Assembly (NCBI GenBank): GCA_025094145.1 | Contig: JALLLS010000049.1 | Span: 62,001-126,000 of the forward strand | DNA: 64,000 bases | Direction: 5' to 3' | From: Spinellus fusiger | Taxonomy: Eukaryota; Mucoromycota; Mucoromycetes; Mucorales; Phycomycetaceae | Shown here: in pieces, positions 1 to 64,000 of the stretch | How the letters are laid out: each line of letters starts with the position of its first letter | How positions within the stretch are numbered: the first letter of the stretch is position 1 | Program-made: the position numbers and the translations under genes | The notes under the pieces: generated by a model | Told to the model about the DNA's origin: nothing | The model's database searches: none | The model's input: the letters and a program-made list of their open reading frames with translations, nothing else

Positions 1-878
1 CCTATCATTAATACTGAATATTTGTAAAGCATTAATAGATACAAATCAAGAACTTTATACTTAGTTGAGAATATAATAAATAAATAAATGAACGTGGTAT
101 TGTTATGAGCATATGAATAATAATGATAAAAACTGAATCAACAAGGCCTTAACAAAGAAATAAATCTCATATTTTTTTGTTTTGTTTTCTATCAAACAAA
201 TAAAGCCATACCTTTTAAAAGTAAATGTTACTGAGTGTGAATGGTTGTTATTATCTTTTGAATATGAAAGTCCGTTGATATCCAGAAAAATATAGACAGA
301 TGGGTAGATTTTTCCTCTTTTTTTCTTTTTCTTTTTTTTCTTTTTCTTTTCCTCTTGCTGTTGTGAATTGCACAAATCTAAGAACAAAAATTCAACTATT
401 GGTAGGTGCTATAAACCTATAGTATTCACTCACTCCTGTTAAAATATCAGCAGTGATACATTTAGCCTAGAAAATAATAAGGATAGACCCCGCCTCAAAA
501 CTGATTATACACTATTTTCACTTATTGTCGCACTTTTAGAGAAAAATAGGTCGCATTAATAAATTAAAATCTGGCCTACTAATAGGATAAAATACGTCGC
601 ATTAATTAATTAAGATTTGGCATAGTAAAAGATTTAAGACTGGCGTATTCTAAGTACTTGAGGTTTTCTTACATTTTACTTTTATTAAAAAAAAATGAAT
701 AAAATTGTGCACAAAGATGGCCAAGGAAATATCTATAATGATAAAGACATAGCTGTTACAGTAGTGGAGATGGAGGTAGACGAGGAGACGTACCTCATTG
801 AGACGGTTACAAATTTCGGGATGTGCCTTGACCTCAAACCAACCTGAGAAGCCAGAAAGAAGAACTGTATAACAATCC
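1..878. other. AT-rich intergenic region
   Basis: No convincing gene is visible. The stretch is A/T-rich with a T/C-rich tract at about 311-352. Between about 550 and 630 a roughly 50-bp unit starting TCGCATTAAT is present twice in imperfect tandem form. Short open frames here are low-complexity and show no family signature. Confidence 0.5.
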
Positions 879-1571
879 GTGGACAGAGATGTCAATACAG
901 ACGAGGATAACAGAGCTCCTGGTATCCATAGGCACTACAAAGATTCTGATAAAGAGCAGTTATTTGTATTGGTTTATGAAAGGGGTATGAGCGTCAGAGC
1001 TACTGCACTGAAACTTCAAATCAACCCACGCACTGCTCAGCGATGGTATTCAAACGATCAGCAGAATCCTCATACATTTATTTCCAGAAAAGAAGGTAGT
1101 GGAAGGCCATTTGGCAGACCAGCACTACTTGACGATAGCCACAAAAGATTCTTAGTCGATTTATTGGACGATCAGCCCTCTTTAGTCCTGGGAGCAACAT
1201 CTGCTCAGGGCATTGTCAACATAAAAGTAAGACGGCCTCAAATGCTACCTGCTTCAAAGAAGAGAAGAACTACCGGATCTAGTGTGCCTTCCCAGAAACA
1301 AAGCAAAGGCACTGTTACTGGCCACTATATCAATTTCTTGAGCGATACAATGGATGAAATGGACAAGTATCCCGAAATAAAGGGACATTATCTTGTCATG
1401 GATAACGCCCCTATCCATAGTTCAGTTGATATAGGAAAGTATATCAATTCTCGTGGGTATAGATGTGTATCGATCTTCCTCCTTACTCGCCAGAACTGAA
1501 TCCAATTGAGCAGTTCTGGTCTGTTGGCAAGAGCAAGGTTAAGCGAAATAAGTTCCTGGAAATAGAATCGC
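879..1571 (+). pseudogene. Tc1/mariner-type transposase, internally deleted and frameshifted
   Basis: This is a remnant of a Tc1/mariner (IS630-like) DDE transposase, the enzyme that cuts and pastes its own transposon at TA sites. The N-terminal helix-turn-helix region (RATALKLQINPRTAQRW) is present. After about residue 103 the sequence jumps straight to the strand just before the second catalytic block, so the part that should hold the first catalytic aspartate seems deleted. The second aspartate block is visible as HYLVMDNAPIHSS. Near 1470 the frame changes: DLPPYSPELNPIEQFW, with the last catalytic acid, is readable in another frame. The 3' end is cut by the element starting at 1581. It is dead. 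The family call is firm; the boundaries are approximate. Confidence 0.85.
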
Positions 1572-1580
1572 TCATGACTA

Positions 1581-4500
1581 CACACCAGGAGATTTTTGGG
1601 ATATAAAAGGAAATATCCTGAGAATAAAATCAAAATCTTCTTATGATTGGCTAATATGTTTGAAAATGCTTTTTTATTGTCCAGATGATTGATTTCAAAC
1701 TCTACCTGCCTATCAGAACAAAGATAATTGACCTTGCAATTGAAAAGTATAGAATTGGCTGTAAAGACAAGAAATAGAACAAGAATCACCCCAAAATTAA
1801 AACTCAGTCACTGATATTCTTCTCTTAGCATAATTTGTTATCCTTAAGCCCACAGTATTTGCAGCATAACAATGTTTTAAAAAATATTTATTGTGGGACT
1901 CGCACTGAATTAACTCTAGTGGTCATTGTCCAAAAGAGAGAGCCAAACTTACTTGTGTTGAGAACAGTGCATTCATTCATTGACTGAATGTCAACTGCCT
2001 CTACAACAACTATATTGTCAATTTTTACCTCAACAGTGTTGTTCAGGGGAAAGACAATATTGTTTCCAATATTATCCTTTAGGCCCAAGTCAAAGAAAGA
2101 AGAAAGGTTGTAGGTTTCTTTGGCGAAAGCCAGATGTTGTGGTTGTGGGTGGGTAGATGAGGTTTGGTCAGGGGCAAGTTTGAAGTTATACGGAAGAATG
2201 GTGGCCATATTCTTCTTCTTATCAGTGGCAATGATTTGACCAAAGAGAAAGAAAGAGCCAGAAGAGAAGGAAAATAGACCAGCCAGACCAAGAACAGTGC
2301 TTTTTGAGCTGCAGTTGTTGTCTGCAAGCTCACGAGACAGAACAAGAGGATGTATGTGCTGAAACAGCTTCACCTCAGCACCAGCAGTAAAGAGACCACT
2401 GTGGCCTGGTACCTGCCAGTACCCACCCTGGAAGATGTGTGTCGAGATACACTTCTTTCCAAAAGACACAGCAACATCCCGAGAAGGTGACTGCCTGTTG
2501 GTGTGCAGTATGTGTTCTCGGATAAACTTGTTGTATTGTTCACCTCTCTCTGTTTCGTATCGAACAGGTGAACCAAACCGCAAGATATCTTCGTACAGGT
2601 GGTGGAGGAGATGCAGCTTCAAGGTGTTGCTGATGATTGTCTTCTTTGCAGACGCACTTGGAGCTGGCAAATCATCATACATGATGATAGAAGCAACCAA
2701 CTCTTTTGTGGCAGATCTGACCTTGTCCACATAGATGTCCAGACATGCCTCAATATCCTGCATTTAGAGAAGAGATACAAGCGAACCAAGCTTGACAAAA
2801 CAATCAAGGATGATTGCTTTTGAATCATTGTTGCTTATAAGTCTTCTTTGGACCAGGTCACACAGGATGGTGGGCATCTGCTGCACAATGATCTTGTAGT
2901 CTCTTCCAAGATAAGATCCACGCAGGCGAAATGGAGTACGGTGCTTTCTTGTGAAAGCCTTCGAGTGGTAGTTGAAGAATCTTTCTTCCAACTGCTTCAC
3001 TTCTTTCTCGGCGTAAAATGGCACCATGCCAACCACAAGATGTTTTGCAACACCAAGAAGGATGGTGTGGAGTATTTCCACTGGGCAATCCATGGTCGGA
3101 TCCCACGACTGCAAGGACAAAAGGGCTTCGCCACCAGTCAACTTGTAGCCAGTGTCAGAGTTGCTTCTGAGGCTAGCATTGCTGGGGTTGCTGGCACAAT
3201 GCTGGTACATCTCCACCAGATCCTCCTTTCTTCTTCTTGCATGAGCGTCACCATCCACTCCCTCCTGCTCCACTGTTGCGTTTCCACCATTAACCCAGTA
3301 ACACTTTCTACATGGCAGCCTAGCCTTAGCACCAAGACTGTATGCCACAGCTGCATGCATAGGGTTGTCTGCCATGAGAAGGTGCACCACACCAACAACA
3401 AGAACAGGTTCGCCATACTCCACGTCGAACATCTCCACACCTTTCTCCAAGGCTCCAAGGTCCTTCACAAGCTCCGGGAGCATCTCCGTGATCGACAGCT
3501 TGTTGCTGGTGCAGACAAAGAACAGATTCTCAACCTTACACTGTTCTTTGAACGGCATTGCCGCAAGAAATATCACACAACTCTCGAACTTGTTCCACTT
3601 TTTGGTTGTATTGCCACTTGTATCATCCAAGAACAAGTTCAGAGGCACAGTTTTTACTGGCATGAACTGTCTGTTGGGGTTGGTGGTACTTGTAGCAATT
3701 TTTTTGAGTGGGTGGTGGGCGGTAGAGTTGGTGTGGGTGTTGTTGGAAAGTCGAATGTCTTTCACAATGTCTAGAATGGCAATGCTTCTGACAGAAGACA
3801 AACCAGATGCTTCTTCATAGGCGTTGGCCATCAATCTACCGCTTGACATGAAAAAGGAGGCAAGCTTGTATGGTGAAGTTACACTTTCACCAGGAGAGGC
3901 ATATACTAGATCTCCCACCCAGAGATCCACAGAAATGTTGTTAATGGTGACAGTGACCATTGGGTGCTGGAATAGCGGGTGTGTCTTCCATTTCTCCCCT
4001 TGCTGAGGCAAAACACTCTGTTCAGGTGTTCTGTCTGGCAAGGCAGAGAGCATTGTTGTTTTGAGGGGGTTGGTGGTGAGCAGTCTCAAATCCTTGGAGG
4101 GTTTGTTCATAGAGAACTCCTGGGTGGTGGTGGTAGGGGGCAAGCCCTTGCACTTTTTTACCACTGCAACTTGGTGGGTGGTGGTGGGAAACTTGAGGAC
4201 GTTGCTCTTTGCTCTTTTTTCAAGATTAAGAATCCTGTCCAAGGCAGGCATCTTTTCTTGGGGGTTGGCAAGAGTGGCATCTCTTACGTCCTGACACAAA
4301 GACATAACCTTCCCCGCAAGTGCCTTTGAGAAACAACTTTCGTTCTCGGAAAAGAAACGGTGGAAGATCATTTCTAATCTTGAGGCAAATGGAAATACGC
4401 CCTCCACAAAGGCAGCCTCCTCGAAAGCATTGCTGCTGCTGTTGAAATTCTCTTCTCCAGCAGCCCAAAGAGGTTCTTCCCCAAGCACATCTTCGTTCTC

Positions 4501-5719
4501 AACAACAAACTCCTGGTCATCATCACCTTCCTCTTCTACACGGAAGACTGTGGTGATGGCGGGGAGAGGTCTGTAAACAATAGAAAGAAATCATGATGAG
4601 CTTGGTTCTTATCATTCTATGCTTCTGTTTCTACAATAAATACCCAGAAGAAGACTCAGGCATGGAACTATTCATAGTAGAGAATGAGCAACATTACTTT
4701 TAGACTTGAGATTATCCTTACATTTTATGAGTAGAAAGGTGTGATTTCAGATTTCCCTTTGTTTTGAAAATCTTCTGGCAGACAGTGCAGGTGGGAATTT
4801 CATTCTTCTTGAAGTTGATGGTGGTGAGGGACATGGTAAAAGAGATTTCAATATAAAAACAGAAAGAGAGTGAGCTGTTTGACTTATGAGTTTTGACTTA
4901 ATAAATTATTGGAAAGTAGAGGCTAAAGTGATACGTCACCAAAATCAAAATATTTTTTAATCTTTGGTCTGTTATTCTTTTGTTGTTTTTCACACTGCCC
5001 ATAATATTTGATACTTAATTACTCGTCAAGATGAGCATAAATAAGCAAGGTAATGTGTGGTTATTAACAAAGAAAAACAATAGAAGGAGGTGATAGACAC
5101 TACCAAGGACTATTCTTGAGATAAAAAGGTAAGCAGTGTCATCATCTGGGCTTAAGCTCATTGTAATCTACAAGACATAGTACTGACTCTTCTTTTAATA
5201 GATAGCATATGGCTTATTATTCTCAAGACAAGTATTAACTAAAAGGTAAGCATACTATCTCTCTTGATTGAACTATCACTAATATACTCTTTTGTTATTA
5301 GATAGGTCAAGTCTCTTCTCAAGTCAGTCTTAGGTGGTCTTCTTCCTTCTATACGGTCTAGGCTGTCTAGGGTATACTCCTGAGCATAGTTATCTATCTT
5401 CCAATATTAAAGCATAAGGCTTCTAGGGTATAGATTCTATTGCTATGAAGGAATATACCTAGAACAGCAGTAGCTATAGTAATAGTATATTATTAGCTAC
5501 AGTATTATTAGCTATATTATTATAATAAACAATTTTATTCATAAACAATATTTTTATTAATAATACAATTTGATATTGGGGTATTCCATAAAAGGTAAGA
5601 AAATTTTGGATACTCGCAAACCTTTGATTTCAATTTACAGTTCCATAAAAGGCAGGAAATTTTCAGTTTTAAAAGGCGAAGATATCATCGCTTAAAGGCC
5701 AGAAAAATCTTTGGGTGTG
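1581..5719 (-). mobile_element. CMC/Plavaka-like DNA transposon with transposase pseudogene
   Basis: The ends form imperfect terminal inverted repeats beginning CACACC, followed by AGATTTTT after a short variable step, and both are flanked by TA. Inside the right end (about 5580-5719) the short motif CCATAAAAGG and related AAAGGCCAGAAA blocks recur, as expected for subterminal transposase-binding repeats. One long minus-strand transposase gene (1888-4834) fills the element. Two relatives occur in this window, at 50806-51844 and 52185-56098, sharing both flanks. The element lies between two unrelated Tc1 remnants, the left of which it truncates. Superfamily assignment rests on the transposase. 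The TA duplication is inferred from the flanks and could be part of the termini. Confidence 0.75.
1888..4834 (-). pseudogene. CMC/Plavaka-like transposase with N-terminal C2H2 finger (one premature stop)
   Basis: The reading runs from an ATG at 4834 through a C2H2 zinc finger (CTVCQKIF ... HLSTH), a 151-nt intron at 4571-4721, and one open frame to a TAA at 1888. The frame is broken only by TAA at 2764-2766. Family marks are FLDDTSGNTTKKWNKF with candidate catalytic aspartates, ADNPMHA, CRKC, the PVEILHTILLG block, and a C-terminal LHHLYEDILRFG ... SPSRD segment. These resemble the DDTSGN-type transposases found in many fungi. Length without the stop would be about 930 residues. An AATAAA lies just past the stop. 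The single nonsense codon suggests recent inactivation, or read-through, or an assembly error. KDZ-type relatives are an alternative label. Confidence 0.8.
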
Positions 5720-5724
5720 TATGC

Positions 5725-6116
5725 TGCTCCCCGAGAATAGGGTTGCGACCTGATTTCTTCTTCTTCTCAAAGATGCTTTCAGGGTCTTTATAATAAAGCT
5801 TGACCCATCTCTGCGCTGATCGGATATGTATGCCTAATTGTCTCACAGAAGCGGAAGCATTCAAGCATTTGCTGAAAAAAAAATGAAAAAAAAAACTAGT
5901 CTTATCCTCATCAGAGTAGACTGTATAGCGTCGCTTATTGCATCACTCCATATCAATAGCATCGTTCCTCTCATTCGCAACTGGGTGTGTTAAAGGAATA
6001 GAAGATCTTTCAGGAGGTTTATTCATGAGGAATTGAGTACGAGAACTTATTGTTTCAATAGCAAATAACTCCTCATCAACAACATGTCCTCGCCCATCTT
6101 TGTAGAGAAATTGCAT
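5725..6116 (-). pseudogene. Tc1/mariner transposase, N-terminal fragment
   Basis: On the minus strand an ATG at 6116 opens MQFLYKDGRGHVVDEE. After a TGA near 5945 and a poly-A disturbance near 5880-5895, the frame continues as a helix-turn-helix segment (SVRQLGIHIRSAQRW) and then KKKKSGRNPILGEQH. That layout is the DNA-binding half of a Tc1-like transposase. The rest, including all catalytic acids, is absent where the sequence meets the right end of the neighbouring CMC-like element. It is a dead fragment and is not the other half of the copy at 879-1571, because both carry the N-terminal domain and point in opposite directions. Confidence 0.7.
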
Positions 6117-6956
6117 GTTTATTTAGAATCTCTGTAAAATAAACTGTAAACAGGAAAAAATAAAATAAAATAAAAATAAAATAGAGACAGACATGGCATT
6201 CACTTGTAATATAGTATCTACATGAATTTACCCAAATGATATAGTGTATACTTTATTATTGTTATAAAAAAAGAGATACATCAACCCAGAGGCTTTTCTA
6301 ATGACGAACCCTCTTCAAATCTCGATTCAATGCCTTTTGTTCTCTGTAGAACCAAAATAGTATAGAAGACATTGCTGAAGTTTTTGGAGTAGCTTGGAGT
6401 TTGTATCTATAGTCTATAAGAGACTATCTGACTATCTACTAGTGAAGCTATTTTTTAGGCAATAATAATAATAATAATAATAATAGGATCTTTATATTCA
6501 TGATAGTGTTATTCCTGTACACAGAGTTTGCTATGCAACCAAATAGGCTCGTATGTTATGACATGGGTATTTCTTTTAATTTAGACACATGTGAGTGTGT
6601 CCAATTCACAATAGACTATAAAGTCATTCTGCCTTCACTAAAACCTTGGTTTGATGGTATAGGTATATTATGTAAAGTGAATGAACTCAACTGTCTTATG
6701 GCCTAGCTTTGCAACAGAACATACACCCTTTTATATATATATATAAACTTAGAGATGACCTTACCTTTAAACAAAAATATTGGTCAGTTTATAGATCATC
6801 TGTAATCACTATTGGATATTTTAACATATATGTGAATACTATCCATTACTATGTACATTCCCGTGTATGTCTTTAAAGAGCTGAGAATAATGATCGTTAG
6901 AATAAACATAATGAATGTGTGACTTTCCCATCTCACTAAGACATGACAATGGCTTA

Positions 6957-7019
6957 TGTAATAATGATAATAATGATAATAATGATAATAATGATAATAA
7001 TGATAATAGTGATAATAAA
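6957..7019. repeat. AATGATAAT microsatellite
   Basis: The nine-base unit AATGATAAT recurs about six to seven times in near-perfect tandem. Confidence 0.8.
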
Positions 7020-7654
7020 TAAAGTTAAAATATATTATAAACTTACCCTTTTGTCGTGTCTGGATTTCATCTTTCTTTTATTGTACATTCACAGATAGAG
7101 ATCATGATGGTTGAAACGGAGGATTGTTTAGTTACCGCCAATAGCTACAGCTCTTGCCAGTATGGCCCACTGGCCAATCGGAACCCTTCCTGATGTAACT
7201 ATGTGCTGATCGTGGACCCTTCACATGTCTTTTCTACAATAGTTCGCTGTACATTGTGCACGAGCGGTAACAATGACCCTATACTGCCTTCCTTCCTTGT
7301 TCTTGCACCCCCCCTACTCGGAGATATATATTCCGTTGCTCATTACCCCAGTCTTTTATTGTGCAAGGTAAAATCATTTGTTGACTAACCAGACCACAAG
7401 CCCAGTATGTCATTACTTTTCCAAGCTATTTATCCAACCGTCTTCACGTGAGATGATGTACCATTCACCACCACCACCTTATCTGTTAATTTTCTTACTG
7501 AAGTTCCTGGTAAGAGTGGTTTGTGCAGATAGACCAGCTCCTGTTCTTTGACTATTTACATTTTGCCAAGAAACTCTTAACTTTCAAGTAGTTTTCTCTC
7601 CTTCCTCACACCCACACACAATTGACTCGCCCCTTTGAATTTCCCTGTCCACCC

Positions 7655-7756
7655 TTCTATTTACCCACTCTTCTATTTACCCATTCTTCTATTTACCCAT
7701 TCTTCTATTTACCCATTCTTCTATTTACCCATTCTCCCATTCTCCCACTCTTCTAT
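7655..7756. repeat. 16-bp tandem repeat (CTTCTATTTACCCATT)
   Basis: A 16-base unit, CTTCTATTTACCCATT with small variants, is repeated about six times and decays at the right edge into shorter CTCCCATT units. It lies in spacer sequence and has no coding role that can be seen. Confidence 0.85.
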
Positions 7757-8310
7757 TATAATTTATTGGCCAATTGATGATTAAATCCAAAAATTATAAA
7801 TAGGGTTGCTATATTTCATGTTTTTGATATCTTTCTAAATCTTAAGTATAATCTTCTTTGTATCTCTTATTGCCACAGTTGGACACTTATCTTTTTGGTG
7901 CCTTGTATTTATATTACTGACGAATTCCTTTCTTTTCTTTTCCTTTCTCTTGGAGGGGTTTTATCTTTTGTACCTATTCACATCCATTGACTCTAAATTC
8001 TTCTTTTCTTCTTTCCTATATCACCCTTTTCATGGGATGTTATATATAGTATATATCATTTTGTCTTTGGATATATTTCCTATGAGTAGCATATTTATTT
8101 CTATGGTATCTCAAGGTAGAATATCCATGGATGAGCATTGGCTATAAGAGAGAGAGAGAGAGATCTATAAAGAAAGAGAAATACACCCTTATGTGGGATA
8201 GACTTGTCTATTTTGACTTATTTATTCATTTTCTTGTTTTTTAGTATGGATAGAAAACACTTACACCAAAAACATACCTATTTTTTTCTCTTTCTTTCTT
8301 TTCTTTTTTT

Positions 8311-9667
8311 TTACGAACGAAAGACATGAACTAGCTTAATAATAGGCTCACGACAAATTGGACATTCATTTTTTGTTGATACCAACTAGAAAAAGTTAAT
8401 ATCCATCTATTCTTTCTTTTTCTTTTTCTTTCTTTCTTTCTTTCTTTCTTTTGAAAAGGAAGAGGTGTGTTGAGTCTACCTTTTTGCCACATTCCATGCA
8501 GGTCACCATATGACCACAGTTCAAATACACACAGTTTTGCTGAGCATCACAGCAGATCCTACACAGCAGTTCATCTGAAGGTGCCTCTCTGCCAAGTTCA
8601 CTTTTGCGTTCATCAATAAGACGCTGAACACAGGCTACGAGTTCTGATTTCTCTAGTAAATGAGATTGTTCAACATAATGTGCTTTTAGAACTGCCTTTA
8701 GGGTGCGTACAGAGAGAGAAGCAGGATTGATATTGGCAGATATAATATCTTCTAATGATAGAGTCTTGTCTCTTGAGGTGGGAGTAGGGTGTTGTGGTTG
8801 TGGTTGATGTTGTGGCTGTGGCTGTGGCTGTAACCAAGGAGGTCTCTGAGAAGGAGGAGGCCTCTGAGAAGAAGAAGGAGGCCGCTGAGAAGGAGAAGGA
8901 GAAGAAGGAGAGGATCGCTGGGAGAGAGGTGTCTGCTGTTGACTGAATCCAGGCTGTGGTGTCCGTGGAAGAGAAGGAGAAGAAACAAATGTAGAGTGTG
9001 GAGGCACACTTGGAATAGTGGGCCTTGTGCCTGTCTTGTAATCTTCTGTTTGTCCAAACACTTCATTGATCATACCACTGAATGAGAATGATGAAGCCTG
9101 TGGCTGTGTATCTGTGGTTGCATTGATGCTCTTCAGGCTTTGGAGTCGTCTGGACCGGAAATACACTTCATGCTCGTTGGAGATAGGCCGTGTGTTAATA
9201 ATAATACGCACAAGATCACTCTTCTCGATGGCATTTTTTGCTGGTAAGTTGTAGGCATTAATGTAGTGCTTGAGCTGCTTCAGAGGAATCGTCGCTAGTC
9301 CGGCCGAGTTGAGCTGTTGCATGTGTATCAATGTATCACAAGTGAAGCAGCATCGTACGGGTCTACTCACTGATGAGCAAGCCATAATAACAACTTACAC
9401 TTCATAACCGAACTTTGGTAATGGACGGCGGTAATGAGAGCAGTTGGAGCACACAGCCATGCCTACGATAAGAGTGAGTTGGTAGAGAAGAGGCAGCCAC
9501 CTCTCACTCTCTCACAGCCTACCACAGTTACGGCAAAAGTACTTTTTACGGAACAAAGCAAAGGTGTTGCTGCACTCGAGACACTGATTTGTTTCTGGCA
9601 GAGGGTTGAGGTGTGGCAAGACAAAAACGCCTCCAGGACCGTGCATTTGTCTTGATGGAGGGTTCAT
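8311..9667 (-). CDS. E3 ubiquitin ligase with FYVE-like, SAP and RING domains (RNF34/RFFL-like)
   Basis: The spliced model joins 9667-9523, 9462-9399, 9362-8480 and 8385-8311 (388 residues). The N-terminus carries a FYVE-type zinc finger assembled across three exons: CLECSNTF, YFCRNCG, MAVCSNCS and VRCCFTCD. Two SAP-like helical segments follow (LKQLKHYINAYNLP; LKAVLKAHYVEQSH), separated by a Pro/Gln/Ser-rich linker. The C-terminal C3HC4 RING is CRICCDAQQNCVYLNCGH and then CPICREPIIKLVHVF after a 94-nt intron. This order is that of the metazoan CARP proteins RNF34 and RFFL, which attach ubiquitin to signalling proteins at endosomal membranes. Substrates here are unknown. The ATG at 9667 is the first in the frame after an upstream stop; an extra 5' exon cannot be excluded. 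Confidence 0.82.
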
Positions 9668-9883
9668 GAGTGTAGAGATGTGTGTAGGAGAAGGAAGAGT
9701 GGAGTTTGGGGCGAGGGAAAGAGAGTCGTCACAAAAGAACAGCAGGTCTCTCAAGCCTGCTTTATGGGTTGTATTTTATTGGGTTGTATTTTATAGGTGG
9801 ACTACAAGTGGACTACACGTGGACCACAAGTAGACTACAACTGGTTTATTATTGAAAACATAGGCAATGGAGTGGTGGACTCT

Positions 9884-10245
9884 TCATGAACTTGCACTGG
9901 ACTCAGGCACAGACGAGTGGCATGCGTCACAAAAACTGGCCAGCTCCACATCCTTAGCAGAAAGACCTTCACAGTCATGAGTGGACAGTGTAATTTGAAC
10001 TCTGTTATACACCTGTGTCTGTCAGCTACACCTGCCTGTTCTTCATGACTTACATTAAACCACTCTGGGTGGTGGTCCATTTTGTCTGCCTTGAGAGCAA
10101 CCCGGGTCATGAATCCAAAGGCCTGGTTAAAGTCCTGATACATAAACTTCTTATACAAGGCGTCTCTGCCCACCACCAACTCCCAGCCATTTTGGAGAAG
10201 AGGCTTAAGGAGATGGGTGCGTTCTGCTTGAGTTAAGAGAGACAT
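9884..10245 (-). CDS. Pterin-4a-carbinolamine dehydratase
   Basis: Exons 10245-10054 and 10012-9884 encode 106 residues, the usual size of this enzyme. It dehydrates the 4a-hydroxy-tetrahydropterin made by aromatic amino acid hydroxylases, so that the cofactor can be recycled. The fold signature is visible as [20 protein letters not shown], with the catalytic HHPEW region, followed across the 41-nt intron by [18 protein letters not shown]. The gene lies 216 bp upstream of the RING ligase gene on the same strand and is divergent from SF3B5. Vertebrate homologues also act as HNF1 dimerisation cofactors; nothing here suggests that role. Confidence 0.93.
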
Positions 10246-10424
10246 AAGAGAAGAAAAAAGAATCCTTGTGTTGCTTGTTTCTCCCTTTTTTCTTTCTTCT
10301 CTTCTCTTCTTTCTTTCTCACACTTTCAATACCCTACTACTCTCTTTCTCTCTCTCTCAGCGTACAGTGACGTAACTCGTACAAATTTTCCCTTGTTGTT
10401 TCCCTTGTTGTTTCTGTACTCGTC
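10246..10424. promoter_or_regulatory. Shared divergent promoter (dehydratase / SF3B5)
   Basis: Only 179 bp separate the two start codons, so both promoters must lie here. The stretch has long CT-rich tracts on the plus strand and a TGACGTAA motif near 10366, which matches a bZIP (CRE-like) half site. No TATA box is obvious. Regulation is inferred from position only. Confidence 0.5.
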
Positions 10425-10870
10425 ATGGTAATAGCAGCTCATGAAGAGACAGTGTCTAACTGTTGGCATAGGATAGGTTCAACGTCAACAGTCAGATTGA
10501 GCATTGTAAGTGCAGTGAACACATGCAATGACTTATTCTTCAGTGCAGTCCAAATATGTAGGCACTGGCCACGCAGACACCATTAAGCAGTAACTATCGA
10601 TACCTTTCATCCTCATCCTCATTCTAACTCTAACCCGCTCCACTCTCTATAGTGAGTGGCTCTCCAACCAGCAGAGAGACAGTTACGCCTCTTATGTAGG
10701 CCACAACTCTCTCTTGTCGTTCTTTTCTGTAGCAGAGAATGAATGCAAGGCCCGTGTAAAACTCACTATTATGGAGGTAAGGAAGAACTCAACAGCAACA
10801 AGACAGGCTTATCTCCACACAGAAAATGGTCCGTCCGTGTGGTGTACCTCCTGTAAGAGAAGATGTATAA
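10425..10870 (+). CDS. SF3B5: Splicing factor 3B subunit 5 (SF3b10)
   Basis: Five exons (10425-10427, 10472-10505, 10544-10589, 10653-10776, 10823-10870) give 84 residues, against 86 in human SF3B5. Matching blocks are LQSKYVGTGHADTIKHEWL, NQQRDSYASYVGH and AENECKARVKLTIMEKM. The protein is a small core subunit of the SF3b complex of U2 snRNP, which helps recognise the branch point. The start codon forms the whole coding part of exon 1: ATG is directly followed by GTAATAG. The 3' end is convergent with the next gene, only 10 bp away, and an AATAAA overlaps the stop region. Confidence 0.93.
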
Positions 10871-10880
10871 TAAAGTGACA

Positions 10881-11513
10881 CTACTCTACAAACTCAATAG
10901 TGGGTTTGGCCACGGATTTGGCTGTGCACATAATAATATCATTGTCACCATCACCATCACTGCCACTGCCACTGCCACTGTCGCTGTCGGCAGCAGTGCT
11001 TTGTTGCTTCTCCTCATAGACACCCAACCCGAGATTCTAGTGTGTCTTGTTATTCCTACTGCTCTCCTGTTCCTTTCATAAACAGTCCTTACCATCTCAA
11101 TGTAGGGCTCATCTTCCTCCACCTGCTCAATGTCCAGTGCAGCAGTGTCTTTTGTAGTCAGTTCTTCATTGGCCTGCTGCAGTTGAGGAAGAAATGCCTG
11201 TAGACGAGACAGAACTTGTAGAGGTTATTAGACCACACAATAGCACCATGGCTTACTGTCAGTGGGAGGAGGAACTTTAAAGGTCTTTCGTTCTTGCTGT
11301 GGGGTGGACGTTTCTGTTTCTACTACTGGCACAGACACTGGTGCTTGGGGTGGCAGAGTCAACGTCGCTTATACACATATGAACAATACACTGTGAGTCT
11401 CTCATTGAGTCAACTTGGGCAAGAGACTAGAGGGCTCCCTCATTACATAGCAGACTGCTTTTGCCAGGAATCGACAGTAATTCACTCGAGTGGGGGGTGG
11501 GTGGCTGGTTCAT
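10881..11513 (-). CDS. NOPCHAP1-like protein (DUF4598), snoRNP assembly chaperone
   Basis: Four exons (11513-11447, 11367-11257, 11214-11093, 11036-10881) encode 151 residues. The hallmark segment is ILSRLQAFLPQLQQANEEL, followed by an acidic helix ending VEEDEPYIEMNLGLGV and a Ser/Asp/Gly-rich tail. This matches the DUF4598 family, which includes human NOPCHAP1 (C12orf45). NOPCHAP1 bridges the R2TP chaperone and NOP58 during box C/D snoRNP assembly. The function is carried over from that family, and the tail is poorly conserved. The gene is divergent from RRP45 with 104 bp between start codons. The first 5' splice site (GTAATG) is the least certain junction. Confidence 0.68.
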
Positions 11514-11617
11514 ACTGGACGGGAAAGAAAAAGAAAAAGAGAAAGAAAGGAAAGATGTGACTTGTTCCTCCCGCAAGTCCTCTTGTTATTCTTTATTTTA
11601 TCTCCTTCCACCACCCA
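11514..11617. promoter_or_regulatory. 104-bp shared promoter (NOPCHAP1-like / RRP45)
   Basis: Both start codons face away from this 104-bp gap, so it must hold both promoters and both leaders. It contains an A/G-rich tract (11520-11555) and a short TTATTTTAT stretch near 11593. Pairing of a snoRNP assembly gene with an exosome gene may reflect shared ribosome-biogenesis control, which is inference. Confidence 0.45.
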
Positions 11618-12749
11618 ATGAAGGAAATCGACCCAAGTCTTAATGAAAGCCAGTTCTTGTTACAAGCACTGGGAGAGGGTCGTCGTGTGGATGGACGCGG
11701 AGTGTATGACAGAAGACAGGTGGAGCTGACACTAGGCACTGACTATGGCCATGTCCAAGTCCAGCTGGGGAAGACAAGGTAACATGCACAGAGTAAACCA
11801 TGGCTCATGGTTAGAGTGGCAGCACGGGTGACAGCCGAAGTCGTGCGTCCAAGAGCAGATAAGCCTACAGAAGGTGTCTTGCTCTTCAATACAGAAATAT
11901 CACCCATGGCCTGTGCTACGTTTGAAGTGGGAAGGTAGGTTCTATTGGCCACGACTTCCTCTTCTCATGCGGTACTGGCAGTCGACCCGAAGAAGAAGTG
12001 TTAATCAGCCGTATTATTGAAAAGGCCATGCGTCGTAGCAGAGCCATTGATACGGAAGGACTGTGCATTGTAGCAGGTGAAAAGGCAAGTTCTTGTGGGC
12101 GGTATGAGTGAGAAAGAAAGAAAAAAAGAAAGAAAAAAAAGGGTGAGGGGGACAGATTCTGATGGTGTAGAGGTGTAGGTATGGCAGATACGTGTGGATC
12201 TTCACTTTATGGACCACGACGGTAACTTGGTGGACTGTGCTTGTATTGCTGCTATCACTGCCTTGTTGCATTTTCGACGTCCTGATGTGACGGTGGTTGG
12301 AGAAGAAGTCACTATTGTAAGTCTTCTTCCTTTCTTTTTCTCTCTCCTAAGCACGTCCATAGCACCCTGTAGATCAGCGCAATCCAGTGCCATTGAGCAT
12401 TCACCATATTCCTATCTGTGTCACCTTTGGCTTCTTTGACAATGGGTAAGTCATTCCGTTGGATGGGCCATGGATCCCTTTATCTATGAATATATAAACA
12501 TATCTATTTATTAAAAAAAAAAGAGAATTGCTGCTTGTCGATCCCACCTACCTAGAAGAGCAGGTCAAGGAAGGCGGAATGACAATTACAATGAACATCC
12601 ACAAGGAGATTTGCGCTCTTTCCAAGGCAGGTGGAGTGCCTCTTGCTTCAGATCAAATTCTCCGCTGTTCTCAAGTCGCTCTTGTCAAAGTCACAGAGAT
12701 GACAGAACAGATCCAAAAGGCATTGGCCCAAGACAAGGCATCAAGGTAG
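11618..12749 (+). CDS. RRP45: Exosome complex subunit RRP45 (EXOSC9-like, RNase PH fold)
   Basis: Six exons (11618-11778, 11815-11934, 11982-12084, 12179-12316, 12363-12445, 12524-12749) give 276 residues. RRP45 is one of six RNase PH-like ring subunits of the eukaryotic exosome, which is catalytically silent itself and threads RNA to Rrp44/Rrp6. Diagnostic blocks are LGEGRRVDGRGVYDRRQ near the N-terminus, SPMACATFEVG, RSRAIDTEGLCIVAGEKVWQ, IRVDLHFMDHDGNLVDCA and HFRRPDVTV. Intron 3 (12085-12178) starts with GC rather than GT; the exon edges AGEK and VWQI are conserved, which supports it. The C-terminus is short, as in yeast, without the long vertebrate tail. Confidence 0.92.
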
Positions 12750-12951
12750 TCCACAGAACCACCCGCATCCATAATAAACATTCCTGGTCTGTTACCTTGA
12801 CGATGAGACACTACCATTAAGACTCCGACCATCAATAAAACAGAGGGCGTGGCTGCTTTTTTCCCACGGTCTTCTTTCTGGGTTGAATTGAAGTTGGCAT
12901 TGGCTTGTAGGAGGGGCTCTTGTTATTTTCCCCCTCTTCTTATATTTATAT

Positions 12952-14333
12952 ATGTTGCGCCTTGGTTCTCTCTTCAGTGCCAAAAGGGGTCGGTTTTTCC
13001 ACTCCTCCTCAATTATTAGTGCTGTTCGGCCCTTTCTCTTGGCTGATATTGGCGAAGGTATTGCTGAAGTGCAAGTAGTTCAATGGTACTGTTCAGAGAG
13101 ACAACGTAGCAGACGAGTAACAGACACGTTAATCGACAACGCTCCCTCCCTAGGTTTGTACAGCCTGGTTCAGTGGTAGAAGAGTTTGATAAGATATGTG
13201 AGGTACAGTCAGACAAGGCCACTGTAGAAATCACATCCCGGTTCTCGGGGAAAGTGACTCGACTGCATTATGAAGTAGACCAAGTGGCCAGAGTGGGACA
13301 TCCCTTGGTAGATATTGACAGCCAAGAGGAATCCGAATCTGGTGCGAGTGAGAGTTCTCTTATGAGTACTCACAAGAGTGGACATGTAGAAAGGGAGCAG
13401 TTAAAGACAAAGAGACATTCTCATGCCTTGGGATGGCCTTCTCCAGCTGCCCGCCATCAATTGGGACTGCATTCTATAGAGAGAATACGTGTTCAAGGCA
13501 CAGGAAAACATGGACGGCTACAGAAGGAGGATGTTGCACTGTTTCTTACTCATCAACACGGCTCTACACCTCTATCTACGCCTCTATCTACGCCTTTATC
13601 TACACCCACCCACTATGAGCAGGAAGGCGTACCTCTCACAGAAGTACAGAAGCAGATGTTCACAACCATTACAGATTCTATGGCCATTCCTCATTTTGGA
13701 TACAAGGATGAAATAGACCTCAATGCCACCACCACCTACAGAGCCGTCCTTAATCAGCACATAGCAGAGAACTACGGTCTTTATTCCTTCACCAAGATAT
13801 CCTTCCTTCCTATTCTCATCAAAGTTCTTTCCATGTCTCTCCACCGCTTCCCTCTACTGAATGCCAGTCTCATACAAGGCACTGTGCCCGGTGTCACCTA
13901 CCACTCCTCTCACAACATCGGCATTGCCATGGACACACCTCGGGGCCTTGTGATTCCTAATATCAAAGACGTGCAATCAAAGACACTGTTTGATATTGCT
14001 GCTGATCTCCATCGCCTCACTCTACAGGCAAGAACCAACACACTCTCTCCTAATGATCTCAGCGGAGGAACCATCTCCATATCAAATATCGGCACTGTGG
14101 GCGGTACTTATTGCAGTCCTGTCATTGCAGCCTCTGAACTGGCCATGGTCTCCCTAGGCAGACTACAGACACTTCCCCACTTTGACCAACAACGCCTTAC
14201 AATCCGACATGTCCTGCCTGTCAGTTGGTCAGCTGACCATCGTGTTGTAGATGGGGCTACGATGGCTCGCTTTGGGAATGACTGGAAATACTGGATTGAA
14301 CATCCTACTGTTCTCTCCAGTGTTCTGAAATAG
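12952..14333 (+). CDS. DBT: Branched-chain 2-oxo acid dehydrogenase E2 (dihydrolipoyl acyltransferase), mitochondrial
   Basis: Exons 12952-13085 and 13154-14333 encode 437 residues. The N-terminus is basic and Ser-rich, like a mitochondrial presequence. A lipoyl domain follows (DIGEGIAEVQVVQWFVQPGS, with the lipoylated Lys in SDKATVE). Next is a peripheral-subunit-binding domain (PSPAARHQLG ... GTGKHGRLQKEDV), and then the catalytic domain ending in SWSADHRVVDGATMARF with the active-site His and Asp. The enzyme transfers branched acyl groups from lipoamide to CoA in valine, leucine and isoleucine breakdown. The DIGEGIAE start and linker favour the branched-chain E2 over pyruvate or 2-oxoglutarate E2. 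A short repeated PLSTPLSTPLST linker separates domains two and three. Confidence 0.92.
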
Positions 14334-14626
14334 ATGTGTATGCATGCATATACTCTCTCTATACTCTATAGAAACATGGCAGATCAAAAGAAAGAAAAGG
14401 AATCTATCCATTATTGTCTATAGAGTCCTCTCTTCTTCTCCTCCTCTTCTTCTCTTCTTCTCTTAATGCATACGTCATACCTCTTGTCTTGCGCTTGATG
14501 CCTTCTTTTCCTTTTTTCTCTTACTTATTTTCTAATGTCAATGATTGGGTCTCTCTCATTAAAACACTATTTAACCGTGTCACTGTGAGATATTTTATTC
14601 CTTTCTCTCTTCCTTCTGTTTCTTAC
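14334..14626. promoter_or_regulatory. Intergenic region upstream of the MED25-like gene
   Basis: About 290 bp between two genes on the same strand. It contains T/C-rich tracts near 14430-14465 and 14480-14520, as expected for a fungal promoter. No specific motif is assigned. Confidence 0.35.
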
Positions 14627-17600
14627 ATGTCGGCTGTGAATGTGCTTCCACGTGCTGCTGCCCCAAGCACACACACCTCTTCACCTGTGCCCAACAGTCT
14701 ATCTTCTTCTGCACCCACAGCCTCCTATCACCACCGCAAGGAGGTGGCGTGCATTCTTGTCATTGATGGATCAGCACGCATGTCGCCTTATTTCAGCACT
14801 CTATATGAGACCTACATTGAGCCTATTCTAAGGTAGACCACTTTGAGTTGGTTGAGTACATGGGCTATGGATTCTGACAGTCGCCATGTTAGACAGCTTC
14901 GTTCTCCTATTATATGCGAGGGAGATGGACAGCCAAAGACAAAAATCACAGTAAGTGGTGGCATGCCCTCATTATCATACTGTTTCTCATACTTTATTGC
15001 TAATGCCATTAGCCTGTTCTCAAATACGGTCTAGTAGTGTATGGAGACTATGTACCCTCCTCAACAGCCACAGTAGATCGAAAATATTTTACCTCTGAAT
15101 TCAGTCTATTCCAGGAAATTCTCCAGAGCATTGTCTGTGCGCGTGGTGGTATGCTGAGAAATGCTGTGACAGAAGGCATGGTAGCTGCACTAGAGGTAAT
15201 AAATGAATACACAGAAAGGACATCCATACTCATTGACAGTAGATGTTTGATGACTACCAACAACAACACTTCAATGCACCCCACGAACACATAATGCATT
15301 GTATTCTTGTCTCCAACAGCTTCCCTCACAAGACAGGCGCTCGCAACAACCTCAATGACAAGTACACCAACTTCACTATGCAACAAGTAACAGAAGAAAT
15401 GAAAAAGGTATACATATAAATACAAATACAATAGAGATACTGACAATAAGTGCAGAACGGTGTAAGATTGTCACTGATCACACCCAAGAAAGGCTATGAG
15501 GATTTGGAGCGTATGGTCACTGAAGTAAGTGCAGCAGTGCAGAACATAGTATGTTTATTATATATTATGTATGTACCTATAATAGGTCAATAGTACACGC
15601 ACAGATGTATGCACTGTCATCGATGGTATCTCTCCTTTCCACAGTGTAAAATTGGCTGGACTTACCCTACCTACCATTACTACTTCTGCTTCCATGATAG
15701 CCAATGCCTCTTTATCAATGGCATCTACACCCACTTCTTCTGCACTTGCTACATCTGATGTGGCCAATGACTTCTCATCTGCTGTACAAACATCTCCTGC
15801 TATAGGATCTACTACTGGTAAGTAGAAAATAACTGTATAGTCTGTCCATTGATGACCGGTCTTTTTTTTCTTTTTGTTTAGATACTACCACAACCAACGG
15901 AAGATCTTCTCTTCTTTCTGGTATAGATGCCAATAAGAAACGCAAAAGAGAGAATATGTCCAATCTACCCAGCGTTACTGACGCCACCTTTGATACACCT
16001 CGCTTCTCAGAAACCAATGCTAGAGCAGGCAATCCACCTTCTTCACGCCAACACATTATCCTCGGTCATCCTGTCGTTGGTGCAGTCACATCAACTACAA
16101 CAACAACAAGTACAGCAGCAGCCAACTCACCAACACCCAACAACACCAGTGATCAAGACAGTGGATCTAAGCTAATCATCAAGACAGAGTCCCCTACAAC
16201 AGTAACAAAAGCACCTCCAGGAGTAGTGGAAAGGACTTCTGCCTCACCAGCCCATGGTCAAAATGCATCACCAAAGCATGAGCAATCTTCACCAACGCAG
16301 CTTCATCGCCAACAACTTCAACAGGCACAATACCAAGCACAGCAACAAATACAGCAGGTCCAGAAACAAGTACATAATCAGAAAGTACAACAGGCACAAC
16401 AGCAACAGGTGCAGCAAACACAACAGCAAATGAATCAACAGCAGCAAGCACAACAGCAGGTACAACAACATAAAATGCAACAGGCACAACAGCAAGCACA
16501 ACAGCAGCAGCAGCAGCAACAGCAGAAAATGCAACAGGCACAACAGCAAGCACAACAGCAAATGAATCAACAACACCATCAACACCACCAGCAGCAGCAG
16601 CAGCAACAGCAACTAAACCACCAACAGCAGGTCCAACGCTTACAGCAGAATCCATTGCAACTCCAACAGTTCTTGTTACAACAAAGAAGCGTTCTTTTAT
16701 CAAACAATCCACTGACACCTGCGCATCAAAGTCAATTACAAGCCATCCATGCTGCATTACAGCAGATCGGAGAACAAGTAAGAAGAGCTGATCTATCTCA
16801 ACAGCAACAGCAACAGCACCAACAACAGCAACACCAACAGCACCAACACCAACAGCAACAGCAGCAGCAACAGCAGCACCAACAAACAAGTGCTGCTAGT
16901 ACACCTCAGAGTGGTACTGTTGGTACCCCTGGGTCAGTAGTGGCTTCTATGGACTTTTCTTCAGCCATACAACCTAGACCCTTAATGGCTCCTGATATCA
17001 ACAAACAAGGTAATATGATACCACAAGCAGTAGGACAAGGACAGCAACAAAACCTCCAGGCTATGGGAACACCCAATCCACAGCTTTCGAATGTCTTACA
17101 GCAACAACAGCAACAAAGAATGATGATGATGGCTCAAATCAATCTTCAGCAGCATCAAATTCAGTTGCAACAGCAAACAGGTATTCGTCCTATTTCAAAT
17201 GACATTACACCTCAAATGGTACAATCACAAGCAACTCTTCTTAACCAACAACAAGTACAACAACAACAAGTGCAACAACAGCAGCAACAACAGCAGCAAC
17301 AACAGCAGCAGCAGAATAATCAAGGAGCTGCCATGTTACTTCCTCTATGGACTGGACATATTGTGTGGCATATCAAAACACCTGAAGGTGCACTACAAGA
17401 ATTCAGCTGCCATTGTGGTGCATTTGCTATTACACTCAAGGGAAATACTGTCAGCTCAGAAGAATAGTAGGTGTCCAATCTTATAACTCTAGAGATCTAC
17501 TATGAATTTCGACCCCCATAGACAATGAAAGAAGAAAAAAGAACTCACCCTTGTTGCCTTTTAGCTGTCCTGAAATGTGGCCTCAGCGTATCCAAATTGC

Positions 17601-18662
17601 AGGCCGGTCTCCCCTTGCCAAAGCACAAATGCTACAACGTCAGGCCCTCGAAAACAAGTTACCCTTTTGCCAATTCCGTCCTCTTCCTTCCAGCAGCCAG
17701 CAAGACCAAACAAACTTTGGGCTCCTTGTACGCAACTTGGAACAAAAGAAATACGTGCGTAGTAGAGAAAATAATAAGTTTCACAAACAATGCATCCACT
17801 CACTTACCCTGTGCATTCTAGATTGCTACAGTTATCTTTAATCCTGGACCTAATGCCAATCCAAATGAGCCCTCGCATGGTGTTCTTCTTACCCATTCAA
17901 CCGGCAAACTGATTGGAATCGTATTCACGCGTATGCCTTTACCCGACTTTAATGCAATGTCGACTAGTCTTCCTTCACAGAACTCAGGCATGGGTGTGGG
18001 CGTAGGCGTGGGCTTAGGCGTGGGCGTAGGCATGGGCGTAGGTGTGGGCAACACTACCACCAATGCTACTGGTGCTATACCTGCCACTGTGAATCAAGGT
18101 GCTTCTGCTGTAAATGCTACACCTTCTCCCATGGCCAATATTGCTACAACACCCAATGTGAATCTTATGAATGCCAATCAAGCCAGTGTTCAGATGTTGA
18201 GAAATCAGCTAATGAAGCAACAGCAGCAGCAGGCACAACAGCAAATGATGAATGTTGCTCGAGGTAGTACAAATCCTGTAGCTTCTCAAGGTAAACAAAA
18301 GCAATAGAATAAAATAACATCAGTAGCAGTAGCAGTAGCAGTAGCAGTTTCTCACCTCTGGATGATTAGGGGTTCGACCTGCTGGATTAAACCAGAACAG
18401 TTTACTTCTTTCTAATATCAACATTGGAAATACAAACTCACCTAATCTTGGCATGAACATCAATAACAATACTAATCCTATGGTGGGATTAGGAATTGCC
18501 GGAGCAAATAATATGTCTGATCTTAACCTGACACCTCAAGCCATTCATGATTTGCAACAGCGTTTCTTAATTGCACAGAGACAACAAGCGCAACAACAAG
18601 TGCAACAGCAACAACAAGTGCAACAGCAGCAGCAAAATAATCAACATTCACAAGGGATATAG
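14627..18662 (+). CDS. MED25: Mediator subunit MED25-like protein (VWA, poly-Gln, ACID/PTOV-like domain)
   Basis: Ten exons: 14627-14832, 14881-14950, 15013-15195, 15243-15407, 15456-15524, 15586-15817, 15882-17466, 17565-17754, 17822-18290, 18370-18662 (1153 residues). Residues about 40-230 form a Med25-type von Willebrand A domain (CILVIDGSARMSPYF, LKYGLVVYGDYVP, ARGGMLRNAVTEGM, HCILVSNSFPHKTGA, VRLSLITPKKG). A very long Gln-rich stretch follows. Residues about 795-943 resemble the activator-interacting PTOV/ACID domain (PLWTGHIVWHIKTPEGALQE, CPEMWPQRIQ, STGKLIGIVFTRM). A Gly-Val repeat and a Gln-rich tail end the protein. MED25 joins Mediator through the VWA domain and binds activators through ACID. 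The domain calls are from motif memory. Exon 2 and the last two introns are the least certain parts. Confidence 0.72.
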
Positions 18663-20739
18663 TTTCTTCTGTCTGTTTTCCTCGTCTATTTTTTCATCAA
18701 TGTACAATACTCTTTTATTTATATTTTATTCTAGCCTCTTCATCCTTTTATTTGCTCTTTATGTATAAACTATACTACTTACATGCAGAGTACTGTGTAC
18801 TTGTATTCTAGACAAACTCATTCTTTATTTTTGTGTTGAGTTTATATTCAATGCTTAGAGAGATTTTTTTAGGGATTAGAGAAGAGTCTATAAGAAATTG
18901 CGGATTATCTGTTCTGTTGAAAAATAATAGTAAAGGGAAAGAAGAAAGGGAAGCCCCAACACCATTAGGTACAAAAGTGGCAGTTCAATTAACCTATATT
19001 TTACAGTATATTGTGTCTTTTTTTGATAAATGTTTCTCTCCTTAGTTTAATTGGCATAGAAGAAATATATTCACTCTCGAGAATATCTATCCATCTTCCT
19101 TTGTGCTCTCCTGAACTGAACTGAAATTCAATTGAGCAAGTTTTGGTCAATTGTCAAGAGTAGAGTGAAATAAAATAACTTGATAGAAATAGAACCTCCA
19201 ATGACTAAAAATATTGAAACATGCAACAGTTTATATTTAATGGAATTGAAAGGATTTATTTCTCATTCAGTTGAATATTTTTAGTAGGTGCCTCAACAAA
19301 GAAAGATGATAACACCTCCATACCAATCTCAGGAAGCCAGAAATCACTTTTTATTAGTATGCAAATAAGATGATATGATATCTAGTGTAGTGTAGGCCTT
19401 AAAGTGAATAAAAAAGCAAATAATATGAGTCATATACAAGTACATGTAATGAGACGTTATTTATTTTTGAAATGTTCGTGTAGTTTATTGTTTATTTTTA
19501 ACATTCCAAATACAGTCTTTATATAGGAATGTATTGTCAAGCATTAGATACTAGTAGTAGACTATCGTTATTTCAAAGGTAGTAGAGTAATGACAGCTCA
19601 ATTATGAATAACTTTTTCATAAAAACCACAACTCTGAAATACGTTTCTGCTTTGACTTTTTTTTTATATCAATAACAATGAATACTTTTTTTTATTACTA
19701 TTTATTGAGGCATAATTTTTTATTTTTTATTTTTTAGTGTAAACATAATATCGTCTGTCATCATGGAATTACGACACCAACAAAAGATAGCATGCAATGA
19801 GATCCAGACATATGGATAACATCTCTTAGACGACTGAAGTTTGTTAAGTAAACAGACACTTCCAAAATAGACATTAGGTATTGCACATGAGACAATTTAG
19901 TTATGATATACAACCTATCTTCATGCAGTTTGTTTTTTATCGATTGATTTCATCTCAAACACTGAAAGCCATAAAGAGTTCCAATAGACCCAAATTTTTT
20001 TGCCATTGAAATTTACTTCACATCACCATACCTAATGCTCATACTGTCATATGTTTGGTGTGAGAAAGTGGTGATGATACAATCTGGACAATCATTAAAA
20101 CTGTATAGTCGTTCATGTTTGTCAGGGAATTCAGTGGACATGTCTTCCGTGCGTATGTTCTGTCGTATACACTCTTTGCAGTTCTAGAGAATCTATTCTT
20201 ATCATATTAATATATAGTTATATCTTCAGATATGAACCTATACCTGTTGGTATTCCTTTTTTTTAGTATAAAATACAATGACATTGAATCTATTTGATAG
20301 ACATTATGATGCTATTTGGAATCCAAAGCATATTATCTCATCCAAGTTATATCATTCATCTGGTAAACATATCGGAAGTCTTAATACTGATCATCAGATA
20401 ATGAATTTTACTATATGTATTTATGGATTTTATGTTCTAACAGATTTTATTATTAGATACTCTAAACATAGGTATCTGAATAGCATGGACCTATTGGCAT
20501 ATAAATCACATAATAATAACAAGAATAGATCCTCGCACTATCAAATCACAATCTATTCTAGTAGTCTTCTTGGACTTTGTTTAGCCTTCAAAAGACATTA
20601 GACCACTGTACCATGTCCAAAAGAAAAAGAAAGATATATTTCTATAAATTAGACTAGTCAGAAAGATAAAATGGGAATAAGTTACTATTATTACGATAAG
20701 GATAACCATTATCAAGAAAATAAAAGAGCTAAATCACCC
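18663..20739. other. Intergenic region with transposon debris
   Basis: About 2 kb of A/T-rich spacer between the 3' ends of two genes. Apart from the Tc1 remnant at 19095-19215 no family could be recognised. An open frame at 20278-20601 has spacer-like composition and no motif. Confidence 0.45.
19095..19215 (+). pseudogene. Tc1/mariner transposase remnant (last catalytic block)
   Basis: About 110 bp align by eye with 1481-1580: the CTCCTGAACTGAA ... TTCAATTGAGCA segment corresponds to the SPELNPIEQFW block of the copy at 879-1571, and TAGAAATAGAACC corresponds to the downstream helix. Several indels destroy the frame. It is an old relic. Confidence 0.55.
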
Positions 20740-23700
20740 TTAGAGCTTAAACATAATGCGTTTGTTCTTTGGATTATTTTTGTTGCGTCGAATAGCCCAC
20801 TGACGGCCCAACCAAAGGACAATGACACGCTCCCAAATGATATTCACAAGACAGTTGGCCAGAATGAAACCCCACAACTGCCAACGGAACCATACAGGCA
20901 AGACATTGTGTCCCAAGGGTGAGTTATAGGGTTCAATTTTCCACCACGGCAATGGATAACCAAGGTCCTGTAAAACAGAAGGAGAACCACAATTGATACG
21001 GAACTATAAATATAAAACACACACACACAAAGTAAGTATGGGTTGAACTTCATTCCATGTCTTAATAGCTGCGAGAGGACTTACAATGCAGCTGTAGGGA
21101 TTGGGATCAGCCAATGTAAGGAAGCTTGTGCTGACAAAGAAGCAAGTCCATATAAACACAAGAATGTAATTGCGCCACCATGATTGACGGAACACTGAGC
21201 CAAAGTTCACAATAGCACCGCTGTTGAAGAACTGGAAGATAATCACAAGTGAAATGACTTCTGCCTCATAATTGTCACCCAATAACCACCATTTTGCAGA
21301 ATCAATGGAGGAGCTGTCAAATTCATTGCACACAAACCAGTCCTGCTGGAACAACCAAGCAACACTAAAGATATATATATATAAATAAAAATATAAGTGG
21401 GCTCTGTTGTAATATTATGTTATAGCATTTTACCTGCTCACAAGGAACCAAAAGTTAATAAAGATAACACCAAGACAAGAGGCCAATGTGTAAGTGCCCA
21501 GTGGTTTGGCAGTGGGACGAGAAGGACCCAGGTGCTTGGCTGGTTGTGCTTGGGTAATGGCAAATGTCATGGTAGTAGTGATAAAACCTGGTATAAAAAA
21601 GAGAGCACCTGTCAGTCTCCAAGTAGAATGTACCACTTCTACTTCTCTTTATGAACTTACCATCAATAGTAATCCATATGGGCTGAGGAGCAATGACTGT
21701 GAAATAAAACATAATCAACTCCCAAAAGGCCATGCATTCACCGTAAAGAATAAGGAACTTGTAGTTGGCAAAACTGGTGGCAAGAGCAGATCGGCCTTGC
21801 TTCAACAGTTCCACACACTGCATAATAGATCTATACCATAGAATGTGAGCAGTGAGTCCATGTTCTTCATTCTTACTACTCTGGTGGCTCGTATAGCTCC
21901 TTTATCTATATCTTACCTATCGCTTGTACTGAAAGGAGACACAATGGAGGCTTCTGCTTCAGAAAGAGCCATACCCACATGAGCAGCACGCAAGGCACCA
22001 CAGTCATTGCCACCATCACCACACATGGCTGTCACTCCTTTCTCCATATGCAACTGAACACAGTCGACCTTATTGTTGGGTGTCATACGGGCAAACATAC
22101 GGGTATGGAGTAAATAAGAACGCACTTCTCCCAATTCACACAATGCTTCAAACGCCTTTCCTGTCATGGCCAATTCTAGTTTACTCTTTCCAGCTTCTCC
22201 AGTCTCCTGTTTCAATACTTCTTTAACATCTAGTTGTTCCTCCGTATCCACATCATGCCACACCACACGGTCTTCCTTCACATCACCCAAAAGAACACGC
22301 TGGTCTGCAGCCACCATGCCACACTGACGAGCAATAAAGATACCTGTCAAGGCTGTATCTCCTGTGATCATCACGGTACGCACATCACCCCCCTTTAAAG
22401 CAGCAATGGCTTCGGTTGTATCGTGCTTCAACATATTACGGAACAACACAAATCCAACAAACCCACAAGAGGCCTCCATCTCATCCCGGGTCATCTTTTT
22501 GATTTCTTCCATTGTAATGTCTTGTCCAAGCTGACCCATATCTCTGTGAGCCAATGCCAACACATAACATCCCTCTTGTGCATAGGAAGCAGCCACGGCA
22601 TCGTACTGAGTAGGAATGGATTCTGGAAGAGCGAGGTGCTTAACACGTTCAAAGGAACCCTTGAGAAACACATGGACCTTGTTAGTGGCCGTGTCCAGGA
22701 CAGCCACGGATTGTGACGCACGAGCATGAACAAACTCAAAGCGTTGAAGGATATGAACAGGGGATGATGGATGGTTGGGAGACACAGAGGGAGGCACCAA
22801 GGTATCAAGGTAGGCTGTTTCTGAAGGCATGGACAGTTCCCACCGCATGGCATTGAAAGACTCAATGTCCACAGGATTACCAATGTACTGATCTTTTGTT
22901 CTTGTCACGGCATGGCAGGTAGCAATGCCCATAGCAATTAGAGGATCCATCTTCAAAGGGTCTTGTTCTCTCTCTTCAAAGGGCTGTGTGGTCAGGGAAG
23001 GAGTCACGACACCGCCATAGAATTCAAGACCTTCGCGTGTTAAAGTGCCTGTCTTGTCAAAGCAAAAGATGCGCACTTTGCCAGACAGGTTAATGCGGGG
23101 CAAATCAATACAGAGAATCTTCTTTTTACGAAGACGAGCAGCACAGACCGATTGGTTGATGGTAAAGGCAGCAGGGAGCAAAGGAGAAAAGATCTCTGAC
23201 ATGACAAATACACCATAGAACCAACTTGTGATGTTGCCGCGTCCCATCAAGTACAGAGAAAGAGCAAAGGCCACCAGGCCCCAGATCAGCAAAATAGAAA
23301 TGGCCATCTTGAGATGTTCATGGAAGATGAAGCTGACAGGAGCAGGGAAAAGAATCTTGTGGATCAATGTGCCCTTTTCACTGGTAATGCCTGTCTTTAA
23401 AACAACAGCAATGACACGAGATTGGCCGTGGCTTGGGATAGCTTGAGAAACAAGAGTACCAGCAAACAGAGAGTTGATATTAGAAGCATCATGGACCGTG
23501 TAGGGGGCACTGTTGTTGGGTGCAGCTATTTTTCGAATGGGCATGGCTTCTCCTGTTAATGAGGATTCATTGACAATGATAGTGCCAGAAAGAACAACAG
23601 CATCACAGGGCAACTTGGTATGTTCACTGACTTCAAACACATCGCCAGGTGTTAGTGTAGCACTGGAGATGTTTTCAATCCATTCATTGTCACGTAGAAC

Positions 23701-25677
23701 ATTGACGTTTACAACATCTTCTGCCATTTCTTTGATACGGCGTTCTGCTCTTAATCTTAAAAAGACACGAATAAAGGCAGATAGAAGAATAATAGTTGTC
23801 TGGACTATTCCCATAGGATAGTATTGGAAGTAACTATTGACCATATGAAAATGCCCCTTTAGATTAGATCTTTGTTAATGGAAGAAAGAGGATACTTACT
23901 ACCACACCCACATACACATCATCTGGTAAAGATAGATGAATGAACTGAATCTAGTAGTAGTAGTAGTAATATTAGTAATAGGTAAGTACATACACATCTA
24001 TTGAACTCCTGTACTTACTCTTGCACAATAGCCCAGAAAACACTGGGAACAATGACAGGAATAATATTAGGACCCAAGAAATCTTGTCGACGTTTTGCCT
24101 CTGTGGTGGTGTGTCCCTTGGACCATGCATGAATTTCACTGTTGGTAGATCCAAGCTGGAATGTATAAGGCTCAAACCGCTTCTTCTCTGTGTTCAGAAC
24201 ATAACGCATGCATTGGTATTCAAAGTAGCCCAACTTGTTTTCCGTAGTATACACAGGACATGTATCGACAAGAATGTCCATACTATACACAGTATTAATA
24301 CCAGATACCATTGTATTCATGGGCATGTACGTGGAATAGATGGAAGGAGATTAGGGTGCAATGACTTACCCAAGACGTTTGACTACCTGCTGTTCCAAAA
24401 GACTGATTCTGGCAGTCCATGTGTTTCCATCATTCAAGAAAACGATCTCTTCTTGTCTTCGTTCTACTTGGACAAAGGCACACTGGTACGCATAAGATTC
24501 AATACGGAAGTAATTGCGGATATGCTTTCTCTTCAACAACAACAGAGAGAACCATGCTGCTGAGATGTGCCACACAGCACAAAAGATCTTGGAAGACATG
24601 TCGGATGTTAAGAACACAGGCTGTTCAGCCCCTGACAATTGTCCATCTGAAGAAAGATAAGTCCATTGAAATAGAAATAGCATTCAACTTACAATTATCA
24701 CTGACAAGACACCCAAGGAACACCAAGAACAGCAAACTCACTACTACTACAGACCCAAATGCCAAAAAACCAAACAAATTGGCATGGAATCCACGAAACA
24801 ACAAACGATCAGACTCCTTGTGGCTGTCTATATTAGAGTCCCCGTCATTACGAAGAATGGTATCCACAGACTGTCTTGGGAGTTTCTCTTTGCTGTCATG
24901 AGATGCCATATCAGACAAAGACAGTGACTTTTCATTGATGATATTGGGAGACTTGAGGGATGTCTTGTAGGATCCAGACACCTTATTCTCTCTGTGGAAT
25001 TTTGCCTCTTTAGTCGTCTTGTAAAGGTGCCACAGGGCCAATAGAATAGCCTCCCAGACAGTGAAGGACCAAACAACGACCCACATTGGTTCAAGAAAAG
25101 AGAACGTAGGGTCGGGTGGAACTGGGCATGTCAGCCACACTGGAGACTGATGAAGAGATCCCCAGGCACTTGTCTGTGAGACATTTTGGATCTGCGCATT
25201 TGTAGCACACAAGGTCTGAGTCTGTGCTACTTGGTTGGTAGGGTCAAAATGGGTAATATTGATCATTTGGCCTGCAGCACAAGGAAGATAGTTGGAGGCA
25301 GCCAAGGTAGAGTCACACATGCAGGCGTTGGGAATAGAGCCACATGAAGATTGGCAGGTACCGTCGTTACAGAACAGCAATCCAGGAGGACAAGAGGGGG
25401 CGAGTGAAGGAGGACACTGGCTATGATCTGTGACGCAAAGAAGTGGACATGCAACATTGGCTTTGGATCGAAGTGGACATGTATTGCCCTGTCTATCGTA
25501 TTGATTGGCTATAAAACAAACAAAAGCAGTCAAGAGTGAGTGAGTGAGTGAGTGGATAGGTAAGTGCGTGGTTACTCCTTGTCCTTCTTGGTGGCTACCT
25601 ATTTCAAACAGTGGCAATGCATGGAGGCTTCTTACAAGAAGAAACAACGCCAAAATAGGAACAATAGGTCCCTTCAT
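20740..25677 (-). CDS. P5B-type transport ATPase (ATP13A-like) with Cys-rich lumenal N-terminus
   Basis: Ten exons: 25677-25599, 25508-24693, 24646-24370, 24282-24019, 23944-23900, 23833-21917, 21830-21661, 21587-21434, 21364-21085, 20967-20740 (1409 residues). P-type marks are the actuator loop SSLTGEAMP (about 585), the phosphorylated Asp in DKTGTLT (about 753) and the hinge MCGDGGNDCGALRAAHVG followed by LSEAEASIVSPF, typical of P5 pumps. The P5B family includes ATP13A2, which exports polyamines from acidic organelles. Two features are odd. There is a signal peptide plus about 150 residues rich in cysteine before the first core membrane segment. The fourth membrane segment reads SPLLP where P5B pumps usually read PPALP. 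Substrate is therefore not assigned. Confidence 0.85.
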
Positions 25678-26722
25678 TTGTGTACTTGATATAGAACTGA
25701 ATTAAGGCTCGATGATAATGATAATAATAATAATAATAATAGCAGTAATAATAATAATAATAATAGCAGTAATAATAATAATAATAATTGGGTGGCTATA
25801 TCTCAATGTACTTTAATAAGCACCAATCACCCTCACTCTAAAGTACTAAAAAACACGCCAATGCAAAACACCTATTTTGTGTGCAGTATTTGCTGTTGTA
25901 CTTGAGAAAAGAAAATATAGAAAAGAAAAAAAAAAGATGTGCAAGAAGAGAATCAGTGTAGAAATACATAAGTAAATACACCAAACCCACTTTCCAACCC
26001 CCGACATGAGTGTCACGGTCATTATTGGATGGTAAGAAGAGAAAACTCCGTATCCTATCAGCTGAAAACAGAGGAATACTATGGCCCCACTCACTTTTCA
26101 AAATGCCTCGTCTATAGATACTAATCTCACCACATATTTGGAACAAAATAACGCAGACATTAACGCATGGAAACCATGATGTGTAAAGATACTTTAATAA
26201 AGAATAGGTGATAGCGGGTATTAGTCAGCAACAGTCAATAGTCAATAGTCAATAGTCAATGGTTGATAATAATAGTTAATAGTTAATAGTTAATAGTTAA
26301 TAGTTAATTACACTAATAACAACATTGATAATAAATAACATTAATAATAAAGACTCTTTGTTGGTCCATTTCCCCCTGGACTTCTCAACCATACCAGAAG
26401 AATAAGAATATTAGACACAAGAGAAGAATACACTCTGTACTATGCTATTACTGTATTGGTACAAACACAAGGGCCCGCCCACAGAAAGAAGAAGAAGAAG
26501 AAGAAAAAAAATATAGAGTAGAGAAAGAAAAGAAACCAAGCAGACCAACAGGAAATCTCGGTTCTACATTTGCCCTTAGCACCGCTCCGTCCTTAGCACC
26601 GCTCCGTCCTTAGCACCGCATATGTCGAATAACAAATTCAATACAAAACAGCTGGGTAGGTGGGCTTCTGTGCCATGACGCCTGTGTGTGTACACTAGCC
26701 ATGCTCTGTTACTGAACCAGAT
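25678..26722. other. Divergent intergenic region with microsatellites
   Basis: About 1 kb separates the divergent starts of the P5 ATPase and Sgf73 genes. It contains AAT arrays at about 25718-25790, seven-base AATAGTC and TAATAGT arrays at about 26228-26310, and a 17-bp-spaced CTTAGCACCG triplet near 26575-26620. The promoters of both genes must lie here, but no element can be assigned. Confidence 0.5.
26228..26310. repeat. Heptamer microsatellite (AATAGTC, then TAATAGT)
   Basis: Four copies of AATAGTC are followed after a short break by five copies of TAATAGT. The change of unit suggests slippage and divergence from one ancestral heptamer. Confidence 0.8.
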
Positions 26723-28594
26723 ATGCCACCAGTATTCTCTGAAGAACAGCAAACCATTCTGAACCAAAAAGGATATGCCATTGAGCAGTTACAGACAGGT
26801 ACACTCAATAACACTATAGAAACTCAAGCAAGAGGCTCATGACACACCTGCACTATACTATTTGTTGACATGACGATAATAGACATTACCCAACTGTCCG
26901 ATCCTCTTGCTGCAAGTAAGGTCTCCCTTGACTGGTCAAAGCACCTGTCTGCCAGCACACTCTCATTATTCCAAGATGACGACCACTGGAACTCAGTCTC
27001 TTTACAACACAACAGCAGATTACTCAAGAAGCACTCTGATGAATTTGAAAATGACGCTACGTTAAAGTGGGATAAGCTCAACAACGCCATGAGCCCTGAT
27101 GGAAGAGGTACACTCAACAACAGAACTGTAGAAGTGTAGGCTTATCCATAACAGACCTCTCTGACGACGATGGTGTGGGCTCAACAACCCTGCTGGATGC
27201 AAAGGAACGCACTATGTTTGGTGTGATGCCTATGAAGGAGGATGTTGTGACTGTAAAATGCAAGTACTGTGAACGACCAATTCTTGCCAGTAGCTTCAGT
27301 CAGCATGCAGGCAAGCCACCCCTTTCTTTCTTCTTTTTTTGATAAAGGCCCTTGTATTAAAACGAAAAAAAAACTTATATAGAGATATGCTCTGGTAATG
27401 GGTTGTCTGCCTCCAGAGGTCCTTTTACTCCTATTCCCTCGCACTACAGTAGTTATTCCAAGGGAATGAGTGTGAACGAATTCTTTTCCGAGGAAGAGGA
27501 AGACAGTGATGGCAGTGTACAGACAAAACAACGGAAACATGGATCTGATCCAAAGAAGAAACACGACGCTGACAAGCGAAGTGATAGCATTGGTTCATTA
27601 GAAGGTAGTTATAGAACAGACAAAGGATGCTGGAGTAAATGAGTCATTCTTTCTTTCTTATTTGATAGAAGGAGAGACAAGCAGTGCCAAACAACATCTA
27701 TCTCCAGATCCAAGCAGTGAAAAGGCAAAAAAAAGATAAAAAAGACAAGCAGAAGAAGATGACAGCTAAACAGAAAGGTAAGTCCTATTCCGTCACCCAT
27801 AATAGAGGAAACTGGGTGGTTGTCTCCCTCAATGGATATATGTGCATGTGTATGTTGATATGTACGTTCATGCCTGTGGGTCCATGCCTGTGGGTCCATG
27901 TCCTGTAGGTCCTTTGGATCTGAATCGTCAGTGTGGTGTGCTCCAGGGGCCAAACAATACACCGTGTGCTCGATCTCTGACATGCAAAAGTCATTCTATG
28001 GGGGCAAAGCGTGCTGTAGAAGGACGCTCACAGGCCTACAATGATCTCTTGGCTGCTTACCAAAAGAAAGGTGTGGGGAGACCTCAAGGTAGAAGAAGGA
28101 AGGCGTAGTGTATACACAAGTGTATCTCATTCTCTTTGTTAGTGGGTCCAACCACTGCCACCGCCACTACTGCCACCCTAGAACAACCAGCCAATACCAC
28201 TGCTCATGTTCCCAATCCAAAAACAAAGGTTGGTCAAATAAGTGTTGGTATAGCTGTGAATACAGTAGGAACAGGGGAGGTGAAGTCAGCAGTGCAGTTA
28301 GAAAGGCAGACAGCAGACTCTGATGAAGAGGTTGAGAATGTCATGAAGGCATTCCAAAGCCATTCACCCTGTCCGCTTGCACAAAAACCAATTCATCTCT
28401 ACAAGCGAAAAAGAAGAAACTTCAAAATTGGTGATATTTTGAGAGATGCCATTACTCCCAAGAAGTCATTTTCTATTTCTAGCCAAGACATTCCCACTGT
28501 TAATACTCATGGAATGCCTAGAATGAGTCACCCATCTGGAATGATAGGCTTCTCTGATGTTGTAGATACTACAGCTACTTCACTTACTATCTAG
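26723..28594 (+). CDS. SGF73: SAGA-associated factor 73-like protein (ATXN7/SCA7 family)
   Basis: Exons: 26723-26798, 26883-27107, 27155-27310, 27383-27604, about 27669-27778, 27909-28088, 28143-28594 (about 470 residues). The first zinc finger is [20 protein letters not shown], whose last Cys is joined across a GC-AG intron (27311-27382). The SCA7 domain is QCGVL ... [18 protein letters not shown]. Sgf73 anchors the Ubp8 deubiquitinase module to SAGA and activates it. The fifth exon is uncertain: the natural acceptor (TTTGATAG at 27668) leads to a stop after an A8 run at 27727-27734. Either an acceptor at 27681 or 27684 is used, or the run is one base too long. The Lys-rich segment after it and the SCA7 domain are in frame with each other. 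Confidence 0.82.
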
Positions 28595-29311
28595 AAGAGA
28601 GAAAATAAAATGTAAATAATAAAGTGTTTGTGGACTTATGTAGGTTCTCAATGACTCGGATTAGACAAGTGAGCTTTCTCTCTCTTGATCTTTATTACTA
28701 TTAATATGAATATTACAATGACTGATATTATTACAATTACAATTACAAGTATCATTACAAGTATCATCATTTCTAGTAGGGCTCAGGTATATCTCATCTT
28801 CATTTAGCGTTTCTTATCGTGAGTCCTAAAGATTTCTTCCTTTTTTATTTTAGAAAATGAGGAGGTTAACTTGGGAATGAATGTGGAATTTAACTTGGAT
28901 AGAATGGGGTTTCCTTTTTAAAACCCTTGTAGGCTGGAACATAGACCTTGTCTATCTCCAACACAGACCAATACTTCATGTCTTTGTAAACCCTGATTCA
29001 TTTATCTTTATTGCAGGATACATGCTGTGTGAGTAAACAATCTATCTTTCTTTTTCTAAATATAAAAAGAGTTGAATCTATCATAGAAGCTGAGATGGGA
29101 TTGATGGCGATAAAGTTTCTTTCATAACTGGTTCATTGTAGGTGATTCAACTATTATCAATAGTATAATCCGCATAAGTTGTACACTTGGAAACTTTAAT
29201 ATTTTGTAAGCAGTGAAAAATAGTTGAATATTTATTTGTTTATTTTTACTTTCTTGGGATTAAACAACTAAACTAATCCTTTCTCGTAATTCATGCCAGT
29301 TTAAGATAAAG

Positions 29312-30062
29312 AAATGATACTGCCAATCTTCAAATTGCCACTCCTATGTCTTTAAGTCAAATGAATATATTCAAACATCGACATACTGTTTTCATATCCT
29401 CCAGCCACACAAATGAATCTTTATAACTGCACTAACAATTTCATCCCATTCATAAACATTATGTGTAATAATAATAGTAATAATAAATAATAAATAATAA
29501 ATACTACATACTACATACTAATACTAATACTAATACTAATACTAATACTAATACTAATACTAATACTAATACTAATACTAATACTAATACTAATACTAAT
29601 ACTAATACTAATACTAATACTAATACTAATACTAATAAATAGAATTCCAATAAATAGAATTCCAATAAATAGAATTCCAATAAAATATAACATATTCTCT
29701 GCTATAAACATTGTCACAATAACAGGACATGCTATACCTATGACTGAAGGACATGGAGGTAGTACTTCGAGGTTTGAATATAGCTTTATGGCTATGATTC
29801 AAAATATTTTTCGCAATTTAGGATATTTTTTGTACTCTTCTTACAATGACCATGACAGCCACTCTATGAAATAATGTTACTAATTTGATGAAAACATTCC
29901 AAATAGGTTATAGCTGCATGAATAGAAAAGACTAAAAACAATAATAATGAGGATCTCTGTAACTGGAGGATGGAAGGAGTATATCGGCGTTTGAATAGAT
30001 TCATTTGACTTAAAGGCATAGGAGTGGCAATTTGAAGATTGGCAGTATCATTTCTCTTTCAA
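29312..30062. repeat. Inverted repeat, arms about 100 bp (foldback element)
   Basis: The left arm (about 29312-29420) and the reverse complement of the right arm (about 29955-30062) share a nearly identical core: GATACTGCCAATCTTCAAAT, then GCCACTCCTATG and TTTAAGTCAAATGA. The roughly 530-bp interior contains the ACTAAT array. No coding sequence is seen. It could be a foldback transposon or a tail-to-tail duplicate of a short element. Confidence 0.75.
29517..29638. repeat. ACTAAT hexamer array, about 20 copies
   Basis: The hexamer ACTAAT is repeated perfectly about 20 times. It is followed by three copies of AATAGAATTCCAAT-like units (29638-29682). Confidence 0.95.
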
Positions 30063-30244
30063 TTATTATAAATTCTTTGGGGTTTCATGTGATTGTACAC
30101 TTGTATTTCTTATCAATACGTGTCATAGATATACATGATAACAGGGTGCTATCTTATAGTTCTATAGTTTTGTATTTTCATAACTTTTAAAGGTGGCTAT
30201 GACAATGGTACACAATTATTATAATAAAGCAAATACGAATCAGA

Positions 30245-30622
30245 TTACACTACCAAGACCTTATGGATTTCACTAGGTAAGCTTATTTAGTATCAGGATT
30301 ATCCATATTTATTTTGGATTTCACGTGATCCTTCCCGACTATAATAGTTTGTTCCTTATGCTTTCCTATGCCTTCCTATGCTACTGCTCCAAACAATCAA
30401 TTCAATGGAAAATATAGATGAGAGTTAATAAACTACTGCAATATATTCTCGAATAGGAAATATCATTTGCATTTATGTCTATAAAAAGAATGTCAACTTA
30501 TAGCAATGAAATAAGAAATTGAAAAGACAAACAAAAATGCAACAATCGGGAAGAATCACATGGAATCCAAGATAAATATGGCTATTCCTGATGAAATCCA
30601 CAAGATCTTGGTGCAATAACTT
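30245..30622. repeat. Inverted repeat, arms about 90-110 bp (foldback element)
   Basis: The left arm (about 30245-30353) and the reverse complement of 30537-30622 share ACCAAGA(C/T)CTT, GGATTTCA, TCAGGA, CCATATTTAT and a CTTCCCGA end, with one roughly 20-base insertion in the left arm. The loop is about 180 bp. No coding content is visible. Confidence 0.7.
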
Positions 30623-31888
30623 AATACACACTATTGTATCTTTATTGGCCCACATATATTAGCTGTTCTTTTTCTTCTTCTTATCTTGCTAAGCATTTTT
30701 AATGTGAATATTTTCTATCACTAATATATGAATAATCTATCAAAAGATAGATGCTAAAAGGAAGTGGTATGATAAAAGGCGATATTTCTACGTCCCAAAT
30801 TAATACTTCTATGTTTTATTTAAAACAATGATAAAGAAAGACTAAATTTTATTTTTCAATCCATAGTTTGTCCAAAAACTCTTCTTCTCTCTCTCTCTCT
30901 ACAGAATATCTATCTTATTATCATGCAACTTGTTTATTTAACTTATCAATAACAATTAAAAAACAAGAACTATATTTTAAATCTCGTTATAAGTGACAAT
31001 GATAAAAGACATCAGTTAAACTTAAGGGACCTTCACTTTTACTGTAACTCAAATTAATGATTTCAATAACATCAAGGATAAACTCTTTATTGAAAAAGTC
31101 TATGATATATAATTTTTGATAAAAGAAAAGATAAAAGAGAAGTTTTCTATAGTTCATTCCAGACTAGAAAAGTTTTATTTTTAGTATAGTGTGAAACGAC
31201 TAAAATTAAAATCAAAAGAAAATAACATTACATTTTAAACAATAGAAGAGCTTTAAAATATATTATTCTCATTTAAAAAAAGCTTTTATATAATGATTTT
31301 ACAAATTCAAAAGAACATTGGATGAGATAAAAGACCAAACACAACCTGATAGATCTGTTATTGTGAAGTCTGTTTTTAGTTTATGATAGCAATACTCAAG
31401 CCAATATTCTTTATAAAATTAACAGTACCTTCTTTCTAACTGTCATAGGATAACTATGCATTGGCCACTTCGGTTGCTCTGTGAAATCTTAAAGAAAAGA
31501 AAAGAAAATGATACAGGCATGTTGACTTTTGATAAGTAATAAAAGGTTAAAAATTCAGAGACTATCTACTTTTTATTAAAAGTGCTTTTATTATAAAACT
31601 AGATAGTTGATTTACTCATCCTTGGCAACCGCTGGTACCTAATATCTCTGTTCCGTGATAGAGATAAAGTGATGGGACAGAAGAATCTCGTCTTATTAAA
31701 CTTCATGAAATTACTGTACCCAAAAAAAGACATTCATTGTTCTCTTTCTCATAGCAGTGCTTTTAAAAAAATGAAATAAAAAGGTATGTACTACTCAACG
31801 CTGTAAACTTCTTCTATAAACCCCATTATCAGTATAAAAAATAATACCATTGAGACTCTTTTAGCTATCCTCTATCAGGTGTTAAACA

Positions 31889-32623
31889 TACAGTCCAGAG
31901 TATACTTTATTTTCATTTTTGGGTGTTTAGTTGCTATTCACGCATTGGACATGTTAGTCACCCTATGAGATCGTTTGAACAATTAATATATACATATAAA
32001 CACTATAAATACTCAAGTGGAGAAATAAATGACAGTAAATGCTAGGTTAAGAATAGACATTAGTCTGGGCTTGACTCCACAAGATTCTCAAAGGCAATGG
32101 TGGGTAGACAGGGTGTGACAATGCTTGAGCCAAAGTGGAGAGCAATGGTGTACCCTAAATAGAGCCATCATCTGGTAGCTTGCTCTTTGAGGCTGCTGAT
32201 GGGTGTGTTGAGTGGGAATACCAACACTATCATAGAGTGCAAAGACTTCTCTACTACCCATTCATAACCCGTTCAGAAAAGCCAGAAGCTGCAAGTGTAG
32301 TTGCTGTATTTATTTTCAGGATTGTCCGAGTTGCTCCAAGTATCCCTCGTTGGTTTTCGGATTACCATAGGACGGCGGTTATCTTTTTTTTTTTGGTGTC
32401 CTGGTTTCCTTGCTGACATTATGGCCTTCTGGGTGTCTATTCATAATTATCATTTCACCATCATTTCTCATTTTTCATTATTTTTCCCCCTCATTTGAGT
32501 ATTTAAAGTGTTTATATGTATATCTTGATTATTCAAAAGGATCTCATAAGGTGACTATTAGGCTCAATGTGCGAATAGCAACTAAACACCCAAAAATAAA
32601 AATAAAGTATACTCTGGACTGTA
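31889..32623 (+). mobile_element. 735-bp MITE, copy 1 (Tc1/mariner-like TA ends)
   Basis: The element begins TACAGTCCAGAGTATAC and ends with the reverse complement. Its terminal inverted repeats are about 60 bp and include the block GGGTGTTTAGTTGCTATTC, and each end carries TA. No transposase is encoded. The same sequence recurs in the opposite direction at 33736-34469, almost unchanged, and in a more diverged form at 57152-57950. TA ends and CAGT termini point to mobilisation by a Tc1/mariner transposase. The identical short open frames in these copies are by-products of the repeat. Confidence 0.88.
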
Positions 32624-32816
32624 GTACTACCGTATTTATGGGTGGACTTTATATGACTTGCTAGTGTACTATTGCTTCTATATCTTAAAGCATACTTCCA
32701 CGGCTATTCTTAATAATAAACTACTACTCTGACCTCATTGTAGACAGTAGAATATAGTTTAATATTCATATTCACCAATAAAGATAAGATCAAACACAAT
32801 TATTTATAGGATAAGT

Positions 32817-33623
32817 TCAAGTCTCATCATTGGCCTGTAAAAGGTGAATTGTACAGCTGGATTGATCATGCTCCTGCTTAATTTCTTCATTGTCTGTAGT
32901 GGTCTGTGATTTCACTTGTGAGTTTGGCTCAAATTCATTGGTAATTATGGACTTGTTCTCGATATCTTTTGTAGGTTCAAGAATTTCATTCTTCCTGGAT
33001 GCCTTCAAGATATTTCAAACAGTAGCTATGCTAGTGCCAACCATGGCAGCTATCTTTACTTGAGTGAGTTCATTGACCTTGTGTTCATGTATAATAGTTC
33101 TGCGCATATCTTCATCAACACGTTTTCCCTTTTTACGAGTCTTATGGGGAATTCCAGTACTAAGTGTATGTTTCCTTAATATTGTACCAACAGTATATGT
33201 ACTGGTGCCCACCATGTCAGCTATCTTCTTTTGACTGAGTCCACTGTTAATGTGTTCATGTATAACAGTGTTGCGCATGTCTTCATCAACACGTTTTCCC
33301 TTTTTACGAGTCTTATGTGGAATTCCAGTACTAAGTGTATGTTTTATCAATATTCTACTAACAGCTGTTATGTGAATGCCAACCATGTCAGCTATCTTCT
33401 TTTGACTGAGTCCATTGACTTTGTGTTAAAGTATAACAGTGTTGCGCATGTCTTCATCAACACGTTTCCCTTTTTCACGAGTCTTATGGGTATCTTTATC
33501 ACTGAAATTATGTTTATTGGTGTCCTTTTTCTCTGTGTTGGTTGGTTGTTCAGTCATGGTTGCTTCTTCATTCTTGAAGGCTTTTTCAATGTCATTTGCT
33601 TCTTCAGTGAATGAAATAGACAT
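32817..33623 (-). pseudogene. Protein with three tandem helix-turn-helix modules (two in-frame stops)
   Basis: One minus-strand frame runs from ATG at 33623 to TGA at 32817 and is broken by stops near 33429 (TAA) and 33012 (TGA). It contains three copies of a 57-residue unit, 171 bp apart: KGKRVDEDMRNTVIHEH, then GLSQKKIADMVGTS and a short linker LRKHTLSTGIPHKTRK. GLSQKKIADMVG is a helix-turn-helix core of the kind found in Tc1-type transposases and resolvases. An acidic, Gln/Thr-rich tail follows. No catalytic domain is present. In the first copy CAT GAA has become CTT TAA. It lies between two inverted MITEs. Function is unknown; it may derive from a transposase DNA-binding domain. Confidence 0.7.
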
Positions 33624-33735
33624 TGAGTAATGAAGGTAGAGAATTGATATAGCTGCGCTCCGGTGTAAATAAAGTAAACAGAAAGCAAACCTGGATATTT
33701 CAGATTCCGAACTGTTTTCATATCAAGACATAACA

Positions 33736-34469
33736 TACAGTCCAGAGTATACTTTATTTTTATTTTTGGGTGTTTAGTTGCTATTCGCACATTGAGCCTA
33801 ATAGTCACCTTATGAGATCCTTTTGAATAATCAAGATATACATATAAACACTTTAAATACTCAAATGAGGGGGAAAAATAATGAAAAATGAGAAATGATG
33901 GTGAAATGATAATTATGAATAGACACCCAGAAGGCCATAATGTCAGCAAGGAAACCAGGACACCAAAAAAAAAAAGATAACCGCCGTCCTATGGTAATCC
34001 GAAAACCAACGAGGGATACTTGGAGCAACTCGGACAATCCTGAAAATAAATACAGCAACTACACTTGCAGCTTCTGGCTTTTCTGAACGGGTTATGAATG
34101 GGTAGTAGAGAAGTCTTTGCACTCTATGATAGTGTTGGTATTCCCACTCAACACACCCATCAGCAGCCTCAAAGAGCAAGCTACCAGATGATGGCTCTAT
34201 TTAGGGTACACCATTGCTCTCCACTTTGGCTCAAGCATTGTCACACCCTGTCTACCCACCATTGCCTTTGAGAATCTTGTGGAGTCAAGCCCAGACTAAT
34301 GTCTATTCTTAACCTAGCATTTACTGTCATTTATTTCTCCACTTGAGTATTTATAGTGTTTATATGTATATATTAATTGTTCAAACGATCTCATAGGGTG
34401 ACTAACATGTCCAATGCGTGAATAGCAACTAAACACCCAAAAATGAAAATAAATATACTTTAGACCATA
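33736..34469 (-). mobile_element. 735-bp MITE, copy 2, inverted relative to copy 1
   Basis: This is an almost exact reverse complement of 31889-32623. The left end reads TACAGTCCAGAGTATAC; the right end is slightly worn (TATACTTTAGACCATA). The very high identity to copy 1 over more than 700 bp suggests recent duplication or gene conversion between the two. Confidence 0.88.
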
Positions 34470-34759
34470 GACTCTAACTTAGCCAAGTCATCTCATCTAT
34501 TTAAGTACCTCCTGCCACTATGTGAGGCATAGTAAAGTATATCAATAGAAAAAAGATTGACAACACGTCTACCCAAGAGTAACAAAAAGAGAGAATTTGA
34601 AGACAGGGTCTGAAAGTAATTTTACAGAAATTTTATGACTGACTCTTATCAGACCAAAGAGATCATGGAAAACATGACCACCAAGGCCTCAGAAAAGGCT
34701 CTGAAAGAGATAAATTGAAAGAGGATTACATTCGTGTATTTCAGTTTTGAGGCCTCTCT

Positions 34760-35310
34760 TAAAAAATAAGAGCATGAATGCAAGACTTCAGTGAGCCTGT
34801 GAGCATATAGACTGGACTCGTGAACAATGGCAGAAAATAGTCTGGTCAGATGAGTCCAGGGTGGAGCCTATGAGCTATGACGGGGGTGCCAAAATCATTA
34901 TTCAACATGGCATGGCCTTCAGGTCTGATCGTTTGCTTGAGAAAAAGAGGTTTTGAGGTAGTGGAGTGATGGTATGGGGCCGTTTAAGTGGGGAGGGTGT
35001 TGGGAGATTGATTGTTGTAGTGAACATAACAGATTCTGACAAGAGTATCAATATATTGAAGAAGAAAAAAGTCCAATGCCCCAAACTCAAGCGTCTCTAT
35101 CTTATAAACACCAGAGTCAGTGACTATATACAGTATTATAGTGACAGACCCCATACGAATAAAGAAACTTGAGAATGGAAAGTAGTAGATGGTATGATTA
35201 TTGATCTTTACTGGCCCTCTCAAAGTCCTGATCTCAATCTAATTAAGCACTTATAGGCCCAATTCAAGAAGACCATTAAAAAGATAGAATTTTATACTTC
35301 ACATAGAAAA
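34760..35310 (+). pseudogene. Tc1/mariner transposase, decayed
   Basis: The catalytic core can be followed in one direction through several stops. The pieces are ACEHIDWTREQWQKIVWSDES (first Asp), GVMVWGRLSGEGVG, SDRPHTNKET (worn second-Asp block, normally DNAPxHTS) and WPSQSPDLNLIKHL (third acid block, with the usual Pro-Ile-Glu changed). The N-terminal DNA-binding part is not clear. There are at least four stop codons. This is a different Tc1 lineage from the copy at 879-1571 (WPxQSPDLN rather than LPPYSPELN). Confidence 0.8.
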
Positions 35311-35459
35311 AACTAGAGTCCATTATGGTGCTGAAATAAGGTAAAATATCAAAGGAAGTGACAGACAACCTCGTTGCCAGTATGAGGCGGAGATGATAGG
35401 TTGTGATGGATGCCAAAGAAATGTAACAGTTAATAGATAATCTTGAAATAAAACCTTTT

Positions 35460-38400
35460 TGTATTATAAATACCATTTTCTATCATTTGAAAGTTTCACA
35501 TTTTTATCTAAGGAACTCATAAAGCTATAACGCTAATAAGATCAAGTATGAAACTGAAAGAAAAAAGGAAATCAATGTTTAAAAAACTCGACTTTTTTTC
35601 CACTACAGTGCCAGGACGGCACTCACCTACTATTTTCTGGTGTACCTTACTCTATTGTTATAAAAAATTCTTTTAATTAAGCTCATAGATGTCAATCGGT
35701 TCAAGATATGAATTTTGGATCGCTTGCTGGTATGGCTGCTAAAACTGTCCTCCTAGAGGCAATAGCTAAGCTTTGATTTAAGGTATGAGGTAACATTCTT
35801 ACTGTTGTTCTGTAAGATGTGTAGCTTTATATAAATCTTATATAAATATATTGAATTCATATTATCTATCTATATTTTCTACTCAAAAAATAGTATTTCT
35901 TACATAGGTATTTTTATATCATTTATCTAATACAAATACAGTAAGACGGGTGTTGATATATGAAGTTTTTTTTAAAGATATAACAACAGAGCTAGCAACA
36001 CAGACATTTCTTTTATACTAGTTGTTTTAATATTTATAGGAATGAAGCACTATATAATATTCACAATTTGATAGTACAGACAGTTTCTCTAATAGAGAAT
36101 AATTGTTTAAGACAGTACATCTTCTTCAAGCCATTAATTTTATTATTAAAATTGTCTTATAGAATTTTATCAGAACCATTCAGTTACTTTTTAGGGGATT
36201 AATTAATTTTAGAGAAAGCCTATAACTTATTTTACTGGCATATATTTACTTTTATCACCTCTCATGAGCTCATATTCAACTCGTCAGACAAAGCAATGTA
36301 TTATCGCTTATTATAAATCTAATAAAAGTGAGCACAAACCTATTGAAGTCTCGTTTCTATGTATCTCTTCTTGAAAGTAGTTCTAAGGATAGAGTTGTAA
36401 GAGTAGTAATACATTTTGTCAATATAGTTGTCCTGTATAGTCATAGAGACATGTACTTTTATGGCTTTAATGATCCTTGTCTCTGGTCAATAAAAACTAT
36501 GCTTAATATCCCTCACCCAATTTTTGATCCCCCTCACCCATCAGCATTTTCTTTTTCTACTCTTTGGTGCAACTATTACAGCACCTGTTTTGTGAAAGCA
36601 CTTTAATAGTCTCTTCATGGCAAAGGCTGGAGTATTCAACTCACGACAAATGTCAGTGTTAAGCTTATTGTTTACTGTCGGCTCATGTACAATTACAACA
36701 CGTGTTTTCTGGTATATTTTTGCTCGTAGCAGGGTCTTTGGTAAATATACTTGTGTTTATTGGCAGATGAAACGGACACTAAGAAATAGAAAGAAAGAAA
36801 GCCTAATAACAGTTATCTATGCATATTAATTAACTAAAAAGGTATTTCGGGTATTGAAAAAGCACACTACTTTCTACAAATCACTTTATTGGCCATTGCC
36901 TAATATCTCCGATGCATATCCACAGTGAGACCATTGGTAACCCCAGAGAACTTTTTTTTTCATATCAACAATAGAGCGGTTCTCAAATTCTCATTTGTGT
37001 TGTGAACAATTATAACCTACCTAACCTTTTAGTCCAAGATATTTCAGATATTCAACGGAGTTCAGGAAAGAGATATGTAAACGTTATTCATTTGCCACCA
37101 CTAAATCTTTTCTTCTATTCCGCTTTATGGCTATTTTAGTGGTATGGCATTTGGTGCTGTTCTCTTAAAGAATATCCACCTATGAGTCTAACCTTAAACA
37201 ATACTCTTTTATTAAGACACTAATATATCTAACTAAGGGAGTAGTGTCTTTTATCGAGCTCAACTGCCTTGAGGGTTTACCAGAGAAAAGTATCTATCTT
37301 ATTACACCACCTCCTGCAATATTTTTTTGTTGGTTTCCGTTTACACTCTCACATTTATTATTATTAATGAGTCAAGATTTTCAATTATATGTCTTATCAA
37401 TAAAGCTTTACTTTTTATCTTCATATTCTACATGAGTATCTGCCCACAAAAGTCCTCTTAATGTGTGTTATTTTAGTGAGCATGCTTTAAAATGGTACAG
37501 CATGAGAGGAGAAAAGAGAAAAATATATATTTTATAGGTTCTAAAATAGAAACTTTTGAATCCAAGGACTTCTTACCTGGTAAATGGGGTTTATTGTCTG
37601 TAGTAGATTGTACTCTGTTTTGAAAGTTTTTTTTTTCTGTCTATGATATAGAGAATAAACCCTTTAAAAATGATGTTTATTTACTTTTTGTTATCTATTG
37701 AGGTACTCTTTTTATTCTATTTTATAAAAAATGATAATATAGTAATATTTGTTCAATACAAACTTAATATGGTAATAATTCAAGTTTGCAGGGTGTTCTA
37801 CTAATAATACCTCTAATATGACTGCAGATAAAGTAAACCATGTGTCTACTCTCATTTAGAAGAAGAGGGGTTTCACTAGTTGCTGTTGCACAAATCAGAT
37901 AAGGTGTAGCAAAAAAAAACACGAAAAACAATGAAGATAAAACAATAATAAAGCAAAATATTTACAAAGGATTCTTGACTGACAGATGAAGACTAGCGTT
38001 TGAATAACTTGAGACAAAAATATTGAAACTGTTTCAAAGACAAAAATACTTATAGACTTAAGAAAAGTCTGTATATTTTTTCTTTACCAGTCGAGTATAT
38101 TTGACCAGGCTTGAGAAGATATTTTAATGATAGTATTCAATTTTAATAAGGTGTTCGAATGTTCTAATCAAACATTAAATAATACAACAAAACATACTGA
38201 GTAATGTATTTTACTTTTATCTAAATAAAAAAAAAGTTTCAATGTTGTATGTATGGCTTTGAGGAAATAAGTCATATACAATGTGGTAGGCTTCGTAAAA
38301 ATACTCTTTTTGAAATAATAAATAAAAATAGAAATAGAAATGATACTTTTTTCCCGTCAGCCTTATATGGATCATCTTCTACCAAGATGTCTGTTTTTGT

Positions 38401-41400
38401 TAATATCACAAAGATAGTAGTTAAAAATGCTTTTTTATTGAATCTTCATCTTTTCATGTCTTGTTTGATTTCTGTAAGTACATTAGTGACTCTCTTTGGG
38501 AACTTTAGAAAGTAGCTCCGTGTGATCATTGGTACTTTTGAAGAATGACAATAGTGAGTGATAGACTAGTTATCAGTATAAGATAATAAAACTAACTTTA
38601 AATGTTTATTAAATTTAAGGAGATTTTACTTCATTTCTAACATGGGACAAGTGTGCTTAGCTTGATCTATTTCTTTTTTAACTTTACAGCACTTTATAAA
38701 GCAGATTCGGTAGGTTTGTTGATCTATATTTATCTTTATCTTTAGATGGTATGACGCTATTCCTAATGACGCTATAAATGACCATTAATTTAGCTTATAT
38801 CCTCAAGATAAGTTTATATATATAAACGCTAGTTATGTATTTTTTTATGTATAACTCAGTGAGAAAAAGCTGGAGATACACTTTGTGATATTTATATATA
38901 TATTTTTTAAAAAAAAAGTACATATAAGCCGATTTAATTTAATTTAATTTAATTTGCCTTTATTGGTTATATCTATAATAAAGTTGAATTTTTGTTAATA
39001 AGAAACATAGATATCATACGGGCCATAATAGGCTATTAGTTTTATATATTTACTGAAAACCATATTGTATCAAACGGAGATACTGGGAGTAACTTCTTTA
39101 ATATACTTAGACTCATTTTTTGTCTGTGGTGAGACTAAAACAAAATCAATGAAGTATCCTACTGTCGGGGTCATTTTATTTTAGTGAAGGCGCAATAAAC
39201 ATCTGTTCATACTCATTTTAGTCTAAAAAAGAAACTAATAGTGTCAGCAGAAAGCATCATCTCGAGCCGTCTCAATTAGTTTATAAAGAAATTAGTCTAG
39301 TAGTCTATATCTTTATATTGCATTTTACATTCAAAGAGTTGATTAGTTCAAGGGTATATGGCTTTAATTCCTTTGTCAAGGCTGTTTTTTTTCTAGTATC
39401 TTGTCTAGTACTATAATTCAATAACGAGAAGTTGAAAAATGGTGCTGTTATGGATCAATTTTAAGAATCTTTGGGTCTATTTGCTTCACGATCTAGACCT
39501 CAGAGAATAAAGTGAGAAATGATCTTTCAATCTTTTTTAATTGAGTTTATTGATGTAATAATTTCTAAATAAAAGTATTGGGTATAAATACAGCAATAAA
39601 AATAAACAGAACAGAAATCAGTCTGAAAATTGACTTTCTATATTAGAGTTTAGAAATATCGGAGCGGGACGCTCAGTAAGATAGGAAAGTCTAAAACTAC
39701 CAAAAAATCATTCTTGGGTAAATATGGAGACATCTTATTCTTATTGAAATAAGAATAAATAGATTTAAAACAGTTATTATTAGTCTCCTTTACGAGTCAT
39801 TATAGCTTCTACTATTATTATAAATATAATTTATTATTATTATAAATGTCTCTTTTTTATTATTGCTAAATAGACTATGATTGAGGTTTAATTAATGTAT
39901 ATCGTTGTAGTTCTCATACAATATTTGTTTGATGTTTGATGTTTTAAACTTAAGGAAAATAAAGTGCCTCCTATTTGAACTCCGAAGTAATACCTCAATG
40001 AATAAGCATGTATCCATAATTGTTATGATTGTTGTTTGCTATTTTCGTTAGACTTTCTCTATCTACAACTCAATTTTCTCAATAGTCTCCCAGATAGATA
40101 TTAAATTCAAAAGAGCATGATTTAGTTTATTATTACCTACAAGTCCAGTATTAACATCAAGTCTATTGCCAAGATTGTCCAAGCAACTAAACACCCCAAT
40201 AATCAACATGGATATTAGCCCAGTTGAGCATAAACAGAACCAATTGGAGAAATACTTACACCATAGAAAGACCACTTAAACTATTATGATATTGTCGAAG
40301 GCGTTTGTTATACTTATTTGGGGAAGGGGGAATTCTTAAAGAGTTCATATGCCTTTCATTGTCACTATGTGGCGGGTATGCTAGGCAACCACTGGCACCA
40401 AGAGTGGGTTCACTATTTAATAACTGTTTTTTAACAAAAGATATTGTATATTGTATAGAATATCATTTTATTTATTGAAGGTTTTAAGTCTATATAATAC
40501 ATACTCATAGAGCCATAGTAATTCAAAGGTGGAGTATACAAATTGAAAAGTTGCACAGAATTTGAGTGTTGAATATTTTCATTCTTATCAGTTTTTCTTT
40601 TACTTTTAAAACATGTAACTATGACTGAAATTATAGAACTATTTTTATTCCAAGGACATGAGGTGTCTTCTATTATAATTGATTGGTATTTGAGTTCTCT
40701 TGGTGAAAAAGAGTGCAGTATTACTATACCTGAGGGCTTTGTTTGATTCAACTATTTTATGCAACATATGATTAACCTTCATTTGCGACTGATGTCAGAA
40801 GCAAAAAGACATATACTCGAATAATTCTACAATATAACCATTGATAAGATTTTCTATTATCTTCAAGTGTCTTTATAGATGTTTGACAATGTTATGCAGT
40901 ATGAAAACACTTTATTCTCTTTATTGCATTGATAACAGTACTATGGCTATCTTACTATTTGAAGTGGATAATAAGTTGTCTGCTCCACATTTCTTCAATC
41001 ATGGCAATAAACAATCGGGTTTTTGTAGATATTCAGAAAAAAAATGCAGTGTCACTTAATGGCACGCGGTAGGTCGGGAGAGAAGGAAAAGAGAAATATT
41101 TATTCGACCAAAGGTAAAAGGGGTTCGAAGAAAGTGTATTTAGATCCAAAGCCAGATCTACTAAGCCGACTGTGTTGTTCAAAAATAACATTAAAGAATG
41201 TCCAGTTGGTGACATATACCTAAAATAAACAGTTTTGATGACTGTGCCTGATAGAACAAGCATTTCGTGTAAGCTTGCTATCAAAAACTCATGTCTTCCA
41301 TTGATAACTATGTTGCATCAAAATGCAAAAGTATTATGCTTGATGATACAACAGCTAAAACAAATGTTAGTATTACCAACGCGATGACTTCACACAGGCC

Positions 41401-43871
41401 TATTCAAGTGACAGAAATATCAAGATTGAGCTAAACTAGAGTTATACCATCTTTGTACAGAAATATTGAACTATAAGATTCTTAGATAAAGAAAATTGTA
41501 AGTGACTTTCTAAAATAAATTAAAATAAATACATCCTGCCACGAAGAAGTTGTGGCAGCTACAAAGGTTTGTATTGATTGTAATAAAGGCAGGATAGATC
41601 ACTTAGATCTGAAAGTCTAATATATTTTAGATCTATAGTGTGGGGTGAATGTGACCAAACAAATGGTTAAATATTTTCAAATTGCTAAGATCTAAGGAAT
41701 TCTAAAAGCAATTTACACTCATGACTATTTTTTTTCGAAGGCTCTATAGACGGAAAATGTTAATTGGTGAAAACAAAAAGATGTGTGCAGTTTCACAGCT
41801 GGAAGTTTAGTAGAGAGAGCAATGACAATGGGTATTCGTTTAGACAAACTTACCCAAACATAGCGCGGAGCTTACAAATAAGGACGAACACTCAATAGTA
41901 ACCATGTCTGCCACTGTTATATGACATGCATAACTCTAAATAAGATATTTTAAATTAGTTAGATACCTTTATTTTCTTTTTGGGATGATCCTAGCTGAGA
42001 TATAACATGTATGTCTGTATTTATTTTTTATTTTTTTATTTTCTATTTTTTAAAAGTTTTGCTAAACTTGGGTAGATAAACCGTCTCCATGGTCACGCAA
42101 TTTTTTTTTAAAACATATAATCTTTTATATTTTAACATGAATGACTATTTATAGGATTACTATAAGAATCAACATGGATTGATAGGATGATAGGATGTTC
42201 AAGATGTATCAATAACCACAGGGATGTAGTATGAGGTTAAGGCTATCCCAAGATGGGTTTGTACTAAATAAGTACAATTAAGGTTACAATCTTACACGAA
42301 TAATATTTATTTTCACTTGGAACCACCGGGAAATCATTAACTTTTTTTACACTATTTCACCCAAAACCACAGGTACTGTGATGTTGTATGGTATATTCAA
42401 GCCCATTCATTTGATTTTTCCACTATCATTCTTTTATTCTTATGTAGAATGGTCCTTTTGCTATTATTTCAAATGAATAAAGAGGGTAAGAAGATAAAGA
42501 ACATTAAAATACATTAGATTAGTTTATTCATCAAACACAGTAACATGAATTGCTCTATATAACTCTCTTATGTGAGCTGCATGACGGACTTTTCCATGCT
42601 AGTTTCATATCTTTATTAGTGTTAAACGAGATAATGTGTTATGTTTTCATTTTGGCTGGAGAATCTATATTAACAACTGTAAAATCACGATTCAAGCACA
42701 CAATTAGATAGGCCATTCATGAAGTTTAACACAACCAACTGAGGACGAGCACTTGTTACTCAATTCATCTTAGTAAAATTAGTAATACAAAGATTCTCTT
42801 ACTTTGTGTGTCCACTCTAGTAATTTCTTTTTCGCACTATGGATAACAATAAAAATTAATCCAATCATCAACCAGTCAATCAGTTCAACCAATCAATCAG
42901 ATTATCAGTTTATCAACTATTCAATCTATCGATGCATCAACTCCAATGATTATCCTGCAATAAAGGCCTCAGTTGATTTATTTCAGGACGTGTTATCTAA
43001 AACACACTCAAAGCACATTCTAAATACTTCTAGTTGAAGTCATCACATTATTCTTATTCAATTCATCGTGCTATGCCATTGTTATCTTGCAATATATTTT
43101 TGATAGCTAGTTCATATAAATTACATAAAAAGAAGCATAGCACTTTAAAAGATACTATTCCATCCCTAGGATACAAGGTAAGCTAGGAAAATAAAAATGG
43201 GAAAACAAAGCAACCAGACATTCAGATTTAGGAAATAATTTCAGGCAGTGCATAGATACAGTGAATAGTATGTTTCAAAATATTATAAACAAAGTCACGT
43301 GGCTGACCTGGGATTGTCACACCAAAAGACGTCAAGAGAACAGAATACTTTGCAGAGATATCAAATGAAACGAGATTGTACCGTGTAACAGACCAAAAGA
43401 AAACAGGAATAATCTTATACCATGTGATACCGTCTAAAATCTATGTTTCATGGGAGAAACCAGTAGTCTGACAGGATTTGTAGCACATATGTATATCTTT
43501 TTTTTTCTTTTTCCTTCTCTTTTCTTATTTTTCTTATTTTTTTTCTCTTTCTCTTTCTTCTTTTTCTCACTACTGCCACTGCCACTGCCACTGCCACTAT
43601 TACTACTGCTATTGTTATCACCACCACCACCACCACCATTGCTGTTCCTATATTTGATAAGCTATCTGTGCTGTCTTCTTCTACTATGCAAACCACTCAT
43701 CAAAAGTAGGTCAAAAGCAACAGAAGAATATATAAATGCTTTGGTTTACCCATGGAGATTCAGGCTAGCTAGAATAGCTAAAATAGCTGGAGCTGTTAGA
43801 TAATTTAGAATCATTAAAACAATTACTTATTTTTATATGATAGACACTGTGTTCTCCCACCCATTTCAGTC
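35460..43871. other. 8.4-kb gene-poor AT-rich region
   Basis: No intact gene is recognisable. The only identifiable piece is a transposase DNA-binding fragment at 36530-36720. Short open frames at 40063-40275, 40431-40751 and 41033-41284 (minus strand) have mixed composition and might be worn coding remnants, but no motif was found. Low-complexity runs include AATTT repeats near 38935-38955, imperfect ATCA repeats near 42855-42930, and CT-rich then CCA/CTG repeats near 43500-43640 just before the GATA gene. Confidence 0.45.
36530..36720 (-). pseudogene. Helix-turn-helix fragment of a Tc1-like transposase
   Basis: On the minus strand, pieces reading IVHEPTVNNKL ... CRELNTP, AMKRLLKCFHKTGAVIV and APKSRKRKC match the pattern of a Tc1-type DNA-binding domain (helix-turn-helix, then K-R-F-x-E-T-G and a basic hook). 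One or two frame breaks occur. Only about 60 residues survive. Confidence 0.45.
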
Positions 43872-45009
43872 ATGGAAGACCTTATTACAAGCCGTTCTTG
43901 GCAAGCACCGCCCACACCCTCGTCCGTCTCTTCCACTTCTCCATATAGCCCTTTACACCCAACATCTCTTTCACAGTTCAGCCATCGACCCACAGCCGAC
44001 ACTAGCCCATCCACTTGTATTTTATCTGACCCCCTTCGTACCTCATCATCCACCTCTCTTAATAACTATTCCTTTTCATCTTCCCCAACTCTTTATACTT
44101 CCCTCCTCACATCTTCACTCACACCTCCTACTCCACCTCAACTTCCTCTCTCTGATGTACAGCCACCCAAAACCCGTCTTCATCCAATGAACGGTCACCC
44201 CATTGGAAAAGAAATCGACAAGGTAGAAAGAGATAGAAATTGAGTCTCAACTTATGTGAGCTGTGTCTTACTTATCAATTTTGTAGATCATTTACTATTG
44301 TGATCGATTAAGTGAAACAATGTCTTCACGAAGGGACCATTTCAGGAATTCACCCGATACAACCGTGAATTCTACCATCACGCAACCAGTGTTAGACGAC
44401 ATGATTGGGAGGGCTAATGAAGTGCTCAATGCTCTCCTCCGTCTTCGTAAACATCAAATAGTGGAAGAGCAAGTCCAGTCACAGACTCAACCCCTCCCTA
44501 AAAAAGACGCGTATATTCCAAAAGTAAGTAGACTTTTTTTTTTTTAAACATAGCCTTTCTTCTCATCTCTTTTTATTAGCGACCACTAAATACTGCGGCC
44601 GATCGATATAACGGAGTCGATGGCATACTAAGCGGACCACAGCAACGGAGGCGTGGGGTAATACATATTTTTATTATTTTCATATTTTCATATTTTCATA
44701 TTTTCATTTTATTTATCTTTGATTCGCTTGTGATCTTGAACCAATTCTTATTGTTTTTCTGTTCATCCATAATAACAATGATAATAATAATAGAAGCGGG
44801 CTGTTTTCCGTGGCCATTGTCAATCCTGTAATATCTCAGAAACACCCGAGTGGCGAAGAGGACCCAATGGTGCACGTACCCTTTGCAATGCCTGTGGTCT
44901 TCGTAAGTATTCAAGAATGAAATCGACATAAGAAATAGCATCCTAACACTAAACTTCTTCTTTATCAGATTATGCCAAATCAACAAGGAAGCAGGGTAGT
45001 AGCACTTAG
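43872..45009 (+). CDS. GATA-type zinc finger transcription factor (White-collar-2-like finger)
   Basis: Five exons (43872-44222, 44287-44523, 44580-44657, 44794-44902, 44969-45009) encode 271 residues. The N-terminal third is Ser/Thr/Pro-rich. The C-terminus carries one GATA finger, CQSCNISETPEWRRGPNG followed by ARTLCNACGLHYAK, with C-x2-C-x18-C-x2-C spacing. That longer loop and the TPEWRRGP motif are those of White-collar-2-type and plant-type GATA factors rather than the C-x17 AreA type. A final intron splits the finger directly after the second Cys pair. No PAS domain is seen, so this is not a full WC-2 photoreceptor partner. It should bind GATA motifs in the nucleus; targets are unknown. 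Confidence 0.88.
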
Positions 45010-46259
45010 GACATTGGGTGACAAGGAAAAAGTGAAAATCACAGCCACAGCCACAACAACTAATTAAGCAAGTCTAGCTAGTTACATCGTCCTACAAAGT
45101 GCATAGTAATAGGAACACAAATATTGGAAGCTGATCTTTTTACTGAGTAAAAAAAAATACATGGCTACTCTCATGCTATTGGACCAATAACAGTCCCCAT
45201 TCACTTTTTTCTTTCTTTAAAAAGGATGAACAGGCTCAGTGCGTTTCATTTTCTTAAAGTGACTATCTTAGTAGTTTATACTGAATGGGGTTCAAATAGA
45301 ATAGTCTCTTGGGTAGTCAGAAATCAACCTTCTTGTTTTCATAGCCTTTTTTTAGCTTTTGTCATTTTAGAGATTATCTTTAGACTGTATATGGTAAAGA
45401 GATAATACATAAAAATCAGTGGGAGATAGTATAAAGAGGAACAAATTACTATGTTGATGTGACTAAAAGTAACCTAACCTTGTGCCAGGGTATGTGCCTG
45501 TGTGTAGGCTATTCATTCCGAGACTCAAGCAGTTCTTTTTTATTTTATTTTTTTGTTTATATTTATATGCTCCAATGGTCTATCGTTACTGTCCTTGAAA
45601 TAGCCAAAATGAAGCCTTTAAAGTAGAGAGCGGCTAAATATTAAAAAGGCACCTGTTTTTTTTTACTTAAGATTCTGAATTCTCTATCATGTTTAAAAGA
45701 AGTTTAGGTTTGCAAGCAGATACTTTCTTGGTCTACCAAAGCACAATGAGCAGTACCATTGATATAGTAAACTTGTTTTCATTGCTACTGATATTGAATA
45801 TGTGGCTAAAACTCTACAATTACACGGGGGGTCTTGGAGTTTATAACATTAGAAAGGCTCCTTAATCTTCATCTTGTTATCTCATCTTGCTCATAAGACA
45901 TGTCATAAAATCAGTGAATCTGAGTACATTGGACGATATTCAATGCCAACTGCATTCTCATTCATTGATTTACCCACTCAAAAGTAACAAGAAAAAAAAA
46001 TGAATGATACTCAAGATGAAGGTATACAAACTATAAAAAAAGATGCATCAGACCAGATTAAGTTATACTTCTGTACACTATACACAGTAACCTCCAAAGT
46101 AGCACTTATCACTTGACTTGAGCAATAAAAAAAAGCTTAAACCTATCGTACTTTACTTTTTTAGAATGCACACCTGTTGATGTTGAACAAATGATTTTTT
46201 CCATTGCCTGAATGACCGCCCAAGCAAAACAAGGGCAGATGAGAAGAAAGAGAAGTTCT

Positions 46260-46303
46260 TGTAATAAAGACTAGTAATAAAGACTAGTAATAAAGACTAG
46301 TAA
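46260..46303. repeat. 13-bp tandem repeat (GTAATAAAGACTA)
   Basis: The unit GTAATAAAGACTA is present about three times in perfect tandem. Confidence 0.8.
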
Positions 46304-47901
46304 CAGGAGTTTCTCCTGATACCTCTTGAGTAATACTACTACTACTAATCATAGTCATAGTCATAATAATAACACTAATAATAACACTAATAATAATAAA
46401 AGAAACACATTGTCTACCCAAAAGATAAGCCTATACTCATAACCTAAATTACTATATAGGCATTTAAATCCTATGCTCTAACTTTGTGTATTTTTCTCAT
46501 CGCTCAATTCATTAAAAAGATGAGTAGCTATCCAATAGAAAGAAAATAACACACAATGTCGTTAATGTATAGAGAAAGTAGCTATAATAAAAGTATATAT
46601 CATCAGACTCTTTCATTTACTGTTTGAACTAGATTTACACCATTTCTGGAAATCAATTGTACAAATACCAAAAATCTTTGTGCACAAAAATAAAAATTGC
46701 ATAACCTTTAAGTTTGTTTCACACAACTGTACAATTTCTTACAAAGGTCCTTTATTTATACGAGTTTTTAATTTTGAGTCTTAATAACGACAGAACCCTT
46801 GAAGGTTCTCCAAATAGACATGGTTATAAGCATAAGCTGGGGGTTTCTCCATTTATCATTCTTTCTTTTTGACCTTTGGATCACAAACCAAAACTGTTTA
46901 ATTCAATTAACCTCTAGAGAATATAGTAGAGCATTGATACATTCATATACACAATTTACTATTAGATTGCAAAGCTAATATAACTAATGTACATAAACAT
47001 GATTCATGATAGGATAGTATCATTTGTATTGTTCATGACGTTCCAATATGTTCATTTTTACTACTCCCTTTATTGACTGTATGAAGTCTTCTTGAGTGTA
47101 TTTTTCTTTTCTTTTATAAAAAAAAACATGCATAGTGCTCTTTATTTTGTAATAACCCCTTGTTCACACACACACACACACTCTCTCTCTCTCTATATAT
47201 ATATATAAATATATAAAGGTAATTAAGAATAAGTATATGACTATGCAATATAAATAAATACTGTATCTGAAGTCATCATGTGAATGGCTATGTGCTACAT
47301 AAATAGAAATCACCACACACAAAAATGACCATGTAGAAATTCACCACATAAAATGACTAACTTACTTTTCACGTCAATTTTTCATGTGCAAAATATATTT
47401 TTATGCATATAGCAATGTTTTGTATTAGTTTTTCTTTTTCCAAACGATTTGCACATCTATTTCAGGAAATAGTGTGCCACCCAATGTCATTTATATTACA
47501 GTCATCGGGTCCTGTGATAATGACTCATTCTTTCGGTTTATCAGATGGCATTTATTCAAGTTGTATGATGAACAAAGCAAAAGCAACAATTATTAAAAAA
47601 AAGATTTGAGTCTAATGCAGAAATCATTAATGAATAGTCATCTTTAGCACACATCTAGATACATTTTGCATCTCAGTACTATAGACAGTTTTATTGTTAT
47701 TGTTATTGTTATTGTTGACCCATTACAAACTTACTGTCTGTAGAGTATCAAAGATTGAACAAATGACATGACTAAAGGTGTAACCCTTATGATCTACCTA
47801 TCCACTGAGCTTTGCTGGAAATAAATGGTCAATGTTTTCTTATTCTAGAACACTCATTAAAGAATTAGTATGTCAGTAAAAAACCATTTCATTTATTTAT
47901 T

Positions 47902-48159
47902 TCAACGTCTTAAAGGCAGAAATGAAAGATTATCAATCACAACACCCCAAATAGCAGTGAGAACAACCTTTGTTGCGTTATCAAGACTATTCTTAGCATG
48001 CATGTACTGTGTCTGTTCATTACAGTGATATAGTCCCTGTAATCTTTTCTTTCCATAGAACTGGAGGAAACTCGAGCAGCCACCACATGGTATGCTGAGT
48101 AGAAAGTCTAGTCCATCTGTGTCATAAACACTGTAAGCTATATTATTGAAGAATGACAT
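47902..48159 (-). other. Unrecognised open frame, possible gene remnant
   Basis: Eighty-five codons starting MSFFNNIAYSVYDTDG and including CGGCSSFLQFYGKK and NEQTQYMHAKNSLDNATK. The composition is more protein-like than in surrounding frames, with few low-complexity runs. No family is recognised and no splice partners were found. It may be the last exon of a lost gene or a transposon piece. Confidence 0.25.
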
Positions 48160-48580
48160 ATGGGTTATTACAAAAATCTGCCAAAATAGAAAACGTCAAA
48201 CAGAAAAATGAGCTCTGTATAATTCTGTCTTCCTTAGAAGGATATTAGCAACCACACTTTGCATGTACCATCTTTCTATGTTGCTGTATTCTTTTTATTT
48301 TATTTATTTTAGCAGTGAGAAAAATAAATAGAACTCATGTTTTATCCTTCAGTCTTTGCTGCTGCTGCTGCTTTCTTTTTCTCATATAAAGAGGTTATAA
48401 ATGTACTATAGATGGGCCATCCACAGTCATCAATAGTAAGGCATGTCTATCTTTTTGCATAGACACATTAAAGACAATGTAGATGAGGGTTGGTCAATTC
48501 CAACGAATATAGCTTGTCACAAAGCACAAACACTATATTATTCATTATAGTCTAAAAACAAAGTGGCTGAAAATACTGTT

Positions 48581-49204
48581 TCACTGGTTCATGTAGTGAA
48601 TCATTGCTGCACGTTTTAATGTGTCATTCTTTGCTTGAAGAGCAATAGCTTTTCCTGACATTGGCTTTGTTAGCAGACGTAGGCGTCGTTTTGCTATCCT
48701 CACACGGTCCATTGTTTTGTGAGAATGAGTCACTGCTTTGGGACCTGTTTTCTCATGCCCAATGCACAGACGGTCTTGTTTCCATACTGTAGGAATAGGA
48801 TGACGTCTTCCTTGTCCGTGGCTTCCAAGTCCTTCTTCATACTGCCAACCTTGGGCTCGTAGCATTTGAAATCCTTTGTTGGATCCATTCAACCCAAGAA
48901 TATCAGGAGTTGGACCTGAAGGACGACTGACCATATGTGCCAGTCCTTTTCTATGGTCTTGGTAAGAAGCTGTGAGAATATTCATATTGCAATCTTTGCA
49001 GTAAACAGTGGGTGCAGTAGATGCAGTGAGTTGACTTTCAGATGTTGTAGTCATGGGCAAATTCGTTGTTATCTGCTTATAGAATTCAGCAATGGTATTT
49101 CCATTGGTCTTCTTCTGTGTTGGCAAAGTAGAAACACTTTCTAGGTTGGTCCCAGGTACGAATCGTACATGTTGAAATGAGGTAGAATGTTGTGTACTGG
49201 ACAT
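48581..49204 (-). CDS. G-patch domain protein (GPANK1-like)
   Basis: An intronless frame from ATG at 49204 to 48581 encodes 207 residues. A short zinc-finger-like segment (VYCKDCNMNIL ... DHRKGLAH) precedes a G-patch: GFQMLRAQGWQYEEGLGSHG and then QGRRHPIPTVWKQDRLCIG. G-patch domains typically activate DEAH-box RNA helicases. The finger-plus-G-patch layout resembles the C-terminal half of GPANK1-type proteins, without visible ankyrin repeats. The protein is probably nuclear and RNA-linked. The ATG at 49204 was chosen because no ATG lies further upstream in the frame before non-coding sequence. Confidence 0.78.
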   Translation of the reverse strand: MSSTQHSTSFQHVRFVPGTNLESVSTLPTQKKTNGNTIAEFYKQITTNLPMTTTSESQLTASTAPTVYCKDCNMNILTASYQDHRKGLAHMVSRPSGPTPDILGLNGSNKGFQMLRAQGWQYEEGLGSHGQGRRHPIPTVWKQDRLCIGHEKTGPKAVTHSHKTMDRVRIAKRRLRLLTKPMSGKAIALQAKNDTLKRAAMIHYMNQ

Positions 49205-50805
49205 CTTGAACCAGGAAAGTTTATCGGAGTTAAAACATTTCAATAGTGTAAAATAAAATGATTTTACCCGCTATGTTTATATCTAAATATCTTTAGGATA
49301 TAAAAAGAGTTAGACAAATGTCAACAGTTCAGTGAGATACAATGATAGTTTATATAAAATAAACCAAATAATATTTAAACAATCACTCAATATTTTACCA
49401 GTATTATGGTTATACTCTAGCGATAACTAAAGAAAAAATGTTTTATTTTTTATTTTATTTTCTAGCTTGATTCAGGAGTACCAGAAGATGAAGAGTGTTT
49501 ATGTCTTGATACATGTCTACAGAATCTTGTTAATTGGCCAGAAGTTTATATTTTACTTTCAATAATACGCCTTAAATGTATATGATAGTTAACTATACTA
49601 TATTTGCTTTGTTAAAAAATGATTGAAGATTTGAGTACATCTTGAGATTTTCCAAGTAAAGATAGCAAACTACCTTCACGGACTCTGTTTTCCTTGGCAT
49701 AATAAGAGCAAAATAATTCATTTACTTCTGCTCTAGAAGATAGATAGTATGAAAAATTGGCAATCATGACAGCTGAATCAGGGTAAAGAAATAAATATTT
49801 CCCATGCAATTGGATGTCTTCTGGTTTCAGACATTGTCTCAAGTGTATGAGCTTTCTGGACTCTATTTTTATAGCACACTAATGACCTGTGTATCTGAAA
49901 ATACGCCTATCTTCTCTTGTACTAATTTCATACATGAAAAACAACACATCTCTTCTTCATAGATCAATGGGTACACACTTTTCTACAGCTTTCTTAAGTT
50001 TCTTGTGCTAAAGTTTATCTATAGACTGTCATTCATCATCGCCAACATTAAGGGAACGTCTACCACTACTACTAATACTCTTCTTTCTGTGTTTCTTGAT
50101 TCTGTTTTACAGAGGAAATACCAACATCCTCTGTGTGGATCCAACCATAGCATTTTATAGACTTGAGATTGTCTTGGTCTTCTAGTACCTTTCAGGAAAT
50201 ATCTACATCTTCAGCCCAAGATGTGTGATTCTTCTGATCTAGTGACTGGAAGTAAGAGCTAGTGCCAGATGTCTTTATTGATGGAAGACATTTATTTCCT
50301 TATCACTATGGCCACTCTTTTTTCATATCTTTTTTTCTTTTTCTTGAGATAAGTGTGAGTGAACAATTCACCACTCTATTAGAGCCAAGAACACTTCTCT
50401 GTAGACATTCAGCTATACATAGTGCTCTAAATCAGCATTTATATCCCCATTTAACTCATGGATATATACTTTGTAAGACTGTATGTATGTATAAGAGGTG
50501 TGTTGACATTATATACAAAGTTATTCGATGTCTGTATAGATTTTTATTTTTATTTTTGTTATAAACAATGTTAAACACTATAAATATATCAAATTTTAGA
50601 CACTTAACGTGGTAGACTTAACCTTTTGATACAGCAAAGTGAGCTAATATGGATTGATTAGGCTTCCTTTTCTGTTGCAGGCCTTTAACATGAAATGAAA
50701 TGACAGGATTTCTTGTAGATGATAAAAATTTGATCTGAACCTTTCATATTTTTATACAATGTCAATTACATACACTATTTCCGGAAATTATTCGTTTAAT
50801 TTTTG
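49205..50805. other. Intergenic region
   Basis: A/T-rich spacer upstream of the G-patch gene. One minus-strand frame (49612-49842, including LRQCLKPEDIQLHGKYLFLY and further codons) looks coding-like but matches nothing known to me and has no start or splice context. Nothing else is supported. Confidence 0.4.
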
Positions 50806-51844
50806 AAAATAGTGTATTGACTTTGCAATTGAATGTTATAAAGAAGGCTATAAAAAGAATAAAATAAAATCAGAATCCTTTCAATATTACAAACTAGCTG
50901 TCCCTATGTTTCTCTTAACATAATATATTATTCTCAAGCTCACAGTAGAGAGTGCATAGCAATGTCTAAAGTGTGTTGATTATATAACTCACGAAATTAA
51001 TTCCAGTGGTTAATTTCCACAAAAGAAGACCGAATTTACATATAGTAAGAGTGCTATAGACATTTATTCATTGAATATCTATCACTTCTTCAACAAAAAC
51101 ATTATTTTAACTGGTCTTAACTGTGATGTTCAATAGAAACAAAATATTGTTTATAAGATTGTAGAAGAGTGAAGACTAAAGTGTAATGCATCAATAGAAT
51201 AAAGAGACGTTATTTGTTTTGATATTCCTCTCCTTTTGTTATTTTATATAGAAAACAATAACCTAACACTTAAATACTTGTTAATATGAGCATGACTGAG
51301 CAAGATAGTGTAATACTACTTATTGAACAAAATAAAAGAAGAAAGTGATAGACACTACCAAAGGCTATTATATATATATGTATATATATATATAAGGTAG
51401 ATAGTGTCTTTATATGAGCTATGGCTTATTCTAATGTACAAGACACTCATTTTATTGTTATTAGGCAAGTAAAGTATCTTTTCAAGTCAGTCCCAAATGG
51501 TCTTTTCTTTTACAAGGTCAATGGTGTCTAGGGTGTATTCCCAAGTATAGTTATCTTTCCTCCTAGGATAAATAATCATACTTTTAATATTTATAGTCTA
51601 TTGATATTATATTGATTCTCCTAGGCATTAAACATATTAATAGATGTTGATATCTATAGTATTATAATAAACAATACAGTTTGCAAATAATACAACTTGA
51701 TAGTGAAGTATTCTACGAAAAGAAATATGAATTTGAGTACCTTCTGATCTTCAATATTTAAACTCCAAGGGTTAAGGGAAATGAAATAGATTCCTTAAAT
51801 GGAAGATATTATCCCCGCTTTGAAACCAGAAAACCTTAGGTGTA
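50806..51844 (-). mobile_element. Internally deleted copy of the CMC/Plavaka-like element
   Basis: The left half (about 50806-51160) follows the transposase 3' region of the element at 1581-5719: TTGACTTTGCAATTGAA, then a worn version of the 1880-2080 coding end. The right half (about 51165-51844) follows 4920-5719, including GATAGACACTACCAA, CAAGTCAGTC, a GGTGTATTC block and the terminal CTTAGGTGTA. About 2.9 kb of transposase sequence is missing between them. The outermost left end is not clear. Orientation is the same as the 1581-5719 element. Confidence 0.72.
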
Positions 51845-52184
51845 TAGTGAGACATATTATTGTTATTGTTATACTATGAACAGATCTTTGAAATGGAAAA
51901 GAATATTCTCACCACCCTTTGGTATAAAGATGATCAATATCAATTGTATTTATATAAATTATAGACTGTATTAAACAAATGAGTAATCTCTAGCTCATTA
52001 ATAGAGCATAGAGCCGCAGTCTTTTTTTTTATATACTCATGTAGTTATTTTTTTTAAAATAATAATAATAATCAAACAGACACACTATCTCTGATTCAAT
52101 ATGATATCCATTGACTCATTTATTATCATTAATATTCTCTAATTTAGAATTTTAATATATTAAGTCTAGCCTTTAAAATTACTA
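51845..52184. other. Short spacer between two related elements
   Basis: About 340 bp of A/T-rich DNA with ATT and AAT runs. No feature is visible. Confidence 0.5.
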
Positions 52185-52899
52185 CACACCAGGAGATTTT
52201 TCTGGCTTTTAGGCGGTGATATCTCCTTCCTTTTACGTCTAAAAATCTCTTGCCTTTTATGGACCTGTGTTTAAAATCAAAAGAGTTACAAGTATCCAAA
52301 TAATTGTTTCCTTTTGTAGTATACCTCAATATCAAATTGTATTATCAAAATATAGTGTTTATGAATAAAATTGTTTATTGTAATAGTATAGATAATACTA
52401 TATTATGACTATAGCCACTGCCCAAGTGCATTCCCTCATAGCAATAGAATCCACAACCTAAAAACCCAGTTCTTTGTTCTTGGAAGATAGATAACTATGC
52501 TCAGTAGTACACCCTAGAGACCCTAGATAGTACAGAAGACCACCTAAGACTGACTTGAGAAGAGTCTTAACTTGCCTAATAATAATACATTGAGTGTCTT
52601 GTGGAATACAATGAGCACAAGCCCAGATGAAGACACTGCCTACCTTTTTATCTCAAGAATACCCTCTAGTGGTGTCTACAACTTCTTTCTATTGTTTTTC
52701 TTTGTTAATAATGGCACATTACCTTGATTAGTTATGCTCATCTTGACAAGTACTTGGGCGTTAAGTTGTATGTGCAGTGTGAAAAATAACAAGATAATAA
52801 CAAGAACAAAGAATAAAAAATATTCTTATTTTGGTGAGGTAACAGTCCCATGCAAAAAATGAGTAGACGGCAAATCAATTTTCTATTTTTATTTTACAG

Positions 52900-53330
52900 T
52901 TTATTCAAACAATGAAAACCAGCCAACTCTTAGCCAAGAACATGAAGATAGCCCTATCAAAAGAAGAGAGCATGCTATATTTATTAGAGGTCAAATCACA
53001 GGACAATGGAAAAGATGTACTAATTATCAAGAGATTGCTGAAAATGTCGACATCCTAAAGAGTACAATAGACAAGAGTGTCCTATTGTATAAAAACAAAG
53101 GCACATTTCAACTCAAAATGCATACAGGAAGACCTGAAAAAGTGTCATCTACTTCAAAACTGGCTATCATTTTGTCTATTCGCAGAAACTCTATACAAAT
53201 AATTGCATATGATTTGAGAAATATGAATGATGTAAAAACAAGGTTGTTTGGTCTGACGAATCCTGTTTTACAGTTGTGTACAATAATAAAGGGACTAGAG
53301 TGATTAAAAATAAAGACTCTGTTACAAAAC
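52900..53330 (+). pseudogene. Tc1/mariner transposase fragment nested in the Fanzor element
   Basis: The helix-turn-helix region reads ITGQWKRCTNYQEIAENVD, then LYKNKGTFQLKMHTGRPEK, the usual Tc1 hook with GRPxK. After a deletion and frame change, VWSDESCFTVVYNNKGTRVI follows with the first catalytic Asp, ending at a stop near 53330. The remaining acid blocks are missing or unreadable. The fragment lies upstream of the Fanzor gene and may be a nested insertion. Confidence 0.75.
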
Positions 53331-53655
53331 ACTGAGCAATATCTTTATAATAAAAATGTAGACAATCAATTAAAGAACAACTATTCCAAATCCCGTGTTA
53401 TTCCATGAACCTTTTATTATGAACATCTTTGACTATAGATGTACCTTTATTCTTCAAAATAAAATAAAAAGAATTCTGTCAACTCATTGTATGGGACTGT
53501 ATATGTGCATAGAAAACCCATGGGATTCACAGTTTCCATTGATAGATATACAAGTTTTATGCTTTAGCACAACTTCTTGGTTTTCAAATCATGGATTGAA
53601 TCATATTACGGATTGAATCAATGGCATGTGGAAACCAATTATAAAACAGAAATAG

Positions 53656-53664
53656 TATAAAAAG
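53656..53664 (+). promoter_or_regulatory. Candidate TATA box of the Fanzor gene
   Basis: TATAAAAAG lies 34-42 bp upstream of the ATG at 53698, the first ATG before the Fanzor frame. Position and sequence fit a TATA box; no test is possible here. Confidence 0.4.
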
Positions 53665-53697
53665 AAAAGGTCAACTCGTCTTTATTTTATTTTCTTC

Positions 53698-55848
53698 ATG
53701 GAACCTGCTCTAAAGATGATAGCAGTGAAAAGCTCAATCACTGGTATTGGATGAAAACCGCAGTATCTTTTTGCCGCTCAAGACACTTGTATCTATTGTC
53801 CATATTCTTGTAACGCATACATTCGCTTTTATAAAGTACATATTCATTCAAGAATTGGAAAATAACCCTGCCTTTGCTCTGGAGGATTTTGCCAATGTTG
53901 ATTTTTACAGTGAGGTCTTTTTGTCGCTTCTTCAGAGTTACAAGCCAAATAGACAAGCAAATTATTCAAAGTCAAGAACCAACCGAGAACTTATCAACAG
54001 CCATCGAGACATGTACTTTCAACACAGTCTATATGAGCCAGTCAGTTTAAAGTATGCCTTTCAAATAGCCATGTAGGAAGCAAGGAAAATAAACACAGCG
54101 TACCTCAATGGTGTCTCATTACACTTTAGAAACAAGCTGTGCATGTTATTAAACATACTTTTGAAAAAGAATGAACGAATAAAGACGGTAAAGGAAGAAA
54201 TGAAGAAAAAGGGCAGCACAGAGACGGAAGTATCAGCTGCAGTAAAGGATATTGTTGAACAATGCAGTAAAATCAAAACAGCCATTTCGTCTGGAAAAAT
54301 CGACAATCTACCAAAAGAATTCCTCTCTACTCATGATATTGATATGATTCATGATATCTTTAGCTCTTATCCCATGAACTACCCATTTTCCAAAGACTCT
54401 GTTTACTATGACTGCAAAGCAAACACCCCAAAGCATGTGAAGGCTTATTATAAGCTATCAAGCATGTGTGAAGTCCTTCAAGACAAGCCTCTCAACTGTT
54501 TTCCGCTGAGAAGAACATTCATACCATCTTATATGACAATAGATACGCGTATATTGAACACCCATCTATTGAAAAGACCTATTATCAGCCATTTGGACAA
54601 AGATAGAGTGTGGGGGGCTGTTATTGATACCACAACAAAAGCAATGAAGCCGCAGGGTGAAAGAAATGCAATGAAGTTTAGGGGAATGGTGATGACTGAC
54701 GGTGTTGGTGTATCTGTGTTGAAACAAAACCATGATACAAAAAAGGTGGCGGTGGAAGAATCAAGAAAGAAACAAAGGAACTTGATGAATTCCAATACAT
54801 TGAAGATTTGGGGAAAAAAGAATTGGCAGCTAGTATCGGCAAGTGTGTGTTGATTGACCCTGGTCGTCGTGATATACTTTATTGCATGCATGAAGATAGC
54901 ACTTTAGAGAACAAAAGAACATACCGATACACTAGCAATCAAAGTGCTATTGAAAACAAGTTGAGAAATTTCAGGAAGCTCCGTGAGAACTTGAAGCCTG
55001 ATGAAGTGAAAGCAGCTGAATTATCCATGTCAGGACATACATCTTCAACAGTCAATTGTGAAAGGTTTGCAAGATACCTCGAGGAAAGAGCCAGAGTTAC
55101 CCCAGTGTTGCATAACTATTATTTAAATGAAGATACTCCTGCTGTGGAAAACCGGAATGCCAATGGTTTACTCCCATTTCGTAAAATGAAGCTTTCAAGC
55201 TTTATTAATCAGCAACAATCAGACAAACGGCTAGCTAGAAATCTTCGAAGAAAGTTTGGCGATGATGCTGTAATGGTGATTGGCAATTGGTCTGTAGGAA
55301 ACACAAAGTTCCATGAACCAGTGAGAGGTGTTGGAATAAGAAGAATATTGAAGAAAGAAGGGTTCAAGGTGTTCCTTATTGATGAGTTCAAAACATCTAT
55401 TTTTTGTCCTTCTTGTAAGAACGGTGAGCTTGAGAAATTCAAGAAAGTACAAAACCCAAGACCCTTCAGAAGAGAGAAGAGCCCCACAGTGACATGTCAT
55501 GGTCTTTTAAGGTAAAAATATTCTTTTTTTTTCTATAAAAGTCAAAGAAAAGGCTAATAGGTTTATTATTTTTTATTTTTATTTAGGTGCAAAAACCAAC
55601 AATGTTTGAAGATCATGACCAAAACTGCTGGAGTTTCTGATGAGATAATTTCTCAACGCTTTTGGAATCGGGACATGGCAGCAACATTGAACTTTTGTCA
55701 TGTTTTTTTTGGACTACGAGAGGAAGGCAAGCGACCCAAGCGCTTTTGTCGATCCAAGAAAGTACAGTCTGTTGGTACCAAAAGAAAGGAGTCACCCTTA
55801 GCTAGTAGTAGTCGATCCACCAAAACATCAAAAAAGAATCCGGTGTAG
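53698..55848 (+). pseudogene. Fanzor: eukaryotic TnpB-like RNA-guided endonuclease (damaged copy)
   Basis: Fanzor proteins are eukaryotic relatives of transposon TnpB and Cas12 that cut DNA guided by an element-encoded RNA. The RuvC centre is readable: Asp-I in VLIDPGRRD (54856), Glu-II in LIDEFKTS (55384) and Asp-III in RFWNRDMAAT (55672). Between II and III lies the zinc-finger region CPSC (55405-55416) ... CHGLLRCKNQQC. A 75-nt intron (55512-55586) splits it. The N-terminal recognition region is recognisable (HTFAFIKYIFIQELE; SLLQSYKPNRQANYS). Damage: in-frame TAG at 54074-54076; a one-base frame change at the A6 run 54739-54744; a possible frame break near 53750, because ATG 53698 opens another frame that ends in TGA. 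Without these the protein would be about 680-690 residues. The family call is firm. Confidence 0.9.
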
Positions 55849-56098
55849 TTATCGCTGTACTATATCAAGATACAAATGTCTTTTTGAACCATACTACATT
55901 TCTATACTATAATTTCCCTAAGGATATACTAATACTTTATGAAGATAGTGTAGCTATTGCTAGGATAGGCAGACAGAGTTTGAAATAGTCCATTTAGACA
56001 GCGAAAATACCCTTTTAAAACACATCAGCCAATCATAAGAATATTGCGATTTTATTGTCCGTGTATTTACTTTTATATCCCAAAAATCTTTAGGTGTG
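55849..56098 (+). other. Candidate guide-RNA (omega/fRNA) region
   Basis: In characterised Fanzor and TnpB systems the guide RNA overlaps or follows the 3' end of the nuclease gene and ends at the transposon end. Here 250 bp lie between the Fanzor stop and the right terminus, of which the last 80 bp are the conserved element end. No promoter or fold was proved. The call is positional inference only. Confidence 0.3.
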
Positions 56099-56279
56099 TA
56101 TTATAGCTAATACTACAGCCACACCCAATTGAATTGAATACTTTTGAAAATAAATATTAAGACAAAATATATAAGACATGTTCAATATTAAATAAAACAC
56201 TACACATTTGATCTAGAAGCTTCAAAATTAAACTCAACAAAGATAAACATCTTTAATGATTGAAAATAATAATAATAAT

Positions 56280-57044
56280 AATATAGTTAATATTTTGTAT
56301 AGTCTTCTTTGGCATCAATGACTGACTAGCATCTATCTGTCCGTCATACTTTGAATTTATTGCTATGCAAGTTCAATACCAACCCTCTTCCACTCTTCTC
56401 CAAGTAGAGCCTTCAAACCTTCTACATTAGTAATAGATACCTTTATTTCTTCAATTCGTATTTCCAAAGCCCACTAGACATGTTCAATTGGGTTCAAGTC
56501 AAGACATTGTGTGTGATAGTAATCAAAGCCTCGAATCTAATGCGTCTTTCTTCACTATCTAGCATAGGCCCCAATATGACAGCTAGCACACTTGCTCAGT
56601 CAATTCATTTCTCTTTTTATTCTAAAGTCAAGGCCAGAGCGTGCTTTACATAAAAGGATCCAAACACTAACTGATTACAGTAGTTAATAAGGGTGTTTCT
56701 ACATACATCAACTTAAATCTTCAACATTTCCAATTTCAACTGATTATATGGGGCAAATGGACCCTTTCTAATGACCTTTTCCAAGTGTCTGAGGTCCTTC
56801 TCACTGGCTTTTTATGTTTTAAATGACTCCTTAAACGTAATCGTGACCCACGTTCTTTGATGTTTCTAATAATATTTTGAACTATAGACCTTTTCATTTC
56901 AACTACACTTGTAATGACAGTCAATTTTAATCCAGTCTTCAACAGGTAACAAATGCCCTGTAGCTTTTTATTTTCTTCTTTATTATATTCTCCACGAGTA
57001 TGAGTTGCTAAAAATGTATATGACATGTTGTGTTGGTCTAACAC
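56280..57044 (-). pseudogene. Tc1/mariner transposase, decayed
   Basis: Read on the minus strand, the start includes a helix-turn-helix part (SVVEMKRSIVQNIIRNIKER) and a basic hook (KHKKPVRRTSDTW). This is followed by PYNQLKLEML. After a gap come YYHTQCLDLNPIEHVWWALE (last acid block, with one indel), the helix GLKALLGEEWKRVGIEL, and SMTDR near the end. Several stops interrupt it, and the first and second catalytic blocks are not found. It sits between the Fanzor element and the third MITE. Confidence 0.78.
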
Positions 57045-57151
57045 TATTTGGAAAGAAAAAGAGTTTTATGCAAAAATAATAGTATTGTTTTATGAGGTTT
57101 TTGGTAATTATTAAATTCAATTGGGTGTGGATGTATTTATTCAAGGATTGA

Positions 57152-57950
57152 TACAGTTCAAAGTATTTTTAATTTTAGGTGTAAATGCTATTTGCGCATT
57201 GAGCATATTAGCCACTTTATCATAGCTTTTGAACAATTAAGATATACATATAAACACTATAAATACCCAAATGAGGGAAGAATAAATTGAAGAAAAAAGA
57301 AACAGAAGGACAGGCAAATATAAAACCTCAAATGAGGGGGAAAAATAATGAAAAATCAGAAATGTATAGAAATGATAATTATGAATAGACATCCAAAAAG
57401 GCCATAATGTCAGCAAAGAAACCAGGATACCAAAAAAAAAGATAACTATCATCCTATGGTAATCCGAAAACCAACGAGGGATACTTAGAGCAACTCGGAC
57501 AATCCTGAGAACACAACTACAGCAACTACACTTGCAGCTTCTGGCTTTTCTGAACGGGTTATGAATGGGTGGTAGAGAAGTCCTTGCACTCTATGATAGT
57601 GTTGGTATTCCTACTCAACACAACCATCAGCAGCCTCAATGAGTAAGCTACCAGATGATGGCTCTATTTAGGGTACATTGTTGCTCTCTAATTTGGCTCA
57701 AGCATTGTCACACCCCGTCTACCCACCATTGCCTTTGAGAATCTTGTGGAGTCAAGCCCAAACTAATGTCTATTCATTGTCATTTCTATACATTTCTCAT
57801 TTTTCATTATTTTTCCCCCTCATTTGAGTATTTAGTGTTTATATGTATATCTTGATTATTCAAAAGGATCTCATAAGGTGACTATTAGGCTCAATGCGCA
57901 AATAGCATTTACACCTAAAATAATAATAAAATAATATACTCTGCACTGTA
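57152..57950 (-). mobile_element. MITE, copy 3 (diverged)
   Basis: This copy aligns over its whole length with the MITEs at 31889-32623 and 33736-34469, in the orientation of the latter. It begins TACAGTTCAAAGTATTTTT and ends CTCTGCACTGTA. An extra 50-60 bp near 57270-57330 makes it about 800 bp. It is more diverged than the other two are from each other, so it is an older insertion. Confidence 0.85.
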
Positions 57951-58215
57951 GTTTTTGTTATACAAATAAATAGACACAGACAAACAAAGTAATCCAACTC
58001 AAAAGAATGAATATTTACGACAGATCGTATTTTGGCCAGTTTAACTTTTATAGTGCATTGCCACACAAGTAGATCATTTAGGCTGTTAGGGCAGCCCTTT
58101 CTTCAACGCAATAGTCTAGTTACAATGAAGCTCATTTTCTCTCTAATTCATCTCTATTAAAGAAGTGCATTTAAATTTTGTTTTACTCATATTGTTATTT
58201 ACAGAGAGTAGCCGG
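57951..58215. other. Short spacer before the SNF2-type gene
   Basis: About 265 bp of spacer next to the 3' end of the chromatin remodeller. Nothing specific was seen. Confidence 0.4.
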
Positions 58216-63609
<5,394 letters not shown>

Positions 63610-64000
63610 TGGCCCATGTGGCTGTACGCTACTCATGCAAATAGAGATGTTCAGCACAGACTTGGCTGAGTATCGATGAGGCGCGAGAGAAAGGTGGTGT
63701 GTGCTTGAGAATCGTCCTGAGGAAAAAGATGGTCAATGTGAGTACAACAGCTACATCAAGAAAACAAGAGTAGGCGCAAATAATGAAATAGTAGCAAGCA
63801 TGAAAAATATGATTCATGAAAAATGCTCAAGCAGAAGGAAGAAGAACAGCAGGAACAGACACTCAAGAGCACCGACCTTGTTTTTTTACCACAAGAGATA
63901 AAAGAACAGGAAGGAGGAGGAAATGGCATAACCCTCCTATTCACGTGATTTTACGTCTACGTCATATATGACGTATCCCTCGAGGCTTATTCACTGACTC
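63610..64000. promoter_or_regulatory. Upstream region of the SNF2-type gene with palindromic motifs
   Basis: The gene's leader and promoter should be here. TCACGTGA (63941-63948, an E-box palindrome) and an 18-bp perfect palindrome TACGTCATATATGACGTA (63958-63975) lie near the window end. The latter has two TGACGTA half sites like those bound by bZIP ATF/CREB factors. An A/G-rich open frame on the plus strand (63823 onward) might be the start of a divergent gene, but it is too short to call. Confidence 0.4.

Follow-up and report, generated by a model that had tools for sequence, protein, structure and literature searches.

The DNA analysed here is a stretch of 64,000 nucleotides from the Spinellus fusiger genome (contig JALLLS010000049.1, positions 62,001 to 126,000; hereafter the window), and it holds a decayed Fanzor1 gene (53698-55848, + strand) that is the cargo of a larger mobile unit (52185-56098). 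Fanzor is a DNA-cutting enzyme of eukaryotes that is guided by RNA. In the reading that we consider highly probable, this dead Fanzor1 copy belongs to a TA-flanked element without a transposase of its own, which would be moved in trans by a transposase from elsewhere, and the living members of the family would most likely be SpuFz1-like. Fanzor1 is already known as a kind of gene and the window gene is a new family member; the part worth following, more than the gene itself, is a motif in the left flank that is specific to the Fanzor-bearing family. Gene-bearing elements and gene-less ghosts that share ends and differ in the motif beside the left end bear on why eukaryotic transposons carry Fanzors: they allow a direct test of (i) whether or not the left motif is the TAM of the nuclease, and (ii) whether or not the cutting of empty sites maintains the elements.

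Fanzor1 genes were described in 2013 from Mariner elements and from fungi, among them Rhizopus, Mucor and Phycomyces (PMC3627910), RNA-guided cutting and ghosts in 2023 (PMC10432273), and the Fanzor1 of Parasitella parasitica (PpFz1) in 2024 (PMC11423790). A search of the open-licence literature for Fanzor together with Rhizopus or Mucor returned only PMC11423790 and PMC3627910, and none of the open-licence papers listed in further searches was, by its title, on the window Fanzor family.

Identity and structure of the Fanzor1 gene

The protein pieces encoded by 53698-55848 were searched separately, and three of them matched the solved PpFz1: 54077-54850 with E=2e-55 (PDB 9cf0), 54736-55512 with E=1.8e-69 (SpuFz1, 1.6e-28; GtFz1, 7.5e-4) and the second exon with E=3.3e-4. 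In L032, a near-identical copy, an open frame of 479 residues, taken without modification, matched PpFz1 with E=6.4e-128. The first piece (53729-54073) had no significant match in Pfam, the one collection against which it was scanned. The closest proteins among about 5.8 billion were from Rhizopus (66% over the full length), followed by Helicostylum, Gilbertella, Pilaira and others, which marks the genome as Mucorales-like. These matches confirm the identity proposed in the preliminary description, which had been made from the letters alone. In the profile search it had suggested as a check, generic TnpB/Cas12f profiles (Pfam, NCBIfam) matched the pieces weakly at E about 0.02 (TnpB profile, 0.022), below the cut-off. 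The same profiles did no better on relatives of Rhizopus and Parasitella origin in the database, and the solved Fanzor structures match strongly, so that the profile check is uninformative.

The three acidic RuvC codons lie where the preliminary description had placed them: GAC at 54856-54858 (IDPGRRDI), GAG at 55384-55386 (LIDEFKTS) and GAC at 55672 (NRDMAA), and phmmer aligns the encoded residues with the D, E and D of both PpFz1 and SpuFz1. Counted along the SpuFz1 fusion chain, the aligned residues are numbers 777, 935 and 1000, each 394 higher than the catalytic residues D383, E541 and D606 (PMC10432273), so that the alignment to published Fanzors places the D-E-D triad of the window gene on known catalytic positions. 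The zinc-finger region was likewise found between the second and the third acidic residue, with CPSC at 55405-55416 as its first half and CHGLLR/C....C (the slash marks the exon boundary) as its second. The arrangement follows the Fanzor1 motif D-X(125,275)-[TS][TS]XX-[C4 finger]-X(5,50)-RD (PMC3627910), with 178 residues separating D and TS, IF-CPSC after that, and 21 residues from the last Cys to RD.

A putative 75-nt GT..AG intron (55512-55586), also noticed in the preliminary description, would split the C4 finger at CHGLLR/CKNQQC, and its position is matched by the exon boundary of a sister Fanzor family in the same genome. Exon 1 (53698-55511) is broken, and exon 2 (55587-55848) carries CKNQQC and the third RuvC Asp and ends with the stop TAG at 55846-55848.

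PpFz1 (PDB 9cf0-9cf3; PMC11423790) was the best solved relative for every matching piece and has the same catalytic and zinc-finger motifs, but differs in a RuvC insertion of about 100 residues (FRI), which in the available part of that source is reported in Parasitella and Rhizopus only. Chain residues 990-1088 of PpFz1 have no counterpart in the window family, the alignment jumping from 989 to 1089 with three residues between.

The sister family (L015, L023 and others) is 50-59% identical in protein over the matched region and has the same intron position and catalytic motifs. Its right end, unlike that of the window family, is palindromic (...CTAGTA) with no CACACC end, and its left end was looked for and not found. 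L015 has an open 641-codon first-exon frame through CHGLLR and a second exon that is open past the third Asp, and the 663-codon frame of L023 shifts near the end of exon 1. The sister copies L015-L030 are 84-95% identical and end in the palindromic hairpin ...CTAGTA.

The mobile element, its probable nested passenger and its ghosts

The whole mobile element (52185-56098, + strand, 3914 bp) has the ends CACACC...GGTGTG with TA on both sides. Its left end is CACACCAGGAGATTTTTCTGGC and its right end is of the ...GGGATATAAAAG type, reading CCCAAAAATCTTTAGGTGTG; in another form, the left end is CACACCnnnAGATTTTTCTGGC and the right end corresponds to CACACCnnnAGATTTTTGGGATATA in reverse complement. 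Matches to other copies reach no further right than 56100 and no further left than about 52180-52184. Four full-length copies were found, namely the window copy and three others (L032, L033 and L034) that are 97.9%, 92.7% and 91.7% identical to it, all with different flanks. In the 38-Mb assembly, a search allowing one mismatch found 706 left ends, and one allowing two mismatches found 146 right ends of the type seen in the Fanzor-bearing element; the control gave 0 in each case. The gene is thus carried by a transposable element, which is repeated in the genome, has defined ends and is flanked by TA. Since a 98% identical full-length copy lies in unrelated flanks, recent movement of the element is supported.

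The TA target duplication of Tc1/mariner elements was present at 41 of 41 left ends examined (52183-52184 in the window copy) and at 23 of 25 right ends (56099-56100). No DDE transposase belonging to the element was found between the ends of the window copy, which hold only a nested remnant with ends of its own, and the transposase that moves the Fanzor-bearing family was not found. This internally deleted Tc1-like element (52842-53500, + strand) has the ends ACAGTCCCA ... TGGGACTGT, inverted and located at 52842 and 53492. Its remnant transposase ORF at 52863-53303 has an open match in L051, where the frame runs for 368 codons and contains DDE_3 and HTH domains. The remnant was considered as the element's own transposase, and this was dropped when its own inverted ends were found inside the element. 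That the element is a self-made Tc1-Fanzor transposon with a degenerate transposase would agree with its TA flanks, with the match of the remnant to an open Tc1-type frame and with the Mariner elements known to carry both genes (PMC3627910, available part). It is nevertheless unlikely, as the remnant is bounded by its own inner CAGTCCCA ends, the open Tc1 L051 carries those other ends, and the arm shared with gene-less elements stops next to where the remnant begins on its left, at positions 609-661 of the element. Because of its own inverted ends and of the shared arm that ends beside it, the remnant looks like a nested passenger.

Thirty loci were cut out around left ends; most of them had no Fanzor match, and several, e.g., L067, were non-coding elements of ~1.24 kb. 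In the terms of Saito et al., these gene-less elements are ghosts. They share with the Fanzor element a left arm of about 600-660 bp and a right end of about 150 bp, and have conserved bases outside the left end, as in the Spu-1-like combination of Fanzor and ghosts. The non-coding left arm of the window copy (52185-52841, + strand) is about 73-92% like that of ghosts such as L067 over its parts, and both ghost-shared parts are about 80-85% alike, so that the right end is not marked as more constrained than the arm. Three ghosts (L071, L074 and L075) have different left flanks and the same right flank, as if the elements had moved together with the DNA beyond their right ends.

Spu-1 of Spizellomyces punctatus (SpuFz1 and ghosts; PMC10432273) resembles this system in that elements with and without the gene have the same ends, conserved bases lie outside the left repeat, and no transposase between the ends is reported in the available part of the source. 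It differs in its ends, in its motif (CA there, TAC-TA or C-TA here) and in scale (134 ghost and 42 Fanzor loci there vs 706 left ends here). The Fanzor1 elements of the Tc/mariner type (PMC3627910) share with the window element the carriage of the gene as cargo, the TA target duplications and, in some of them (PUl-4), a missing transposase, but are by their names viral and oomycete-type; the Mucorales Fanzor1 examples named in the available part of that paper are of the MuDR type with 9-bp duplications.

Lesions shared between copies

Two in-frame stops (53752 and 54074) and two frame breaks (near 53768 and near 54738) interrupt the window copy, and these lesions were compared across fourteen copies, the window copy included. 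The stop at 54074 is common to six of the nine copies that hold the site, and the break near 54738 occurs in the window copy alone among the eight covering it. The stop at 53752 is absent from all seven other covering copies without a large deletion, and of the four copies with that deletion three have another stop at this site. Four of the seven other copies lack the break near 53768, and the remaining three differ in length at this run in other ways. One short deletion is common to L032 and L034 and another to L033 and L034, and an identical 1258-bp deletion is present in four loci (L041, L010, L011 and L012) whose right flanks are all different. Since lesions are shared between loci in different flanks, copies with a broken gene were moved and multiplied; movement of independently inserted copies therefore needs no intact Fanzor in cis.

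At least 149 Fanzor-matching stretches were found in the assembly (147 of 524 candidates scored), a lower bound within which several stretches can belong to one copy. No open copy of the window family was among these matches; matches with at least 67% identity were in no open frame longer than 491 codons, and exon 1 would need about 605. The preliminary description had concluded from a few single-site changes in the window copy that the family was recently active, and had proposed a genome-wide search for intact copies. Recent activity is supported for the element, as its 98% identical copy in unrelated flanks indicates, but is not supported for the gene: the damage is shared between loci, and the search yielded no intact copy of the window family among the at least 149 matches, for which reason present activity is unproven.

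Differences from the window copy, summed over L033-L038, number 73, 98 and 137 at codon positions 1, 2 and 3 in 54739-55512, and 56, 36 and 60 in 54077-54733. This pattern is a weak trace of past constraint, with mostly neutral drift. The third-position excess in the former stretch and the retained catalytic residues would be expected of a domesticated or still working host Fanzor gene. We give this explanation hardly any credence, because the present lesions (two stops and two frame breaks) argue strongly against a working host gene, the copies are repeated in different flanks, and the third-position excess is slight in 54077-54733.

Between the window copy and L032 (compared over 54077-55845) there are 13 differences at 657 sites in 54077-54733 and one at about 1100 sites in 54739-55845, which looks like gene conversion or a mosaic copy.

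The left-flank motif and the predicted TAM

Directly outside the left TA of the window copy stands TAC (52180-52182, + strand), the predicted outer part of a TAM. TAC-TA was found at 15 of 19 left ends of the Fanzor-bearing family, but at only 2 of the 91 left ends outside it and at none of 25 right ends (about six of the latter ghost-like); its background is 1.9% of TA in the window. The 19 family ends comprised 15 from cut-out loci and four from the left-end listing, leaving out copies without a left end in the cut-out locus and the left ends of L012 and L014, which are those of neighbouring elements. One left end without TAC among the 91 (C13:617297) is probably a family member, since a Fanzor match adjoins it, and counting it with the family would change the figures to 15 of 20 and 2 of 90; the first 100 of the 146 right ends were used, and further family members may hide among the 91. 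A C directly before TA was more widespread, at 75 of 100 left ends (out of 301 matching a pattern that required not-G at -6) vs 13 of 31 right ends (out of 179; Fisher p=0.001). Among the 91 other left ends it was found at 67, vs 18% of TA in the window.

In S. punctatus, a conserved CA precedes the left repeat at both Fanzor and ghost loci, and SpuFz1 has the TAM CATA (PMC10432273, available part). By this parallel, a TACTA-like TAM is predicted for the Fanzor-bearing family of the window, with TAC-TA as the suggested TAM of this family and C-TA as that of the ghosts. On the model of SpuFz1, the right end of living members would be transcribed into omegaRNA, with the DNA just outside the right end as its guide; the nuclease would cut empty sites that have a short motif (TAM), which after insertion would be left beside the left end, and the cutting of empty sites would lead to the element being copied back. 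The candidate omegaRNA region of the window copy is the ghost-shared right end of about 150 nt (55949-56098, + strand), and its predicted guide is the right flank (56101-56120, + strand).

Several results count against this SpuFz1-like scheme. Four of the 19 family copies lack TAC, and the right end, where ghosts share it, shows no stronger conservation than the left arm. The omegaRNA is proven in Spu-1, whereas the right end of the window element gave no sign of its structure or covariation: 84 and 196 of 200 shuffles folded at least as well as the single right-end strand, an alignment of 42 right ends and another of 31 trimmed ends, 27 of them distinct, had no fold or covariation signal, and 52100-56300 had no match in Rfam. 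The TAM of PpFz1 is given as ATN, not TACTA (PMC11423790, available part).

The main rival to the TAM reading, and a serious one, is that the motif is independent of Fanzor, the transposase preferring (TA)C-TA and always docking the left end on the C side. We rate this as a substantial possibility, if not quite the probable one: ghosts without a Fanzor gene also have C before TA at the frequency given above, and the ends are asymmetric in sequence, which makes a one-sided complex conceivable. It accords less well with the gene-bearing family and the ghosts sharing ends and differing in motif, although the ghosts may use a different transposase lineage, and with the same pattern in S. punctatus, where the TAM is proven (PMC10432273).

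A second explanation places TAC (or C-TA) in the element itself, the family left end being a few bases longer than the right. TAC at 15 of 19 copies would fit it, but TA stands directly before CACACC in 19 of 19 and three bases further out in 15 of 19. L034, moreover, is inserted in a sister Fanzor gene, and unoccupied homologues of that site have TAC at this point in 11 of 13 cases and TAA in two. This comparison concerns one insertion with a junction that differs by several bases, and is not decisive; with the TA counts it leaves the explanation improbable. Joined flanks of 11 other copies revealed no empty site in a search of low power, in which 40 of 463 candidates were scored in one search and most of those scored were repeats of the right flank of the window copy.

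If the TAM reading is extended to both groups, one genome would hold two TAM signatures on shared transposon ends (TAC-TA in the Fanzor family and C-TA in several hundred ghosts), the left-flank bases would record what each Fanzor lineage cuts, and the ghost right flanks would form a large set of trans-acting guides that includes the guide of the dead window copy. We advance this tentatively, with somewhat more doubt than belief.

The surroundings of the element contain further repeats. To its left, 50200-51846 recurs with 98% identity at C142:38347-39987, outside the window, and 51234-51739 within this repeat is 65-72% similar, in inverted orientation, to the left arms of the Fanzor element and the ghosts. 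Directly after the Fanzor element lies a separate Tc1-like element (56114-57135) with ends near CCACACCCAATTGAATT and a broken frame on the - strand, and the stretch just outside the Fanzor element's right end recurs after another right end of this type at C110:389146 (98%). Nested inverted repeats of 59-64 nt, 78-93% complementary, occupy 57167-57926, which suggests that this stretch may be another small inverted-repeat element.
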